The notes under the pieces were generated by a model. The model did no database searches. It saw nothing but the letters and a program-made list of their open reading frames with translations, and was not told the origin of the DNA. The position numbers and the translations under genes are program-made. 64,000 bases of DNA, from assembly GCA_020051695.1 (NCBI GenBank), contig JAGVQM010000021.1, positions 124,001 through 188,000 on the forward strand, in the 5' to 3' direction. Position 1 is the stretch's first letter, and every line of letters begins with the position of its first letter. Shown piece by piece: positions 1 to 64,000 of the stretch. This DNA is from Candidatus Zixiibacteriota bacterium (GTDB lineage: Bacteria > Zixibacteria > MSB-5A5 > WJJR01 > JAJRUJ01).

Positions 1-1333
1 CGGCGGCAAGAAAAAACAGCAGACCGATATGACGCAGCGTGTGGTTCGATTCGGCCGGCATGGACCAGACCAGCGGGCCGGTGCGGCCCAGTTTGCCCAG
101 AATCAGCCCGGCGACCAACGGCCCGCCGGCAAACCCAAGTGAAACATACGCGCCGCCGGGGATGGGGAGGGGGATCATCCCCAGCAGGACTCCGCCTGAA
201 ATCCCCAGTGTCAGCGCGGCATAGTCAAACTCGGAGATCGTCCGCTCGGAGTCACCGAAAAATTCAGCGACTGCGGTCGCCCGCTCGGTGGGCATCACCA
301 CCCGGATTCGGTCGCCGATCTCGAGTCTGGTGTCCGGTCCGGGAATCATGTCGATATCCGCCCGCCGCAACCGGGTGATTTGCGCATTGAACAGACGGTC
401 CAGCTCTAAATCGGTCACAGTCCGCCCGCTATGCTCTTTACGGGAAACAAGAATGCGGCGCATGGTAATCGTGCCTCCCGGCTCGATGAGGTCATCAGTG
501 GATTTTTCGCCAAAGTACGCTGCGCCTTTTTGGATATCGATTTCCGCGCCCACCGTTTTGACCACATCGTTTTCCTGCAATACCGAGTACTTGGTGGGAA
601 TATGGATCGTCCCGTCATGACGGCACCGCGAAACAATCAGCCCGATTTCGTCCCGAATGCGGAGTTCCCCGATCGCCCGCCCGAATAATGCGGGATTGCT
701 GACCTTGAAACTGGCGGCTTTTAATGTCGCTGTCTCTTTGGAACGGGCCAGCGCCTCGGCCTTTTCCCGGGCTGCATGCGTGCGGTAAACCCAGATGAAC
801 CCCTGAAAGGCCAGCATCCCGCCGAGGATGCCGAACGGATAGGCCAGTGAATACCCGACCGCCGCGTCGCCGAGGTTGTCTACCTTAAGATTACCCATCA
901 GTTCTGTGACCGCCGCCAGCGCGGGCGTGTTGGTCAACCCACCGCAAAAAACACCGGCGATCTGTCCGGGGTTCAGGCCCAGCCACTGCCCGAGGACCAG
1001 CGTGATCATCGCGCCGCCGCACAGGGCCAGGATAACCGCAATATTGAACCGCAGGCCTCGCGACTTCAACGACGAGAAAAATCCCGGTCCGCCGGTGAGA
1101 CCAATGGCATAGACAAACAAAATCAAGCCAATTTGCATTATCTGATGAGCAATGGCGAATGCCTGTTGGCCCTCGGCCTGCCACCCGCCAAAAAACAAGC
1201 CCATGAAGAGAACACCGGCCACACCCAGCTTGAATCCGCGAAAACGAAGCTGCCCGAGGAGAAATCCCAGACCGATCACTAAAAACAGCAGTAACGGTTC
1301 GCTGCTTTGGATGAGTTCCCTGACGGCATCCAT
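1..1333 (-). CDS. YidE/AspT-family putative transporter with TrkA-C domains (partial, 3' end outside window)
   Basis: An integral inner-membrane protein, read leftward and cut by the window start; 444 codons are visible. The N-terminal half has hydrophobic segments from about residue 12 to 180 and the family motifs GGPGFF (about 81-86) and GLTNTPALA (about 132-140). A cytoplasmic stretch of about 200 residues follows with two TrkA-C (RCK_C)-like repeats (about 205-290 and 295-365), then a second membrane half begins. This order is typical of the AspT / YidE / YbjL antiporter group, which includes the aspartate:alanine exchanger AspT; the substrate of YidE-like members is generally unknown. 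The ATG at 1333 follows a GGGAG about 10 bases upstream. It is the last of a set of minus-strand genes, 74 bp past the radical SAM gene. The fold class is secure; the substrate cannot be told. Confidence 0.85.
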   Translation of the reverse strand, partial: MDAVRELIQSSEPLLLFLVIGLGFLLGQLRFRGFKLGVAGVLFMGLFFGGWQAEGQQAFAIAHQIMQIGLILFVYAIGLTGGPGFFSSLKSRGLRFNIAVILALCGGAMITLVLGQWLGLNPGQIAGVFCGGLTNTPALAAVTELMGNLKVDNLGDAAVGYSLAYPFGILGGMLAFQGFIWVYRTHAAREKAEALARSKETATLKAASFKVSNPALFGRAIGELRIRDEIGLIVSRCRHDGTIHIPTKYSVLQENDVVKTVGAEIDIQKGAAYFGEKSTDDLIEPGGTITMRRILVSRKEHSGRTVTDLELDRLFNAQITRLRRADIDMIPGPDTRLEIGDRIRVVMPTERATAVAEFFGDSERTISEFDYAALTLGISGGVLLGMIPLPIPGGAYVSLGFAGGPLVAGLILGKLGRTGPLVWSMPAESNHTLRHIGLLFFLAA

Positions 1334-1407
1334 TACTCGATCCGCTCCCGAAGGACCAACATGTTTCTGTTCCTATCCGGCGTCTGCAATAATATCTGAT
1401 GTCTTGT

Positions 1408-2373
1408 TCATCTATCGACTGCTTTTGCTGATTCGCTTAGCCGGACCCGCAGGGGATAAGTGTAGCTATGTTCCAGCTCCCGATTGCTCTTAAGATAATT
1501 AAGGACATGCTGGCCGCAGTTGCTGCCGATGCGGTTTTCTTCCTGTTCGCCAATGCTGAGGACCACCTGAAACCCGGCGTCCTCCAACCGGTTGATCACC
1601 GGACAATTTTCCCGATCCGGCGGGATAGCTGAACATAAATGATGCCGCCGGGCGGCATCGGTGGGATTAACCGGCGTGATCTTAACCACAAACAAGCCGG
1701 GATCGAAATACCGGCGGACAATCCCGACGTCGATCGGCAACTCGTTGCCGACGGCGAAATTCAACGATATTTTTTTCCCTCCGGCGGTGAAAAACCGGGA
1801 GCCGTATTCGGCAATTGCCGGGAAATCCCACTTGGCAACGGGGATCAATCGGTCGCGGGCCTCGGGGTCGGTGGTGTGGATCGAAAATTGCAATTGGAAA
1901 CTTTCACGATATAGTCCGGTTTTCACAGCCAGCAACTCGGTGAAGAACTGCTCGGTCCCCCGGGGGGCGACTGTGGAAACCGACGGCAACAGGCCGGGGG
2001 CATGATAACGAGTGGGCAATTCCTCCAAAACCCGAACGACCTCCCTGTTAAATGCCGGTTCGCCCATTCGCGCAAATTGGATTTTGAATTTCCGCGCCGG
2101 GACTCTCCGGTCCGGATACCGCCAGTCGACCAGATAATCGATCTGGGCCAGCATCTCCTGCCGCGATAGTTTCCCCGCATAAAAGCCGCCGGCATCACAA
2201 AACCGGCAGCGCACCGGGCAGCCGGCCAGCGTGGAGATGATCAATACCCATTTATCAGCACGGGTCAGCGGCGGTTGTACCGACTCGACAAATTCAATGA
2301 GTTTGCCGTCGGCCAACTCCGCGACATACACTGTTGCCAGATCGCTTTCTCCGGTGGTGGAGGTTATCTTCAT
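1408..2373 (-). CDS. RlmN/Cfr-like radical SAM protein
   Basis: A radical SAM enzyme of about 321 residues. The [4Fe-4S] motif is CX3CX2C (C52, C56, C59: GCPVRCRFC), the spacing used by RlmN/Cfr rather than the common CX3CX2C-phi variants with an aromatic. Other RlmN-like landmarks follow in order: ARMGEPAFN (about 101-109), SVSTVAPRG (about 131-139) and a late SNCGQ (C286), matching the methyl-carrying cysteine of RlmN (C355 in E. coli). The second RlmN cysteine (C118), seven residues before the cluster motif, is missing; an isoleucine sits there. The N-terminal RNA-binding extension of RlmN is also short. I chose ATG 2373 over ATG 2388 because it overlaps the upstream TGA as ATGA and has GGAG 7 bases upstream. 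It is probably translationally coupled to the flavoprotein, which may supply electrons. The substrate is unknown. Confidence 0.8.
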   Translation of the reverse strand: MKITSTTGESDLATVYVAELADGKLIEFVESVQPPLTRADKWVLIISTLAGCPVRCRFCDAGGFYAGKLSRQEMLAQIDYLVDWRYPDRRVPARKFKIQFARMGEPAFNREVVRVLEELPTRYHAPGLLPSVSTVAPRGTEQFFTELLAVKTGLYRESFQLQFSIHTTDPEARDRLIPVAKWDFPAIAEYGSRFFTAGGKKISLNFAVGNELPIDVGIVRRYFDPGLFVVKITPVNPTDAARRHHLCSAIPPDRENCPVINRLEDAGFQVVLSIGEQEENRIGSNCGQHVLNYLKSNRELEHSYTYPLRVRLSESAKAVDR

Positions 2374-3254
2374 TGTTGTGCTCCGCATCGGTTAGCGATG
2401 CACATCGCCGCCTTAACGCCATCCCCGACACAAATCGCGGTCTGGCGAAACCGGCCGTTAGCCATGTCCCCAATCATGTATAGTTTTCCTGTGTTAATCA
2501 ATTCCTGATTTGCCCCCGTCAAACCGGTGCCGATTAATTCACGGCATGGCTCCCGGCTGACAGCGACAAGCAGATAATCGGCGGGGATGAGTTGCTGTCG
2601 GCCATTTTCACCGATAACGCACGACAGGGAAATTCTCCCGCAGCGCAGGGCGACGGCGTGAACAGACGTATGTTCATGATAGGATATGCGGCCGTTCGCC
2701 ATACAGCGCTCATACAACACACGCAGACCCGAAATGTCCTCTTTGTGATTAAGAATGGTCACCTCGTTGTTCACGGCCAGGTTCAGGGCATAATCAAACG
2801 CCGCGTCCCCGGCGCCGATAATGACCACCGTTTTATCCTGCAGGTTGACCAACGGGTGCACCTCATAAAACACGCGCTCGGCGGCCTCATTGGGAATTGC
2901 CAAATCAGGTATTTGCCGTGGTGCGGTCCCGGTCGCCAGTACCGCGACGTCCGCCGGGACCTGACCGCCTGCGGTGCGGACGCAAAACTCACTTTCCCGA
3001 TATTCGAGCTGCAGGACATCTGCGCGTGTGACCTCAAGCTTTGCATTGCGCAGTTGTTCCTCGAACAAGGCGACCAGCTTCGACCCGCTGATCCCGTGCG
3101 GGAAGCCGGGATAGTTTTCCACCAGGTTGGCGTTACGTAACAACCCGCCGACGGCATCACGTTCGAAAATGACCGGGGCAATCCCGTGCCGTTTCAGTTG
3201 CAGGGCACAGGCAATTCCCGCCGGTCCGGCGCCGATAATGGCAACACGTTTCAT
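2370..3254 (-). CDS. Thioredoxin-reductase-like FAD/NAD(P)H oxidoreductase lacking the redox CxxC
   Basis: A two-dinucleotide-fold flavoprotein of 294 residues. The N-terminal FAD motif is GAGPAG (about 8-13), the middle NAD(P)H motif is IIGAGDAAFDYA (about 149-160), and the C-terminal FAD contact is YMIGDMANGRFRQTA (about 257-271). Length and layout match bacterial thioredoxin reductase. The segment that should carry the redox-active CxxC before the NADPH domain reads FYEVHPLVN instead, so it cannot reduce thioredoxin by the classical route. Such CxxC-less members include ferredoxin/flavodoxin-NADP reductases and orphan reductases. It overlaps the radical SAM gene by 4 bp (ATGA), which suggests a shared function, perhaps electron supply to the radical SAM cluster. 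That link is inference. Confidence 0.8.
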   Translation of the reverse strand: MKRVAIIGAGPAGIACALQLKRHGIAPVIFERDAVGGLLRNANLVENYPGFPHGISGSKLVALFEEQLRNAKLEVTRADVLQLEYRESEFCVRTAGGQVPADVAVLATGTAPRQIPDLAIPNEAAERVFYEVHPLVNLQDKTVVIIGAGDAAFDYALNLAVNNEVTILNHKEDISGLRVLYERCMANGRISYHEHTSVHAVALRCGRISLSCVIGENGRQQLIPADYLLVAVSREPCRELIGTGLTGANQELINTGKLYMIGDMANGRFRQTAICVGDGVKAAMCIANRCGAQQ

Positions 3255-3286
3255 GGCATGTCATGCAGGCAAAGGATCGTTTAGCC

Positions 3287-5386
3287 CTATTGGCGCGCCT
3301 TCTCATCATCTTCATCCGTATCCACATTCAACGGATACTCCAGCTCGTACGGCGGCGGTTCACCGCCGGGGCCATTGAGATAATGTTCCATCCAGCCCAA
3401 CGCCCGCAGGGAATAATCATAGCGGGAGGACGCCCGGCTGTTGCCATGCCCCTCCCCCGGATAAAAGACCAGTCGCACCGGGGCTTTCCCGACCGTTTTC
3501 AAATAGCGGTATAATTCCATCGACTGGCTGGGATGCACCCGCGTATCGTTTTTGCCGTGCAGGATCAACAATGGAGTTTTCGCCTGTTGCGCGTAGAAAA
3601 TCGGGCTGCGTTCCAGATACCACCGCCAGTTTTCCCACGGCCGGCTCTGCGCGTGCGACAAGTACATCTCGTTGGGGATATCCGTCGTGCCGAACTTGGA
3701 GATCAAATCGGATACCCCCACCGACATCACACTCGCCGCGAAGTGTTCGGTCAACGCCGTGGCGCCCCACGCCGCCGCATATCCGCCATACGAACCGCCG
3801 GTAATCCCCACTTTGGCCCCGTCGACCAGCCCGATCGCTACCAGATGATCGACCGCGTCCACCAGGTCGTTGAATTCACCACCGGCATAATCGCCCTGGC
3901 CTAATTTGGAAAATTCCACGCCGCGCCCGGTGCTCCCCCGATAGTTGGGGAAAAATACGGCGAAACCCCGTGCGGCGGCGGCCTGGCCCAGCCGGGAGTA
4001 GGTTGTTTCCCAATCGTTCCGGTCATGCGACTCCGGACCACCATGCACCACCATAATCAGCGGATAGCGTGTTCCCGGCTGTTCATCCAGCGGGCGAATC
4101 AATATCCCCTGCAGCTCGAGACCATCGCGCGCCTGGAAATCGACGACTTCCTGCGGGGCCAGTCGCAACGCATCGATCCACGGATTGCTGTTGGTCAACC
4201 GCACGGCCTGCTCGGCCCCCGGTTTAAGGTAGCATACTTCCCAGGGCCAGGCCGGGCTGCCGGCCTCGAACGCCGCGCTGCGGCCGTCGGCGGCCAATGA
4301 CAAACTCCATAGGATCGGGCCGCCGGCCGGGATGACGGTTTTCCGGCCGGTACCATCAGAGCGGATTTCATTGACCGTGGTGTACACACCCTCATCGGCC
4401 AGATAAACAATGGTCTGCTTGTCCCGCCAGGCGAGGTCACTGATATGGCCGTTCAACTCGGGCAACAGGTCGGTCAATCCGCCGTGTTCCACGTCCCCGA
4501 TCATCAAATGCCCCTCCTGGGGGTCGTTGAGATCGACGCCGGCGATGATCGCCAGGTATTTGCCGTCGGGGCTGGCGGCAATCCGGCCGAGTTTGCCGGG
4601 GTGGTCGAAGAGAAGTTTTATGCGACCCGTGGCGACATCGACCACATGCACAGTGCGCCGCATATAGTCATCATCGATCAACGGCGTGGGGGCCAACGCC
4701 AGCGCGAGATAACGCCCGTCGCGGAAAAACGACATTGCCGAAGCCGAACCCGGGAGGTCCAGCATCCGGGGTTTCACTGAGGTATCGAACGGTTCAGCAA
4801 GCCAAACCCGCACCGAAGAGACATCCTCTTCGTAGACCTCCTGGGCAAAACCGTCTTCACGCAGGTCTTCCAGCTTTTTGTTTTGTTGCTCGGTGGCCAG
4901 GAACGCGAGCAACCCGCCGGGGCCCCAGGAGTAGGAGTTGATATTCGTTTCATGTTCGAGAATTTTTCGCGACTCGCCGCCGTCCACGGGAATCACATAC
5001 AATGCCCGGTGCTCATCTTCGCCTCGGCGGGCCAGGTAAGAAATGTATTTGCCGTCGGGGGTCCAGCCGAGGTTACCGACGTTGACTTTACCGGTCACAT
5101 ACGGGCGGGAGTTGCCTGCGGCATCGACCACATGCAATTCCACCCACCTGCCGCCATCGTCTTCGGCAAACGGCCGGCGGGGGACCGCCAGGCCGTAGGC
5201 CACCTGACGGCCATCCGGCGAGATGACCACCCCATCGGCATAGCGCATTTCGGCGATATGCTCGAGGGTAAAAACATTGTCTGCCCGGGCGATGATTGCT
5301 GAGGCAAAAAGTACGGTTGCAGCAAACGGCATTAGCGCGAGCGCCTTATTGATGCGGCGCAGAGATCCTGTTTTCATTTTTTCCAT
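3287..5386 (-). CDS. Secreted prolyl-oligopeptidase-family (S9) serine peptidase
   Basis: A peptidase of 699 residues with a signal peptide at residues 1-35 (basic start, then a hydrophobic run ending near IARAD). The first two thirds form a beta-propeller with repeated 'SPDG.Y/Q' blades (for example VISPDGRQVAYG, AASPDGKYLAII). The alpha/beta-hydrolase domain carries the nucleophile elbow GGSYGGY, the acid in HGKNDTRVHPSQ and the histidine in GEGHGNSR, so the triad is complete. This is the dipeptidyl/acylaminoacyl-peptidase type of S9 and should act in the periplasm or outside the cell on short peptides. ATG 5386 was chosen over the far-upstream 5464 because GGGAG lies about 10 bases upstream and the signal peptide then starts correctly. 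It stands 32 bp upstream of nothing on its own strand except the flavoprotein pair, so co-transcription with it is possible. Confidence 0.9.
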   Translation of the reverse strand: MEKMKTGSLRRINKALALMPFAATVLFASAIIARADNVFTLEHIAEMRYADGVVISPDGRQVAYGLAVPRRPFAEDDGGRWVELHVVDAAGNSRPYVTGKVNVGNLGWTPDGKYISYLARRGEDEHRALYVIPVDGGESRKILEHETNINSYSWGPGGLLAFLATEQQNKKLEDLREDGFAQEVYEEDVSSVRVWLAEPFDTSVKPRMLDLPGSASAMSFFRDGRYLALALAPTPLIDDDYMRRTVHVVDVATGRIKLLFDHPGKLGRIAASPDGKYLAIIAGVDLNDPQEGHLMIGDVEHGGLTDLLPELNGHISDLAWRDKQTIVYLADEGVYTTVNEIRSDGTGRKTVIPAGGPILWSLSLAADGRSAAFEAGSPAWPWEVCYLKPGAEQAVRLTNSNPWIDALRLAPQEVVDFQARDGLELQGILIRPLDEQPGTRYPLIMVVHGGPESHDRNDWETTYSRLGQAAAARGFAVFFPNYRGSTGRGVEFSKLGQGDYAGGEFNDLVDAVDHLVAIGLVDGAKVGITGGSYGGYAAAWGATALTEHFAASVMSVGVSDLISKFGTTDIPNEMYLSHAQSRPWENWRWYLERSPIFYAQQAKTPLLILHGKNDTRVHPSQSMELYRYLKTVGKAPVRLVFYPGEGHGNSRASSRYDYSLRALGWMEHYLNGPGGEPPPYELEYPLNVDTDEDDEKARQ

Positions 5387-5517
5387 GGTGATTTTCTCCC
5401 GACCGGTACGCATTTCCCCACGTTGGGCAAAGCGTTCATTCGCCATTCGCCCGACGACAAACATAATACACCGTGAGGCAATCCCCCCGCGAGCGGAAAA
5501 TGAAGACCAAAAAGAAA

Positions 5518-5546
5518 GACGCCCGGATTACATCGATCCGGGCGTC
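5518..5546 (-). terminator. Rho-independent terminator of the first chemoreceptor gene
   Basis: A perfect 11-bp inverted repeat (GACGCCCGGAT / ATCCGGGCGTC) with a 7-base loop. Read on the minus strand it is followed by a T-rich stretch (TTTCTTTTTGG). It lies 76 bp past the chemoreceptor stop and before the S9 peptidase start, so it separates these units. Confidence 0.8.
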
Positions 5547-5621
5547 TCAGGAAGAACCGGCGGGCACGCTGCCTGGGTCACAGAAGCCTTCCCGCCCACC
5601 GACGATTATTTTGCCGCAAGT

Positions 5622-7301
5622 TCAGTTTTTAAATGCATCCTCGAATTCGAATTTTTCGTTTTCCTCCAGCGGGATCAACTCCTCCGGCGTTTTCTTTATT
5701 CCTTTCGGTCTGCCGTTCCCCGGCTTGACCGCCGGACGGTGATACACCTTGCGCTGCAACATCGTGTGTATCTGATCTTTCACATGTTGCGCTTTCCCTG
5801 TTGGGCGACCGGTCATCCGGGTCTGGGAGGGCGCGGCCGTCTCAAAACTCGAACCGGCGCCGCCAACGATGCGCTGCAGGTTCTGCACCGACACCTTCAG
5901 TTCCTGGGCCTGGGCGTTCAGCTCTTCCGAGGCCGATGCCGATTCCTCGGCGTTGGCGGCGTTTTCCTGCGTCACCTTGTCCATCTGCGACGTCGCCTGG
6001 TTGATCTGCTCCACGCCCTTCGCCTGCTCATCCGACGCTGCCGAAATCTCATTGATCAACACCGTGACTTTCTGCACCGAGGTGACAATGATCCCCAGCA
6101 ACTCGGCCACTTCCTGGGCCACCTGCACACCGTTGTCCGCGTTCTTCTGCGCCCCCTCAATCAAGTTGCTGGTATTCCGCGCAGCTTCGGCCGAACGCAT
6201 CGCCAGGTTGCGCACTTCCTCGGCCACGACCGCAAATCCCTTCCCGGCCTCACCGGCGCGCGCCGCCTCCACCGCGGCATTCAACGCCAGCAGGTTAGTC
6301 TGGAACGCGATCTCGTCGATGGTCTTGATGATTTTCGCAGTTTCATCCGAAGATTTCTTGATATCGGCAATGGCCTGCGACATCCGGCCCATCGCCTCGT
6401 TCCCCTTTACCGCCGCATCCGACGTCGAACTCGACAGATTGTTGGCTTCACGGGCGTTGTCGGCATTTTGCCGTGACATCGAGCCCAATTCCTCCAGCGA
6501 GGCCGAGGTTTCTTCCAGCGACGAGGCCTGCTCCGAGGTACCCTCGGCGAGCGACTGGCTCGCGCTGGCCACTTGCCCGGAGGCAGAATCGACCTGCAGC
6601 GCCCCCTCTTGGAGCACGGAAACGATCTGGCCAATATTCCGGGAGATGCTCCTATAGATAGATAATGAAAAAACCACGACCAGCCCGAGACCGGCGACAC
6701 CGAGAAGAATCATCGTCAAGGTACGACTTCGAATGGTTTCAGCTGCCAGTTTCTCATCCTGGGCATTACGCGCACTTGCCGCCTGCACTGTGGCGTCAAT
6801 AGCGCTGCGATGTTCCTCATATTTCTGCTGCAGTTCGCCATAGGCAATCTCTCTTGCCAGTTCAATTTTGTTGGCTTTTAGGGCAGGGATGTACTTGTTT
6901 CCGATAAGGTCATAGAACGCGAGAGCCGGGAAATACGATTTGTCCACGAGATATGATTTCAGATCGCCGTCTTCCAATTCCTTCACCCAAAATTCATGCC
7001 GCGACTCATAATCCTGCTGTAATGTCCTGATCCGTTCAATAAGTGCATCCCTGTTCTGTACATTACGCTGATCGAGCATCTGCAGCGCAACCAAATATGA
7101 CTCGACAACATATTCCGGCGGCGGCAAAACGTCGGCAATAAGGTCCTTTCCCTGAACGATTCTTTTATAAATCGGCCCGTTGACTTTGAGATTTTCCAGC
7201 GTATTCACCGAAATGAAGGCAAAGATGATAAAACACACCAAAAATGCCGACATCAGGACCATCAATTGAGTACGCAAACTAGCCTGTGATAATCGTGCCA
7301 T
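5622..7301 (-). CDS. Methyl-accepting chemotaxis protein
   Basis: A chemoreceptor of 559 residues. A short cytoplasmic start is followed by TM1 (about 12-33), a helical periplasmic sensor of about 150 residues containing the [14 protein letters not shown] stretch seen in four-helix-bundle sensors, and TM2 (about 190-212). The cytoplasmic signalling domain has the conserved hairpin tip [20 protein letters not shown] and [19 protein letters not shown]. It ends in a basic/acidic tail of about 55 residues shared almost exactly with the neighbouring receptor. No classical HAMP is obvious after TM2; the coil begins directly. ATG 7301 is preferred to an upstream start because AGGGAGG precedes it by 7 bases and TM1 follows directly. 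Ligand unknown. Confidence 0.92.
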
Positions 7302-7432
7302 TTTGCACCTCCCTGCTACCAATTGACGCGGTATGAAACCTGCCCAAATCTGCAATTCTTTCCGTTCTCCCGAATTGAGGGAGAAAAATTGCTTTTCCCA
7401 AAAGTCGTCATCTCCTTCTATTTTTATGTTGA

Positions 7433-8641
7433 TTACAATCCCGCCGAAACGAGGATGCCGAAGGTAATCTTGTTGTTATCCTCAAGGCGTTCCTTTATTT
7501 CATTATTAACAATGGCCGAATATCCGGCAGTTGCCGCGAACGACCAGTTGTCATGAAGTGTTATCGGGGCAGTGATACCGGCGTGAAAGTCGGTCATGCG
7601 GGTGTCGGCCACGCCGTAATAACACCTGTTATAGTTACTTGAGCCGACGGCCACCCCCGCCGCAAGACCGACACTCATCGATACGTTATCAAGTGTGATG
7701 GGGATGTTCACGTCATGACTGAGATTAAAAGTCGCATAGAAGCCATTGGCCTGATCCACATCCCAATTGAGTTTTACGGATGGCCCCAGCGGCGCGTCCA
7801 GTTCCACACTACCGTATAGTTCAGTGGTTACTGCATAATCCGTGTGGGGGAACGTGTAATGCACCAGACCCGCGGCAAAACCAAACCGCCCCACGCCCCA
7901 GCCGTACTCCGCAGTAAAATCCAACTCGTTGATCCGCCCCTGATTATCATTCACATCGACAAGGTCCATGCTGGCCCAGCCATTGAAACTGAAGCCGGCA
8001 TAGTCGGCGGTAACGGAAGGTTGGAATACCGGGCCGTCAGTCAGCAGCAGACCGCGCCACACATAGCTGCTGAAATAGTCTATTTCGACGCAGGCATCAA
8101 AACTTTCGACATCTCCCATAATTCCCTGCGGCGCGGTCGCGGCCTCCGCGGGTAAACAAACCGGATGCAAATCCGGCCGGCTGACGGCTTCCTCGCCGGC
8201 AATCATCGGGCTCTGACTGCCTTGGATCATGCTGCGCAAAGATACGTTCTCGGCTTTGAGCTGGTCGATATCTTTCATCACCTGCAGCAACAACTCCTGG
8301 TTTTCGTCGGAATCCGTTTCCCCCGGACTGTTTTGACTCAGATCTTCCATTTCCAATTTCAACTGCGCCAGCTCCCGTCGCAGTGCTGCCAGAGCGCTGT
8401 GATCGGCGGCAGTGCCGCTGCCGGAACGGAGATCATCCAATTCCTGTTGCACGGCCTTTATCTGCTGCTGTTGCAGCCCGGATTCGGTTTCAATTTGTTC
8501 CTTTAGTTTGCCCTCTAACCGGCCCATCGCGTCAAGCAACGCTTGGTAATCTTGGGCCCGGACAGGCGGCACGCTCATCAGGAGTATCACGATGGTCACC
8601 GCGACGTAGACGACCTTCCATGATCCGGGTTTTTCTGTCAT
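7433..8641 (-). CDS. TorF-like putative porin with coiled-coil N-terminus
   Basis: A protein of 402 residues with a signal peptide (1-30, ending PVRAQ), then a long polar helical region (about 31-130) rich in E, Q, L and K that looks like coiled coil. The C-terminal 230 residues form a beta-barrel: [20 protein letters not shown] starts it, and alternating amphipathic strands run to the end. The 'S.YV.RG' opening and the alternating strands resemble the TorF/Gcw_chp family of predicted outer-membrane porins. The coiled coil could span the periplasm, as in OmpH-Omp-alpha-type proteins. AGGGG lies 7 bases before the ATG. It sits between two chemoreceptors that share a C-terminus, so it may be tied to substrate uptake that they sense; this is inference. 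Confidence 0.75.
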
Positions 8642-8968
8642 GTAGTCCCCTTTCGGTTAAGCGGTGTTCATACCTCAAGTCATTCATGTCATCCGGGCAT
8701 AGCTGAATATTCACAGATGCTCTATACGATTATGGTCGGAAAGTTAAGTTATTTTAATCAATTGTAGAATCATTCACAATATATGAATTACCACTGCCTG
8801 CGTATCGGCGTATTGTGCCTAGGGGAACTATCCGTTGAGTAACAATGAGTTCTCGAGTTTAAATGATCCAAATACTTAAATCATACGAAGGCCCAAAAAG
8901 GGGGGACAGGTGTAATATCTGTCCCCCCCTCGTTGAGTGCCGGGAAAATCCTGTATTCTCGTCGGTTG
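8642..8968. other. Intergenic region between porin and second chemoreceptor
   Basis: No gene found. The half nearest the porin is AT-rich (about 8730-8880) and should hold its promoter, but I found no convincing -35/-10 pair. The half nearest the second chemoreceptor holds that gene's terminator (8900-8928). Confidence 0.7.
8895..8928 (-). terminator. Strong terminator of the second chemoreceptor gene
   Basis: Arms GGGGGGACAG (8900-8909) and CTGTCCCCCC (8919-8928) pair perfectly over 10 bp around a 9-base loop. On the minus strand the stem is followed by TTTTT (8895-8899). It lies 40 bp past the stop of the second chemoreceptor. Confidence 0.9.
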
Positions 8969-10624
8969 TCAGTCCTTGAATGCCCCTTCGAATTCCTCGT
9001 TCTCTTCCAGCGGGATCAACTCCTCCGGCGTCTTCTTTATTCCTTTCGGTCTGCCGTTCCCCGGTTTGACCGCCGGACGGTGATACACCTTGCGCTGCAA
9101 CATCGTGTGTATCTGATCTTTCACATGTTGCGCTTTCCCAATTGGGCGATCGGTCATCCGGGTCTGGGAGAAAGCGGCCGTCTCAAAACTCGAACCCGCA
9201 CCCCCCACGATCTGCTGCAGGTTCTGCACCGACACCTTCAGTTCCTGGGCCTGGGCGTTGAGCTCTTCCGAGGCCGAGGCCGATTCCTCGGCGTTGGCGG
9301 CGTTCTCCTGCGTCACTTTGTCCATCTGCGACGTCGCCTGGTTGATTTGCTCCACACCCTTGGCCTGTTCGTCCGACGCCGCAGAAATCTCATTGATCAA
9401 CGCCGTGACTTTCTGTACCGTGGTCACGATCGTCCCCAGCGATTCGGCAACTTCCTGCGCCACCTGCACTCCGTTGTCCGCGTTTTTCTGCGCCCCCTCG
9501 ATCAGGTTGTTGGTATTGCGTGCGGCTTCCGCCGAACGCATCGCCAGGTTACGGACTTCCTCCGCGACAACTGCAAAACCTTTGCCCGCCTCACCGGCGC
9601 GCGCTGCCTCCACCGCCGCATTCAACGCCAGCAAATTGGTCTGGAAGGCGATCTCATCGATCGTCTTAATAATCTTGGCCGTTTCATCAGAGGACTTCTT
9701 GATATCATCAATGGCTTTGGACATCCGGCCCATCGCCTCGTTGCCTTTTGCCGCAACAGCCGATGCCGACCCGGACAAGCTGTTAGCCTCACGGGCATTA
9801 TCCGCGTTCTGCCGCGACATCGAACCCAATTCCTCCAGCGAGGCCGAGGTTTCCTCCAATGAAGAGGCCTGCTCCGAGGCGCCCTCGGCCATCTGTTGCG
9901 ACGACGAGGCAACCTGGCTCGACGCCGCCGACACCTGCTCGGAACCCTGCGATAAGGCGCCGATGACTTGTTTCATGACCCGCACAATCCCGCGGGCGAT
10001 AAAATACGCCAGGACAATGCCGATCGCACCGGCCAGTATACTGACCAGGAGAACAGCGTTATTGGTGCTCTGCGCAGCCGATAACACATTGGCATTGGTC
10101 TTGTCGGCGTTCTCCGCAACAATTTTGCACCCGTCTTCCAGTAACCCCTTCACTTTAACCAGTGCCGCTTTTGTTTTGGTGGTATAGACAAGGTTGGCCT
10201 TCTGCAAACCGTCTGTTTGATGGAAGACCTCGCCGATTTCGACTGCCGATTGATGCAAGTGGTTATGCGGCTCTTCAATCTGGGCCAGGATCGATTTCAA
10301 TTCGGGCACAAGTTCCTCGGCCAGTTTCCGCTCATCGCTGTAATACCATTTGCCGAAACCGCATTGATGTGGATCTGTCTGCACATCCAGTTTGGTGACA
10401 TTTTTATCGGTGAATAAATCCGAGACATGACCGGCCCAGTTCAGGTGGTCGATTTCCCGCTGCGTCAGTTCGCCGCGAATTTCGCCGAGCTTGACGACGG
10501 AATCAACGTTCCCCATCATCCCGTTGATGCCGATCATTGACCATATGGCCACAACCCCCAATAACGCCAGGACAACTCCAAACCCGCTGCCAATTTTCTT
10601 GGCAATGCTCAGGTTGTTAAACAT
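8969..10624 (-). CDS. Methyl-accepting chemotaxis protein with periplasmic CZB-like zinc-binding sensor
   Basis: A chemoreceptor of 551 residues. TM1 is at about 10-30 and TM2 at about 190-212. The region between them carries the chemoreceptor zinc-binding (CZB) signature: H60 in HLNW, C88 in [12 protein letters not shown], and H120/H124 in HNHLH. These are the three-His/one-Cys zinc ligands of the family. CZB is often cytoplasmic; here it lies between the two membrane segments and should face the periplasm. The signalling domain has the same [13 protein letters not shown] tip as its neighbour, and from about residue 245 to the end the two receptors are nearly identical. GGGAGGAG precedes the ATG by 7 bases. 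CZB domains have been linked to zinc and to hypochlorous-acid sensing; the ligand here is not known. Confidence 0.92.
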
Positions 10625-11126
10625 TGTTTGCTCCTCCCTGCGTTGGTACCGGTACTGTCCATCTTCCGGGTCGCATATCGATCAAAGGCGTAATGACATC
10701 GATCGGGACTATCAAAGTGTGGTCTTTTGCTATCATCAGAGCGGGCGCGCAAACTGCGGCCGCTCATCGCTGCATGTGCCGCCTCCTTTCATGGGTTGGG
10801 ACATTTCGGTGCTGCTTCATTATTCTTCGATAATGGTCAATTGTGGCCGACTGCTCCATCAAGGCGTTCACGTACTTCCGATTATCGGCATATCGCGCAC
10901 GGCCCATCAGCCATTTCCCGATAATCTCACAGGAAAAAGCTGAGAAAACGTAAGTCTTTGGGGAAGAATCCCATTGCCCTACCCGGCAGATCCTGTTATG
11001 GGGACAAACGACTCCCGGCTGGGGAATTGTCATTGGCCGCATGAATTTTGCTGATCCTTGCGGGTAAATTCGCTAAATTGAGGGTCAAAGAAATTTCGGG
11101 GACAGAGAGCAACGGCCGGGCCAATT
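10625..11126. other. Divergent intergenic region
   Basis: About 500 bp between the divergent chemoreceptor (minus) and ABC ATPase (plus). It must hold both promoters, but I see no clean sigma-70, sigma-28 or sigma-54 pair. Two short minus-strand reading frames exist here (10764-11042 and a 52-codon frame from about 10767). The ideal ribosome-binding sequence AAAGGAGG at about 10780-10787 leads only to a three-codon frame. No gene is called. Confidence 0.5.
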
Positions 11127-12038
11127 ATGAATGTCGTTGAATTACAAAATATTAGCAAGAGTTTCGACAGTCATGTTGCGGTGGACGACCTTTCGCTGAA
11201 TGTCCCGCGGGGCAGCACCTACGGTTTTATCGGGCCGAACGGTTCGGGAAAAACCACCACCCTGCGCATGATTATGAACATTTTTTATCCCGATCGGGGC
11301 GCCATCCGCGTGTTCGGCGAGCCGCTCGGCGGAGGCGTTTCCGACCGCATCGGCTATCTGCCGGAGGAGCGCGGATTATATAAAAAAATGAAAGTGCGTG
11401 AGGTGTTGCGCTTTTATGGTGAACTCAAAAGCGGACGCACTGTCGACCGGGAAGTCGACCGCTGGCTTGAACGTCTGGATTTGACCGCCTGGGCCGACAA
11501 AAAAGTGGAAGCCCTCAGCAAAGGGATGGCCCAGAAAGTGCAATTCATCGCCACGGTCGTCTCCAATCCCGAACTTATTCTGCTCGATGAGCCGTTTACC
11601 GGCCTCGATCCGGTAAATGCCGACACTATCCGCGAGGCCATTCTCCAGATGCGCGCCGCAGGCACGACCGTGATTTTCAGCACCCACGACATGAGTGTCG
11701 CCGAGAAAATGTGTGATTTTATATTTATGATTTATCGCGGCCGGAAAGTCCTCGACGGCACCCTGGACTCGATCAAGCACACTTACGGGCGCGACACGCT
11801 GCGCGTGCGCTGTGCGGGCGGCATTGCGGCACTGCACGGTTTGCCCGGCGTGGAAAAGATCAACGACTTCGGCAGGGTGCAGGAACTGCGGGTCGCCAAA
11901 ACCTGCGATCCCCAGGAGATCCTGGCCACAATTATCTCCCGGACCCGGGTCGAGAGCTTTGAGATAGCCACACCGTCACTCCATGATATCTTCGTGCGGA
12001 TCGCCCGCCCGGGACCGGAGGAAAACACCCATGCGTAA
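11127..12038 (+). CDS. ABC transporter ATP-binding protein (NatA-like)
   Basis: An ATPase of 303 residues with Walker A GPNGSGKTT (about 37-45), signature LSKGMAQKV (about 129-137), Walker B LILLDEP (about 150-156) and the switch histidine in STHD (about 185-188). The signature departs from LSGGQ, as is common in the NatA / ABC-2 exporter group. A C-terminal extension of about 80 residues (DUF4162-type) follows the nucleotide-binding domain. Its stop overlaps the permease gene by 8 bp, so the two form one exporter. NatAB-type systems export Na+ or small organic compounds; the cargo here cannot be told. The ribosome-binding site is weak (GAGAG about 20 bases upstream). Confidence 0.9.
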   Translation: MNVVELQNISKSFDSHVAVDDLSLNVPRGSTYGFIGPNGSGKTTTLRMIMNIFYPDRGAIRVFGEPLGGGVSDRIGYLPEERGLYKKMKVREVLRFYGELKSGRTVDREVDRWLERLDLTAWADKKVEALSKGMAQKVQFIATVVSNPELILLDEPFTGLDPVNADTIREAILQMRAAGTTVIFSTHDMSVAEKMCDFIFMIYRGRKVLDGTLDSIKHTYGRDTLRVRCAGGIAALHGLPGVEKINDFGRVQELRVAKTCDPQEILATIISRTRVESFEIATPSLHDIFVRIARPGPEENTHA

Positions 12039-13347
12039 AACACTCCGGGTCGCCCGACGGGAATACCTTGCCGCCGTCAAGACCAAGGGCTTCATCATCG
12101 GGCTGGCCATCGCGCCGTTGTTCATGAGCGGCAGCATCCTGGCCATGCTGATCCTGAAAAACCGCGTCGACACGACCGACCAATTGGCGGCAATCGTCGA
12201 TCGGTCGGGAATTGTTGCCGAGGCCCTGATCCAGGCCGCCAAAACACGCAATGACGAAGTGGTCTTTGACTTTGAGACCGGCAGGAAAATGCGTCCGGAA
12301 TACCATTTCGAAGTAGTCACGCCGAACGATGAAGACCCCGTTGCCCAACGGCTGGCGCTGTCCGACCGCGTCCGCAGCGGAGAATTGCGTGCATTTATTG
12401 AAATTGGCCGCGATGTCCTGCATCCGCAATCCGCTTCGGCCGATACCCGGATCGTCTATTATTCTGAAAATTCCGCCCTGGACGATCTGCGGCGGTGGAT
12501 CGACAACCCGATCAATAATTACCTGCGGCACAAACGCCTGATGGCCGCCGGAGTGGACAGCATTGCCGTCGATAAAATTCTGGCCTGGTACTCCTCGGAA
12601 GGGATGGGGCTGGTGTCGGTGAACAAGGAAACAGGGCAGGTTACTGATGCTCGCCGGGCCGGCAAACTCGAAGCCGTCGGCATCCCTGCCGGGATGGCCA
12701 TGCTGACCTACATGATGATCATGATGGGAGCGATTCCCCTGCTCTCGTCGGTGATGGAAGAAAAAAGTCAGCGGATTGCCGAGGTTTTGCTGGGCTCGAT
12801 AAAGCCGTTTGAATTCATGATGGGCAAGGTCATCGGCGGTATCGGCGTTTCACTCACCAGTTCGTCGGTATATGTGATCAGCGGCGTGGTCGCGGTGTCC
12901 TACCTGGGTTTTGCCGATTATATCCCCACTCATGTCATCCCCTGGTTTTTTCTTTATCTGATCCTGGCCATCATCATGTTCGGCGGCATCAATGCGGCGC
13001 TGGGCGCAGTCTGCAACGATATGAAAGATGCGCAGAACCTGACGTTTCCCGCGATGGTCCCGGTTATTTTGCCGCTGTTCGTCATGGTCCCCGTGGCTAA
13101 AGAACCGTTGACCGGTTTTGCCACGGTCCTGTCCCTGATTCCCCCATTTGTTCCCACGCTGATGACCTTGCGGATGTGCACGCCGGTCGGCATCCCGGCC
13201 TGGCAGCCCTGGGTCGCGCTGGCGGGCCTGCTCATTTGCACGATCGGCGCTATCTGGGCCGGGGGGCGGATTTTCCGCATCGGGATCCTCATGCAGGGCA
13301 AGGCGCCGACTGCGGCCAACTTACTGCGCTGGGCAATCCGGGGTTAA
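12031..13347 (+). CDS. ABC-2-type permease (NatB-like)
   Basis: A membrane protein of 438 residues, partner of the upstream ATPase. A single N-terminal TM (about 20-42) is followed by a soluble domain of about 170 residues, then a cluster of about five TM helices (from GMAMLTYMMIMMGAIPLL, near residue 225, to the end), the ABC2_membrane_3 layout of NatB. The motif 'EEKSQRIAEVLLGSIKPFEFMMGK' region (about 246-270) is the conserved cytoplasmic coupling loop. ATG 12031 was chosen over an earlier in-frame start because GGAGG lies 9 bases upstream and it overlaps the ATPase stop by only 8 bp. It exports an unknown substrate with ATP from its partner. Confidence 0.88.
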   Translation: MRKTLRVARREYLAAVKTKGFIIGLAIAPLFMSGSILAMLILKNRVDTTDQLAAIVDRSGIVAEALIQAAKTRNDEVVFDFETGRKMRPEYHFEVVTPNDEDPVAQRLALSDRVRSGELRAFIEIGRDVLHPQSASADTRIVYYSENSALDDLRRWIDNPINNYLRHKRLMAAGVDSIAVDKILAWYSSEGMGLVSVNKETGQVTDARRAGKLEAVGIPAGMAMLTYMMIMMGAIPLLSSVMEEKSQRIAEVLLGSIKPFEFMMGKVIGGIGVSLTSSSVYVISGVVAVSYLGFADYIPTHVIPWFFLYLILAIIMFGGINAALGAVCNDMKDAQNLTFPAMVPVILPLFVMVPVAKEPLTGFATVLSLIPPFVPTLMTLRMCTPVGIPAWQPWVALAGLLICTIGAIWAGGRIFRIGILMQGKAPTAANLLRWAIRG

Positions 13348-13479
13348 CGATCATTTAAGCCGATGGGGTTGTTCGCCTTCGGTCAAAACAAACCCGATTT
13401 TTCTATCATCTTCCCCCCGGCAGCGTATCTTCTCAGAGGATTCTGCCGCATTTCGGGTAACGGCAGGTTTGCAGGGATC

Positions 13480-14541
13480 ATGTACAACTCGGCGCCGGAT
13501 ACATACCAACAGCGATCACTGGATGAACTGCGACCCACTATTGAGGCACACCGGGCACGCCTGGGCCGCAAGCTGGTCATTTTGACCCATCATTATCAGC
13601 GTAAAGAAGTCGTGCGGCTGGGGGATTTTGTGGGCGATTCATATTATCTTGCGCGTTGCGCCGCCGAGGAAAGACAAGCCGAGTATATTGTCTTTTGCGG
13701 AGTGCACTTCATGGCCGAAGCCGCCCGCATTCTGTGCCGCCCCGAACAACGGGTGTTTCTGCCGAATCTGTATGCCGGCTGCCCGATGGCCGACATGGCC
13801 CCGATGGACGCGGTTATCGACGCCTGGGAGGAAATCGGCGGCAAGGACACGATCCCGATCTCGTACATGAATTCCGCAGCGGCGCTGAAGGCGTTCGTCG
13901 GCGACCACGGGGGGTTGATTTGTACGTCGTCGAATGCCGAAAAGGCGTTCACCTGGGGTTTCCAGCGGGGAAAACGCGTGTTCTTTTTCCCCGACGAGAA
14001 CCTTGGCTATAATACCGCCCACGCCATGGGGATCTCCGATGAAGAAATTATCGTCCATAATCCTGCCGACCTCTCTCGGAAACAACAGCTTACCGAGCGA
14101 ACCCGTGTTGTGCTCTGGAAAGGTCACTGCCATGTCCATACCAATTTCCGCCCCGAACATATTGCCCATTTGCGCTGGCGATTTCCCGGCATAAAAATCG
14201 TGGTTCATCCCGAGTGCCTGCCCGAGGTCGTGCAGCAGGCCGACGCGGTCGGCTCGACATCGTTTATCGTCAAATATGTTGATCAACTGCCGGCAGGCGC
14301 TAAGATCGCCATTGGCACCGAGTTAAATCTTGTTTCCCGCCTGGCCGACGATCACCCTGATAAAACGGTCGTGGAATTGTCCGGCCAGTCGTGCTCATTG
14401 TGTATCAATATGTTCCGCACCACACTGGCCGATCTGGCCTATACCCTCGACTGCCTCGGGCAAACCAACGAAATTCATGTCGAGCCACAAATCAAACGCT
14501 CCGCCTACCTGGCCCTGGAACGCATGCTGGAATTACACTAA
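13480..14541 (+). CDS. nadA: Quinolinate synthase A
   Basis: An enzyme of 353 residues that condenses iminoaspartate with dihydroxyacetone phosphate to quinolinate in NAD biosynthesis. The first domain begins LVILTHHYQRKEV and continues with VGDSYYLAR. The three [4Fe-4S] ligands are visible in VFCGVHFMAE, HPECLPEV and SCSLCINM. Other conserved motifs are PNLYAGCPMADM, ISYMNSAAALKA and PDENLGYN. Length is usual for the family. The start is placed at ATG 13480 (AGGG 4-5 bases upstream); an earlier in-frame ATG at 13363 would add 39 poorly conserved residues. No nadB or nadC is next to it, so it stands alone between the ABC exporter and a glycan cluster. Confidence 0.93.
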   Translation: MYNSAPDTYQQRSLDELRPTIEAHRARLGRKLVILTHHYQRKEVVRLGDFVGDSYYLARCAAEERQAEYIVFCGVHFMAEAARILCRPEQRVFLPNLYAGCPMADMAPMDAVIDAWEEIGGKDTIPISYMNSAAALKAFVGDHGGLICTSSNAEKAFTWGFQRGKRVFFFPDENLGYNTAHAMGISDEEIIVHNPADLSRKQQLTERTRVVLWKGHCHVHTNFRPEHIAHLRWRFPGIKIVVHPECLPEVVQQADAVGSTSFIVKYVDQLPAGAKIAIGTELNLVSRLADDHPDKTVVELSGQSCSLCINMFRTTLADLAYTLDCLGQTNEIHVEPQIKRSAYLALERMLELH

Positions 14542-14730
14542 ATTTCGGGGCTGCCTCCCCTCGGATTTTTACCGGATATCTCCCGTTCTCGCGCCGATTT
14601 CAACCGCATTTGACTTTGTTGCCTCCCACCACATTATATTATATCCGGGTGTAGTTTGACCGGCCGGTCACGCGTTCTGTTGTGCGCCGGAGGGCACGTC
14701 GGCGCGAAGTGTTCCGGGGTGAGATAATCG

Positions 14731-16134
14731 ATGGATCTTGTTGTCAACCGTGAGGGTTTTGCCGCCAGTCCTATTGCCGGCAGGTTTTGGCTGGCCGGTA
14801 TCCTGATTTGTATTACCGCGGGGTGTGCCGCCGCCCTGACAACCTGGCAGGTAGCTTTCGCCCCGCTAGCAATGGGGATTGTCCTTACGTGCCTTTTCAA
14901 ACCGGATTGGGGGCTGTATTTCCTGATCGCTTCTTTGTTTTTTCCCCTAACAATTGTCCACGAGCCGAGGTTTTATCCCGCCGATATTATCCTATTTCTC
15001 GTGGTAATCGGTTTCTGGCTGCAACGAGCCCGGGAAGGCAAATCCGGCCTCACCCACACACCTTTGGATTGGCCCATCGCTGTCTGGTTGGGCATCATGG
15101 CCCTGTCATTAGTCAATGCGTATGACGTGGTCAAAGGAGGCATCAACTGGCTGCGCCATGTACAACTACTTTTATTATTATACACAACAGCGATTATCGG
15201 CATCCCCGGGCGAAGTAATCGAATAATAGGTTTGCTTATCATTTTAGCCGCGCTTTTCGCGATATCGAACGGCATTTCATTCCTAATATCCGGAGGAACC
15301 GAACGTGTATTTGGTTTAGCTCGCATTCCGCTTTCCGGGACGCTGCAAATGTGTGCCATTTATTTGACTGCACGCGTATGCTTCGCCAAAAACACAACCA
15401 ATATGGCCAGCTGTCTGCTGTTACTGGGATTAATACTATTTGGTCAAATCGCCAACCAGAGTCGCGGCGCCATCGGCTTCACGGCCGTAGGAATGTGCAT
15501 TTCGCTGGTATTGGCTTACTGGTGGGCCGGCAGGAATAACCAGTCGATCCCGCGCAGGCGCGCAGCGTTACTATTCTTCGGCGGCTTTGCATTGACAGTT
15601 CTGCTTGTCCTGGCGTTGCTGCCTGTCCTGACGACGGTTATCAGTAGATTCAGGGGGGTTGGCAACGCGGCCTTTACCCTGGAGTCGCGCTATTTCCTCT
15701 GGTCTACCGCATGGCGGATGTTCCTCGATCACCCGATCCTGGGCATCGGATTGGGCCAGGTACAAGTCTGGCACCATATGTTTCCGGAATTGCGGCTTTA
15801 TCCGATGGCAGTGTTTACTTTCGGTTTAGGAACACATAATACGTTTCTCACATATCTGGCCGAAACAGGAACTGTCGGTATTCTTGCTTTAGCTTGGTTT
15901 ATGAGCAGGGTTGTTCGCGCGGGCATGAGGACGCTGAGGAATCTCCTTCCAGATGCGCAGACGGGGCACGTCATTGGTCTATGGGCGATGGTGTTCACTA
16001 TCGTTGTCCGCTCCTTGGTCGAAGGCGACGCTTTTTACGCGATAGCCGGTATGACAACGACGCTCCTTATTGGTTTATGCCTGCGTACCATACCGACTGA
16101 GCAAACCTATAAACTCCCGGGCGATGCTGAATAG
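14731..16134 (+). CDS. O-antigen ligase / polymerase-like membrane protein
   Basis: A polytopic inner-membrane protein of 467 residues with about 11-12 hydrophobic segments and a large periplasmic loop between about 280 and 370. That loop holds a Wzy_C-like block: ESRYFLWSTAWRMFLDHPILGIGLGQVQ, in which R/H/G residues are conserved in WaaL/Wzy proteins, and a later GTHNTFLTYLAETG. This pattern ('H..I.G.G', 'HN.FL..LAE.G') is typical of O-antigen ligases and related polymerases that act on undecaprenyl-linked glycans. It overlaps the next gene by 11 bp, so the two are one transcription unit. Whether it ligates or polymerises cannot be told from sequence. Confidence 0.85.
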   Translation: MDLVVNREGFAASPIAGRFWLAGILICITAGCAAALTTWQVAFAPLAMGIVLTCLFKPDWGLYFLIASLFFPLTIVHEPRFYPADIILFLVVIGFWLQRAREGKSGLTHTPLDWPIAVWLGIMALSLVNAYDVVKGGINWLRHVQLLLLLYTTAIIGIPGRSNRIIGLLIILAALFAISNGISFLISGGTERVFGLARIPLSGTLQMCAIYLTARVCFAKNTTNMASCLLLLGLILFGQIANQSRGAIGFTAVGMCISLVLAYWWAGRNNQSIPRRRAALLFFGGFALTVLLVLALLPVLTTVISRFRGVGNAAFTLESRYFLWSTAWRMFLDHPILGIGLGQVQVWHHMFPELRLYPMAVFTFGLGTHNTFLTYLAETGTVGILALAWFMSRVVRAGMRTLRNLLPDAQTGHVIGLWAMVFTIVVRSLVEGDAFYAIAGMTTTLLIGLCLRTIPTEQTYKLPGDAE

Positions 16135-17380
16135 ATTTAACACCTCTTGCTTCAGGTTGCCTGCCCGCGCAAGCAGCGAAACCCTTCTGACGTGTTTCGC
16201 ATGCGTCCTGTATCTGGTTATAGCGTTCGCAATCTACTCCCCGGAGGAGGGTTATGATGGTGCACAGTATCTCCGCTACGCCGAGAATTTGATCAAGTTA
16301 CACCAATTCACGTATGACGGGATTAACCCATCATGCGGTCGTACCCCCGGATATCCGGTTTTTCTGGCACTATTTCTCTGGTTATTCGGTTCAATTGCGC
16401 CGGTTTATTTTATCCAATTGATGCTTATGTTCACCGCCTGCTTCCTGCTCTTCCGTGTATACCGCGGCGTGTTGCCCCTCGGATGGCGGTTGGGGCTGTT
16501 GTTTGTTTTAAGTGCATGCTGGCCGTTAACACGATTGGGAATGGCCCTGTACTCCGAACCGCTGTTCATGGCACTTACCACTGGAGGCTTGGTCGCGCTC
16601 GCGTTGTACCTTCGACAAAGACGCGGCATCTATCTGCTGGCCTTCGGTGTATTACTGACCTTGTCGGCCTATGTCCGCCCGGTGACCATGCCATTTGTTT
16701 TCGTTGCTTGCGTCGTTCTCCTGTCAGTACGATTACTCCGGTGGGCACACGCTATAAAACTCGTTATTGTTTCCGCAGCCTTACTTGCCCCCTGGACCTA
16801 TCGAAATTGGGTGGAATTTGACGATTTCATTCCACTGGCCGCAAATTATGGCTCGATATATTATATGACCGACCAGACAGCGTTTGAGGCGGTCCTCTAT
16901 GGGTCCGCATCGGCCTCCCATGGGCTGCCGGCATATGCGGAAATTGTGGGCAATGACTTTGAGCTGGATTACCCTGCCAATCAAAGATATCTGCAACGGG
17001 CAAAGGAGAACATCTCCCGTGATCCCCTGGGGTTTATCCGGAGATGTTGCCTGAAAACACTTTTCGTATGGACATATCTGCCCGGGACAAAGCGGTATTT
17101 GGACAGCCGGCCGTTTCTCTTCTTTGCCGGGGTGGCCCTGCAGCTTGCTTTTCTGGCGCTGGCCTGGAAAGGATTTCTACTACTCTGGCAAAAAAGCCGC
17201 TGGTTGGCCTGGCCGGGTGTTCTGTTTACGATATATCATATGATGGCCCTGTTTCCATTTTATGCCGAGAGCCGTTTTTTGATACCTGTTTATCTATTTC
17301 TTTGCAGCTATGCGGCATATGCAGTCTACAATGGCAGCATTAATTTTAAAAAACATCACAACCGATCTAAGGTCCATTAA
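16124..17380 (+). CDS. GT39/ArnT-like membrane glycosyltransferase
   Basis: A membrane protein of 418 residues. TM1 (about 17-35) is followed by the catalytic loop SPEEGYDGAQYLRYAENL and then RTPGYPVFLALFLW, the acidic and RTPG(Y/F)P motifs of the PMT/ArnT/GT83 group that transfer sugars from polyprenyl-phosphate donors on the periplasmic side. Eight to ten further TM helices follow, then a hydrophilic periplasmic stretch (about 235-325). ATG 16124 overlaps the ligase gene by 11 bp and gives a usual start; an in-frame start at 16070 would overlap more. With the ligase it suggests modification of a surface glycan or lipid. Acceptor unknown. Confidence 0.83.
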   Translation: MLNRFNTSCFRLPARASSETLLTCFACVLYLVIAFAIYSPEEGYDGAQYLRYAENLIKLHQFTYDGINPSCGRTPGYPVFLALFLWLFGSIAPVYFIQLMLMFTACFLLFRVYRGVLPLGWRLGLLFVLSACWPLTRLGMALYSEPLFMALTTGGLVALALYLRQRRGIYLLAFGVLLTLSAYVRPVTMPFVFVACVVLLSVRLLRWAHAIKLVIVSAALLAPWTYRNWVEFDDFIPLAANYGSIYYMTDQTAFEAVLYGSASASHGLPAYAEIVGNDFELDYPANQRYLQRAKENISRDPLGFIRRCCLKTLFVWTYLPGTKRYLDSRPFLFFAGVALQLAFLALAWKGFLLLWQKSRWLAWPGVLFTIYHMMALFPFYAESRFLIPVYLFLCSYAAYAVYNGSINFKKHHNRSKVH

Positions 17381-17810
17381 ATATTGGGCATTACGCTATG
17401 GCCCGACTTACAACGAACAGCGACTGCAGGAAGTCTGTCGATTCATTTATGTCCTGGAATATAAATTGGCCGACCAACCTCGTCACCGATAACCAATTAG
17501 AAAAAAGCGGCGTTATTTGCGGATTTTCGCTTGACAGGAGTCCGGATCAAGAACCATTATAACAACAGAACTTATTGAGAGGTAACGTGTTAACAAAATG
17601 TTGATGAGTGCTGAAAAGATCGGTAAGTGGTTGTTTTTCAACTGACTCGTAAATGATCGGAAATCATTTTCTCTGTTGATAACCCATCGATTTTTTCCCG
17701 AATGACTGGTTAAACCAAAATCAGATTGCACGTTAGGTTTTTGCACATTTGTGGATTAAAAGGGGGGCGTCATTGCGGAGCGGCCCGGTCGCTCTTCCAG
17801 GAGATTACGG
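17381..17810. other. dnaA upstream region with promoter and DnaA-box-like sites
   Basis: About 430 bp with no gene. It holds a probable dnaA promoter (17531-17560) and two one-mismatch DnaA boxes: TGTTGATAA at 17674-17682 and TGTGGATTA at 17750-17758. Such boxes near the dnaA promoter fit autoregulation. Parts around 17570-17700 are AT-rich. Confidence 0.55.
17531..17560 (+). promoter_or_regulatory. Probable dnaA promoter
   Basis: TTGACA (17531-17536), an 18-base spacer and CATTAT (17555-17560) give a full -35 and a 4/6 -10. It leaves a leader of about 240 bases before the dnaA ATG. Confidence 0.5.
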
Positions 17811-19172
17811 ATGGAACCGACGCCTGTGCAGGTCTGGGAGAAGTGCCTTTCCAACGTTGAAAACAGGATAAACCACCAAAGTTTTTGTACGTGGCTCAAA
17901 CCAACGCGCGCACTCGGCTGGGAGGAGGACTCTCTGCTTGTCGGCGTGCCGAATAATTTCGTCGCGGACTGGCTCAAACGCCATTACCGGGACATGTTGA
18001 ACGATTCCCTGGCCGGCATCACCTCGCCGCCGCGGAAGGTGATGTTTCGCATTACCAGTAATGCGCCGGGAATCGAAGAAGAACAGCCAGTGCAGCCGGC
18101 AGAGGACGAACCACGCCCGGCGGTATCTGCGGCCCGACGGCCGGTCTTGAACCCACGGTACACGTTCGACACGTTTGTTGTCGGAGAGTCCAATGAGTTT
18201 TCCCACGCCGCCTCGATGGCGGTGGCGGAGTCCCCGGGGGAGACCCGGTTTAATCCCCTGTTTATTTACGGCGGCGTGGGGCTGGGTAAAACCCATTTGA
18301 TCCAGGGTATCGGCCATTTTATCGCCGAAACACAACCGGCGATGCGCGTGTTATACGCCACGTCCGAAAAATTCACCAATGATTTTATCAGTTCGCTGTC
18401 GACCCACACCACGTCGGAATTCACCAACCTGTATCGGTCCGTGGATGTCCTGCTGTTGGACGATATCCAATTTTTCACCGGCAAAGAATCGACCCAGGTC
18501 CAGTTTTTCCACACTTTTAACGCCTTGCACCAGGACGGCAAGCAGATTGTCCTGACTTCCGACCGGCCGCCGCGCGATATCCGCGGCCTTGAGGAGCGGT
18601 TACTCTCCCGCTTTCAATGGGGACTGGTCACCGATATCCAACCCCCGGATTTTGAAACACGCATGGCCATTTTAAAGAAAAAAATGCAGCCGGAGGAAGC
18701 CAATATCCCCGATGACGTTCTGGCCTATATCGCCTCAAATGTCCGCTCGAACATCCGGGAGCTGGAGGGGTCACTCATCCGGCTGTTGGCTTTTGCCTCA
18801 TTACGGCAGCAAACGATCAACCTGCCACTGGCCGAAAGCATCCTGAAAGATACGCTTTCATCCAAGGAGCAGGCCGTGACCATCGATACGATTATCACCA
18901 AAGTCGCGGCCTATTTTGATGTTACTGAAGAGGTTCTGCGCTCTAAAAAGAAAACTCAGGAGGTCGCGCTGGCCCGCCAGGTAGCCATGTACCTGGCGCG
19001 CACACTCACCCAGATGTCGTTGAAAGCAATCGGGGGGTATTTCAGCGGCCGCGACCATTCCACGGTGATCCACTCGGTAAATCTGGTCCGCGCGGCCTTA
19101 AAAATCGATCCGCATTTAAAATACAAGGTTGATACCGTAATTAATATGCTGTATCATCCCCCAGTTGTTTGA
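17811..19172 (+). CDS. dnaA: Chromosomal replication initiator DnaA
   Basis: A protein of 453 residues that opens oriC. Domain I (1-80, partner binding) is followed by a short acidic linker (about 85-112). Domain III is the AAA+ ATPase with Walker A GGVGLGKTH (about 154-162) and Walker B LLLDDIQFF (about 214-222). Domain IV binds DnaA boxes and ends with the signature IGGYFSGRDHSTVIHS, close to the usual IG..FGGRDHSTV.HA. Length is normal. AGGAG lies 7 bases before the ATG. It is followed by dnaN; recF and gyrB, often next, are absent here. Confidence 0.98.
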   Translation: MEPTPVQVWEKCLSNVENRINHQSFCTWLKPTRALGWEEDSLLVGVPNNFVADWLKRHYRDMLNDSLAGITSPPRKVMFRITSNAPGIEEEQPVQPAEDEPRPAVSAARRPVLNPRYTFDTFVVGESNEFSHAASMAVAESPGETRFNPLFIYGGVGLGKTHLIQGIGHFIAETQPAMRVLYATSEKFTNDFISSLSTHTTSEFTNLYRSVDVLLLDDIQFFTGKESTQVQFFHTFNALHQDGKQIVLTSDRPPRDIRGLEERLLSRFQWGLVTDIQPPDFETRMAILKKKMQPEEANIPDDVLAYIASNVRSNIRELEGSLIRLLAFASLRQQTINLPLAESILKDTLSSKEQAVTIDTIITKVAAYFDVTEEVLRSKKKTQEVALARQVAMYLARTLTQMSLKAIGGYFSGRDHSTVIHSVNLVRAALKIDPHLKYKVDTVINMLYHPPVV

Positions 19173-19490
19173 GTGGTTCGCCTTGGTCGGGTGTGGAAAA
19201 ATGGTGGTGAATGTCTTGACGGTAAAATGCAGGTTGTGGAAATCCCCGGCCCGGTGGAAAACCAGCCGGAACTGCCATAGTTTTCAAGATGTTATCCACG
19301 GTCATTTTGTGAGTTGCTGTTTGGTAATGGATTGTCGGCAAAGCAGTAAGAGCCAAGGTGTTTATTTTTCACCAGGATCCACATGGTTATTATTTTTACT
19401 TGTTTTTATAATAAGATATTTGCAATCTCTTGACATGGGGAAAGCGGTGCTTAGAACAGGGGAAATCCTTTTTGCGGAGGCAGTAACCAC
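19173..19490. other. dnaA-dnaN intergenic region, candidate oriC
   Basis: It holds TGTGGAAAA (19192-19200) and TTATCCACG (19292-19300), each one mismatch from a DnaA box, and TGTGGAAAT (19235-19243), two mismatches. A strongly AT-rich block (about 19359-19430) follows and could serve as the unwinding element. The dnaN promoter lies at its end. Confidence 0.5.
19430..19457 (+). promoter_or_regulatory. Probable dnaN promoter
   Basis: TTGACA (19430-19435), a 16-base spacer and TAGAAC (19452-19457, 4/6 match). Transcription would start about 25 bases before the dnaN ATG. Confidence 0.5.
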
Positions 19491-20606
19491 ATGAAATTCG
19501 CCACATCGCGGGTAGAATTGTCCGATCGGCTGCAAATTATATTATCAGTCATTTCCAGCAAAACGACTTTGCCGATCCTGGCCAACGTCCTGATTAAGGC
19601 GGACGGCGAAACAATCAGCCTTTCAGCAACTGATTTGGATCTGTCGATTACCACATCGCTTTCCGGGAAAATAGCCAAACCCGGCCAGACGACGGTTCAC
19701 GCACGGACTTTTGCCGAAATCATTCGTGAATTGCCCGGCGATGAAATAATGTGCACCGAGCAGAACAACCGTCTGGAGATCCGTACGGAACGAGGTGTAT
19801 ATAAAATTTCCGGCATGGCCGCCGATGAATTTCCCCGTCTACCCGATATAAAAACTGCATCGCAAACCCGGATACCGACCGAACAACTCGCGGAAATGGT
19901 GAAAAAGACCGCCTACGCGGTTTCGCAGGATGAAACACGCCCGGCGCTGAATGGTATTTTATGGCAGCCGGTCAAGGACGGCATGCGGATGGTGGCGACC
20001 GATGGGCACCGTCTGGCACGTTTTGTAGTAGCGGATAACCGTCTGACCGGTGTCGAAGAGGATATTATCCTGCCGGCAAAAGCCCTACAGTTGGTGACCA
20101 AGATGGCCGCCGATACTGAAAATGAAATCGGGGTGACTTTCGGCGAGAAAAATACCGTGTTCAATCTGGGCCACACCACTATTACCTCACGGCTTATCGA
20201 AGGTCCATATCCCAACTATGAGCAGGTCATTCCTGCAGATAACGATAAAATCTTCACCGTGGATGTCGGCGAGCTGACCGGCGGTGTGCGCCGCGTGTCC
20301 ATCCTTTCCAACTCCCTGACCCGGCAGGTCAAGTTTTCGTTGTCGAAAGACACACTGGAGTTGTCGGCGACCAACCAGGACGTCGGCGGTGAGGCACGGG
20401 AAAAAATTCCGTGTAATTATAGCGGCGAGGATATCGAAATCGGCTACAACGCCGGTTATGTACTGGATATTCTGAAAAACCTGCAAAGCGAGAAAGCCGA
20501 GTTTTCACTATCGACATCGATTGCCGCCGGGGTCATCAAGGCCTGCGACGGTCCGATTAAAGATAATTATCTGTGTTTGATCATGCCCTTGCGGCTGGCG
20601 GAGTGA
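19491..20606 (+). CDS. dnaN: DNA polymerase III beta sliding clamp
   Basis: A protein of 371 residues forming the ring that tethers DNA polymerase III. Three similar domains of about 120 residues are visible: the first starts MKFATSRVELSDRLQII with ISSKTTLPILANVL, the second contains TAYAVSQDETRPALNGILW, and the third starts near FTVDVGELTGGVRRVSIL. The C-terminus ends in a typical 'LCLIMPLRL' strand. GGAGG lies 10 bases before the ATG. Together with dnaA it marks the replication origin neighbourhood. Confidence 0.97.
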   Translation: MKFATSRVELSDRLQIILSVISSKTTLPILANVLIKADGETISLSATDLDLSITTSLSGKIAKPGQTTVHARTFAEIIRELPGDEIMCTEQNNRLEIRTERGVYKISGMAADEFPRLPDIKTASQTRIPTEQLAEMVKKTAYAVSQDETRPALNGILWQPVKDGMRMVATDGHRLARFVVADNRLTGVEEDIILPAKALQLVTKMAADTENEIGVTFGEKNTVFNLGHTTITSRLIEGPYPNYEQVIPADNDKIFTVDVGELTGGVRRVSILSNSLTRQVKFSLSKDTLELSATNQDVGGEAREKIPCNYSGEDIEIGYNAGYVLDILKNLQSEKAEFSLSTSIAAGVIKACDGPIKDNYLCLIMPLRLAE

Positions 20607-20705
20607 ACCGGGCCCGGGATGATCTGCTTTTGCTCAGATAATTTCCCGTGCCGCAGTTGGTGAAGCAACCCGGCCGGAGCTGTGTTCATCAGTTGTGGGG
20701 GCTTT

Positions 20706-21653
20706 CTACTCGATGCGTGAACCGAACGATCGCAGCCGCGGATCGGTTCTTTTATTGAAATGCACCGGATCAACAAACTGATACGGCGGCTTTTTTCGCC
20801 GTTCGTCCAGGTCGGAAACTGTGCCGCTGCGCGGGGTGATGGTCACCTGCGGCGCCTCGGCCGCCGACCCGCCGCATATTTTTTCCCTGATGAGCAGAGC
20901 AAAGGCCGGATTGATTTCATAGCCGATTGACTTGCGCCCCAGGTTGCGGGCGGCCAGCGATGTGGTGCCGCTGCCCAGAAACGGGTCCACAACTGTCTCG
21001 CCGACAAAACAAAACATCTTAATCAACCGCCGGGGGAGCTCCTCGGGAAATATCGCCAGGTGCCGGCCCTGTTTAAGCCCGGGAAAATTCCAGTGCCCGG
21101 CGAAATAGCGGTTCCATTCTTCGATGGTCAGCGCCGATTGTTCCTTGATCGCTTTGCCGACTTTCGGCGGCGTTCCGGGCTTCTTGAAAATCAGGATGAA
21201 TTCGTAATCGAGCGTAAGGATGCCGTTTCGCGGATAGGGAAACGATCCCATGATCGTCGCGCCGCCGGAGGTATGGCAGGTGGTGACTTTCTGCCAGATG
21301 ATGGCGCCCATGTAATCGAAACCGATAGTCTCACAGAACCTGATGATTTCCGTGCGGATGGGCATGATTTTATAGCGCCCGTAATAGACCGAGCGGGCAA
21401 ACTGGTCGCCGATGTTGACGCACAACCAACGGCCGTCGCGCAGGACCCGCAAATACTCACTCCAGACAAGGTTGAGGTTGTTGATATACTCCTCATAGGT
21501 ATCATCAAACCCGATCTGTTCCGGGCTGCCGAAATCTTTCAACTGCCAGTATGGGGGAGAGGTCACGACCAGCTCGACCGACCGGTCGGCGATTTCCGGC
21601 ATCGCCCGCGAATCGCCGATGATTACCGAATGGCGGGATCTTTGCTCACTCAT
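20706..21653 (-). CDS. Orphan DNA methyltransferase (N4-cytosine/N6-adenine, beta-type order)
   Basis: A SAM-dependent DNA methylase of 315 residues. The catalytic motif IV TSPPYWQLKD is near the N-terminus (about 31-40) and the SAM-binding motif I DPFLGSGTTSLAARN is near the C-terminus (about 230-244), the beta-class order. SPPY is most common in N4-cytosine enzymes but also occurs in N6-adenine ones. The middle holds the conserved GGATIMGSFPYPRNG stretch. A tail of about 50 residues follows the fold. No restriction gene is adjacent, so it may be a regulatory or protective solitary methylase; its position next to dnaN makes a cell-cycle role conceivable but untested. AAGGTG lies 7 bases before the ATG. 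Confidence 0.88.
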   Translation of the reverse strand: MSEQRSRHSVIIGDSRAMPEIADRSVELVVTSPPYWQLKDFGSPEQIGFDDTYEEYINNLNLVWSEYLRVLRDGRWLCVNIGDQFARSVYYGRYKIMPIRTEIIRFCETIGFDYMGAIIWQKVTTCHTSGGATIMGSFPYPRNGILTLDYEFILIFKKPGTPPKVGKAIKEQSALTIEEWNRYFAGHWNFPGLKQGRHLAIFPEELPRRLIKMFCFVGETVVDPFLGSGTTSLAARNLGRKSIGYEINPAFALLIREKICGGSAAEAPQVTITPRSGTVSDLDERRKKPPYQFVDPVHFNKRTDPRLRSFGSRIE

Positions 21654-21740
21654 CCGACAGCACCTTCATCGTTTTGGCTGCAACTAGTATACAGCAGCAG
21701 ACGGGGAAGCACTATAATAATGTAGGTACGGCAGTAACAA

Positions 21741-21769
21741 AAGCCCGGTCCCGTCGCGGGGCCGGGCTT
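21741..21769 (-). terminator. Terminator of the S8 peptidase gene
   Basis: Arms AAGCCCGG and CCGGGCTT enclose an inner GC-rich pairing. Read on the minus strand it is followed by TTTTGTT. It lies 26 bp past the S8 peptidase stop. Confidence 0.75.
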
Positions 21770-21794
21770 GAATCATCTTTTGCTCCACTTGCGT

Positions 21795-23789
21795 TTATGG
21801 CGCGCACGGGTCGCACGGTCCGCCGCCTACCTGCTTGTAGACATAATTGACGCAGTAGGCCACATCCAGCGGCGTGACGCCGGTGGCGCAGTCCCAATCA
21901 CCGTTATTGCCGGGGCAGTCGGGGAGCTGGACGCGCGAATCGAGTTGTTTGTACACATAGTTTACCAGGATCGTAACATCGAGGGGCGTGATCAGCCCGC
22001 TCAAATCCAGGTCGCCAAACCCCGCGCAGTCGCAATCACTGATCCGGTGGGAACCGATCAGGGAATAGTACTGTGGCGCAGCCAGCGTTCCCTTATGCGA
22101 CACGTTCACCGTGTATGTCCCGGCGGCGGGCGATTCGAGATATATTTGTTCGACGTTATCCCGGATGTTATCACCGGTTCCTGCGGGCGCTGCGGGCAGT
22201 GCGGGGTCCAGCACATATGGCTCGTAAACCGTGGCCGTACCCTGATGCTCCAGCCGCACGTCCAGATCGTTGACCAGCATTATTGTACTCGGATTTAACG
22301 ACGCCGGCGGCGAGGTACCCGGCGGATCGGTCCAGGCCAGAGTAACCCGCAGGGGCGCGGTGCCGTCGCTGACCAGCTCGTATTCGTCGGTTTCACCGTC
22401 GGCCAGGGGTTCTTCACGGATCCGGGCGGTCTGTGCCGAATCGGCCTCGATCAATTCGACTGCCGACCGCGTATTCATCAACCCCCAGCCGAACATATAA
22501 TCCGGTCCGGGATTCGGTCCGGCTTCATCTGCGGTATGGATGACCAGGGCCTTGATTGTCGAAGCCAGCGGGGTCTGTCCTTCGTGTGTCGTTTCGTAAT
22601 ATTGCACCAATAGATTTATCGAACCCGAGACATTGGGGGTACTCATTGACGTGCCGCTCAGCGAGGTATAGTCGGCATCGTGGCCGTTGTCGCAGGAGTA
22701 TAACGAAATGCCGTTGGCCACAATATCCGGTTTAATGCGGCCGTCATCGGTCGGTCCCCAGCCGCTGAACGAACTCATTGTCACCGCGCCGGGTGTGGTA
22801 TATCCGGAAGTCAGGTCACCCACCGCCCCGACGGTGATAATGTTTTTGGCGCAGCCCTGCCACGGGATACAATCGTAATGGTCGGCGCCGCCGTCGGGGT
22901 CACGCACCACGAACGACCACACCCAGTCATTTCCCCCCCATACATAATGCCCTTCTTCGGGACCGGGGCCGGTGTCATCACGATCATTGCCGGCAGATTT
23001 GACGATGGTATAGTATGGCGCATTATACGCGATTTCGTCCCAGACCTCCGAGGCCGCACCGTAAAACCCGAAACCGTAATCTTCAATTTCGCTAATGTCG
23101 GTATCACCATACCAGTACCAGTCGCCGTCTTGACTCCAGCCCCCGGCAAAACCGTACGAATGGTTGGAGACATGCATCCCTGCTGCTGCGGCGGTGGCCA
23201 TCTCACCGTCATCGTTGTCCCAATCGTACGCGTGCAGCGGGGCCGCGAACGACATCCCTCGGGCCGTGGAGGTTACCCCCACGGCGACCATGGTCCCCGC
23301 GACGTGGGTCGAATGGTAATGTGTTGCGGCCGGGCTGTCGATCTGCGTTACTCGGCCTTCAAATTCCCGGTGGGTGGTCAGCACGCCGCCGCCGTCCCAT
23401 TCGCCGAGTTCCCCGGCTACGGTGGTCGAACCCGACAGGGTGAAGCCTGCTCCGCCGAACGGCCAGACATCGTCAGTACTGATTGTCCGGGCGGCATTGA
23501 GATTTTCCACCTGATAGAAACGCGGCTGGCCGCGGTAGTCGATGGAAATAAGTTGAATATCTGGATTTTCGTTCAGCCGCCGTTGTGCCGTTGACGTGTC
23601 GGCCAGCAAATCGTAATACAACTGCGTCCGCCCGTCGGCCAGTTGTTGCACATATGTCCGACTCAACTCCTCGAGGATTGTGCGCTGTGTCAGGGGGCGG
23701 TCTTTCGCGGCGGCCGACAGAGCAAAAATCACCACCGGCAATGCAAGTACACAGACAAACAATGCAGTACGGTTAAACGATGCGGTCAT
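21795..23789 (-). CDS. Secreted subtilisin-family (S8) peptidase with C-terminal dockerin-like module
   Basis: A protein of 664 residues with an N-terminal signal peptide (about 1-28). The subtilase domain carries all catalytic elements: Asp in GEWDGGG (about 132), His in HSTHVAGTM (about 161), the oxyanion Asn in KSAGND (about 267) and Ser in SGTSMSTPN (about 379). A beta-sandwich domain follows (about 455-590). The last 70 residues are Cys-rich with two EF-hand-like repeats, GLITPLDVTILVNYVYKQ and GVTPLDVAYCVNYVYKQ, separated by CPGNNGDWDC and ending GPCDPC. The same module ends the next two genes. ATG 23789 follows GGGGAGG by 6 bases; an in-frame TTG lies two codons earlier. It should be exported and degrade extracellular protein. 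Confidence 0.9.
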   Translation of the reverse strand: MTASFNRTALFVCVLALPVVIFALSAAAKDRPLTQRTILEELSRTYVQQLADGRTQLYYDLLADTSTAQRRLNENPDIQLISIDYRGQPRFYQVENLNAARTISTDDVWPFGGAGFTLSGSTTVAGELGEWDGGGVLTTHREFEGRVTQIDSPAATHYHSTHVAGTMVAVGVTSTARGMSFAAPLHAYDWDNDDGEMATAAAAGMHVSNHSYGFAGGWSQDGDWYWYGDTDISEIEDYGFGFYGAASEVWDEIAYNAPYYTIVKSAGNDRDDTGPGPEEGHYVWGGNDWVWSFVVRDPDGGADHYDCIPWQGCAKNIITVGAVGDLTSGYTTPGAVTMSSFSGWGPTDDGRIKPDIVANGISLYSCDNGHDADYTSLSGTSMSTPNVSGSINLLVQYYETTHEGQTPLASTIKALVIHTADEAGPNPGPDYMFGWGLMNTRSAVELIEADSAQTARIREEPLADGETDEYELVSDGTAPLRVTLAWTDPPGTSPPASLNPSTIMLVNDLDVRLEHQGTATVYEPYVLDPALPAAPAGTGDNIRDNVEQIYLESPAAGTYTVNVSHKGTLAAPQYYSLIGSHRISDCDCAGFGDLDLSGLITPLDVTILVNYVYKQLDSRVQLPDCPGNNGDWDCATGVTPLDVAYCVNYVYKQVGGGPCDPCAP

Positions 23790-23907
23790 CCACAACCTCC
23801 CCGGTGTGCCGTCCGCTCTCGGGCGGGTTCATTGTGCGGCAGATGTACGTCATGAGTATGTTACTGCTTGCGTCTCCAGTCCGTCAACAGCGGAGTTGCC
23901 GCCGGGC

Positions 23908-26841
23908 CTACGGGTAATTCGGGCAATTGTCCGGATAGGGTGTGCAGCCGCACGGCTCGCACGGTCCCACGTTCGAACTCTTGTATACAAAACTCACATA
24001 CCAGGCGACATCCACCGGCGAGACGATCCCACTGCAATCCCAATCACCATTGTCGCCGGGACAGGCAACCAAAACGGCCCGGGCATCAAGTTGTTTGTAC
24101 ACATAATTGACGATGTACGCAACATCGAGCGGGTTGATGGAATTGCTGAGATCAAGATCACAATACTGCGCGCAATCACAGGCGCACCCGGTGGGCAGCG
24201 CGCCGATCAACGTATCGCAGTCATTGTTAGCCGGGGCACACGGAGAATTGTCACTGATGCTCAGCTCACCCTCGTCAAGATTGCAGAACAGCGGATCGAT
24301 CGAAAAGTTGCCGTTGGCGCCGTCCTGGCCAGCCAGACAGCCCATCCAATCGCCGCCGGCATTGCCGTAAACATCGGTGCACGCGGCAGTGGCCGAACTG
24401 GCTTCATAACAGGCCGCCGGCGAACTGGTCAGGTTGTAGGCGATGATGCAGTTTTCCAGGGTGACAGCCGATTGGTCGTACGAAAATACCGCGCTGCCTA
24501 TCGACGCGGAGTTATCGACAAATGTGCAATTGACCAACAACGGCGCGGACCGGAAGGCATACACCGCCCCGCCGGCGACAGCCGCATTGCCGGTAAAAAC
24601 GCAGTTTTTTACCAACGGCGAGGATTCATTGAACAGAATCCCGCCGCCGCTGGCGCTGCCGTTGAAAGTGCCGCCGTAACCGCCGCGAATGGTCAGGCGC
24701 TCGATGACGGTCTGTGCATCTTCTCCCTGGTTCAGCGCAAAGGCCCGGCGCGGTGTGGAGCTGCTGCCTGCAGGGTCGATGATTGCGGTTTCCGGCCCAT
24801 TGGCCGAGGTCAGTAAAATGCGCCGGCCGCGCAAACTGATTTCACGGTTGCCCACGCCGGCGTAGACGCCGTCAATCACCGCGACTGTATCGCCATGGGT
24901 CGTGGAATCAATGGCCGCCTGAATGGTCGGCGCATCGCCCATCCCGTCGGTTTGGACATACCAGGTGCGGATAATCTCGCAACTGTCGCCGATCCCGTCG
25001 CCGTCGACATCTTCCTGCAGCGGATTATAATCAGTCAGGCAGTTGTCGCACAGATCGCCGACATTGTCGCCGTCGGCATCGTCCTGCGCCGGGTTGTACG
25101 CGGCCGGACAGTTGTCGACATCGGCGCAATAACTGTCACCGTCCGCGTCATCGTAGCGGTCGAGCGGACAAACATCGCAGGAGTCGCCGACGCCATCGCC
25201 GTCGGATTCCTCCTGCAGCGGGTTGTAGACTCCGGGGCAGTTGTCGCACGGTTCGGCATACCCGTCGCCGTCGGTGTCGGTCCACGGCTGCGAGGTCGAG
25301 TTGTAGGTGTTGACCAGCCCGTAACCGTAAATTTCGTCCCGACCCGGATCGCCCATATCGCGCGAGGTACAGCGGAGTTTATCTTCCACTTCCGCCGCGG
25401 TCAGGGTGGGTTCGACCGCAATAATCAAGGCGGCGGCCCCTGCGGCATATGGCGCGGAGTAGGACGTGCCCTGCACGTAGCCGTAATCACCGCTGTAATA
25501 CCCGTCGGTCCCCGTGCGGTCAGTGGTATAGACCGCGGTGCCGGGAGCGGAGACACTGATGTCGGGTCCGTAATTGCTGAACGAGGCCAAATCACCGAAG
25601 TAATTAATTGCCGAGACCGAATTGACCGTGGCCAGACTCGCCGGATATCCGGACTGATCGACACCGTCGTTGCCCGCGGAGGCGAAGTGCACCATGCCGT
25701 TGGCATAGGTCGAATTATACTTGGCGGTGATTGCCGAGGATGTGCCGCCGTAACTGTTGGAATTGTTGCTGACCCGGACGCCCTGCGTTTCCGCCCACGC
25801 CAGAGCATCGACTGTCCAACTATACGAGCCGCTCCAGGTACCGTTGCAGGGGACCGTTGCCACGCCAATCCGCGCCGAGAGCACCCGGCAGTCCGGGGCA
25901 ATACCCACAGTCCCCAGGGCATTATTGATTTTGGCGGTGACGCAGCCGGCCACGGTTGTCCCGTGGTTATCGCAGGCATTGCCCGGCCCGCCGTCATAAA
26001 TGTCGCCGGTGAAATCTCGGCCTGTTTCTTGGTTGATATCGGGATGGTCCTGCTGAACACCGGTATCAAGAATGACGATTTTTACCGTCGAAGTACCCGT
26101 GGAAATATCCCAGGCCAGGTTGCCGTCCATATCGATGTCGGGCGTTCCTCCGAACTGGCCCGTATTATTTATCCCCCAAAGATTGGGATACCCCGGATCG
26201 TTGGGCGTCAGACAATGGACGGCCGTAAAATGCATATCCGGTTCAGCCCAGGCGACCTGCGGGTCTTCGGCAAGGAGATTGGCTTGGTGCAGGACTTCAA
26301 AGCCGTTGCGCGAGCTGCTGTGCAGCTTGTAGGCGCCCGGCATATTGCCGAATTCGTGCTCGGTAACCGCCAGGTCCGGTGCGAGCCGGGCGATAATCGC
26401 CGGACCGGCGGGCCGGGAATCCTCTTTAACACGCATAAGAATATCCGGCGTAATGGTCAGGCGGCCGTTGTTCAATCCGCGAAAGACCGGCGAAACAAAT
26501 TGAATGTCCGGCGAGTTCAATAAGGTCCGGATCTGCGCGTCGGCATCCTGGGCGCCGGACATGCTGGTGGCTAATTCGGCGACATACCACGCCCCGATAC
26601 CTGTGGGAGTCGTCGTAACAATGCTCACTCCGGCCCGGGCCATTGCCGCAGATTGTACGGCAGGATCGATGCCGGGCTGATATTGCACGGCCAGTTGATT
26701 GTTGACCAGTTCCAGTTCAACCGCTCCGCCCTGATAATAGTAGAATGTGGGCGTTTGTGCCGTGCCCAGGGAACAGCCAAGGAATACGAAGAAGATCGTA
26801 ATGAGGAACACCCTGCTGGGATAAGTGTTGACTGCAGACAT
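23908..26841 (-). CDS. Secreted S8 peptidase with thrombospondin-3 repeats, beta-helix and dockerin-like module
   Basis: A mosaic exoprotein of 977 residues. In order: signal peptide (about 1-28), a propeptide of about 200 residues, and a subtilase domain with Asp in [13 protein letters not shown] (about 258), His in DNHGTTVAG (about 291) and Ser in [12 protein letters not shown] (about 458). Next come at least four Ca-binding thrombospondin type 3 repeats ('[12 protein letters not shown]', 'DNCP..YNP.Q.D'), then a parallel beta-helix of about 240 residues (repeated 'L.NCTF.DN.A' turns), and last the dockerin-like module with [25 protein letters not shown] and GPCEPC. GGGAGG lies about 5 bases before ATG 26841; the longer frame upstream lacks a signal peptide. 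It shares its tail and strand with both neighbours but has its own promoter at 27097-27124. Confidence 0.9.
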
Positions 26842-27213
26842 TGAACCTCCCGGACAGAAACCACCGGCGGTTACTCCGCCGGCTGGATGAGAATATTTAC
26901 TAAAAATATCGGCAAAGATCGGTAATGCCCCAAACTGATGCGGGGCTGCTGTACAATTGAATTTCAAATCGGGTTGCGTCTGTCATGTGCTCTTAGCCGT
27001 TGTTTTTGATCCGGAAATTCTGCATCAGCCGTACCGGCCGCCGGCCGGTGTGAATCGACCTGTCGATCTGTACCCCGAGGACGCCATCTCCATATAAATA
27101 TAATGAGTTAGAGAATCGTGTCAATCAGTAATCACTACTTTTTCAGTTCTCTTTCGGGGTCTCCCGCTTTTCATGCCGCGAGCGGCAATCGATCCTGCCG
27201 GCGGGCCGCCCGG
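26842..27213. other. Intergenic region with S8 promoter and leader
   Basis: About 370 bp with no gene. It holds a strong minus-strand promoter (27097-27124). The leader of about 250 bases contains two strong hairpins: ACCGGCC/GGCCGGT (27033-27049) and CCGGCGG/CCGCCGG (26863-26881). The second lies just upstream of the ribosome-binding site. Confidence 0.6.
27097..27124 (-). promoter_or_regulatory. Promoter of the mosaic S8 peptidase gene
   Basis: On the minus strand TTGACA (27119-27124), a 16-base spacer and TATATT (27097-27102). Both boxes are near consensus. Confidence 0.65.
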
Positions 27214-30117
27214 TTATTCCCAGGCGGCGCAGGGATTGTTCGGCCCCCCGCCGATCTGCCGGTAAACATAATTGACGAAAAACGCGACATCCAGCGGTGT
27301 GACCTGACCGCTGCAGTCCCAGTCGCCGTTGGCGTAGGGGCAAATAGCCGCAAGCGCCTGCCGGGAATCGAGTTGGCGGTAGACGTAATTGACTATGTAC
27401 GCAACGTCGAGGGGGTTGATCGACTCGTCCCCATTGAGGTCGCAATACCCGGCGCAGTCGCAATTTTTGCACTCATACATCAAAATGCGGACCGCGTCGA
27501 CCGCCGCTTCAATGATCGAATCATCACCCAGGTCCGCGACTTCGAACCGCAGCCGCATCTGGTCGGTCGGCGCCACAAAATCCCCGGCCCAGAACTCGTG
27601 TTCTTGCCATCCCCCGGAAGCCAGCGTGTCCGGGCCGAACGTCTCCGCCGCAATCCAATCGGCGCCGTTGTTGTTGGAAATGTACGTGACGAATATGTCC
27701 GTCGGCGTATCACCGCCGGTATCGTTGCAGTACCACAGCGCGTAACGGATCTGCGCATTACCTCCGGACAAGTCGAATGGCGGCGAATCCAGATAGCTGT
27801 GCCCGCCGTCAAGGTCTGCATCAGCGCCGGTCAGATAGCATAAGCGCGAATCATCATAATCGACATTCGGCGTGCAGCCCAGCCCCATGGTGCTGGGGAT
27901 CCGCCGTTCCCAGTGACCGTCTGTCGCATCGCCCGAGATACTCCACCCCAGGTCCTGCGCGAAATTGTCGCCGAAAACAGTGATAATATTGGAATTGACG
28001 ATCGGGGTCAGCGGTTCGGAGGGTTGAGGATAATACCGCACGTCCCCTCCGGCAACCTGGGCCGAGACATAATATTGCAGGAGGTCTTCGCAGAGGATCC
28101 CCGGCAGAGTCGCCGAATAGTGCAATCTCGAAACCTCGACGAGGGGTACTGTTTCCTCCGGCTCGCCATTAACCGAATAATGCAGTAATTCCGTCCCCGC
28201 AAGCGGTGTCCCTTCCCAGATCGGCAGGATTTCCACTTCGAATGTGGCCGGAATTCCGGGCAAAACCGTATCCGGTACACCATGGGGGAAATAGATGGTG
28301 ATATCGTCGGCCCCGCCTTTTTCCAACCCGAACGTAATTGCCGGATCACCAAACAACGTCACCTCATAGTATCCGTAGCGCATCACCCCATCGCTGATGC
28401 GATAGAGGTTGTCTTCACGGGCATCCTGCAGCGCCCGGCCCAGCTGCGGCTTGTAGTCGAGAGGGTTGAAGATGGCATCCAGGAATTCCCGGTGGTACCG
28501 CTGGGACATGCCGTCGGTGCTTGTGCTCGAGCCGTAACCGTACCGGGCATTCATCACCAGCGCGAAAGCGCCGTGGTCGGTTTTAATCGTCAGTTGTTCG
28601 GCCCAGCAGTCCGGCCCGTCGAAATTCCCCGAGTAACAGGCCTGGGAAAACAGGAAAAACAACTGGTTGGTTGAAAGCGCGTTGATCATGTTTTGTGGCG
28701 ACGATTTCAATGCCCAGTAGGTGTTGCCGTGCCCCAGGTGATTGACCAGGTGCACTCCGTTGTTCAACCGGTTGTAGACTTCATATGCGGGCCAGTCGTG
28801 CCCCGGCCAGTCCCGATCGTAGAGTTTGTCGATGGCATATGTTACCGGTACGCCGACCGTCGTATATTTGTGGTTGCTGCAGGTGCCGATGAGTTCATCC
28901 ATGTACTGACAGCCATAGGAGACTATGCCGTCCCACAGATATTCGCCGCACATGAGCACTTTGGTCAGGTACCACTGCCGGCTGGACAGGTACATCAGCG
29001 TTTTTTGCACGAACCGCTGCGCTTCGGCGGTGTTCTCGACAGAAGCCCGGCCGACGCAGACCTCGGCCACGAGGTCGACCTCACCGCCGTTTTCGCCGTC
29101 CGTCGGCTCACCCCAGTATCCGTCACCATCATAGTTGAATGTGCCGTCGAGGCAGCCGAAGTAAATGTCCACCGGTATGGTGGGATCACCCCCGGCCATC
29201 ATGTCCCTCGCCGGGATTAACTCGTCATCGCCGCCGATCAACACATAGGAAATGCCGTCGGCCAGATAGCGCTCGCGCACGTAATCGCGGACGGCGTCCG
29301 GATTGCTGCTGCCCACTTCGGCAGTAGTGTGGATCTCCGTGGGGGTGCCGGTCGAATCGTGGTACTCTTTTAACGGCAGGAATGATGCCGCCAGCGACGA
29401 AGTAGTCAGAATCAGCAGGTCATAATTGGCGCCCGGTATTCGGCCCAGCTCCGGGTAGGATGTGCTGAGCCCCGGGTTGTCCACCTTGCCTTCGATTTCC
29501 TGTCTGTCTACCGGCATGCCACGGAATAACGGCGAGCGTTCGCCGGTGTCGTTGGTCGTAATGGTCACCAGCAGGCGCGGATAATATGCCAGTTCGCCGG
29601 TTGCCGGGATATACTCCACCGGCTGCAATTTCAACACGATTATTTGATAACCACGGAAACCGTGGGTACTGACGTTTGCAAACCGCTCTGCCGGGTACGG
29701 ATCACCCGATGAGTATATTGACTGGTCGGGGTGGGGCAGGTTTTCCCTGGTCGGGCCGACCGATAACCGAAATTCCTGGGTGACCGGTTCGATATAGTAA
29801 TTGCGCCCGAGGGCAATTTTTTCGCCGGTGGTCACCTCAATCGCGCTGACTTCGGCACCGGGGGGCAGAAGCAGGCGGGCGCCCTGCGCGGGTAATGCCG
29901 GCCGGCCGGGCATACCGGCATTGGGGGCGTCCGGCATGGCCAGCCGATGGTAGTTTACCCCATCGATTGTGACTTGGGTGATCTCGGGGCGCTCGAACGT
30001 ATATTCCATGGTCACTTGTCCGGCACGGGCGGATGAGGCCGCTATGAAAAACGCCAGCCATCCGGCCAGAATTAACGATTTCATGCTTTTGGCAGGTTTT
30101 CTATCTAGAGTGTTCAT
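27214..30117 (-). CDS. Secreted C25 (gingipain-like) cysteine peptidase with dockerin-like module
   Basis: A protein of 967 residues. Signal peptide about 1-32, a propeptide of about 190 residues, then a C25 domain (about 225-590) with the catalytic His in NHLGHGN (about 462) and Cys in FSQACYSGNF (about 494), the spacing of gingipains. An Ig-like domain (about 620-735) and a jelly-roll/MAM-type domain (about 740-895, 'GWSISGDATDGHWER') follow. The final 65 residues are the dockerin-like module with [26 protein letters not shown] and QVTPLDVAFFVNYVYRQ. Gingipains leave the cell by type IX secretion with a C-terminal sorting domain; here that place is taken by the dockerin-like module. ATG 30117 follows AGGGG by about 9 bases. 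Confidence 0.9.
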   Translation of the reverse strand: MNTLDRKPAKSMKSLILAGWLAFFIAASSARAGQVTMEYTFERPEITQVTIDGVNYHRLAMPDAPNAGMPGRPALPAQGARLLLPPGAEVSAIEVTTGEKIALGRNYYIEPVTQEFRLSVGPTRENLPHPDQSIYSSGDPYPAERFANVSTHGFRGYQIIVLKLQPVEYIPATGELAYYPRLLVTITTNDTGERSPLFRGMPVDRQEIEGKVDNPGLSTSYPELGRIPGANYDLLILTTSSLAASFLPLKEYHDSTGTPTEIHTTAEVGSSNPDAVRDYVRERYLADGISYVLIGGDDELIPARDMMAGGDPTIPVDIYFGCLDGTFNYDGDGYWGEPTDGENGGEVDLVAEVCVGRASVENTAEAQRFVQKTLMYLSSRQWYLTKVLMCGEYLWDGIVSYGCQYMDELIGTCSNHKYTTVGVPVTYAIDKLYDRDWPGHDWPAYEVYNRLNNGVHLVNHLGHGNTYWALKSSPQNMINALSTNQLFFLFSQACYSGNFDGPDCWAEQLTIKTDHGAFALVMNARYGYGSSTSTDGMSQRYHREFLDAIFNPLDYKPQLGRALQDAREDNLYRISDGVMRYGYYEVTLFGDPAITFGLEKGGADDITIYFPHGVPDTVLPGIPATFEVEILPIWEGTPLAGTELLHYSVNGEPEETVPLVEVSRLHYSATLPGILCEDLLQYYVSAQVAGGDVRYYPQPSEPLTPIVNSNIITVFGDNFAQDLGWSISGDATDGHWERRIPSTMGLGCTPNVDYDDSRLCYLTGADADLDGGHSYLDSPPFDLSGGNAQIRYALWYCNDTGGDTPTDIFVTYISNNNGADWIAAETFGPDTLASGGWQEHEFWAGDFVAPTDQMRLRFEVADLGDDSIIEAAVDAVRILMYECKNCDCAGYCDLNGDESINPLDVAYIVNYVYRQLDSRQALAAICPYANGDWDCSGQVTPLDVAFFVNYVYRQIGGGPNNPCAAWE

Positions 30118-30458
30118 CTTCCCGTTCCCCTGACTGGTCCGTAATGTCTTGCCGACCTAAATGTTCACACTGCCGGACGACTATGCTGAAAAATCCGATA
30201 AATCGCCTGCACTAAGCGGTAAAATAGATTGTTCTGAGGACCCGCTTGGTTCACCCACACACCGACCCCGCCCAGGTATAAGTCATGCCGTCAGCCCGCT
30301 GATTCGTTTGCTTTCCACATTAATAAAGATAACCAAAAAAGCAGAAATGTCCAGACGAAACGTCCGGTTTCTTCGTGTAGTCAATGATGCAACAAATTGC
30401 AAGATCAACGGTTGGGCCGACAAGTCCTCTTGTGCGCAAAAGGGAGTTCCCTCCCGAA
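30118..30458. other. Intergenic region between proS and the C25 peptidase gene
   Basis: No gene found. A 7-bp hairpin with one G-T pair (CCAGACG/CGTCCGG, 30351-30367) is followed on the minus strand, ten bases later, by six T (30335-30340). It may be a weak proS terminator. No clear promoter for the C25 gene was seen. Confidence 0.4.
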
Positions 30459-31982
30459 TCAGTACGCTTTGGCGAAGACCACCCGCCTGTTGCTTTCACC
30501 GCCACAGATGATACATTTGCCGAGTTCTTCAGCGCCGTCCAACGGTATGCAACGGATGGTCACCTTAAGATTCTCGGCGGGCCATTGCTCACATTCGGGG
30601 GCGCCGCACCAGTGGGCCAGGGCGAATCCGCCATGGATCTCCGGCTTTTCCGCGTTTTTCGGGGTGAAAAATTTGATGAACTTGTCTTTGTCGTCAAAAC
30701 GCAACGTGCGTTCGCGGCGGTAGTCGAACGCGCGATCGTAGAGGTTCTGCTGGATTTCCTCCAGGATTTGCGCCACAACGAAGACAAATTCCCCGCGCGG
30801 GACCGCTTTTTTCTCCATGGGGGACAAATCGCGGCGGCCATAAAATACTTTATCTTCGGTGACTTCCCGCATGCCGATTTCGATACGGATCGGGACACCT
30901 TTCTTAATCCAGTTCCAGGTTTTTTCGCCGCCGCGTTTTTCCGAATCATCGACTTCCACCACGACCGGGCCGTTATTGAATTGCCGCTTTTTAATCTCGG
31001 CTTCGAGGCGGCGGCAATAATCCAGCACCTCGGTCTGCTGGCTCTCGTCCCGGAATACCGGCAGGATTACCACGTGGACCGGGGAAAGTTTCGGCGGCAA
31101 CACCAACCCGTCATCATCTGAATGGGTCATAATCAGGGCGCCGATGATCCGGGTGGACATCCCCCAGCTGGTGGTATGGGCATATTTCAGTTCACCCGAA
31201 CGGGAGGAAAACTGGATATTCGAGGCCTTGGCAAAATTCTCTCCCAGATAATGCGAGGTGCCGGCCTGCAGGGCTTTGCGGTCTTGCATCATGGCCTCGA
31301 TGCAAAAAGTATTGACCGCGCCGGGGAACCGTTCACCGGCCGATTTTTCACCCCGGATGACCGGGATTGCCGCGAAATTTTCCGCAAAATCGGCATATAC
31401 GTCTAACATCCGCATCGTTTCGGCCCAAGCGTCATCCCTGGTCTCATGGACCGTATGGCCTTCCTGCCACAAGAATTCGGTAGTCCGTAAAAACAATCGT
31501 GTACGCAACTCCCAGCGCACAACATTTGCCCACTGGTTAATCAACAGCGGCAGATCACGATACGATTGGACCCATTTGGAGAACATAGCGCCGATGATCG
31601 TCTCCGACGTCGGCCGCACTATCAGCGGTTCATCAAGCAAACCTGCCGGGACCAGCCCCCCGTCCGGCGAGGCCTCCAACCGGTGATGGGTCACGACCGC
31701 GCATTCTTTGGCGAAGCCCTCAACATGTTCGGCTTCTTTTTCCAAAAAACTTTTCGGGATAAACAGTGGGAAATAGGCGTTTTTGTGCCCTGTGGCCTTG
31801 AACATTCGATCCAGCTCGCGTTGAATATTCTCCCAGATTGCATACCCCCACGGCTTGATGACCATGCAGCCACGGACCGGCGAATTTTCGGCCAGTTCGG
31901 CCGCGATGATCACCTGTTGGTACCATTCCGGATAGTCATCCTGCCGCGTCGGGGTAATTGCTGTTTTCTGCGCCTTGCCCAT
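30459..31982 (-). CDS. proS: Prolyl-tRNA synthetase, archaeal/eukaryal type
   Basis: An enzyme of 507 residues that charges tRNA-Pro. Class II motifs are visible: RPTSETIIGAMFSKW (motif 1 region), RWELRTRLFLRTTEFLWQEG (motif 2) and TSWGMSTRIIGALI (motif 3). There is no editing insertion between motifs 2 and 3, and the protein ends in a zinc-type domain (C.APEC and CIICGG pairs) with the terminal Tyr of FAKAY. These are the marks of the ProS type 3 (archaeal-like) enzyme also found in many bacteria. ATG 31982 has AAGGA about 10 bases upstream; the reading frame stays open 121 codons further upstream but that part is not conserved. It is divergent from pepF. Confidence 0.95.
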   Translation of the reverse strand: MGKAQKTAITPTRQDDYPEWYQQVIIAAELAENSPVRGCMVIKPWGYAIWENIQRELDRMFKATGHKNAYFPLFIPKSFLEKEAEHVEGFAKECAVVTHHRLEASPDGGLVPAGLLDEPLIVRPTSETIIGAMFSKWVQSYRDLPLLINQWANVVRWELRTRLFLRTTEFLWQEGHTVHETRDDAWAETMRMLDVYADFAENFAAIPVIRGEKSAGERFPGAVNTFCIEAMMQDRKALQAGTSHYLGENFAKASNIQFSSRSGELKYAHTTSWGMSTRIIGALIMTHSDDDGLVLPPKLSPVHVVILPVFRDESQQTEVLDYCRRLEAEIKKRQFNNGPVVVEVDDSEKRGGEKTWNWIKKGVPIRIEIGMREVTEDKVFYGRRDLSPMEKKAVPRGEFVFVVAQILEEIQQNLYDRAFDYRRERTLRFDDKDKFIKFFTPKNAEKPEIHGGFALAHWCGAPECEQWPAENLKVTIRCIPLDGAEELGKCIICGGESNRRVVFAKAY

Positions 31983-32281
31983 CAGTTTTATATCCTTTCG
32001 GCTGGTTTTCTTTGTTATCGGGCGGTATTCCTCCGTGCACGACCGGTCACCCGCTTCATTACGCCGGCCGCTCACCGCCTGTGTGCCGGAACATAGGCAA
32101 TTCGCGCTGCAAAATCCAATATTCTGAACCCACTTCAAAACCCGCGGTCCGGCATTCTTTGACAGGTCGCGATTGATTTTTCGGGGAATTCCGGCGATTT
32201 TTCGTATGCAAAACAAGGGGTTTGCCGTAAACCACACGAACGCGAAAGAAGCTAAACCATAAAACGAGAGGATCAACACCA

Positions 32282-34159
32282 ATGACACGACGTTTGGCTG
32301 TCCTGCTGCTGATCGGCGTCTGGCTTTTGGCAGCCGGCGGCGCATCGGCGCAAACCACCGAGCCGGGCGCGATTCCCCAGCGGTCGGATATCGAACCGCA
32401 ATACCGCTGGCGGCTGGAAGACATTTATGCTAATCAGGAACAATGGGAAAAAGACTATGCCGTCGTTGAACAGGGACTCCCGACACTCGCGGCATACAAA
32501 GGCCGGCTGACTGAGTCCGGCGCGACCCTGCTGGCATGCCTGCAATTATCGGACAAGTTGTGGGAAGTTAACGACCGGCTGTACGCGTATTCGTACATGC
32601 TGCAGGACCAGGATACCCGCGTTCCCGAGGCGCAGGCGCTCTCCGGACGGGCCGGCGCGCTCAACACCGAACTGGGGCAGGCAGTTTCCTTCATCCGCCC
32701 CGAAATCCTCGCCGCTGATGAAACGACGATCAGGACATTTATTGCCGAGACGCCGGGACTCGAGGTCTACGCGCACTATCTCGACGACATCCTCCGTTTG
32801 CGGGCGCATACGCTTTCGCCCAAAGAAGAGGGCCTGCTGGCCATGGCCGGTGATTTCGCGCGCGGTCCCGGCGATGTGTTCAAGATGCTCGATGCCGCGG
32901 ACATCAAATACGGCACGGTAATCGATGAGGGCGGCAATGAAGTCGAACTGACCAAACAACGCTATTACGGTTATCTCGAATCGACCGACCGGCGGCTGCG
33001 CCGGGACGCCATGGACAGATATAATCAGGCCTATGCGCGGTATGTCAATACGCTGGGCGCCAATTTGGGGGCCAGTGTCAAAGGGGACTGGTTTTTTGCG
33101 CGGGCGCGCAATTACGCCACAAGCCTCGACGCTTCGCTGGATCAGAACCATGTGCCGGTCGCAGTTTATGAAAACCTGATCGGCGCGGCCAATGAAAACC
33201 TCGGCCCCCTGCACAAGTATATCGCCCTGCGCAAGAAAACTCTGGGGCTGGACACGCTGCGCAAATACGATTTGTATGTGCCGCTGGTCGCTGAAGCGAA
33301 AATGAATATTCCCTACGATGACGCGGTCAAATATGTCCTTGAAGCGATCAAGCCGCTGGGGCCGGAATATGTCGCAGCGGCGACCGCCGGCCTGCAGGGC
33401 GGCGGGTGGGTCGACGTGTACGAGACCGAGGGCAAGGCCTCGGGCGGTTATCAGTGGGGTTCCTTTTCCACCCATCCGTACATCCTGATGAATTATTCGA
33501 ACACCATCGACGAGGTGTTCACGCTGGCGCACGAACTGGGGCATGCCATGCACCATGTCCTGACCACCGCCAATCAGCCGTACGTGTACGGAGACGTATC
33601 GTTATTTACCGCCGAGGTGGCCTCCACGACAAACGAGATGCTCCTGATGGACTATCTGCTGAAAACAATCGAGGACCCCGAGACCAGGAAATATATCCTC
33701 GACTACCAGATTGAACAGTTCGTGGGCGCATTCTACACCCAATGCATGTTTTCGGAATACGAGTATGCCCTGCATCAACAAATCGAAGCGGGGGAGGGTT
33801 TATCCGCCGAAGGCATGCGCAAAACCTATGGCGAGCTGTACCAGCGCTACTGGGGCCCGGATTTGACCCTTGAGGAGTTGGACGACCTCCACGGCTTGCG
33901 GATCAGCCATTTTTACCGGAATTACTATGTGTACCAATATGCCACTTCGGTGGCTGCCGCCGGTGCGCTGGCCGATCGGATCCTTAATGGCGGAGAAAAA
34001 GAAGCCCAGCAGTACCTCGACTTCCTGAAAGCGGGCAAATCAGAGTATCCAGTGGACCTTTTGCGCAAAGCCGGGGTTGACATGACCTCGCCCGAGACGG
34101 TCAATCAGGCGGTGAAGCGTTTTGCCGCGTTGGTCGCGGAGTTCGAAAAAATGTTGTAA
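32282..34159 (+). CDS. pepF: Exported oligoendopeptidase F (M3B metallopeptidase)
   Basis: A zinc peptidase of 625 residues. The active site HELGH is at residues 417-421 in LAHELGHAMHHVL, with the third ligand Glu in the downstream EVASTTNEMLL. The rest matches PepF: N-terminal helical part with WRLEDIYANQEQWE, and SRI-type end. Unlike most PepF, which are cytoplasmic, it starts with a clear signal peptide (about 1-23, ending ASAQ), so it should act in the periplasm. It would finish peptides made by the secreted proteases encoded nearby; that link is inference. AGAGGA lies about 10 bases before the ATG. A strong terminator follows. Confidence 0.93.
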   Translation: MTRRLAVLLLIGVWLLAAGGASAQTTEPGAIPQRSDIEPQYRWRLEDIYANQEQWEKDYAVVEQGLPTLAAYKGRLTESGATLLACLQLSDKLWEVNDRLYAYSYMLQDQDTRVPEAQALSGRAGALNTELGQAVSFIRPEILAADETTIRTFIAETPGLEVYAHYLDDILRLRAHTLSPKEEGLLAMAGDFARGPGDVFKMLDAADIKYGTVIDEGGNEVELTKQRYYGYLESTDRRLRRDAMDRYNQAYARYVNTLGANLGASVKGDWFFARARNYATSLDASLDQNHVPVAVYENLIGAANENLGPLHKYIALRKKTLGLDTLRKYDLYVPLVAEAKMNIPYDDAVKYVLEAIKPLGPEYVAAATAGLQGGGWVDVYETEGKASGGYQWGSFSTHPYILMNYSNTIDEVFTLAHELGHAMHHVLTTANQPYVYGDVSLFTAEVASTTNEMLLMDYLLKTIEDPETRKYILDYQIEQFVGAFYTQCMFSEYEYALHQQIEAGEGLSAEGMRKTYGELYQRYWGPDLTLEELDDLHGLRISHFYRNYYVYQYATSVAAAGALADRILNGGEKEAQQYLDFLKAGKSEYPVDLLRKAGVDMTSPETVNQAVKRFAALVAEFEKML

Positions 34160-34509
34160 TAGATTGTCCGGCAAGAAGTTTATTGTTGTTGGGCTGCGTT
34201 TGTATTCCGATTTTTGGAATCCACAGACGCAGCCCCTTTTTTTGTTCAAGCATATGCCGATAATCAACAGGGTGAGAATTCGGCCGGCCGGAAAAGTGAG
34301 CGCGGCGCGGAGAAAAATGATTCATCCTGAAAAACGCACTTGACAAACCGCCCGGCATAACCGATGTTTCTGCGTAGAAAGTGGCAAAAGGATCGTTTTG
34401 GTTTTGAGGAATTTATTCTGAGCAATTAAGATCGCGCGTCATCGTAGTGCCGCTGCGGTTCATACTATTTCCCCATCATGGTTCTGGCACAAAGAAGGGC
34501 TGATTATCC
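34160..34509. other. Intergenic region before the cold-shock gene pair
   Basis: About 350 bp with no gene. It holds the pepF terminator (34191-34243) and a candidate promoter for the first cold-shock gene: TTGACA (34340-34345), 17 bases, then a poor -10 GATGTT (34363-34368). The long leader (about 140 bases) fits cold-shock mRNAs, whose leaders control translation. Confidence 0.45.
34191..34243 (+). terminator. Terminator of pepF
   Basis: Outer stem GGGCTGCGT (34191-34199) with ACGCAGCCC (34227-34235), inner stem ATTCC/GGAAT, then seven T (34237-34243). Very strong. Confidence 0.95.
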
Positions 34510-34710
34510 ATGCCTCAAGGAACGGTTAAGTGGTTTAATGAGCAGAAGGGATTTGGTTTCATTTCCCGCGAAGGCGAAAACGATATTTTCGTCCATTACT
34601 CCGGCATTGCCGGCGACGGCTTTAAAAGTCTCCAGGAGGGCGATCAAGTCCGTTTCGAGATTACCCAGGGACCTAAAGGCGAACAGGCAATAAACGTCTC
34701 CAAAATATAA
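34510..34710 (+). CDS. Cold-shock protein, CspA family
   Basis: A single cold-shock domain of 66 residues. RNP1 is KGFGFIS (about 16-22) and RNP2 is IFVHYS (about 29-34), the single-strand RNA/DNA-binding motifs. Starts [10 protein letters not shown] as usual. It acts as an RNA chaperone. A second copy follows after 139 bp, so this is a tandem duplication. AAGGG lies about 11 bases before the ATG. Confidence 0.96.
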
Positions 34711-34849
34711 ATCGACGAGTCAGACTATCACGAGGCGCCATGAGCGAGGGCCTCGTAGGAAGTGGCACCCGACGGACAACAACTGTGTACACCCGCTTTG
34801 AGCCGCTTGGTCTTTTGTGTAATCGCTCGGAGAAAGGATGGGTTCTGGA

Positions 34850-35050
34850 ATGCCCCGTGGTACAGTGAAGTGGTTTAACGACCAAAAAGGGTACGGCTTC
34901 ATCTCGCGTGATGGCGCCGACGACGTGTTCGTGCATCACACCGGGATCGCCGGTGAGGGCTTCAAGAGTCTGCAGGAAGGCGAAGAAGTCGAATTCGAAA
35001 TTACCCAGGGCCCCAAGGGCGAACAGGCGGTCAACGTATCGCGTGTATGA
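34850..35050 (+). CDS. Cold-shock protein, CspA family (second copy)
   Basis: A 66-residue cold-shock domain with KGYGFIS and VFVHHT motifs, close to the first copy (both end '[14 protein letters not shown]'). The family start [10 protein letters not shown] is at 34850. An in-frame ATG at 34838 has the better ribosome-binding site (GGAG 5 bases upstream) and would add MGSG; both are possible. A hairpin (ACGAGGC/GCCTCGT, 34730-34756) without a T-tract lies between the two genes and could control read-through or folding. Confidence 0.95.
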
Positions 35051-35151
35051 TGATGGCTTCGTCCCTGCTGGAGGGGACGACAGGATCAGGTATTGCCTGT
35101 AGTTGAAATCCCGCAATCGCCTTCCGGGGAGGGTGTCTTAGCTCAAGGAAT

Positions 35152-35186
35152 GGCCGGCGCTGCAACATGCGCCGGCCGCTTTTTTA
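35152..35186 (+). terminator. Terminator of the cold-shock genes
   Basis: GGCCGGCGC (35152-35160) pairs with GCGCCGGCC (35169-35177) around an 8-base loop and is followed by GCTTTTTTAT. It reaches the 3' end of the convergent epimerase gene. Confidence 0.93.
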
Positions 35187-36101
35187 TTCGGGCCTGAAGA
35201 TTTCCTGAAATGCAGCAGACAACGTCGGATAGGTGAAGGAAAACCCCGACTCCAGCACGCGTGCGGGGACCACCCGCTGACCCTCCAGTAAGACCTCCGC
35301 TGCCCCGCCCACGGCCAGCCGGAGCAGAAACCCGGGGACCGGGAAAGCGGCAGGACGATGGAGCGCTCGGCCCAAAGTCTGCGCGAATTCTTTATTGGTT
35401 ATCGGGTGCGGACTGGTGCCGTTGAGCGGCCCTTCGACCTTTGGGTTATCCAAAGCCCAGCGGATCAAATCCACCAGGTCCCGCAGGTGGATCCAGGAGA
35501 CCCACTGCTTCCCCGAGCCCAGTGGCCCGCCCAAACCAAACTTGAAGGGCTTGATCATCCGGCCCAATGCCCCGCCCCCCCGGCCCAGGACCATCCCGAT
35601 TCTGATCCGGACTGTCCGCACGCTTTGCGTATCATCATCCTCGACTTCTTCCTCCCACGCCCGGCAGACCTTCGCCAAGAAATCCTCTCCCGGCGGGGAA
35701 TCCTCCGTCAGTTCCTGGTCGCCCTGCGGGCCGTAGTACCCTACGGCAGAAGCGCTAATGAGCGTATCGGGCCGATGGTCGATCCGGCGGATGGCTTTGA
35801 TAATCCCGGCGGCCGAATCGGCACGGCTGTTCAGGATTAAATCTTTTTGCCGGGTGTTCCAGCGGCGGCTGAAAAGCGGTTCGCCGGCCAGATTGATCAC
35901 CGCATCGTACCCTTCTATTTCCCTGCCCCAGGCGGGATCGTATTCGGGGGTCCATTGGACGGCCCTGATCTGCGTGCCGAATCTCCGGGTCACCAGGTTC
36001 GGGCGCCGGGACAGGATCAGGAGATCATCTCCGCGCCCGTGCAGGGCATAAACCAAGGCCCGGCCGATAAAACCCGTGGCCCCCAGGATTACGACCCGCA
36101 C
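35184..36101 (-). CDS. TIGR01777-family NAD(P)-dependent epimerase-like protein
   Basis: An extended short-chain dehydrogenase of 305 residues. The NAD(P) motif GATGFIG is at residues 7-13, followed by NLAGEPLFSRRW (about 70-81), and the active-site Tyr of the SDR family lies in SASAVGYYGPQGD (about 116-128). A DUF1731-type C-terminus ends in 'VVPARVLESGFSFTYPTLSAAF'. This is the YfcH/SulA-like group; the exact substrate is unknown. The start is GTG 36101 with GAGG 5 bases upstream. It converges with the cold-shock genes. Confidence 0.9.
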   Translation of the reverse strand: MRVVILGATGFIGRALVYALHGRGDDLLILSRRPNLVTRRFGTQIRAVQWTPEYDPAWGREIEGYDAVINLAGEPLFSRRWNTRQKDLILNSRADSAAGIIKAIRRIDHRPDTLISASAVGYYGPQGDQELTEDSPPGEDFLAKVCRAWEEEVEDDDTQSVRTVRIRIGMVLGRGGGALGRMIKPFKFGLGGPLGSGKQWVSWIHLRDLVDLIRWALDNPKVEGPLNGTSPHPITNKEFAQTLGRALHRPAAFPVPGFLLRLAVGGAAEVLLEGQRVVPARVLESGFSFTYPTLSAAFQEIFRPE

Positions 36102-36268
36102 CGCGGCCTCGTCTGGTTTTCGTCAACTTCCATTGGTGTACTCCCGGTAACCAATATACACACTTTATGGCGTAATGAGAAAAATTTCGACATTTACATG
36201 GATGGACGGTGCAGCGCGGGCCGGCCGCACAGTTTTTTCGTATATTACCGTAGAAAAAAAGGAGAGGT

Positions 36269-36826
36269 ATGGCACACCATGTGTGTCCCTGGTGGATGGG
36301 GTATCTGCTGGCCGGTCCGTTGCGCCGCCGGCGTCATCCACCGGAAAAAATTCTGGCCCCGTTTGTCTTTCGCGGCATGACCGCGCTGGATGTCGGCTGC
36401 GGCATGGGGCATTTCAGCCTGCCCCTGGCCCGAATGGTCGGTGGTGAAGGCCGGGTGATCTGTATCGATTTGCAGGAGAAAATGATCAATTCCCTGCGCC
36501 GTCGCGCCACACGCGCCGGGTTGATCCGGCGCCTCGATCTGCGGGTCTGCAGCGTGGATTCACTCGGCATCGACAATCTTGCCGGCCGCGTGGATTTCGT
36601 TTTACTGTTTGCCGTGGCGCATGAAGTACCCGATGTCCCCGGTCTGTTCCGGGAACTCCACAGCGCGTTACGTTCCGGCGGGACGTTGCTGTTGGCCGAA
36701 CCGTCAAACCATGTCAAACCCGACGAGTTCGCGCGCACCGTCACGGTGGCCGAAAGCGCCGGATTGATTATCATCGAACGGCCGGAAATCAGCAAGAGCC
36801 ACACCGTCCTGTTGAAAAGGGAATGA
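36269..36826 (+). CDS. Class I SAM-dependent methyltransferase
   Basis: A small methyltransferase of 185 residues. Motif I is LDVGCGMGHFSLPLA (about 40-54), motif II is VICIDLQEKMI, and the post-I acidic residue is in place. A hydrophobic block 'FVLLFAVAHEVPD' is the typical motif IV region. No substrate-specific domain can be seen. GGAGAGG precedes the ATG directly. It lies between two minus-strand genes and is monocistronic. Confidence 0.82.
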   Translation: MAHHVCPWWMGYLLAGPLRRRRHPPEKILAPFVFRGMTALDVGCGMGHFSLPLARMVGGEGRVICIDLQEKMINSLRRRATRAGLIRRLDLRVCSVDSLGIDNLAGRVDFVLLFAVAHEVPDVPGLFRELHSALRSGGTLLLAEPSNHVKPDEFARTVTVAESAGLIIIERPEISKSHTVLLKRE

Positions 36827-36877
36827 ATCGACAGTTCTAATTCTGCGTCATATTATGAATGTCGTTCGGTCCTCGGA

Positions 36878-37435
36878 TTACAGCTGTTCCACCCGGTACG
36901 AATAAAATTCCCCGCCGGCGGCCGGGAGGTACACCGCGACACCGTTGTTGAAGATTTTTTCCTGGTCACCGTTACAGGTGGCCAGCAGGATGTATTCGTC
37001 GGTCACCTCGGTAATTGAATCGTAAATGATGCCCTTGTCAATATTGCAGACACCAGGCGTGAACAACGTGGTGTCGATAATCAATGGTTGCTCGGCGTGG
37101 TTGTCGCCGAACGCCTGATTTTTGAAGGACACCAGATCACCGCCGGGCATCTGCCGCAAGCGGATCACCTGTTTGCGCGCCTGGCCCTGATTGCAAAAGG
37201 TCAGTTGCGAGACCCCGAAATACAGATTGGCCGCCGTGGAGTCACCCTCATACGATAAAACAAAGTAATGATCTGCTGTATAAATCGTATACGTCCCGCT
37301 TCCGGAGACCCATACACCCTTGCGCCATTCCGCGAGCCGGGTACCGATATCAGACGTTTGTGGCGAACAGGACAGGACCGCCGACCCTGACAACAGTACC
37401 CAGACCAGGATATGTTTCACCGTCTTGTGTGACAT
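36878..37435 (-). CDS. Putative lipoprotein of unknown function
   Basis: A protein of 185 residues. The N-terminus is basic then hydrophobic, ending SAVLSCS, a weak lipobox with Cys 23. The mature part has six Cys-poor beta-rich stretches with no family I recognise; it mentions no catalytic motif. AAGGAG lies 8 bases before the ATG. It is 147 bp past the M23 peptidase gene on the same strand and could be in the same transcript. Confidence 0.65.
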   Translation of the reverse strand: MSHKTVKHILVWVLLSGSAVLSCSPQTSDIGTRLAEWRKGVWVSGSGTYTIYTADHYFVLSYEGDSTAANLYFGVSQLTFCNQGQARKQVIRLRQMPGGDLVSFKNQAFGDNHAEQPLIIDTTLFTPGVCNIDKGIIYDSITEVTDEYILLATCNGDQEKIFNNGVAVYLPAAGGEFYSYRVEQL

Positions 37436-37581
37436 AGCATTCTCCTTGCTTCAATTTACGGCTTGATGTTCCTCGGTACCCACTGGACGAGGCCGTCAAT
37501 CGTTGCCGCCGATCAATATATCCAATCGAGTTGGTCGTACCATCGAAAACTGTCGTGGTCGCCGCGCGGGGATGCTCTCCC

Positions 37582-38451
37582 CTAGTGGTCCATCTCGGCG
37601 GCGGTGGAATCAGGGAAGATATATTGCAGCGGTTCGACCGGTTGGGCCTGGTAGCGGATTTCATAATGCAGATGCGGCGCCGATGAAATGCCGGAATTTC
37701 CGGACAGGGCGATGATCTCCCCGAAACCGACATGGTCTCCCTGCTCGAAGAGCATGGCGCTGTTGTGCCCATAGACTGTCTGATAACCGTTGCCGTGGTC
37801 GAGGATAATCAAATTGCCCAGGGCGCCGTCCCACCCGGCAAACACAACAGTCCCGGCGGCCGTGGCAAACACCGGCGTGCCTTCCCGTCCGGCAATGTCC
37901 AAGCCGAAATGCCGCAAGGAAACGTTTTCCTGCCGGGGCGCAAAGCCGCGCGACGGCCGGCCCCGCATCGGCACACCGATCGGGCGGTTGTCGGGATAAG
38001 GCGATAGTTCGCTAGGCAAGGGCGCGAGGGCCACTAATGAAATATGCGAATCGATGTCCAGGGCTGTCGATTCGGCCGAATCGACGGCAAGGTCCGGCAG
38101 CGATGGAACTGTTTCGTCATCCAAAGCCGCCTGCATTGAATCGGATAACTCAATGCCCAGCATCTCATACAATTGTTTGCTGAAATTCCGGTGGTGTTCT
38201 AGTTCCTCGCGGAGCTGGCTGATTTCTAGGGCGTAGACAGTCAGCCGCATGTTCTCGGCGGTCAATTCCTCGATCCGCCCACTCTGGCTGAATACCAGCC
38301 AGGCGAGTACGACTGCAGCGAGGGCCAGCGCGCATACGACTCCCGCCGCCCACAACAGAACACGTACCATCAACGGCGAAAGCGACCACTGATGGCTTTT
38401 TTCGGACTGGTCGTCGACGACCAGGATATTGATACGCCCACCGCGTGCCAT
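37582..38451 (-). CDS. Membrane-anchored M23 (LytM) peptidase
   Basis: A protein of 289 residues. A cytoplasmic N-terminus of about 27 residues precedes one TM helix (about 32-54). A coiled coil (about 56-95) follows, then a Pro-rich linker and the LytM domain (about 165-280) with zinc ligands HFGLD (first His and Asp) and HLHYE (last His). It should cut peptidoglycan cross-bridges in the periplasm, or act as a non-enzymatic activator. It lies 18 bp behind parB, and such genes next to parAB occur in several bacterial groups. AAGGA is 6 bases before the ATG. Confidence 0.9.
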   Translation of the reverse strand: MARGGRINILVVDDQSEKSHQWSLSPLMVRVLLWAAGVVCALALAAVVLAWLVFSQSGRIEELTAENMRLTVYALEISQLREELEHHRNFSKQLYEMLGIELSDSMQAALDDETVPSLPDLAVDSAESTALDIDSHISLVALAPLPSELSPYPDNRPIGVPMRGRPSRGFAPRQENVSLRHFGLDIAGREGTPVFATAAGTVVFAGWDGALGNLIILDHGNGYQTVYGHNSAMLFEQGDHVGFGEIIALSGNSGISSAPHLHYEIRYQAQPVEPLQYIFPDSTAAEMDH

Positions 38452-38469
38452 GGCCGATCCTTGCCTCGG

Positions 38470-39315
38470 TTAGTGCAGGCCGATCAAGTCCAGGATGCGG
38501 TTAAGATCGTCGTGCGAATAGAAATCGATCTTGATCTTTCCCTTCTGCCGGCGCTCACTGATGCGCACGGCAGTGCCGAGATATTGCCGCAGCCGGTTTT
38601 CCAGTGATTCGATCTCTGCCGAGCGGCCGCTCGATCGCGGCACACGTTTCTTGTTGCCGTAAATTAATTCTTCAGTGCGGCGGACAGACAATTCTTCGTT
38701 GACAATGCGCCGGCCGACACGAATTTGATCATGCGGGTTCTCCAGCGCCAGCAGCGCCCGCGCATGGCCCGCGCTTAACCGTCCTTCGGAGATCCGCTGT
38801 TTGATTTCCTCGGGCAGTCCCAGCAGCCGCAGAGTATTGGTCACCGACGAACGGTCCTTGCCGACCCGCTGGGCGATGACCTGCTGCGTAAATCCGAACC
38901 GTTCCGACAACTTGCGATAGGCCAGCGCTTCATCGATCGGATTGAGGTCTTCGCGCTGCAAATTTTCGATCAACGCCGTCTGCAGTTGCTCATCGTCGGA
39001 AAGCTCGTCAACGGAGATCGCGGGGATCTTGGTCAAGCCAGCGATCTTTGATGCTTTCCAGCGGCGTTCACCGGCAACGATCTGATAACCGTTATCGACC
39101 TTTTTGACCAGGATGGGGTGAATGATGCCCCGCTCACGGATGGAATCGGCGAGGTTTTTTAATTTTTCCGAATCGAAGCGCAGCCGCGGCTGGTAGGGAT
39201 TCGGCACGATGCGGTCCAGATCAAGGTTTAGTACTGAGGCAACCTTCGCGGTCGCCTGATCGGGGCCCCCGGGAATCAGGGCCTCCAGTCCTCGTCCTAA
39301 GGCGATTTTATTCAC
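38470..39315 (-). CDS. parB: Chromosome-partitioning protein ParB
   Basis: A CTP-dependent DNA clamp of 281 residues that loads at parS. It starts ALGRGLEALIPG and has the box NPYQPR (about 37-42), GERRWKASKIAGL (about 80-92, the CTP-binding GERR motif), and the helix-turn-helix TQQVIAQRVGKDRSSVTN (about 142-159). The C-terminal dimer part is about 60 residues. The start is GTG 39315, whose GTGA overlaps the parA stop, with AAAGGAAG about 10 bases upstream. A cognate parS site lies 1.5 kb upstream in rsmG. Confidence 0.97.
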   Translation of the reverse strand: MNKIALGRGLEALIPGGPDQATAKVASVLNLDLDRIVPNPYQPRLRFDSEKLKNLADSIRERGIIHPILVKKVDNGYQIVAGERRWKASKIAGLTKIPAISVDELSDDEQLQTALIENLQREDLNPIDEALAYRKLSERFGFTQQVIAQRVGKDRSSVTNTLRLLGLPEEIKQRISEGRLSAGHARALLALENPHDQIRVGRRIVNEELSVRRTEELIYGNKKRVPRSSGRSAEIESLENRLRQYLGTAVRISERRQKGKIKIDFYSHDDLNRILDLIGLH

Positions 39316-40085
39316 GATGCCAACACTTCCTTTGCCAGTCGAATGTAGTTTTCCGCCCCCGTCGAGAGCATATCGTACAAGATGATCGGCTTGCCGAAAC
39401 TTGGCGCTTCGGAGAGGCGGACGTTACGGCTTATCACAGTTTGGTACACTTTGTCGGCGAAAAACTTGCGAATTTCTTCTGCGACCTGCCGCGAAAGATT
39501 AAGCCGCGTGTCAAACATGGTCAAGAGTACGCCCTCAATCGCCAGGTTGGGATTCAACTTTTCCCGGACAATTGAAATCGTATTCATCAACAACCCCAAT
39601 CCCTCCAGTGCAAAATACTCGCATTGCATGGGGATCAAAACCGAGCGACTTGCGACTAATGCGTTAACAGTTAGCATGTTGAGTGATGGTGGACAATCGA
39701 TAAAAATATATTCAAATGCTGCTTCTACTTCGCTGAACGCCTTGCGCAATAGAAATTCGCGCGACTCGACATTGAGCAACTCGACTTCGGCGCCAACCAG
39801 CCGCAGATGCGACGGGATGAGGGACAGCCCCCTGATTTGCGTTTCGATAATCACTTGATTAATATTAACTTGTGACGATAGCAGCTCGTACGTCGACCAC
39901 TTGATATCGTCTTTGTATACACCCATAAAGCTGGTGGTGTTGGCCTGGGGATCCATGTCCACCAACAACACGCGCTTGCCGGCCATGGCCAGGCAGGAGG
40001 CCAGGTTGACCGCCGTGGTGGTTTTGCCCACCCCGCCTTTCTGGTTGGCAACCGCGATTATCTTTGTGGAGGTCGTCTGTTCCAT
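39312..40085 (-). CDS. parA: Chromosome-partitioning ATPase ParA
   Basis: A Walker-type ATPase of 257 residues. The deviant Walker A is QKGGVGKTTTAVN (about 14-26), Walker A' is VDMDPQANTT and Walker B is FIDCPPSLN. It cycles on the nucleoid and moves ParB-parS complexes. The start is ATG 40085, since the frame upstream (to 40154) is not conserved. No strong ribosome-binding sequence is seen. It overlaps parB by 4 bp. Confidence 0.97.
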   Translation of the reverse strand: MEQTTSTKIIAVANQKGGVGKTTTAVNLASCLAMAGKRVLLVDMDPQANTTSFMGVYKDDIKWSTYELLSSQVNINQVIIETQIRGLSLIPSHLRLVGAEVELLNVESREFLLRKAFSEVEAAFEYIFIDCPPSLNMLTVNALVASRSVLIPMQCEYFALEGLGLLMNTISIVREKLNPNLAIEGVLLTMFDTRLNLSRQVAEEIRKFFADKVYQTVISRNVRLSEAPSFGKPIILYDMLSTGAENYIRLAKEVLAS

Positions 40086-40182
40086 TTTACATGATGGGAA
40101 ATCGGGACTCTTTGTCCTGAAATGCAAAAAATAGTATTTTTCGACAAATTGCAAGTAATTATTTGCAAATCAACACATTTAC

Positions 40183-40872
40183 TTATCTCCGTTTTTCAAA
40201 CGAAAGCAGCCACAATGACTCAACATCGAACATAGACGTAAGTTCTTTTTTCTTAAGCGAATAGAAATCGCTCTCCAAATCAGAGTACAGGCATAAATCC
40301 TGATCGGCAGATGACTCAAAGACCAGCACACGCTTCAATGCCGGGAAACGCTTCGCCCATTTTACGACCTCAACCGGGGAAGGGCCTGCCCGGGAAGTGA
40401 CCACCTGGATTTTACTCTCTGCCGCCAGGGGAATTTTTTCAAACCGCCCATGGACCACAGTCATACCCGCAATACCCAAATGGCTGATGATTGCCTCAAG
40501 GGCGGTGCATTTGCGGCCGCGGGATTCGATCAGCACCCATTGCGACGCAGGTCGGGCGATTTTTAACGGCACGGCCGGAAAACCACCACCTGAACCAAGA
40601 TCAACGGCCACAAAATCATTATCCGGCGGCAGATACTCCAGGGCGGCCAGCGAAGTCATAAATAATTGGGCAGCATGCGCGGCGCTGTCACCGGCCCGGG
40701 AAATCAGCGGTACACTACTATTATAGTAGAGCAGCTTCTCGAGATATCGGGCGCCCTGCTGCAGGACCTCATCTGTAGTAACCGCAGCGTACTTCTCGCA
40801 CAAATCATGCAGCAGGGTCTGCTGCCGACGATCGAAGAGTTGTTTCACGTGAAACCGTTTCTCGGGATTCAA
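40183..40872 (-). CDS. rsmG: 16S rRNA (guanine-N7) methyltransferase RsmG
   Basis: An enzyme of about 229 residues (GidB) that methylates G527 of 16S rRNA. The SAM motif is VDLGSGGGFPAVPLKIA (about 91-107), and YYNSSVPLISR and VVTSRAG are further family blocks. The listed start is TTG 40872 (GGAG only one base away); a GTG at 40848 is an alternative. The first codons contain a perfect parS site, translated as FHVKQ. It is 10 bp behind mnmG and 97 bp ahead of parA. Confidence 0.92.
   Translation of the reverse strand: MNPEKRFHVKQLFDRRQQTLLHDLCEKYAAVTTDEVLQQGARYLEKLLYYNSSVPLISRAGDSAAHAAQLFMTSLAALEYLPPDNDFVAVDLGSGGGFPAVPLKIARPASQWVLIESRGRKCTALEAIISHLGIAGMTVVHGRFEKIPLAAESKIQVVTSRAGPSPVEVVKWAKRFPALKRVLVFESSADQDLCLYSDLESDFYSLKKKELTSMFDVESLWLLSFEKRR
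40841..40856. promoter_or_regulatory. parS: parS site inside rsmG
   Basis: TGTTTCACGTGAAACC matches the bacterial parS consensus TGTTTCACGTGAAACA at 15 of 16 positions, with a perfect 14-bp palindromic core. ParB, encoded 1.5 kb away, should load here. Confidence 0.93.
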
Positions 40873-40882
40873 TCTCCGCCGG

Positions 40883-42745
40883 TCAAGACACTTTGGTATG
40901 CCTTCGGGCCTTCAAGTGAACCAACAGCAGGGTGACATCCGCACCGGTGATTCCCGGGATCCGGGCCGCCTGTCCCAGGGTCAGGGGACGAATACGATTG
41001 AACTTCTCCCGCGCCTCGGTCCGCAATCCGACCAGTTGCTCATAGGAAAATCTCTCGGGAATTCTGATGGTCTCGTTTCTTTTGAATTTGGCGATCTCCT
41101 CTGCCTGCCGCCTGATGTAACCGTCATATTTAATTTGAATCTGGACCGCCGTGCCGATGTCCTCCGGTGCCAAAATGAATGATTTGTCGTAATTCGCCAA
41201 ATCTGAATACGTTATATTCGGGATTTTCAGCAAATGAGCCATCGACGCGGAGCCCCTCTTCCGTAAACTCTCGTACTCTCGGGGTATTGCTGAGGCCGGC
41301 ACCTGCCATGAGGCCAGTCGCTGTTTTTCTTCACTAATTCGGCGATATTTATGCCGAAAAGCGTCAAATCGCTCGTCGGAAACCAATCCGAGCCGATGTC
41401 CATGACCGGTCAACCGCAGGTCGGCATTGTCCTCGCGCAAGTGCAGCCGATGTTCGGCCCGCGATGTGAACATCCGATACGGTTCATCGACGCCGCGAGT
41501 CACCAAATCATCGATCATCACGCCGATGTAGGCTTCCGACCGATCCAGAATGAACGGTTCTTCACCTTTGAGTTTCAGAACTGCATTAATCGCCGCCATC
41601 AAGCCCTGTGCCGCGGCTTCCTCGTACCCGGATGTTCCGTTTATTTGCCCGGCGAAGTACAAATTATCAACTAATTTGGTCTCAAGTGTGGGTTTTAGCT
41701 GGGTCGGCGGGAAATAATCATATTCGACTGCATATCCCGGGCGGTTTATTTTAACCTGTTCCATCCCCGAAACAGCACGGAGCGCCGCAAGTTGCATATC
41801 GGCCGGTAAACTCGAGGAGAAACCGTTGACATATAATTCATCGGTATCCAACCCCTCCGGTTCGAGGAATAGTTGGTGGCGTGGTTTTTCCGCGAATTTG
41901 ACCACTTTATCTTCAATTGACGGGCAATATCGCGGCCCGATGCCCTTGATTTGGCCATTAAACAGCGGCGAACGGTCGATATTATTGGTAATTATGTGAT
42001 GACACTTAGGATTAGTGAATGTCACATAGCAGATAGCCCGATTCTTAACATTCCCATTCGATCTTACCGAGAACGGCTGTGGCGGCTCATCCCCCGGCTG
42101 TGGCTGCAACCCCGAAAAATCAACGGTTTTACCGTCGATCCGTGGCGGCGTGCCGGTTTTCAATCTGCCAACCACGAATCCCTTTGCCGCAAGTTTATCA
42201 GACAAGCCGATCACGGGTGGTTCACCGATGCGGCCCGCCGGAGTACATTGGCGGCCGGTGTGAATGACGGCGTTAAGAAATGTTCCGCCCGCCAGGATCG
42301 CCGCTTTGGCGTGGATGATACCGTTTTTCTCGGCGATAACTCCGGTCAGGCCGTTGTCGACGATTTCAATATCGACAACACTGTCCTCAATGATTTCGAC
42401 CGCATCCAAGCCCAATATCGCCTGTCGCGCGGCCTGTTCATAGAGCCGGCGGTCGGCTTGGGCGCGTGATGACCACACTGCCGGACCCTTACGCTTATTG
42501 AGGATTTTAAATTGGATCCCGGCCAGATCGGCCAAATATCCCATTTCACCGCCCAAAGCATCGATTTCCCTGACCAAATGCCCCTTGGCCAGGCCACCGA
42601 TGGCCGGATTACAGGACATTCGGCCGATCGCTGTAACCGAGGTCGTAATTAAGGCAACAGAAGCCCCCATCCGGGAGGCGGCGATGACCGCTTCCACCCC
42701 GGCGTGCCCGCCGCCGATTACCACGATGTCGAATGATGTTTCCAC
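40883..42745 (-). CDS. mnmG: tRNA 5-carboxymethylaminomethyluridine modification enzyme MnmG (GidA)
   Basis: A flavoprotein of about 620 residues that with MnmE modifies U34 of certain tRNAs. The FAD motif is VIGGGHAGVEA, and the two family signatures are GGLAKGHLVREIDALGGEMG and, later, the FAD/redox-binding stretch GPRYCPSIEDKV with its conserved Cys. The end of the protein has the helical MnmE-binding domain (RNETIRIPERFSYEQL, GITGADVTLLLVHLK). I prefer GTG 42745, since MnmG usually begins about seven residues before the GGGHAG motif; TTG 42781 is the longer choice. Neither has a strong ribosome-binding site. Confidence 0.95.
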   Translation of the reverse strand: METSFDIVVIGGGHAGVEAVIAASRMGASVALITTSVTAIGRMSCNPAIGGLAKGHLVREIDALGGEMGYLADLAGIQFKILNKRKGPAVWSSRAQADRRLYEQAARQAILGLDAVEIIEDSVVDIEIVDNGLTGVIAEKNGIIHAKAAILAGGTFLNAVIHTGRQCTPAGRIGEPPVIGLSDKLAAKGFVVGRLKTGTPPRIDGKTVDFSGLQPQPGDEPPQPFSVRSNGNVKNRAICYVTFTNPKCHHIITNNIDRSPLFNGQIKGIGPRYCPSIEDKVVKFAEKPRHQLFLEPEGLDTDELYVNGFSSSLPADMQLAALRAVSGMEQVKINRPGYAVEYDYFPPTQLKPTLETKLVDNLYFAGQINGTSGYEEAAAQGLMAAINAVLKLKGEEPFILDRSEAYIGVMIDDLVTRGVDEPYRMFTSRAEHRLHLREDNADLRLTGHGHRLGLVSDERFDAFRHKYRRISEEKQRLASWQVPASAIPREYESLRKRGSASMAHLLKIPNITYSDLANYDKSFILAPEDIGTAVQIQIKYDGYIRRQAEEIAKFKRNETIRIPERFSYEQLVGLRTEAREKFNRIRPLTLGQAARIPGITGADVTLLLVHLKARRHTKVS

Positions 42746-42815
42746 AATAGGGATTATACGCTGCCGGGATGACAAACTCAAGTTGGGCCGCCGTACCGCC
42801 TTGTCTGCTTCGAGG

Positions 42816-44231
42816 TTATTTCCCGATACAAAAATCCCCGAATATTTTATTCAGAATATCATCCGGCGTGGTTTCACCGGTGATTTCGCCCAAAATATCG
42901 GCGGCTTTGCGCCCATCAAAAGCGACAAATTCAAAAGATTCCCCACGGGCAATGGCCTCCCCGGCCAAGCGCAGGTGTTCCGTTGCCTGGTCAATCGCCG
43001 CCAGGTGGCGCTGGTTGATGATGAAGGGAAATTCCGGCCGATCGCCGGCCAGTTCCAGGTAATTGTCGATCAGCCACCTGGTCGCCGCAGCCAGACCGGA
43101 CCCGGTTTTGGCCGAAACGGTAAAGATCCTGGCCTGCCCCAGCTTGGCGCGGCAATCGCGAATTTTTTCCGGATCAGCGATATCTGATTTGTTGATCAGC
43201 GCCGCCGCCGGCTGTCCCCGCAATAGTCTCCGTATCGATTCATCCCCCTCGGAAAATCCCTCTGCGCCGTCTATAACCCAAAACACTACGTCGCTGTCGG
43301 TGAGTGAGCCAATCGTTCGGTCGATCCCGATTGTTTCAACCATGTCGTCCGTGTGCCGGATCCCCGCCGTATCGATAAGCCGCACCGGATAACCGGACAA
43401 ATTGATATATTCATCGATTGTGTCCCGGGTGGTGCCGGGTTGAGTAGTGACAATCGAGCGCTCTCGGGCGAGCAAGCAATTGAAAATACTCGATTTGCCG
43501 ACATTCGGCGCCCCGATAATGGTCACAGTCAGGCCGTCACGGATCAATTTGCTGCGCTGGCATGATTCGCGGAGTTTCGCCAGCTGCCCGATGATTTCCG
43601 CAAACTTGCCGCTGATTTCCTCGACTCTCTTGAACTCCAGGTCCTCTTCCACAAAATCCGCGGACATTTCCAGCCAAGCCAGCGCCTCAATGAGGCCGGA
43701 CCGGAGTCGTCCAATGAGATCCTTCAAACTGCCATTGAGTTGCCGATAAGCGGCGGCAGCAGCTTTTTCGGATTTGGCGGCGATCAATTCGGCGACCGCT
43801 TCGGCCTGGGTCAAGTCGATACGGCCGTTGCAGAACGCCCGGAATGTAAACTCCCCCGGTCCCGCAAGCCGCAGGCCCTGGGTCCTCAGGATGGAAAGTG
43901 CGCGCGCCAGGATTGTCGGGGAACCGTGGAAGCTGAACTCCGCAATGTCCTCCCCGGTGTAGGAATGCGGCGCCTTGAAAATCGACAGCAGGACTTCGTC
44001 CACATCCTCCGCGCTGCCGGGATCGAAAAAAACGCCATGGAGAATGCGATGGGATTGGCTGGTGGTCGGCTGATGTTTCCCGTGAAACACTCGCTCAGCG
44101 ACAATTAATGCCTCAGTCCCGCTGAGACGAATGACACCGATCCCCCCCGGTCCGAGGGGCGTGGCCAAACCGCAAATCGTGTCAGGATTCCGGGGGTCGC
44201 CATACGAATCAAGAGCTCCCGGCGCCTTCAT
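42816..44231 (-). CDS. mnmE: tRNA modification GTPase MnmE (TrmE)
   Basis: A GTPase of 471 residues. The N-terminal formyl-THF-binding domain starts ICGLATPLGPGGIGVIRLSG. The G domain has GAPNVGKSS (G1), TTRDT (G2), DTAGI (G3) and NKSD (G4). The C-terminus is FCIGK, the required CIGK tail whose Cys is needed for activity. It overlaps yidC by 23 bp (44209-44231). It works with MnmG. A near-match to parS lies in its N-terminal coding part. Confidence 0.97.
   Translation of the reverse strand: MKAPGALDSYGDPRNPDTICGLATPLGPGGIGVIRLSGTEALIVAERVFHGKHQPTTSQSHRILHGVFFDPGSAEDVDEVLLSIFKAPHSYTGEDIAEFSFHGSPTILARALSILRTQGLRLAGPGEFTFRAFCNGRIDLTQAEAVAELIAAKSEKAAAAAYRQLNGSLKDLIGRLRSGLIEALAWLEMSADFVEEDLEFKRVEEISGKFAEIIGQLAKLRESCQRSKLIRDGLTVTIIGAPNVGKSSIFNCLLARERSIVTTQPGTTRDTIDEYINLSGYPVRLIDTAGIRHTDDMVETIGIDRTIGSLTDSDVVFWVIDGAEGFSEGDESIRRLLRGQPAAALINKSDIADPEKIRDCRAKLGQARIFTVSAKTGSGLAAATRWLIDNYLELAGDRPEFPFIINQRHLAAIDQATEHLRLAGEAIARGESFEFVAFDGRKAADILGEITGETTPDDILNKIFGDFCIGK
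44074..44089. promoter_or_regulatory. Second parS-like site, inside mnmE
   Basis: TGTTTCCCGTGAAACA differs from the full parS consensus at one central position (A to C). It is 3.2 kb from the perfect site. Confidence 0.5.
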
Positions 44232-45912
44232 TTTTCTTCGACCCCTTGATGATGTACTGCTCGATGACTGAGAAGATATTATATACTGTCCAATAAAGAG
44301 TTAACCCGGCCGGAGACTGCGCGAACAAGAAGCCGAAAATCAACGGCATGATGTAGACCAGCGCCTTTTGCTTGGGGTCGGTCGCGGACATTTTCTGCTG
44401 CCAGAAGAACGAGACTGTCATAATGATCGGCAGGATGAATAGACTGTCTTTCTGCGAAAGATCGGTGATATGGAAGATGAACTCCGCGCCCCGCATCTGG
44501 ATGCTGCTACGCAAGACCTGGTATAACGCGAAGAATACCGGCATCTGGGCCAACAACGGCAGGCAGCCCGAGAGTGGATTGAACCCGGTTTCCTTGTACA
44601 TCTTCATTGTTTCGCGGTTCATGCGCTGCGGGTCTTCTTTGTATTTCTCCCGAATTTTCTGCAGCTTCGGTTGCATCTCTTTCATGCGCTGCATCGAAAC
44701 CATGCTTTTCTTGGTCAGCGGATGGAAGATGACCTTGACCAAAAAGCCGAACAGGATGATCACGAAACCATAGTTGGGGACAAAACCATATAGTTTCTCG
44801 AAAGACCATAATACGAAAATGGCGAATGGACGAATAATATACTTATACCCAAGGTGCAAAAGCCCTTCCAACCCCAGCCCTTCGTCTTTGACCACAAAAT
44901 AATCCAGTGGTCCCATGTACACCGTGTAGCGATGATCGATTGGCTGCCGGGGGGAAATCGGCACGGCCACTCGGGCCGAAAAATAGGGAATTTTGTATTT
45001 ATCCTCGCGGTCCTGAACAAAGCCGAACGTGCGATCGGCGATAAATGCCTGCGGTTCCACCGACCGGGGGATGACGATATTAATAAAATATTTGGTCCGC
45101 ACACCGGCCCAGATCACATTTCCGCCGAATTGTTGGGGCCGTTCGCTGTCGTCGATTTCCTTGATTTCCTCGAGGTCTTTGCCCAGCCGGGCCACGGCGG
45201 CGATATTCTCGATGTCTTCCTTCTTGCCTGATTCGGTGGGTTCCAAACCGGCGTCCCAGCCGAACGTGTATTCCCGCTCGAGCGGGATGGGGAAATCCCC
45301 GGGTACATTCAGGATGATGTCGAAAGAGTAACGGTCGGGATAAAAAATATAGGTCTTGGTGATGGTATGCGTCTCATCGACAGACCAGGAAAACCGCACG
45401 ACACTGGAATCGTCCGCGGCGGTCAGTGTGACCCTGTCCCGGTCGGTCGTGAAACCACGCCGTTCAAGTTGCAACGGCGCCCCCCAGAATTCAAAGCGCA
45501 AGGCCGATCCCGAATTTTTGGGGATCAGTGAAATCTGCTCATCGGTTTCTTTATCTGTAATGTAATGGTATTTATTGAGTTGGTATGATACGATATCCGC
45601 GCCGCGTGTGGAAAAACGGGCGGTAAACAGCGGTGTTTCCACCACGACCGTGTCGACGGCGACTGAATCAGCCATAAACAGCGAGTCGACGGCGACAGTA
45701 TCCAATACTCCAAGCTGTGGCGTTTGGTTGTCGACCGTGCCGCTGTCCCGTGACGTCGTGGGGGCCGGCCGGTCCGATTCAGTGGCTGTTTGTTTAGTTG
45801 TTTCCGGCGCTTCAGGTTGCATGTACATCGTATAAATCATGACGATGGCAAACATCAGCACAAACGCCAGAATCATGCGAAAATCAAAGGGTTTGTTCTC
45901 GTTCGGATCCAT
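44209..45912 (-). CDS. yidC: Membrane protein insertase YidC
   Basis: A protein of 567 residues with the Gram-negative layout. TM1 (about 12-31) is followed by a large periplasmic beta-sandwich domain (about 60-335), then the conserved core of five helices starting near FAIFVLWSFEKLYGFVPNYG. Family blocks are MQRMKEMQPKLQKIREKYKEDPQRMN and NPLSGCLPLLAQMPVFFALY. It inserts inner-membrane proteins with or without SecYEG. AGAGGA precedes the ATG by about 8 bases. It overlaps mnmE by 23 bp; yidD is 69 bp upstream. Confidence 0.97.
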   Translation of the reverse strand: MDPNENKPFDFRMILAFVLMFAIVMIYTMYMQPEAPETTKQTATESDRPAPTTSRDSGTVDNQTPQLGVLDTVAVDSLFMADSVAVDTVVVETPLFTARFSTRGADIVSYQLNKYHYITDKETDEQISLIPKNSGSALRFEFWGAPLQLERRGFTTDRDRVTLTAADDSSVVRFSWSVDETHTITKTYIFYPDRYSFDIILNVPGDFPIPLEREYTFGWDAGLEPTESGKKEDIENIAAVARLGKDLEEIKEIDDSERPQQFGGNVIWAGVRTKYFINIVIPRSVEPQAFIADRTFGFVQDREDKYKIPYFSARVAVPISPRQPIDHRYTVYMGPLDYFVVKDEGLGLEGLLHLGYKYIIRPFAIFVLWSFEKLYGFVPNYGFVIILFGFLVKVIFHPLTKKSMVSMQRMKEMQPKLQKIREKYKEDPQRMNRETMKMYKETGFNPLSGCLPLLAQMPVFFALYQVLRSSIQMRGAEFIFHITDLSQKDSLFILPIIMTVSFFWQQKMSATDPKQKALVYIMPLIFGFLFAQSPAGLTLYWTVYNIFSVIEQYIIKGSKKNEGAGSS

Positions 45913-45981
45913 CCCTGTTCCTCTATCTCAAACGGCAAAAAACCATCTAATTATATATAATACAATGCTTTATGTTAATTG

Positions 45982-46218
45982 TCATGCCGGATCGTACCCT
46001 CCCGGACGAAAGGGATGGCAGCGGCTTATTCGTTTCAGGGCTTTCCACGATCCCCGCGTCATGCCATACTTGCGCAGAGCGTCGATGGTATAAGTCGAAC
46101 ATGTCGGATAATAACGGCAGGTGTGGGGCAGAAAAAAGCCCTTGGCAACTTGAAATATTTGCACCAGATAGGCGGCAATTGTGACAGCCGTCCCCTGGAC
46201 TATCCTCGGCAAGTCCAT
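45982..46218 (-). CDS. yidD: Membrane insertion factor YidD
   Basis: A small protein of 78 residues with the family stretch CRYYPTCSTYTIDALRKYG (three Cys) and RISRCHPFRPGGYDP at the end. It assists YidC-dependent insertion. Its ATG overlaps the rnpA stop as TAATG, the usual tight order rnpA-yidD-yidC. Confidence 0.95.
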   Translation of the reverse strand: MDLPRIVQGTAVTIAAYLVQIFQVAKGFFLPHTCRYYPTCSTYTIDALRKYGMTRGSWKALKRISRCHPFRPGGYDPA

Positions 46219-46601
46219 TATCGCGCTTGGCCGGTTAGTTTTTGCGTTTGCGCCAGAAGCCCGGCGACAATCTCATTTCGTTTGGCGCCCGAAAGACTGT
46301 CGGGCATGGGCCGATCAATGATTACTACCCCCCAACCATTTGCCGGCCAATGTGTTTGTGTAATGCGCAACGATTCTTTCAAGCGCCGCTTTTCCCGGTT
46401 ACGCACACAGGCGTTGCCGACTTTTTTTCGAATGCTGACGGCAAACCGTGTTGGGCCGGGAGGTTTGGGCCAGAAATACAAACGAAACCACCCGCCGTCG
46501 GCCCGACGCCCCTGGCTGATCGTCGCGCGGATATCGTCGCTGCGCGTCAAACGCACCGCGCGCGGCCAGCGGGCACGGCGAGGTGTGACCGGGGCGGACA
46601 C
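46218..46601 (-). CDS. rnpA: Ribonuclease P protein component
   Basis: A basic protein of 127 residues. The RNR motif is in CVRNREKRRLKESLR (about 68-82), and FAVSIRKKVGNA matches the family. It binds the RNase P RNA that matures tRNA 5' ends; that RNA gene is not in the window. The start is GTG 46601, two bases behind the rpmH stop. The first 17 residues are an unusual, basic and Pro-rich extension. Confidence 0.95.
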   Translation of the reverse strand: MSAPVTPRRARWPRAVRLTRSDDIRATISQGRRADGGWFRLYFWPKPPGPTRFAVSIRKKVGNACVRNREKRRLKESLRITQTHWPANGWGVVIIDRPMPDSLSGAKRNEIVAGLLAQTQKLTGQAR

Positions 46602-46603
46602 GG

Positions 46604-46753
46604 TTACTTCTCGGCGACAGTGACGGTAAGGCGTTTGCGCCCCTTGGCCCGCCGCCGTTTAAGCACATCGCGCCCGGCCTTGGTCGAGATCCGTTTCCGG
46701 AACCCGTGGTCGTTGGCCCGTTTTCTGTTCGATGGTTGAAATGTTCTTTTCAT
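46604..46753 (-). CDS. rpmH: Ribosomal protein L34
   Basis: A protein of 49 residues, too short to show in many gene lists. It starts [20 protein letters not shown] and ends in LTVTVAEK, the usual L34 form with a slightly acidic tail. AAGGGTG lies about 5 bases before the ATG. It heads a run of nine conserved genes and has its own strong promoter. Confidence 0.97.
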
Positions 46754-46785
46754 TTTTCACCCTTGGTTAAAAAATACAAACAGCC

Positions 46786-46813
46786 AATATACCCTATTTG
46801 CCGGTTTCGTCAA
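46786..46813 (-). promoter_or_regulatory. rpmH operon promoter
   Basis: On the minus strand TTGACG (46808-46813), a 16-base spacer and TATATT (46786-46791). The leader to the rpmH ATG is about 25 bases. Confidence 0.8.
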
Positions 46814-47000
46814 GGAAAACCTCGGGTATTTGACTGGTACAGCCGGTTGGGCCCGGATGTTTGCCAATTCGGCGGCGGCTTTCGGCCCAACGCCCACAAC
46901 TCAAATCCTTCATAGACACTGGCGGCCGGATATTGGACGCCAGGCGGGAGAATTGGGCCGTGGTGATGCGCCACCAAAACCGAAAAAGTTAAAAGTCTAC

Positions 47001-47076
47001 CGGCCCACCATTCAGGGAATTGTCTGCCATCCCACCACTCCAGGATTTCTTGCAGAAATCCCTCCGTGATGGGCCG
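47001..47076. repeat. 76-bp palindromic element
   Basis: Outer arms CGGCCCACCA (47001-47010) and TGATGGGCCG (47067-47076) pair with one mismatch. A perfect central hairpin GGATTTCT-TGC-AGAAATCC spans 47043-47061. It looks like a REP or MITE-like mobile repeat, but copies elsewhere cannot be seen here. Confidence 0.5.
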
Positions 47077-47234
47077 CCTGTCTCACGTTCCCCGGACTCC
47101 AGCGGCATCCCGGTTTTCTATCCGGTCAGGCCAAGTGATCGGCGGCGGAAGTTGTCGGACGGCAATACACTGATATGAAACCATGCTCTTTTCCAGCCGT
47201 ATTACGTGACAGGCAAAAAAGAGGAGACGCTCGA

Positions 47235-48140
47235 ATGATAAAATATCCCGTAATGTGCAGTCTGGCCCTGATATCGACCATTGTGCCGTCCCTTGTCAGA
47301 GCTCAGGGGGACAGTCTTCCTGCACTCACCGGTCCCTATCTGGGACAAAGGACGCCGGATACGATACCCGAATTGTTTGCCCCGGGAATCGTCTCAAAAG
47401 ACGGCCACCAGGCAAAACTCAATATCTGCTCTGATCAAAGTGAGATTATCTATTGGGAAAGAAACCCCGCCAATAACTCCATGTATTTCGTCAGCATCAC
47501 GAAAACCGGCAAGACGTGGAATGCTCCCGAGACTCTGGCTTTTTCACGGGAATTCACCAATATGGAACCAGCGTTGTCGCCGGATGGCACAAAGCTCTAT
47601 TTTGTTTCCGATAGACCGCCGAGCGATAGCGGCGGAGCACAAAAGAACCCCGACATCTGGTATGTAAGAAAAGTCGCCGGCCGGTGGAGCGAACCGGTTA
47701 ACATCGGGCCGCCGATCAATGGCGACGGGGTGGAGGTTCAACCTTGTGAAGGTGCCGACGGCAATTTCTACTTTTGCAAATCGCCCGGCGAAATCTACTG
47801 CTCAAGGATTTCTGATGGCAAAATGCAACAACCGATAAAACTGACCGCCAATATCAATACCGGAAGGGTCAGCTCTCCCCGTACGTCCCCGGATCATTCT
47901 TGCCTGATCTTTCATTCCGAACGAGCAGGCGGATTTGGCGGGTGGGACCTATACGTCAGCTTCAAAGATGATTCCGGAAACTGGAGTGAAGCAAAGAACC
48001 TCGGCGGCAGCATCAATACATCAGGGAACGAAAACGACGCAACATTTTCCCCGGACGGCAAATATTTGTTCTTCACGCGCGAGGGGGACATCTACTGGGT
48101 TTCTGCCGCAGTAATCGAGGATTTGAGACGTAAATACTGA
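47235..48140 (+). CDS. Exported PD40/TolB-like beta-propeller protein
   Basis: A protein of about 301 residues with a signal peptide (about 1-24, ending VRAQ). The repeats ('LSPDGTKLYFVSDRP', 'TSPDHSCLIFHSER', 'FSPDGKYLFFTREGD') are WD40-like PD40 blades, about four to six of them, as in TolB and OmpA-linked propellers. No enzyme domain is present. It should act as a periplasmic or surface binding protein. ATG 47235 follows GAGGAG by about 9 bases; an in-frame start at 47175 would place the signal peptide 20 residues inside. It stands alone, and its role is unknown. Confidence 0.8.
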   Translation: MIKYPVMCSLALISTIVPSLVRAQGDSLPALTGPYLGQRTPDTIPELFAPGIVSKDGHQAKLNICSDQSEIIYWERNPANNSMYFVSITKTGKTWNAPETLAFSREFTNMEPALSPDGTKLYFVSDRPPSDSGGAQKNPDIWYVRKVAGRWSEPVNIGPPINGDGVEVQPCEGADGNFYFCKSPGEIYCSRISDGKMQQPIKLTANINTGRVSSPRTSPDHSCLIFHSERAGGFGGWDLYVSFKDDSGNWSEAKNLGGSINTSGNENDATFSPDGKYLFFTREGDIYWVSAAVIEDLRRKY

Positions 48141-48218
48141 CCACAGACTAACGATCGACTTGTACGTAGCGTTTTAAAATGCCCCCCTAAAAGGCGGGCC
48201 ACCGGTCCGTTTTCTTAG

Positions 48219-48290
48219 GGGCCGGTCTCAGACCGGCCCGTGCTCGATTTCCGCTGAACTGCCTAATTCGGGCGGGTCATAGACCCGCCC
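48219..48290. repeat. Tandem palindromic repeats upstream of the HerA-like gene
   Basis: Two strong hairpins: GGGCCGGTCT-C-AGACCGGCCC (48219-48239) and GGGCGGGTC-ATA-GACCCGCCC (48270-48290). Neither has a T-tract, so they are not ordinary terminators. They resemble dispersed intergenic repeats (REP-like). Confidence 0.6.
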
Positions 48291-48355
48291 CTACGTCGAG
48301 GAAAATCGTAGATGTGTCGGGCGCAAAATATTTCTTGGGCGGACCGGACACCCAA

Positions 48356-49858
48356 TTAAAAAACAGGAATATCTACTCCACCTTCGACTGTCCGCCGAGG
48401 TGCCGATTTAAATATTTGTACATACGGCGCCATTTTTGTCATCTCGCCGATGGCTAGGGCATTCCCTTGGCCCTGAAAATGCAAACATGGCTCGATAAGC
48501 TTGACATCCAGAATCCGCATTTCTTTAGCCAGGTGCTCCAAATCCGACCGCGAATTCATTTTCATGATAATTGCGTTGTCAAGTTCGCCGAGCAAGCCAC
48601 GTCTGAGCTTATTCGGGCGTTGCGTAGCAAGAATTAAATGCAATCCGTATTTTCTACCCTCTGCCGCAATTTCATGAATCAATTCCCCAAGCATTTTCTT
48701 ATGAGGATCATTCGTATCCTCTGGCGCGAAATTATGTGCTTCATCGATTAAGATAAATGTATGTCTCAGTCCCTTTTCCGCTTCAGCAAGTCCCTCTTGA
48801 CCGTTATTAAGGCAACAGTTTCTATAATTTTCAATATCCTTTCGCTGCTTTTCCTTCAAATAAAGGAGAATATATGCGACAACTCTTAAACGTGCGCGAT
48901 CGCGTTCAAGTGTCTCCGTCTCGATAATATTAATTCGGCTTTTCGAAAATAGGCGTTCAGGTATCCCATCACTATCGTTTGGATCCCGCCAAATGCCAAA
49001 GCATTCCTCATTCGCAAGATCATTCGTTAACTCGTAAAATGCATCCTTTCCCGGCAAGGCGTAAGGTTTTTCTTTGTCTGATGAAAAATTGGTGAATTTG
49101 AAATTCTCGGTCGCGCCACTCAAATACATAACGTGATCGCCGGCGAGGTATGCCCATAGTTTGATATTATTGGCAAGAGGGTATTTCTCGCCTTTCCGAT
49201 CGCTAATTGAAGCTATGAAAGCATCCTTTGGCAGTTTTCGCTTTGTCCTTTCAAAGTCTTTTAATGTCGGAATAGAATCAACTACATATGCATATGCTAT
49301 TTCATATTGGCTGGAATAAATCCGTCCTTTAACAATGTCCATGTAGGTAAAAGGATCCTCATTCAACCATTCCCAAGATAAATTGAAATCTTCACGAAGA
49401 GTTTTACCGAATATTGTTGACTGAGTTTCCAGATCAAGTGAACGCAAATCTTTATAATCTTCATCTTCCTTACTTCTGAATGCTTCGAACTCCTTTTCCA
49501 ACAATCCAGAATTATATTTCTCGATAGTTTTCTCGTACTCATCGTCGGATTTGAGCTTCATTCCTTGATAGAAATCCGAATTTGCATCGATGATGAGAAG
49601 TTGCGTTTTTTTATTTGTGTTAGTCTTGCGTAATATCTCTTCGATCAAACGCCCGAGCAAAAAAGACTTGCCGCATCCGGATTGCCCCACAACAACCAGA
49701 CCACGCGTTAATGCTTTTAAATCTACTTCAAACGGACTCAGATCATTCTTGACGCCGATGTAAAGATTCAAATCTTCTTTGGCTTCATTCCCAGCAATCC
49801 CATTTCCTTCGATCGAATCTTCTTCGCACACAACGCCCTCCCGCGAATTGTCTATCAT
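48356..49858 (-). CDS. HerA/VirB4-like ATPase (DUF87)
   Basis: An ATPase of 500 residues. Walker A GQSGCGKSFLL (about 57-67), Walker B FILIDEAHNF (about 366-375) and a following ATQRPNKL sensor-like stretch (about 405-412) are typical of the HerA-FtsK group that pumps or translocates DNA. A long charged insertion (about 95-300) lies between Walker A and B. No NurA nuclease, Sir2 or other usual partner is adjacent. The gene is visibly AT-richer than its surroundings and uses A/T-ending codons, and palindromic repeats lie on both sides, so recent acquisition is likely. ATG 49858 lacks a ribosome-binding sequence; TTG 49864 is the alternative. A role in defence is possible, as for other solitary HerA proteins, but unproven. 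Confidence 0.8.
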   Translation of the reverse strand: MIDNSREGVVCEEDSIEGNGIAGNEAKEDLNLYIGVKNDLSPFEVDLKALTRGLVVVGQSGCGKSFLLGRLIEEILRKTNTNKKTQLLIIDANSDFYQGMKLKSDDEYEKTIEKYNSGLLEKEFEAFRSKEDEDYKDLRSLDLETQSTIFGKTLREDFNLSWEWLNEDPFTYMDIVKGRIYSSQYEIAYAYVVDSIPTLKDFERTKRKLPKDAFIASISDRKGEKYPLANNIKLWAYLAGDHVMYLSGATENFKFTNFSSDKEKPYALPGKDAFYELTNDLANEECFGIWRDPNDSDGIPERLFSKSRINIIETETLERDRARLRVVAYILLYLKEKQRKDIENYRNCCLNNGQEGLAEAEKGLRHTFILIDEAHNFAPEDTNDPHKKMLGELIHEIAAEGRKYGLHLILATQRPNKLRRGLLGELDNAIIMKMNSRSDLEHLAKEMRILDVKLIEPCLHFQGQGNALAIGEMTKMAPYVQIFKSAPRRTVEGGVDIPVF

Positions 49859-50214
49859 GGACAAAATACGGCTTTTCAGTCATATCCGACGCGGCTCCAA
49901 TATACATGAAAATGGAGGGGTGGATATCATTTTTGTGGTTTGTCGGCCGACCACAATAACATCAATATTTGCCGTCCCACCAGCCGCTTCAAGTCCTTAC
50001 CGCTTGACGCGGCACTGACTTTCCGCTCTTGGTGGGGTACCGAATGTAGGTCGGGTTCCGGAGTCCCGCCTTCAAGCGGGACGGAGAAACCCGACAAATG
50101 CAAGACCTTCCGTACCGGCCCAAAGTTGGCGCACGAGACGTACGCCAACCACGGAAATGACAAGACTTTCCCGGCGATTTTCAATCTACCCCGCGGATGT
50201 GTTATATTCTCAAT
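49859..50214. other. Intergenic region between the HerA-like gene and MBL hydrolase gene
   Basis: About 350 bp, no gene. It contains the nested palindrome at 50050-50095. The AT-rich composition of the HerA gene changes back to GC-rich here. Confidence 0.6.
50050..50095. repeat. Nested palindromic element
   Basis: Outer arms GTCGGGTT (50050-50057) and AACCCGAC (50088-50095); inner arms GTCCCGC (50063-50069) and GCGGGAC (50076-50082). It forms a two-part stem and lacks a T-tract. Likely a dispersed intergenic repeat. Confidence 0.6.
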
Positions 50215-50946
50215 ATGAGATTAGACATCCCACACTCCCACACCTGGCAGGGCCGACACTTGAAAGTGCAAGTCCCCTTCACCCGCGCGGGCGTCGCGCA
50301 CCATGTCTGGATTGAAAGCGAGCAGGGGGCCGTGTTATTCGATGTCGGGGACGGCGCGCTGCGGGATATCCTGTCGCAGGAATTGGCGTTGGACAAACTC
50401 AAGGGGATTTTCTTCACCCACGGGCACTTCGATCATATGGGCGGGCTGCATTCGCTGCTTGGTTATTTACGGATGGTCGGCCGGGAGGCCGAACTGCCCA
50501 TCTGGTCGCCGCAAGGGTGTGCCGAGGTCAATGCGGCGATTATCGGCTTTATTTCCTGTTATCCGGATACCATTCCCTTTCAGATCCATGCCCGGGAATG
50601 CCTACCGCGCAAGGAGATCGATTTTATCGGGATGGCCGTTGAGGCGTATCCGGTGGTCCACTCGGGCGATATCGCCAGGGCCGGGAAATTAAGCCGCGTC
50701 CCTGCAATGGGATACCGAATTTCCTGTCAGGGTGAAACCGTGGCGATCAGCGGCGATTCCGCCGATTGTCCTGCGCTGCGGGAACTGGCAAAAGATGCCG
50801 ATATCGCCCTTATCGAGGCGACATTTCCGACAAATACCAATGTCAGCCGGGACGTATTGAGCGCAACACATCTGACGGAAGGACAGGCGATCGAGATCGG
50901 GCGGACAGCGAAGGATTATTTACTCGTCCACATAGGTACCAGATAA
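50215..50946 (+). CDS. Metallo-beta-lactamase-fold hydrolase
   Basis: A protein of 243 residues. The metal motif is THGHFDHMGG (HxHxDH, about 68-76), with further ligands likely in VVHSGD and the GDSADCP stretch and a late His in 'LLVHIGTR'. The layout is close to RNase Z-like and other MBL-fold members. ATG 50215 is preferred to 50197 by family alignment; no ribosome-binding site is seen. The protein ends soon after the last His, slightly short. Substrate unknown. Confidence 0.85.
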   Translation: MRLDIPHSHTWQGRHLKVQVPFTRAGVAHHVWIESEQGAVLFDVGDGALRDILSQELALDKLKGIFFTHGHFDHMGGLHSLLGYLRMVGREAELPIWSPQGCAEVNAAIIGFISCYPDTIPFQIHARECLPRKEIDFIGMAVEAYPVVHSGDIARAGKLSRVPAMGYRISCQGETVAISGDSADCPALRELAKDADIALIEATFPTNTNVSRDVLSATHLTEGQAIEIGRTAKDYLLVHIGTR

Positions 50947-51102
50947 GACCACGCGACACCCGCATACCGGAAATTCCGGACTTGCGTCCCCACTGTTGTG
51001 GCGGACGCACAATACCGACTCCCATAAAGCAAACATACCGACATCGCGCCAAACACACCCTGGGCCATTCTCAATCCAGCATTGCAACCGGGACGGACAA
51101 CT

Positions 51103-51879
51103 ATGCATACGAAACCCTCAGATATCGACAACATGTATTGGGATGGCCGGCACTACGACCTGGACAATAAGGATTTTGTCGAGGATATCCCGTTTTATAT
51201 CCGCCAGATTGCCCGGCACGGCCTGCCGGTGCTCGAACTGGCCTGCGGCACGGGCCGGATTACCATTCCTCTGGCCGAAAAGGGGATCGATATCACCGGG
51301 CTGGATATCACCGAACCGATGCTGGCGCAGGCGAGGGTCAAAGCGGCCACCAAACAATTGGACATCACCTGGATCAAGGCCGACTGCCGGAAGTTTACTG
51401 TCCATCGGACGTTTAAAGTGATCTTATTCCCGTTTAATTCCATCGGCCATTTGCATGACCGAGAGAGTGTCGAGCAGTGTTTCGCACGGGTGCGGGAGCA
51501 TCTGGCTGACGATGGGCGGTTTATTATTGATATGTATAATCCGGATTTGCGGATATTGACCCGCGATCCGACGAAATATTATCCGCTGGGGGAGTACCCC
51601 GACCCTGACGGTCACGGTCAGATCAAGGTTTTTGAGAACAACACCTACGACGGCAAAAAACAAATTAACCAGATTACCTGGTACTATCGAAACGGTCGTC
51701 AGGAAAACGAACGGACCGTCCGCTGGGGTTCCCGCATCTACTATCCGCAGGAACTGGATACCCTGCTGCATTACAACGGCTTCACAATCGAAGAGAAGTA
51801 CGGTTTCTACGACGAGCGGCCGTTTACCGCGATGGCGCCGAAGCAGTTAATCGTCTGCCGCAAATCTCCTTCGTTGTAA
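51103..51879 (+). CDS. Class I SAM-dependent methyltransferase
   Basis: A protein of 258 residues. SAM motif I is LELACGTGRITIPLA (about 44-58), followed by ITGLDITEPML (motif II) and a conserved DCRKF. A C-terminal beta-rich part of about 110 residues (from 'YNPDLRILTRDPTKYY') is typical of small-molecule methyltransferases related to the Methyltransf_25 group. ATG 51103 is preferred to an upstream TTG. Substrate unknown; 156 bp separates it from the MBL gene. Confidence 0.85.
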   Translation: MHTKPSDIDNMYWDGRHYDLDNKDFVEDIPFYIRQIARHGLPVLELACGTGRITIPLAEKGIDITGLDITEPMLAQARVKAATKQLDITWIKADCRKFTVHRTFKVILFPFNSIGHLHDRESVEQCFARVREHLADDGRFIIDMYNPDLRILTRDPTKYYPLGEYPDPDGHGQIKVFENNTYDGKKQINQITWYYRNGRQENERTVRWGSRIYYPQELDTLLHYNGFTIEEKYGFYDERPFTAMAPKQLIVCRKSPSL

Positions 51880-51962
51880 ACAATAATCTACGGGCAACGT
51901 TTCTGTAGGCAGGGGCCGGAGAATGTTTTGCCCCCGGAGGCCGGGATTGTATCTTTCCGGGT

Positions 51963-52517
51963 ATGGATGGCAGCCCGACCGATGAAGAGGTGGTGGCCCG
52001 ATGTCTGGCAGGAGAAACCGATTTGTTCGCGCTGATTGTCCGCCGCTACCAGGCGCGTTTCCTGCGGCTGGCGGCCGGTTCGCTGGGCGATCGCGCGACC
52101 GCTCAGGATGTTGTCCAGGAGACGTTTATCAATGCCTATACCAAATTGCATCGCTGGGCGCCGAGCTCGAAATTTTCCGGCTGGCTGTATACGGTTTTCG
52201 CCAATTGCCTGGTCGATTTCTTACGCAAGCGCAAACGCTATGGCGGGTTCCTGAGTCGGTTGACCGATTTTTACAAACACGGGCCACAGGCCGCCGAGCC
52301 GGATACGCCGCCGCCGGATACCGCGTGGGTGCGGCCGGCGTTGGAGCAACTATCACAAAATCAGCGGATGTGTGTACTGCTGCGCGATATCGAACAACTG
52401 GAGATTTCGGAGATCGCCGAACAATTGGAAATAAACGAGGCCACCGTGCGGGTACATTTATTGCGCGGACGGCGAAAGTTGCGTGAGATATATGAGCGGG
52501 AAATCAAACGAACCTGA
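51963..52517 (+). CDS. ECF-type RNA polymerase sigma factor
   Basis: A sigma-70 family factor of 184 residues. Region 2 is visible from about 10 to 75 (DLFALIVRRYQARFLRLA, DVVQETFINAYTKLHRW), and region 4 from about 125 to 180 (LSQNQRMCVLLRDIEQLEISEIAEQL, then RVHLLRGRRKLRE). Region 3 is missing, as in ECF factors. It overlaps the next gene by 26 bp, which encodes a zinc-finger anti-sigma factor. The two would be held inactive at the membrane until an envelope signal. Regulon unknown. Confidence 0.92.
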   Translation: MDGSPTDEEVVARCLAGETDLFALIVRRYQARFLRLAAGSLGDRATAQDVVQETFINAYTKLHRWAPSSKFSGWLYTVFANCLVDFLRKRKRYGGFLSRLTDFYKHGPQAAEPDTPPPDTAWVRPALEQLSQNQRMCVLLRDIEQLEISEIAEQLEINEATVRVHLLRGRRKLREIYEREIKRT

Positions 52518-52995
52518 ACTCACCTGCGGCAGGGCGTGCGAGATGCTTGACCTGCTGGCCGCCGGTGATCTGCCGGACGACGAAGCGGCGTTTTATCTGC
52601 GGCACATCGATGCCTGCGCCGGTTGCCGCGCAAAATGCGAGGCAGCCCTCGCGGCCCATCGCGGCGTGCGTGAGGCCCTGGCTGGAACAATTCCGGCACA
52701 CAGCGAAGCCATGGACGTGTGGCCGAGCGTGCGGGAGAGGATCGACAGTGTCGCGCGGCGCGACCGGCTTACTCTGGAGCCGGTACGGGCATTGGTCCTG
52801 GCCGGGGCATTGACTGTCGGAGTATATCTGATCGTCGGCGTACAGGACGCCGGCCGGCCCGGCGGCCTGCGGCCGTATCCGGTTTATGAATCAGGCCCTG
52901 TCATTGTCTCGGCCGCCTCTGTTGATGCGCGGCCCGCGCGCGTTTCGGGGATCGAATCGGGTGATGGGGAAACCGTATTTCTTTGGCTGGAGTGA
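52492..52995 (+). CDS. Zinc-finger anti-sigma factor with one TM helix
   Basis: A protein of 167 residues. The N-terminal zf-HC2 domain has a conserved CGRACEMLDLLAAGDL and the zinc motif H-x3-C-x2-C (HIDACAGC). A TM helix lies at about 102-122 (ALVLAGALTVGVYLIVGV), and a periplasmic tail of about 45 residues follows. It sequesters the upstream ECF sigma factor. It overlaps the sigma gene by 26 bp and has no clear ribosome-binding sequence, so translation is coupled. Confidence 0.88.
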   Translation: MSGKSNEPELTCGRACEMLDLLAAGDLPDDEAAFYLRHIDACAGCRAKCEAALAAHRGVREALAGTIPAHSEAMDVWPSVRERIDSVARRDRLTLEPVRALVLAGALTVGVYLIVGVQDAGRPGGLRPYPVYESGPVIVSAASVDARPARVSGIESGDGETVFLWLE

Positions 52996-53000
52996 TCATC

Positions 53001-54005
53001 ATGCGACATCGATTGATCGGTCTGACTTTTATTTGGGCCGCCATAGTCGGCAGCGGAATGACCACGGACATCTTCGCCGCCGACCGGCCGGAACAATCTT
53101 TGGTTACGATTAAAACCTATATTTTTTCCGGCTCGACCGGTGAGGCCCCGTTGTCTTTTCCCCTGTATCCGTCCATGTCCATGGCGGTGCTGGAGCGGAC
53201 CATTGCCGACGCGGAAACCTACACCGACAAACTGAAATCGCTCTATGCTTTTTCGCAGTACAAATTGTTGGACCGCGTCACGACCTACGCCCGGCTGAGC
53301 GGCCGCTCCAGTGCAAGCGCCGGCCCGCTGCCTGATAAGCAGGCCGATAATCCCGGGCCGTGGCAGGTCCAGGTTGATAATTTCTCGTGGGACCCGGACG
53401 GCCGGTTACAGATGATGGTTAAAATCCTGAACAATGCTGCACCGTTCCTCGAAAGCCATGTCTCGGTCATACCCGGCAGTTCGGTTGTCCTGGGGCGGTA
53501 TGCGGATGAACACATGGGTCAGGCGGTTTTCGTGGTGGTGGCGCCGGAAGTGGAAGTCGCCATCGCACCGAAATTGAATGCCATCGAATCGGCTGAGCCG
53601 ATGGCCGCGACGTATGGCGGCGCCGAAAAAAAGGCCGGTTTGCCGCCACCCGAACAGCGCGAAGTGCAAGCTGCGCTGCCGTGCGGGGAGACTGCAGATG
53701 GCGGGCCGGAGATCAATGATTTCGTGGCGGTGAGCAAAATGCCTGAGCTGCTGACCGAACAAATCCCGAAATACCCGGAAGCCGCGAAGCAGGAGGGAGT
53801 CGAGGGCAAAGTCTGGCTTAAGTCGCTGATTTCCCAGGACGGCACGGTCTTGAAATGTTGTGTTGTCCGCTCCTCGGGCCGGGATGACCTCGACTTGGCG
53901 GCGGTTGAGGCCGGTCGTAGTCACACCTACACTCCGGCATTGGATGAACACGGGAATCCGGTGCTGATTTGGGTGGCTTATCAGGTGGTGTTTGCGTTGC
54001 AATAG
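53001..54005 (+). CDS. Exported protein with secretin-like and TonB-like domains
   Basis: A protein of 334 residues. Signal peptide about 1-27 (ending FAAD). The middle (about 28-190) has a block ending 'SVVLGRYADE...AVFVVVAPEVEV' that resembles the core strands of secretin or FHA-type envelope proteins. The C-terminal 90 residues form a TonB_C domain: PELLTEQIPKYPEAAKQEGV, GKVWLKSLISQDGTVLKC and 'YTPALDEHGNPVLIWV'. No N-terminal TonB anchor helix is present; the signal peptide may serve. GGAG lies 8 bases before ATG 53001, two codons past the anti-sigma stop. Sigma, anti-sigma and this protein form one operon, so the last protein may be the sensor partner or the target. Confidence 0.7.
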   Translation: MRHRLIGLTFIWAAIVGSGMTTDIFAADRPEQSLVTIKTYIFSGSTGEAPLSFPLYPSMSMAVLERTIADAETYTDKLKSLYAFSQYKLLDRVTTYARLSGRSSASAGPLPDKQADNPGPWQVQVDNFSWDPDGRLQMMVKILNNAAPFLESHVSVIPGSSVVLGRYADEHMGQAVFVVVAPEVEVAIAPKLNAIESAEPMAATYGGAEKKAGLPPPEQREVQAALPCGETADGGPEINDFVAVSKMPELLTEQIPKYPEAAKQEGVEGKVWLKSLISQDGTVLKCCVVRSSGRDDLDLAAVEAGRSHTYTPALDEHGNPVLIWVAYQVVFALQ

Positions 54006-54524
54006 TCGGGCGGGGATCCACAATCTCGGACGGGCGATTGCAATGGAAAATCTCCACCCGGGTTTCCGCAGCAGAAATGGCAGACCAACTCGCTGGCGTT
54101 CCAAGTCTTTGGTGGATTAATCCGGCCTGACAGGTGGAATTTTTCACGGTGCATGTGTGTCCAACTATGCGCCTATTCCTGAGAATATTCGCCATTGGCG
54201 CAAATCGTGCCAACCAATTGCTTAAAATCTCCTTATCGCTCAAATAAATGTCTAAAATTAGACACCTGAAAATTGGAATTGTCAAAATTTAGGCATTGAG
54301 TTAAAGTGCAGACTCGTTTTCGAAATATTTCCGCCATATAAGTTTTTGACTAATAACAGGTTAATTTTTTTTTGAAATCCCCTCTTTTCGGCATGACAAT
54401 TGATAATCTTTTTGACAGGTGCGGGGATAAATGAGGAGATAATCGACAAACAATAAATATCAAGCCAGTGGTTGTTGGCAGTAAGCGGGGGGCCAATTTT
54501 CTGGCAAAGGTGTGGAGGAAAGCC
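54006..54524. other. AT-rich intergenic region upstream of the mini HTH gene
   Basis: About 520 bp with no gene. From about 54200 the sequence becomes AT-rich. It holds the palindrome at 54249-54264 and several TTGACA-like hexamers without good -10 partners. Confidence 0.6.
54249..54264. promoter_or_regulatory. Operator-like palindrome
   Basis: TGTCTAA (54249-54255), two A, then TTAGACA (54258-54264): a perfect inverted repeat of 7-bp arms. It is about 260 bp ahead of a DNA-binding-protein gene and could be an operator. Confidence 0.35.
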
Positions 54525-54695
54525 GTGAAGAAGAAAGAGCGCCTGGATCTGGTCCGCCAATTGTTGGAACACAATCGTGAAATGACCCTCGAAGAGATTT
54601 CGCGCCAGTGCGGTGTGTCCCTGCGGACCACCTATCGCGACCTGCATTCGCTCCTGCATCGTTCGGATCGGATGGTCGCCGCGATGTCGCAATAA
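54525..54695 (+). CDS. Small helix-turn-helix DNA-binding protein
   Basis: A protein of 56 residues made almost only of an HTH (ERLDLVRQLLEHNREMTLEEISRQCGVS then LRTTYRDLHSLL). It resembles the DNA-binding part of DeoR/HTH_11-type regulators. The start is GTG 54525, with GGAGG exactly 6 bases upstream. It lacks any ligand-binding domain. A strong terminator follows at once, so it is its own transcript. It may regulate its own AT-rich upstream region. Confidence 0.75.
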   Translation: MKKKERLDLVRQLLEHNREMTLEEISRQCGVSLRTTYRDLHSLLHRSDRMVAAMSQ

Positions 54696-54740
54696 AAACC
54701 GGATAATGGCGCCATCGACGCCGACGGCAAATGCTTACGA

Positions 54741-54770
54741 GGCGGGGATTGATTGGAATCCCCGCCTTTT
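54741..54770 (+). terminator. Terminator of the small HTH gene
   Basis: GGCGGGGATT (54741-54750) pairs perfectly with AATCCCCGCC (54757-54766) around a 6-base loop and is followed by TTTT. Confidence 0.93.
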
Positions 54771-54886
54771 CTATTGGGCCGCCGCAGGTCCGGATTGAGT
54801 TTTATTGACTTTGTGACGGTTTTGGCTTTTGGTTACGAACGGAACGGGAATTGAAACCATTTGGGCAAAAACAGGCATACTCGCGA

Positions 54887-56554
54887 ATGAAAACCGGATT
54901 GGCCGCAGCTTTGATGGCGATGCTGGTATTGCCGACGCTGATTATGGCCGCCGGTGGATATTATCTGACGCGCGAGACGGTCTGTGAGGAAGCCGCCGGG
55001 ACCGCCGAGGCCGTTTTGCGCTGGGAGACGGTGCAGCGGGGCCGGCACTTCGCGGAGTTGGAGCGTACTCTGGGGGGGTTGGCCGCCGCGCCGGAATTGG
55101 TTTCCCTGCTGGCCGGCAGAGGGAACACACCGGACGATACGGCGCTGGGCGGACTTCGTCTGCTGCTCACGTCTTTTGAACAGCAATCCGAGGGTAGTTT
55201 GGGGGATTTCGCTGTTTATACGCCCGACGGGGGCTTGTTGTATCATACAGGCAACGTGCCGATCCAGCACCGTGATTCACTGGAGCTGGACAGGTTGAAC
55301 GAGGGGAAATCAGTCATGGTCGGCAGGCATGCCGATGACGGACCGGTTTTTCGGCTGATGGTTCCTGTCGTGGATACCGTTGGGTCGTTGCTGGGAATTC
55401 TTAGTCCGCAGATCAATCATGCGAAGTTGACGCAGATCATGGCCGATTGTTCCGACCGGAACACGCAGCGGATATCTATGGTCGATCTGCGCCGGGAGAC
55501 CGTCATTCCACTCGATGAGAACCGGCGGCGGCAGGCCCGGTGGACGGGGTTATCGATCGGGCTGGATGCCGCGCTGGCCGGGCAGACCGGGGTCAGGCGT
55601 TATCGGGATTTGGCCGGCCGCGAAGTGATCGGGGCGTATGCGTATTTACCTGCGCTGGACTGGGCCATCCTGGTCGAGCAGGATGTCGCCGGCGATGTCG
55701 CCGGCCTGCGGGGATTGCGCTGGAAAACGATTGGGTTATTCGGCGGGTTGACGGCGGTATGCATCATTTTTGCGCTGTTCATGTCCCGGCAGATCGTGCG
55801 CCGCCTCGAACACCGGGACCGGCAGACCGCCCAGCAGTCCGAGCAGTTGATTGCCGCGGACAAGCTGGCTACGGTGGGGACAATGGCCGCCTCGGTCGCG
55901 CATGAAATCAACAACCCACTGACCACGATCAATGTTTTGATTCATAATCTGTTCGAGGAATCCCCGCCGCAGGAACCCCAGCGGATGGATTTACAGATCG
56001 CCCTCGATGAAATCACCAAGATTAAAAATATCATCCTGCGTTTTCTGGAATTCGCCCGCCCGCAGGAACCCGAATTTTCCGAGGTGCAGGTCAACGACGT
56101 GGTCCATCGTTTCTGCCAGTTGATCCGGCACCAGACCGCGGCCAAGGAGATTAAGATCGTCGAGCACCTTGACGAGCGTGTCCCCACGGTTACCGCGGAC
56201 CCCTCACAGATCGACCAGGCGATCCTGAACATCCTGTTCAACGCCATCGAAGCCACGCCCGTAAAAGGAACAATCGAGCTGTCGACGACATATACGGCGG
56301 AGCGTACAGTCCTGGTGCGGGTGTTCAACACCGGGCCGGCATTGGATCCGGAGTTGCATGAGAAAATTTTTGAACCGTTTTTCAGCACCAAGGCCCAGGG
56401 TACGGGGCTGGGGCTGTCGATCGTGAAGATGATTATGGAGCGGCACGGCGGCCGGGTGAGCGCCGCGCCGGTGGCCGGGCGGGGCACGGAATTCGTGCTG
56501 ACGTTGTACACCGATAAGCGGAAGGTTGAACATGGCCAAAGTGCTGGTCGTTGA
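54887..56554 (+). CDS. Sensor histidine kinase (NtrB-type partner)
   Basis: A kinase of 555 residues. TM1 is at about 5-25, a periplasmic dCACHE-like sensor follows (about 26-275), and TM2 is at about 280-300. The HisKA box has SVAHEINNPLT (phospho-His near 339), and the ATPase part has the N box ILNILFNAIEATP and the G boxes GTGLGLSIV. It phosphorylates the next gene's product. ATG 54887 puts TM1 at the N-terminus; TTG 54851, with GGAACGGGAA before it, is also possible and adds 12 residues. It overlaps the regulator gene by 23 bp. The ligand is unknown. Confidence 0.93.
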   Translation: MKTGLAAALMAMLVLPTLIMAAGGYYLTRETVCEEAAGTAEAVLRWETVQRGRHFAELERTLGGLAAAPELVSLLAGRGNTPDDTALGGLRLLLTSFEQQSEGSLGDFAVYTPDGGLLYHTGNVPIQHRDSLELDRLNEGKSVMVGRHADDGPVFRLMVPVVDTVGSLLGILSPQINHAKLTQIMADCSDRNTQRISMVDLRRETVIPLDENRRRQARWTGLSIGLDAALAGQTGVRRYRDLAGREVIGAYAYLPALDWAILVEQDVAGDVAGLRGLRWKTIGLFGGLTAVCIIFALFMSRQIVRRLEHRDRQTAQQSEQLIAADKLATVGTMAASVAHEINNPLTTINVLIHNLFEESPPQEPQRMDLQIALDEITKIKNIILRFLEFARPQEPEFSEVQVNDVVHRFCQLIRHQTAAKEIKIVEHLDERVPTVTADPSQIDQAILNILFNAIEATPVKGTIELSTTYTAERTVLVRVFNTGPALDPELHEKIFEPFFSTKAQGTGLGLSIVKMIMERHGGRVSAAPVAGRGTEFVLTLYTDKRKVEHGQSAGR

Positions 56555-57959
56555 TGACGACAAAAACCTGCGCTTTTCGTTTCACCGTCTGCTGGCCGCG
56601 AACGAATATCAAATCATCGAGGCCGGCTCGGGCGAGGAGGCGCTGGAGTTTTTGCGCCGGGCCCACGCCGATCTGATTTTCCTCGATCTCAAAATGCCCG
56701 GCATGGGCGGTATGGAGACCCTGGCCGAGATTCAGAGAATCACCCGCAAGATCCCCGTGATTATCATGACCGCGTTCGGCACTACCGATACGGCAATCAA
56801 TGCGGTCAAGCAGGGGGCCTTCGATTTCATCCTCAAACCGTTTGATGTCGACCGGGTCAAGACCCTGGCGGCGAACGCGCTGGCCGCACACCGGCTGATG
56901 TCCGAGCCGGTCGGCTGGCAGCCGGAGAAGGCCGAAAAATGGGAAGGCCAGATGCTCATCGGCCAGTCCAAGCCGATGCAGGAGGTCTACAAACAAATCG
57001 GCCGCGTGGCGGCCTCGGATGTCGCGGTCTTAATCGAGGGCGACTCGGGCACCGGCAAGGAACTGGTGGCCCGCGCCGTGTATCATCATTCCCGCCGGGC
57101 CGACCGGCCGTTTCTGGCGATCAACTGCGCGGCGATCCCCGATAACTTGCTGGAAAGCGAACTGTTCGGTTTCGAACGCGGGGCGTTTACCTCGGCCGAT
57201 CACCGCAAAATCGGCAAGTTTGAGCAGGCCGACGGCGGCACGCTGCTGCTGGATGAAATCGGCGACATGAGTCTGATGACCCAGGCCAAAATCCTGCGCA
57301 TCCTCCAGGACGGGACATTCGAACGGGTGGGCGGCACCGAGACGCTGACCGCCGATGTCCGGGTTATTGCGGCGACCAACCACAAGTTGATCGATTTGAT
57401 CAAGCGCGGCGCGTTCCGGGAGGACTTATTCTTCCGCTTAAGCGTGTTTAACATCCGGCTGGCGCCGCTGCGCGAACGGCGGGAGGATATCCGTCCGCTC
57501 ACCGAATATTTCATCAGCCGCTTCAACCGCGAGTTACACAAATCGATCACCAATGTCCCCGAGAGTGTTTTCGCCAAATTGAGCCGCTACGACTGGCCGG
57601 GGAACGTGCGCGAACTGGAGAACGTGGTCAAACGCGCGGTGGTCGTTTCCTCCGGTGATGTTATTTTGCCGGAATCGATTTCTTTCGGCGGGGCGACGGT
57701 GCCGTACCCGCCGGAGGGCGCCCGGGAAACAAATCCCGAGGAGCTGCTCGAACCGCTGTTTGCCTATCTGGCGGCCGAACATCAAAAAGACGAAGCAGTC
57801 CAGCTGCTTCCCACGCTGGAAAAACTGCTGATCATCCGCGCCTTGAAACACTGCGACGGCAAGCAGGTCCACGCCTCAAAACTGCTGGGTATCGCCCGCC
57901 AGACCCTGCATAATCGCATTCGCGAATGGGGCCTGGCCGACAACGGCGAAGAAAAATAA
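56532..57959 (+). CDS. Sigma-54-dependent response regulator (NtrC family)
   Basis: An enhancer-binding regulator of 475 residues. The receiver domain (1-120) has its phospho-acceptor Asp at 52 in FLDLKMPGMGG. The AAA+ domain (about 135-370) has Walker A GDSGTGKELVARA and the sigma-54 contact loop as GAFTSA, where most members have GAFTGA. A Fis-type helix-turn-helix (LLGIARQTLHNRI) is at the end. GGAAGG lies 6 bases before ATG 56532. It activates sigma-54 promoters when phosphorylated by the upstream kinase. Target genes are unknown. Confidence 0.95.
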   Translation: MAKVLVVDDDKNLRFSFHRLLAANEYQIIEAGSGEEALEFLRRAHADLIFLDLKMPGMGGMETLAEIQRITRKIPVIIMTAFGTTDTAINAVKQGAFDFILKPFDVDRVKTLAANALAAHRLMSEPVGWQPEKAEKWEGQMLIGQSKPMQEVYKQIGRVAASDVAVLIEGDSGTGKELVARAVYHHSRRADRPFLAINCAAIPDNLLESELFGFERGAFTSADHRKIGKFEQADGGTLLLDEIGDMSLMTQAKILRILQDGTFERVGGTETLTADVRVIAATNHKLIDLIKRGAFREDLFFRLSVFNIRLAPLRERREDIRPLTEYFISRFNRELHKSITNVPESVFAKLSRYDWPGNVRELENVVKRAVVVSSGDVILPESISFGGATVPYPPEGARETNPEELLEPLFAYLAAEHQKDEAVQLLPTLEKLLIIRALKHCDGKQVHASKLLGIARQTLHNRIREWGLADNGEEK

Positions 57960-58320
57960 TCGCTGCCCAGCCACCGAAGAAACACGGGCTGATGCCATAC
58001 CGCGAGTAAAAAGCAGGTACACCGGGAGAAGCTGTCCCCAAAGTGGTCTTTTCATCGTCATGCCCCGGCGCGGCGGCGGGAATCCGGACATGCCCATAAA
58101 AAAAGCGGGCGGAACATATCCCGCCCGCCGTCGCGTCGATCAATTATCGCCTGCAAGTCTCCACTGATCGCCGCATTCATTTATTCGTTCACCCGGCACG
58201 CGACCCGCTACCCGCGACAGTGCTGCGTTTCAACGCGCTTGCACCGGACATACCCCGGCAAACCCGCGAATATTCCGAATTTTTTGCAATTATTTATCGG
58301 CCGGGAGGCCAGCGCGCCGT
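57960..58320. other. Convergent intergenic region
   Basis: About 360 bp between the response regulator (plus) and the lipoprotein genes (minus), with no gene. The only clear element is the minus-strand terminator at 58098-58128. The part from 58130 to 58320 shows nothing recognisable. Confidence 0.7.
58098..58128 (-). terminator. Terminator of the tatD-rsmA-barrel-lipoprotein gene run
   Basis: GCGGGCGG (58105-58112) pairs with CCGCCCGC (58121-58128). On the minus strand the stem is followed by seven T (58098-58104). About 190 bp past the last lipoprotein stop. Confidence 0.92.
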
Positions 58321-58908
58321 TTATTGGTTGGAGAGGTCTTCCCAGCGGACCATCCGCCACAGGCCGTCGGATGGTGTTTGCCGGAAAAAAAACAAGGCGT
58401 CGCCGTTGGCCTCAATCGACTCATAGTTGAAATCGCCGTCGAGGTCGCGCACCTCCAGCCGGAAGGCGATGCGCCGGACCTCGCGCGGGTAGGACAACGT
58501 CGTATCCAGATAAGCATTGGTCGAATCCCAGGTGGGCAGGCGGATATCATCGAACACCTCAAACATCCGCCGCGTGCGTTCGAGATCGCCGGAGGGCCCA
58601 TCGCGGGGAACCAGCACCCGGTCGATTCCCTCGATCCGTTCGGGATCGAAATAGAAAAACACAAAATCCGGATCGAGCACGTTTTCATAAACATCGATAT
58701 CGCGGTTCTCGTAAGCGTACCGGAAATTGTTCAGCACGGCGGCTACCGAGGTCTGTTGTAAAATCGGCAAAAGTTGTGCGCCGCCGATCTCCGGCGGCGA
58801 AAACGGATTGGTGCAGGAGGACAACAACCCCACGCTCAGCAGCAACAGCAGCACCGGCAGGCGGGTGTACCGCACGCGAGCATACTCGCGTTGTACCGTA
58901 ACGCACAC
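58321..58908 (-). CDS. Putative lipoprotein, NTF2/SnoaL-like (copy 2)
   Basis: A protein of 195 residues. The hydrophobic N-terminus ends LLSSC, a good lipobox. The mature part has 'SVAAVLNNFRYAYENRDIDVYENVLDPDFVFFY', a pattern of NTF2-like folds (early helices, then a curved sheet). It resembles the neighbouring protein in plan: 'LENLFYAYNERN' there, 'LNNFRYAYENRD' here. No catalytic residues are obvious. The start is GTG 58908 with GAGG about 10 bases upstream, one base past the previous stop. Function unknown. Confidence 0.68.
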   Translation of the reverse strand: MCVTVQREYARVRYTRLPVLLLLLSVGLLSSCTNPFSPPEIGGAQLLPILQQTSVAAVLNNFRYAYENRDIDVYENVLDPDFVFFYFDPERIEGIDRVLVPRDGPSGDLERTRRMFEVFDDIRLPTWDSTNAYLDTTLSYPREVRRIAFRLEVRDLDGDFNYESIEANGDALFFFRQTPSDGLWRMVRWEDLSNQ

Positions 58909-58909
58909 G

Positions 58910-59497
58910 CTAACGATACCTCGATTTCAGGTCCCCCCATGAATATTGTATGCCGGTGCGATGCCGGTCGTCCCAGCGTCGGACTTCCCAGCGCGCCGAT
59001 TCGGTGACCTGCAGATAAAACACCGCTTCCCCGGAATACACCGTCGTGTCCGCGATACTATCGGCGGTAATCACTGTAAGCTCATAGACCCGGTAAAAGG
59101 TCGCCGAGCTGTCGTCCTCGATATCAGTCTGCGATACAGACCAATTGAGGACCAGGGTATCGACCGCGCGAAAAAGATTATCCGCAATCCGCGCCTCCTC
59201 CGTTTCCTCCCAGGTCGTGGTCCCGCCGGGCTGATCGATATTGAGGAAATCGCAGGCGAAGACAAATTCATCCGCCAGCCCACGGGTCAGGTTCCCGAGG
59301 TTGCGCTCGTTATAGGCATAAAACAGGTTTTCCAGCGCAATGTCCGCCGAGATGGGATCGGTATATGTGCCGCCGGCCGAGCGCGGGTCTTCGGAGATCC
59401 TCGTGGAAAACGGGTTTTTGCCGCAGCCGCCCAGCAGCAGGGTTGCGAGCAGCATCATGGCGGCGCTCGTCGTTATTTTTGTTCTCTTCACTATCAT
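58910..59497 (-). CDS. Putative lipoprotein, NTF2/SnoaL-like (copy 1)
   Basis: A protein of 195 residues with lipobox LLGGC (Cys near 25). The mature part starts CGKNPFSTRISEDPRSAGG and has the helical start ISADIALENLFYAYNERN followed by ADEFVFACDFLN, an NTF2-like plan. It and the next gene are the same length and share a 'C.NPFS' start and the helix pattern, so they look like diverged duplicates. It lies 31 bp past the barrel protein gene. The order barrel-lipoprotein-lipoprotein suggests an outer-membrane assembly, but no known complex matches. Confidence 0.7.
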   Translation of the reverse strand: MIVKRTKITTSAAMMLLATLLLGGCGKNPFSTRISEDPRSAGGTYTDPISADIALENLFYAYNERNLGNLTRGLADEFVFACDFLNIDQPGGTTTWEETEEARIADNLFRAVDTLVLNWSVSQTDIEDDSSATFYRVYELTVITADSIADTTVYSGEAVFYLQVTESARWEVRRWDDRHRTGIQYSWGDLKSRYR

Positions 59498-59528
59498 CGA
59501 TTTCGCAATCTTTCCGGCGTCGGCCCGG

Positions 59529-61445
59529 CTACCAGTACCTGCGGTAGGTCAGCTCGACCCAGTCGGAAATATCTTTCGGCCCGCTGCTGGAACGCTGAAT
59601 TCGGCGCGAGCCGGAGACCTGCAAATCATCGCGGCCGTTCGCGGGACGCCAGGCAATCCCCAGCTCCAGCATCCGTCTGACAAATGTGGAGCGCGGCACG
59701 CGCACTGTCTGGTTGTCTTCCTCCTGGTGATTATACGACCGCTTTTGTTCGAAATACAATCCGGGCGCGATTTCCCAGGCCGGGTGTGGCCGGGCTTTCC
59801 ATTTCCCGCCGGCCAGATGTGAGCGCCGGTCCCATGAGACTTGCTGGTTCCATTTCTCCCGCCAGATCAACGGCCCGAAATCCTCATAGCGATAGGTGTA
59901 CCGTAACTCGAATGTCGAATGGGCCAGCGGCGCCACTGAAATCAGGGTTTCCGACTCACCTCGGCGGTACAGCGTGCTGCGCTCGGGCTGCGGCTGGCCT
60001 TTTTCGACATCGTATGACAGATAATTGGCCTGGATCCGGTACGACTGGTTGATTTTCCATTTCGGCGCGGGCTGCCAGATCAAGCGCGGTTCGAATACGT
60101 AAATATCATTCAGGTTATTATCGCCCGACCAGACGCCGGAAACGAACACCTGCCGCAGGCCGCGATAGGAAAACGATACTCTGGTCGACCAGGCCGGGGA
60201 GTAGCGGTGCGACCAGGCCACCTCGGCCAGCCGCGTGGCCAGGTCGCGGTCGGTATAGAACGCAGTGTCGGGCGGCACAAAAAATGAGACGACTTTCCAC
60301 AGCGTGCGGACAATCAATGAATCCGCCACGCCGGGCGTAACATAGGCGCCGAGCTCCAGCTCACCGGTTTTCGAGTCTTGGTCTTTGGCATCGGCCCCAA
60401 AATCCTCATCGGTTTCGTTGTACCCGTAGGCGGCATGCACTCCCCCGGCCGCCCCGATATTGCCGCCCAGTTGCAACTGATAACCCCGCGAATGCTGCCG
60501 CAGACCCAGCGGCAGCATCGTACCGGGAAGTCCTGCGGGACCGATGGCGTCATAGGTCTCCCGCCGCCAGGCATAGTCGGTCTGCAGACCCCAGCGGACA
60601 TTCGGACCCCACCACCCGGAGGACTGCGCCACAAAATGTCCCTGCCGCAGGCGTTGCTCGGCAAGCAGATCAAAGTCGTTGGCGTCGGGGTAATACCTGG
60701 TCTGCCGATACACGTCATCGACTGCCAGCCCCAGCGAATCACCGAAAAAAGACTTACCCTCCATGAGGCCGCCCCAGCGTGCCTCAACCGACGGAACGTT
60801 GTGCAGGCGGTGGATCATGAGCGAACCACGGCCCTGCCAAAGCCGGCCGCGCCAATACCGGGTCTCGAGGTGCGCGGCTGTCTCCGAGGTGAAGCCGGCA
60901 TCGTCGGTTGATGACTCGCCGGCCGAACGTCCGGCAATCGAAAACCCCGTACGCTGGGCCAGCCAGGACGACGGCGAGATTGTGTAGCGCAGGTGGGTCA
61001 GGACATCGGAGAAGACATAATGGCGGTCGGCCAGTTCCTCGAGGCGATGGCGCCGTTGCGCCAAAGTCAACCCCGCAGTCCACCGCGAGGATAATTGCTG
61101 TTCAATGAACGCCCGGCCGGAGATGAACCGTTGTTTTCGCTGGATGCCGTCTGAGGAGGATATTTGAATTGCCGAAAGTCCGCCGTCCAGCCCCCAGCTT
61201 GTCCGCTGTCCCAGATTGCGGCGAAACAGGATGCTGTCGGACCAGACATATGTATCATAGTTATAGGAAAAACCGACTTGTACCGCGGTGGTATCGGCAG
61301 GCCGGTCACTCGTCTGGGCCGTCGCCGGATTCGGCCACAGGAAGATCGCCGAAAGCAGGATGAGCGCCCCAAACAGAAGCGGCGGCGCCGGCCAGCCGCG
61401 CAAACTCGGCGATCGAAAGTTGCTCTGCCCGTTGCGTACGCTCAA
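59529..61445 (-). CDS. Large outer-membrane beta-barrel protein of unknown function (TTG start)
   Basis: A protein of 638 residues. A signal peptide ends in PNPATAQ (about 44), and the rest is a run of amphipathic beta-strands rich in Y, W, R and S ('TFELRYTYRYEDFGP', 'SWGLDGGLSAIQ'), ending in a terminal aromatic (RRYW). That is the layout of an outer-membrane barrel with perhaps 20 or more strands. The start is TTG 61445, since AGGAGG lies exactly 6 bases upstream and a complete signal peptide follows; earlier in-frame ATGs would lie deep inside rsmA. It overlaps the rsmA 3' end by 140 bp in another frame, which is unusual. No family identified. Confidence 0.82.
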   Translation of the reverse strand: MSVRNGQSNFRSPSLRGWPAPPLLFGALILLSAIFLWPNPATAQTSDRPADTTAVQVGFSYNYDTYVWSDSILFRRNLGQRTSWGLDGGLSAIQISSSDGIQRKQRFISGRAFIEQQLSSRWTAGLTLAQRRHRLEELADRHYVFSDVLTHLRYTISPSSWLAQRTGFSIAGRSAGESSTDDAGFTSETAAHLETRYWRGRLWQGRGSLMIHRLHNVPSVEARWGGLMEGKSFFGDSLGLAVDDVYRQTRYYPDANDFDLLAEQRLRQGHFVAQSSGWWGPNVRWGLQTDYAWRRETYDAIGPAGLPGTMLPLGLRQHSRGYQLQLGGNIGAAGGVHAAYGYNETDEDFGADAKDQDSKTGELELGAYVTPGVADSLIVRTLWKVVSFFVPPDTAFYTDRDLATRLAEVAWSHRYSPAWSTRVSFSYRGLRQVFVSGVWSGDNNLNDIYVFEPRLIWQPAPKWKINQSYRIQANYLSYDVEKGQPQPERSTLYRRGESETLISVAPLAHSTFELRYTYRYEDFGPLIWREKWNQQVSWDRRSHLAGGKWKARPHPAWEIAPGLYFEQKRSYNHQEEDNQTVRVPRSTFVRRMLELGIAWRPANGRDDLQVSGSRRIQRSSSGPKDISDWVELTYRRYW

Positions 61446-62193
61446 TGCCCGCCTCCTGCAATACTCTGTCGACCTCCCCAGTGGTAACACCCGGAATCGC
61501 GCGCAGGTTGTTCGCCAGAATTTTGCGCTTCCGGGCGAAGGCCGCCGCGACAATATACCGAAACATCCGGCCGGTCTCAACGCCGCTGTGTTCCGAGGGA
61601 AAATCCAGGCGGACGACCGCCGAAGTGACTTTGGGGCGGGGGTAAAATGCCGCCGGCCCGACCTCGAACAGATAGGTCGGTTTGCAGCGCAACTGCACAC
61701 TGATGGACAACGCCGAGCGCCCGCTCTCGCCGGGCCCGGCACACAGCCGGCGCGCCACCTCCCGTTGCAGCATAATCACCGCCCAGCGCCAGCGTGGAGC
61801 ATGGTCTAAAATCCAGAAAATCAAAGGATGCGAGATGCCATACGGCAGGTTGCCGGCCAGGATACAGGGTTCGTTGGGGAAAAACTGCGGCGGCATATCC
61901 AGGACATCGGCGTAGGCGATTTCCACGCCTGATCCCGGGCGAAATTTCTTCTTGAGTAAGCCGATCATCCGCCGATCTTTGTCCAGGGCCAGGACCCGTG
62001 CGCCGCGTTCGACAAAAAACTCGGTGACAAATCCCTTACCCGCGCCGATTTCGAAAACCAGATCGCCGGGGGTGATATTCAACGCATCGGCGATCCGCCC
62101 CGCGACCTGCTGATCGATCAGGAAATTCTGCGACAGCCGCCGCCGTGGGGCCAGCTTCGGCGGGCGCGGCTTACCGGTCCGTGGTTTTTTCAT
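61306..62193 (-). CDS. rsmA: 16S rRNA (adenine-N6,N6)-dimethyltransferase RsmA (KsgA)
   Basis: An enzyme of 295 residues that dimethylates two adenosines near the 3' end of 16S rRNA. QNFLIDQQVA, SAM motif FEIGAGKGFVTEFF and the catalytic NLPYGISHPL (N-L-P-Y) are present. The family usually ends soon after 'QLSIAEFARLAG'; here about 25 more residues follow, and this extension lies in the region overlapping the barrel gene. ATG 62193 is preferred over TTG 62196. It overlaps tatD by 23 bp. Confidence 0.95.
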   Translation of the reverse strand: MKKPRTGKPRPPKLAPRRRLSQNFLIDQQVAGRIADALNITPGDLVFEIGAGKGFVTEFFVERGARVLALDKDRRMIGLLKKKFRPGSGVEIAYADVLDMPPQFFPNEPCILAGNLPYGISHPLIFWILDHAPRWRWAVIMLQREVARRLCAGPGESGRSALSISVQLRCKPTYLFEVGPAAFYPRPKVTSAVVRLDFPSEHSGVETGRMFRYIVAAAFARKRKILANNLRAIPGVTTGEVDRVLQEAGIERTQRAEQLSIAEFARLAGAAASVWGAHPAFGDLPVAESGDGPDE

Positions 62194-62953
62194 CAAGGCG
62201 AAAGACTTTCCTGGCCGCCGCGGTGGTCACGCGGTCCACCTCCGCTTCGGTGACCCGTTTGATCTCGGCGAGTTTGGCGCGAACATGCTTGATCAACGCC
62301 GGGTGATTTCGTTTGCCGCGGAACGGCATCGGGGTTAGAAACGGACAATCAGTTTCCAGCAAAATCTTATCCAACGGCACCGCCTCCGCCACCGCCGGGT
62401 CGCCAGAGTTAGTATAGGTCAACCGCCCCCCGACCGAAAGCAGGAATCCGTAATCAACAGTCTGCCAGCCCTGTTCCGGGATTCCGGCGAAACAATGCAT
62501 GACTCCGCCGACTTCATGCGCGTGGCAATCAAGCAGCGTGTCGAATGTATCGTTGAATGCCTCACGGTTGTGCACGACAAGCGGCAGATGCAGGTTCCGC
62601 GCCACGGCGATCTGATCGGCGAAAGCGCGCCGCTGGTCCTCGTGTGGCGAATAATTGCGGTAAAAATCCAGGCCGATTTCCCCGATGGCCACCACGCGGG
62701 GGTGCGTCGCCAGTTTTTCCAATCGCGCCGGGTCGGTGCGCGAGTTCCAGGTGTTGGCGTCATGGGGGTGAATACCGACGGCGGCAAAGACTTGCGGATA
62801 TTTTTCGGCCAATTCAATCGATTTTTGTGAGGAGGAAAAATCCGTCCCGATATTGATGATTATCTCCACGCCCTCGTTGAGCGCAATTTGAATGACCGCG
62901 TCCCGGTCGGGGTCAAACTGGTCGAAATCCAGATGCGCATGCGTGTCGATCAT
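62171..62953 (-). CDS. tatD: TatD-family metal-dependent hydrolase
   Basis: An enzyme of 260 residues with the amidohydrolase TIM-barrel. Metal ligands are visible in DTHAHLDF (start), GEIGLDFYR, VVHNREA, HCFAG and ETDCPFLTP. TatD-type proteins are 3'-5' DNA exonucleases with a role in DNA repair, and some act on D-amino-acyl-tRNA-like substrates. ATG 62953 follows GAGG by 8 bases; a longer in-frame start at 63001 is not conserved. It heads the minus-strand run tatD-rsmA-barrel-lipoproteins. Confidence 0.93.
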   Translation of the reverse strand: MIDTHAHLDFDQFDPDRDAVIQIALNEGVEIIINIGTDFSSSQKSIELAEKYPQVFAAVGIHPHDANTWNSRTDPARLEKLATHPRVVAIGEIGLDFYRNYSPHEDQRRAFADQIAVARNLHLPLVVHNREAFNDTFDTLLDCHAHEVGGVMHCFAGIPEQGWQTVDYGFLLSVGGRLTYTNSGDPAVAEAVPLDKILLETDCPFLTPMPFRGKRNHPALIKHVRAKLAEIKRVTEAEVDRVTTAAARKVFRLDEKTTDR

Positions 62954-63050
62954 GGGATATCCTCGTAACTCATGGTACCGCACAATATACGGGCGGCGCA
63001 AAGCATTTTAACCGGGCCGGCCGATGATAATCGTAACCGGGTGTAATGTA

Positions 63051-63078
63051 TTGACAGATTTGGATTTTAGGTTATCTT
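63051..63078 (+). promoter_or_regulatory. Promoter of the FG-GAP protein gene
   Basis: TTGACA (63051-63056), a 16-base spacer and TATCTT (63073-63078, 5/6). It lies in the divergent space between tatD and the FG-GAP gene. Confidence 0.7.
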
Positions 63079-63143
63079 TCGGTTTAAGGAGCCGGTGTAT
63101 ATACCGCATAAACGGAACGATATCGTTGGTTTCCTGCAAGTCA

Positions 63144-64000
63144 ATGAAGATAAGAATTCTGCTCGCCCTCTGGGCGGTTGCGCCGGCAATCTGGCCCGTT
63201 CTGGTTTTCGGCCAAAGCGTTCAGTCTGTTTTTCCGGGGCAAAATGCCCTCGATGTCCCGGCGACGACCTTTTTTTCCGCCACTTTTGATGTGGAAATGA
63301 ACGGCGCCACCATCAACGCAACCACATTCAAGGCATATTCTTCCAGCTCGGCGCCCCTTTCCGGCGCAATTGGTTATGACTACCCGACCCGGACCGCCAC
63401 TTTTGAGCCGAATAATCCTCTGACCGCCGGGGAAGTGGTCACCGTCGTTTTGACCGAAGATATCCACTCCGCCGTCGGTGACCCATTGACCGGCGGTTAC
63501 CTGTGGTCGTTTACCGTCGCGGCAAGCGTCGGTCCCGGGTTTATCTCACCCTATCGGACACTGGCCGGCGCGCCCTACCCCCGGGCAATCTGCCCGGCCG
63601 ATATCAACGGTGACGGCCATTTGGATATTGTGACCGCCAACAACGGCACTGATTCGATCTCGGTTTTTCCCGGCAACGGTGACGGCACGTTCGGTCCGCG
63701 CGTGGATTATATCGTCCATGAGGCGCCGTGGTCGGTGGCCGCCGGGGACCTGGATGGCGACGGCGATGTCGATGTCGCCACCGCCAATTATCTTTCATCC
63801 GACGTGACTGTCCTGTCTAACGACGGCACAGGATTACTTACTGTTCAAACAACCTACCCGGTCGGTGAGCGGCCGGAACAGGTTTGTCTGGCCGACTTCA
63901 ACAATGACGGCGCGCCGGATCTGGCGACCGCCGATAGTTATGCCGATGCCGTCTCGATTTTGATGAACAACGGCGATGGTACATTTGCCATACAGGCACT
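63144..64000 (+). CDS. Secreted FG-GAP/VCBS-repeat protein (partial, 3' end outside window)
   Basis: The visible 285 codons start with a signal peptide (about 1-24, ending VFGQ). An Ig-like domain of the Big_5 type follows (about 25-125: 'FPGQNALDVPATTFFSATFD', 'PLTAGEVVTVVL'). Then come FG-GAP repeats with Ca-binding loops (DINGDGHLDIVTANNG, DLDGDGDVDVATANY, DFNNDGAPDLATADS). Such proteins are surface or exported and bind ligands or partners. The start is ATG 63144; no ribosome-binding sequence is near, while AAGGAG at about 63086-63091 leads into another frame. It may end with the dockerin-like module of the other exoproteins, but that part is outside the window. Confidence 0.88.
   Translation, partial: MKIRILLALWAVAPAIWPVLVFGQSVQSVFPGQNALDVPATTFFSATFDVEMNGATINATTFKAYSSSSAPLSGAIGYDYPTRTATFEPNNPLTAGEVVTVVLTEDIHSAVGDPLTGGYLWSFTVAASVGPGFISPYRTLAGAPYPRAICPADINGDGHLDIVTANNGTDSISVFPGNGDGTFGPRVDYIVHEAPWSVAAGDLDGDGDVDVATANYLSSDVTVLSNDGTGLLTVQTTYPVGERPEQVCLADFNNDGAPDLATADSYADAVSILMNNGDGTFAIQA

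Follow-up and report, generated by a model that had tools for sequence, protein, structure and literature searches.

Cysteine-rich dockerin-like tails on secreted peptidases of Candidatus Zixiibacteriota and their probable docking to T9SS-anchored cohesins

Three peptidase genes and a common C-terminal module

The window analyzed here, a 64,000-nt stretch of a Candidatus Zixiibacteriota genome, contains three consecutive genes that span positions 21795-30117 of the minus strand and encode, by ORF reading, an S8, a mosaic S8, and a C25 peptidase. Their features are as follows:

21795..23795, minus strand: S8 subtilase (ORF) with signal peptide and predicted C-terminal dockerin tail; Peptidase_S8 E 1.4e-28
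22482..23348, minus strand: S8 catalytic domain of the short S8, residues 149-437
21798..22034, minus strand: Cys-rich predicted dockerin tail of the short S8; 160.1 bits, reaching the stop codon with nothing after it
23908..26967, minus strand: S8 subtilase with signal peptide, thrombospondin type 3 (TSP3) repeats, right-handed beta-helix, and predicted dockerin tail; Peptidase_S8 E 3.2e-44, Beta_helix 1.1e-7
25318..26091, minus strand: S8 catalytic domain of the mosaic S8, residues 293-550
23944..24180, minus strand: Cys-rich predicted dockerin tail of the mosaic S8; 160.7 bits, 11 residues after the tail
27214..30117, minus strand: C25 (gingipain family) peptidase with propeptide and predicted dockerin tail; Peptidase_C25 E 8e-52, Propeptide_C25 4.4e-11
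28336..29415, minus strand: C25 catalytic domain, residues 235-594, with GHGN and SQACYSG motifs in its sequence
27217..27462, minus strand: Cys-rich predicted dockerin tail of the C25 peptidase; 162.9 bits, two residues (WE) after the tail

All three proteins have a plausible N-terminal signal peptide; because clean signal peptides begin at the ATG codons at 23789 and 26841, these are probably the starts of the two S8 genes, rather than the upstream TTGs. The last 79 to 82 residues of the three peptidases share 61 to 65% pairwise identity, and each copy contains CDCA..., two PLDV repeats, and NGDWDC. The initial annotation's common module on the S8, mosaic S8, and C25 genes therefore stands as a homologous tail of ∼80 residues, as do the ends it described (GPCDPC and GPCEPC in the S8 pair, GGGPNNPCAAWE in the C25 copy). 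Its description of three unrelated peptidases goes too far, since two of the three belong to the same S8 subtilase family. A related C25 gene is present on public-collection fragments labelled Candidatus Zixiibacteriota.

In the three window proteins no Pfam match (E ≤ 1) to a T9SS CTD was found, including Por_Secre_tail and CHU_C, and NCBIfam matches cover the catalytic and TSP3 regions, never the tail. Inspection by eye for a sortase-, exosortase-, or myxosortase-type end showed no hydrophobic helix and no basic cluster; the tails end 0 to 14 residues after the module.

A profile of the three window tails was searched against the 3.53-Mb genome (reported completeness, 98.9%) and gave 82 matches (best E 1e-48), so the shared window tail is not due to chance. 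For 78 copies the C-terminal side is not cut by a contig end; with up to 15 residues after the tail counted as C-terminal, 74 of these 78 are strictly C-terminal, which bears out the module as a C-terminal tag shared by exported proteins that are otherwise unrelated. Internal copies, which had been named as speaking against a sorting role, are represented by the other four, internal or before another domain: two proteins combining an “ESKTV” domain, a tail, and an extra C-terminal domain, and two others. Some tails in the genomes of relatives are also internal. The carriers are diverse and include TSP3, beta-propeller, FG-GAP, and beta-helix proteins as well as peptidases of families S8, C1, M28, C25, and M6; no glycoside hydrolase is found among the 25 commonest of the 87 domain families on tailed proteins. 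A home-made signal-peptide heuristic predicts export for 58 of 71 tailed ORFs and, with an identical cut, for 14 of 35 control genes from elsewhere in the window; we treat this count as only supportive.

The ESKTV domain is a secreted domain of ∼190 residues (AWxVxIESKTV...FEFDTACF...F.KG.ITI) for which no known family was recognized. It occurs on at least nine tailed proteins (loci L050, L063, L064, L073, L082, L086, L130, and L132 among them) and on three T9SS-CTD proteins (L058, L071, and L095). A divergent cohesin was considered for it and rejected (hhalign probabilities of 13% and 3%; no PDB match). At least nine short proteins consist of a signal peptide, the ESKTV domain, and a tail, an adaptor-like arrangement which, along with the occurrence of the domain on T9SS-CTD proteins, would suit homotypic docking, in which tails bind each other or the ESKTV domain to form a matrix. 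With no detectable cohesin homology, a receptor role for ESKTV is guesswork, and we hold this reading to be very improbable.

The tail as a dockerin variant

A profile of 38 tails was used in an hmmsearch of the PDB, and the closest solved relatives are cellulosomal dockerins (4fl4, E 1.3e-6; 1daq, E 1.9e-5), matched over both repeats (positions 5 through 70 of 78). The F-hand motif D1-x-[ND]3-x-[DSN]5-G-x-x-x-x-x-D12, followed by a helix, occurs twice per tail in exact register; over the 78 tails the ligand columns hold D1 at 94 to 97% and D12 at 100%, together with N/D3 and D/S5. Judged from homology, the module is thus a dockerin variant, type I-like, with two predicted F-hand calcium loops, and the “dockerin-like” reading of the initial annotation is upheld by both the loops and the match to solved dockerins. 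Pfam Dockerin_1 (PF00404) recognizes the C25 tail at 24.5 bits (cut-off, 22.9), leaves the two S8 tails undetected when searched alone, and reaches E ≤ 0.001 in 28 of 74 tail proteins. An AlphaFold2 model based only on the three window tails, a shallow alignment, has a pLDDT of 42.

The conserved cysteines of the tail are C1, C3, C40, C49, C74, and C77 in the 78-column model, and most tails hold six to eight. To our knowledge, conserved cysteines of this type are absent from classical type I dockerins. C11 and C35, the first-repeat equivalents of C49 and C74, are present together in nine tails with one exception that has C35 alone (p 2e-10), while C1, C3, C40, and C77 are gained or lost together. 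Because presence and absence co-vary in this way, the patterns suggest disulfide pairs C49-C74 and, when present, C11-C35, with C1/C3/C40/C77 forming a covalent clasp of the termini. Each calcium loop would thereby be tied to a residue after its own helix, and the ends of the domain to each other. The clasp of the ends in clostridial dockerins is one of ring stacking (PMC4728124); the Zixibacteriota tail would have a covalent, cysteine form of it.

Among the 78 columns of the model, only columns 17 and 55 are uniform in each of four lineages while differing from lineage to lineage. They correspond to position 10 of repeats 1 and 2, which is P in the genome's own family, S in family f13, V in f2, and I in f10, identical in both repeats. 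The column rule (a majority of at least 60% in every lineage and at least three different majority residues) was applied after the pattern had appeared in a first look; the relatives' tails, 8 to 13 per group, are the best matches to the own-genome profile, a bias that favors P, not a switch. Recognition residues of dockerins lie at positions 10, 11, 17, and 18 (PMC4081043), numbered 11, 12, 18, and 19 elsewhere, and in dual-mode dockerins the two repeats agree at these positions (PMC4728124). Position 10 is not a calcium ligand; within a genome its constraint equals that of the ligands, but its residue changes between lineages. The pattern suggests that position 10 of both repeats is a lineage-specific recognition code, placed at a known cohesin-contact position.

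The cysteines and conserved calcium loops, on a tail borne by many kinds of secreted protein, would also suit a calcium- and disulfide-stabilized protective C-terminal cap that has no partner. Such a cap leaves unexplained both position 10, with its ligand-like constraint within a genome and its differences between lineages, and the co-occurrence of tails with cohesins described below; we consider it quite unlikely.

Cohesins and the T9SS in the genome and the phylum

The initial annotation reported no cohesin or scaffoldin in the window and proposed that the tail may belong to an undescribed sorting system, adding that cohesins elsewhere that bind the tail would make it an ordinary dockerin. 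No cohesin lies within the 64,000-nt window, but seven places elsewhere in the genome score above the Pfam cohesin cut-off, and ∼21 match a profile built from Zixibacteriota cohesins. The lack of a cohesin thus holds for the window, but cohesins do exist elsewhere; their binding of the tail is a prediction. When compared with the PDB, the phylum profile gave 40 matches, namely, cellulosomal cohesins (to 4e-22) and four weak NagJ cohesin-like chains. The genome also encodes a T9SS (SprA, 655 bits; PorU, 629 bits; both above cut-offs) and ∼46 T9SS CTDs, and its cohesins are mostly on T9SS-CTD proteins. A noncatalytic 1818-aa ORF on contig C20 has four tandem cohesins followed by a T9SS CTD, the make-up of a scaffoldin; a 2180-aa protein has two cohesins and a T9SS CTD; and a 281-aa protein consists of a signal peptide, one cohesin, and a T9SS CTD. 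Of 24 cohesin matches sampled in relatives from many families of the phylum, 21 are CTD-ended (20 labelled by script and L141 by its end, SPNPFN...KQMILLK), one is dockerin-ended, and two are neither. With cohesins, mostly CTD-borne, available in the genome itself, there is no need to invoke an undescribed sorting system.

Because the cohesin fold is also found in ordinary Ig-like modules of the cell surface, a protein with a CTD and a cohesin is not necessarily a scaffold. The genome has ∼78 tails and ∼21 cohesins, a low number of cohesins per tail if both are expressed alike; a similar imbalance is seen in Ruminococcus albus, with 58 to 90 dockerins and 0 to 1 cohesin (PMC4081043).

Tail and T9SS CTD replace each other on the same enzymes: the nine S8 peptidases of the genome comprise four with a tail, four with a CTD, and one with neither, the five C25 proteins comprise three with a tail, one with a CTD, and PorU, and no S8 or C25 peptidase has both. 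The tail therefore does sit where C25 enzymes usually have a T9SS CTD, as first noted, and does so on S8 enzymes too. In one of the four tailed S8 genes the tail lies behind an in-frame TAG (C14:297222-298340), a possible pseudogene or sequencing error. The T9SS CTD (PF18962, TIGR04183) resembles the tail in being a terminal module of ∼75 to 80 residues on the same kinds of secreted enzyme, C25 included; it differs in being an Ig-like domain that ends in K-K-M-x-L-x-K, in sharing no sequence similarity with the tail, and in sitting, in this genome, on cohesin proteins and not on tailed ones. Because cohesins sit on CTD proteins, the economical reading is that CTD-bearing and tailed enzymes would both reach the surface, the former directly and the latter by docking.

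The alternation is also the best argument for a different explanation, in which the tail directs secretion or sorting on its own, as an alternative T9SS substrate signal or as a tag for an unknown outer-membrane translocon, and the cohesins are incidental. Its strictly C-terminal placement (74 of 78) fits such a signal, and a lineage-switched recognition code could equally belong to a translocon. The tail lacks similarity to Por_Secre_tail or CHU_C, however, four copies are internal or precede another domain, as do some in relatives, and the switched positions are exactly the dockerin-cohesin contact positions in both repeats. The distribution across the phylum bears on the same question. Among 132 genomes, tails are present in 125, a Pfam cohesin in 118, and SprA in 129; cohesin matches by Pfam or the phylum profile are found in all 125 tail genomes, and there are none in five of the seven tail-less genomes. 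Tailed genomes without a cohesin were considered as a class and rejected, as the nine Pfam-negative genomes are all positive with the phylum profile. The two remaining tail-less genomes, G022 (70% complete) and G123, have a cohesin with no tail detected. Co-occurrence of tail and cohesin is significant by Fisher's test (p 7e-8 for all genomes, 4e-6 for well-assembled ones), a value that overstates independence because the tail-less genomes, apart from the incomplete G022, all belong to two families and represent at best two or three independent losses. The T9SS is nearly universal in tail genomes, as a T9SS-dependent signal would have it, but SprA is retained and the T9SS intact in genomes without tails; therefore, the tail tracks cohesin, not the T9SS. 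On balance we judge the sorting-signal explanation unlikely.

Docking to the cell surface and relation to known systems

Dockerin homology, C-terminal placement, CTD-borne cohesins, co-occurrence, and the position-10 pattern together lead us to the view that T9SS-anchored cohesins probably capture the dockerin-tailed enzymes, which would make this a known type of docking system in variant form rather than a novel sorting system. The tail would be a two-F-hand calcium-binding plug stiffened by predicted disulfides between its ends. Cohesin-bearing surface proteins would be delivered and anchored by the T9SS, and tailed enzymes, once exported across the outer membrane, would be captured by them in a presumably calcium-dependent manner. 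The outcome would be a surface-bound, mainly proteolytic “cellulosome-like” exoproteome. A bolder version, which we regard as doubtful, makes the cysteine-clasped dockerin a second delivery tag beside the T9SS, with cohesins as docking or co-translocation sites for ∼78 proteins and a lineage-private lock-and-key residue that bars enzyme sharing between neighboring species.

The nearest precedent is Candidatus Stygibacter (Cloacimonadota), described in 2021. There, S8 and C25 peptidases with signal peptides have dockerins at their C-termini, a scaffoldin combines tandem cohesins with a T9SS-type CTD, and the role suggested for this cellulosome-like complex is the binding of polypeptides and polysaccharides at the cell surface (PMC8542988). 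The Zixibacteriota genome shares the dockerin-tailed S8 and C25 peptidases and the tandem-cohesin protein with a T9SS CTD. That system comprises one genus, a handful of enzymes, and a single 3755-aa scaffoldin with CBMs (PMC8542988), whereas here there are ∼78 tails, many CTD-bearing cohesin proteins, a predicted six-cysteine clasp, a predicted lineage-wide recognition residue, and a different phylum, in which 125 of 132 genomes have tails. What is new is thus the copy number and the phylum-wide spread, along with the predicted covalent cysteine clasp and recognition code. A literature search under the spelling Zixibacteria gave no paper on dockerins or the T9SS in this group.

The tail shares several features with the type I dockerins (PF00404) of Clostridium and Ruminococcus: calcium ligands at positions 1, 3, 5, and 12 in each of two F-hand repeats, agreement of the repeats at the recognition positions, and a mostly C-terminal location. 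Positions 10-11 are PL or PV in the Zixibacteriota tail and Ser-Thr in those dockerins. Unlike the cellulosomes of these genera, the Zixibacteriota carriers are peptidases and adhesion or beta-propeller proteins, plant-polysaccharide hydrolases are not among the commonest tailed families (25 of 87 shown), and the cohesins would be anchored by the T9SS instead of by SLH or sortase. If the docking model is true, the cohesin-dockerin principle reaches beyond the cellulose-degrading Firmicutes and covers an entire uncultured phylum of Gram-negative bacteria, in which proteases are the cargo and the T9SS is the anchor, and how Zixibacteriota hold exoenzymes at the cell surface becomes testable. A C25 protease that swaps its T9SS CTD for a dockerin would be directly relevant to how such enzymes reach the surface, and the tails could serve as building blocks, being dockerins that would be disulfide-locked by nature and orthogonal in specificity through the residue at position 10 (P, S, V, or I).

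Several further observations concern the tailed loci themselves. A conserved 5' leader and first codons close to CACCCTCAACTCGGGGGAGGGGATATGAAGGGCACGATTCG (MKGTIRLLAGG) recur in tailed genes that lie far apart, at C37:42966, C32:90434, C12:57719, C12:17843, and C25:118584 (L114, L117, L118, L120, and L124) and more weakly at C37:4 (L093), which suggests a common upstream regulatory or cassette element. At C39:88388 and C5:52406, two proteins with no other relationship have tails that share 87% DNA identity over 231 nt. In addition, eight contig ends fall inside tails (C14/C6/C15/C17 and C37/C19/C2/C34) that pair at 95 to 98% DNA identity. These are signs of tail exchange or recent duplication, which also breaks the assembly. 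At C11:78223-78817, two tailed genes converge so that their tails lie face to face ∼130 bp apart, and similar convergent tails are found in the relative G124 at C104:89316/89676 and C56:16877/17286.
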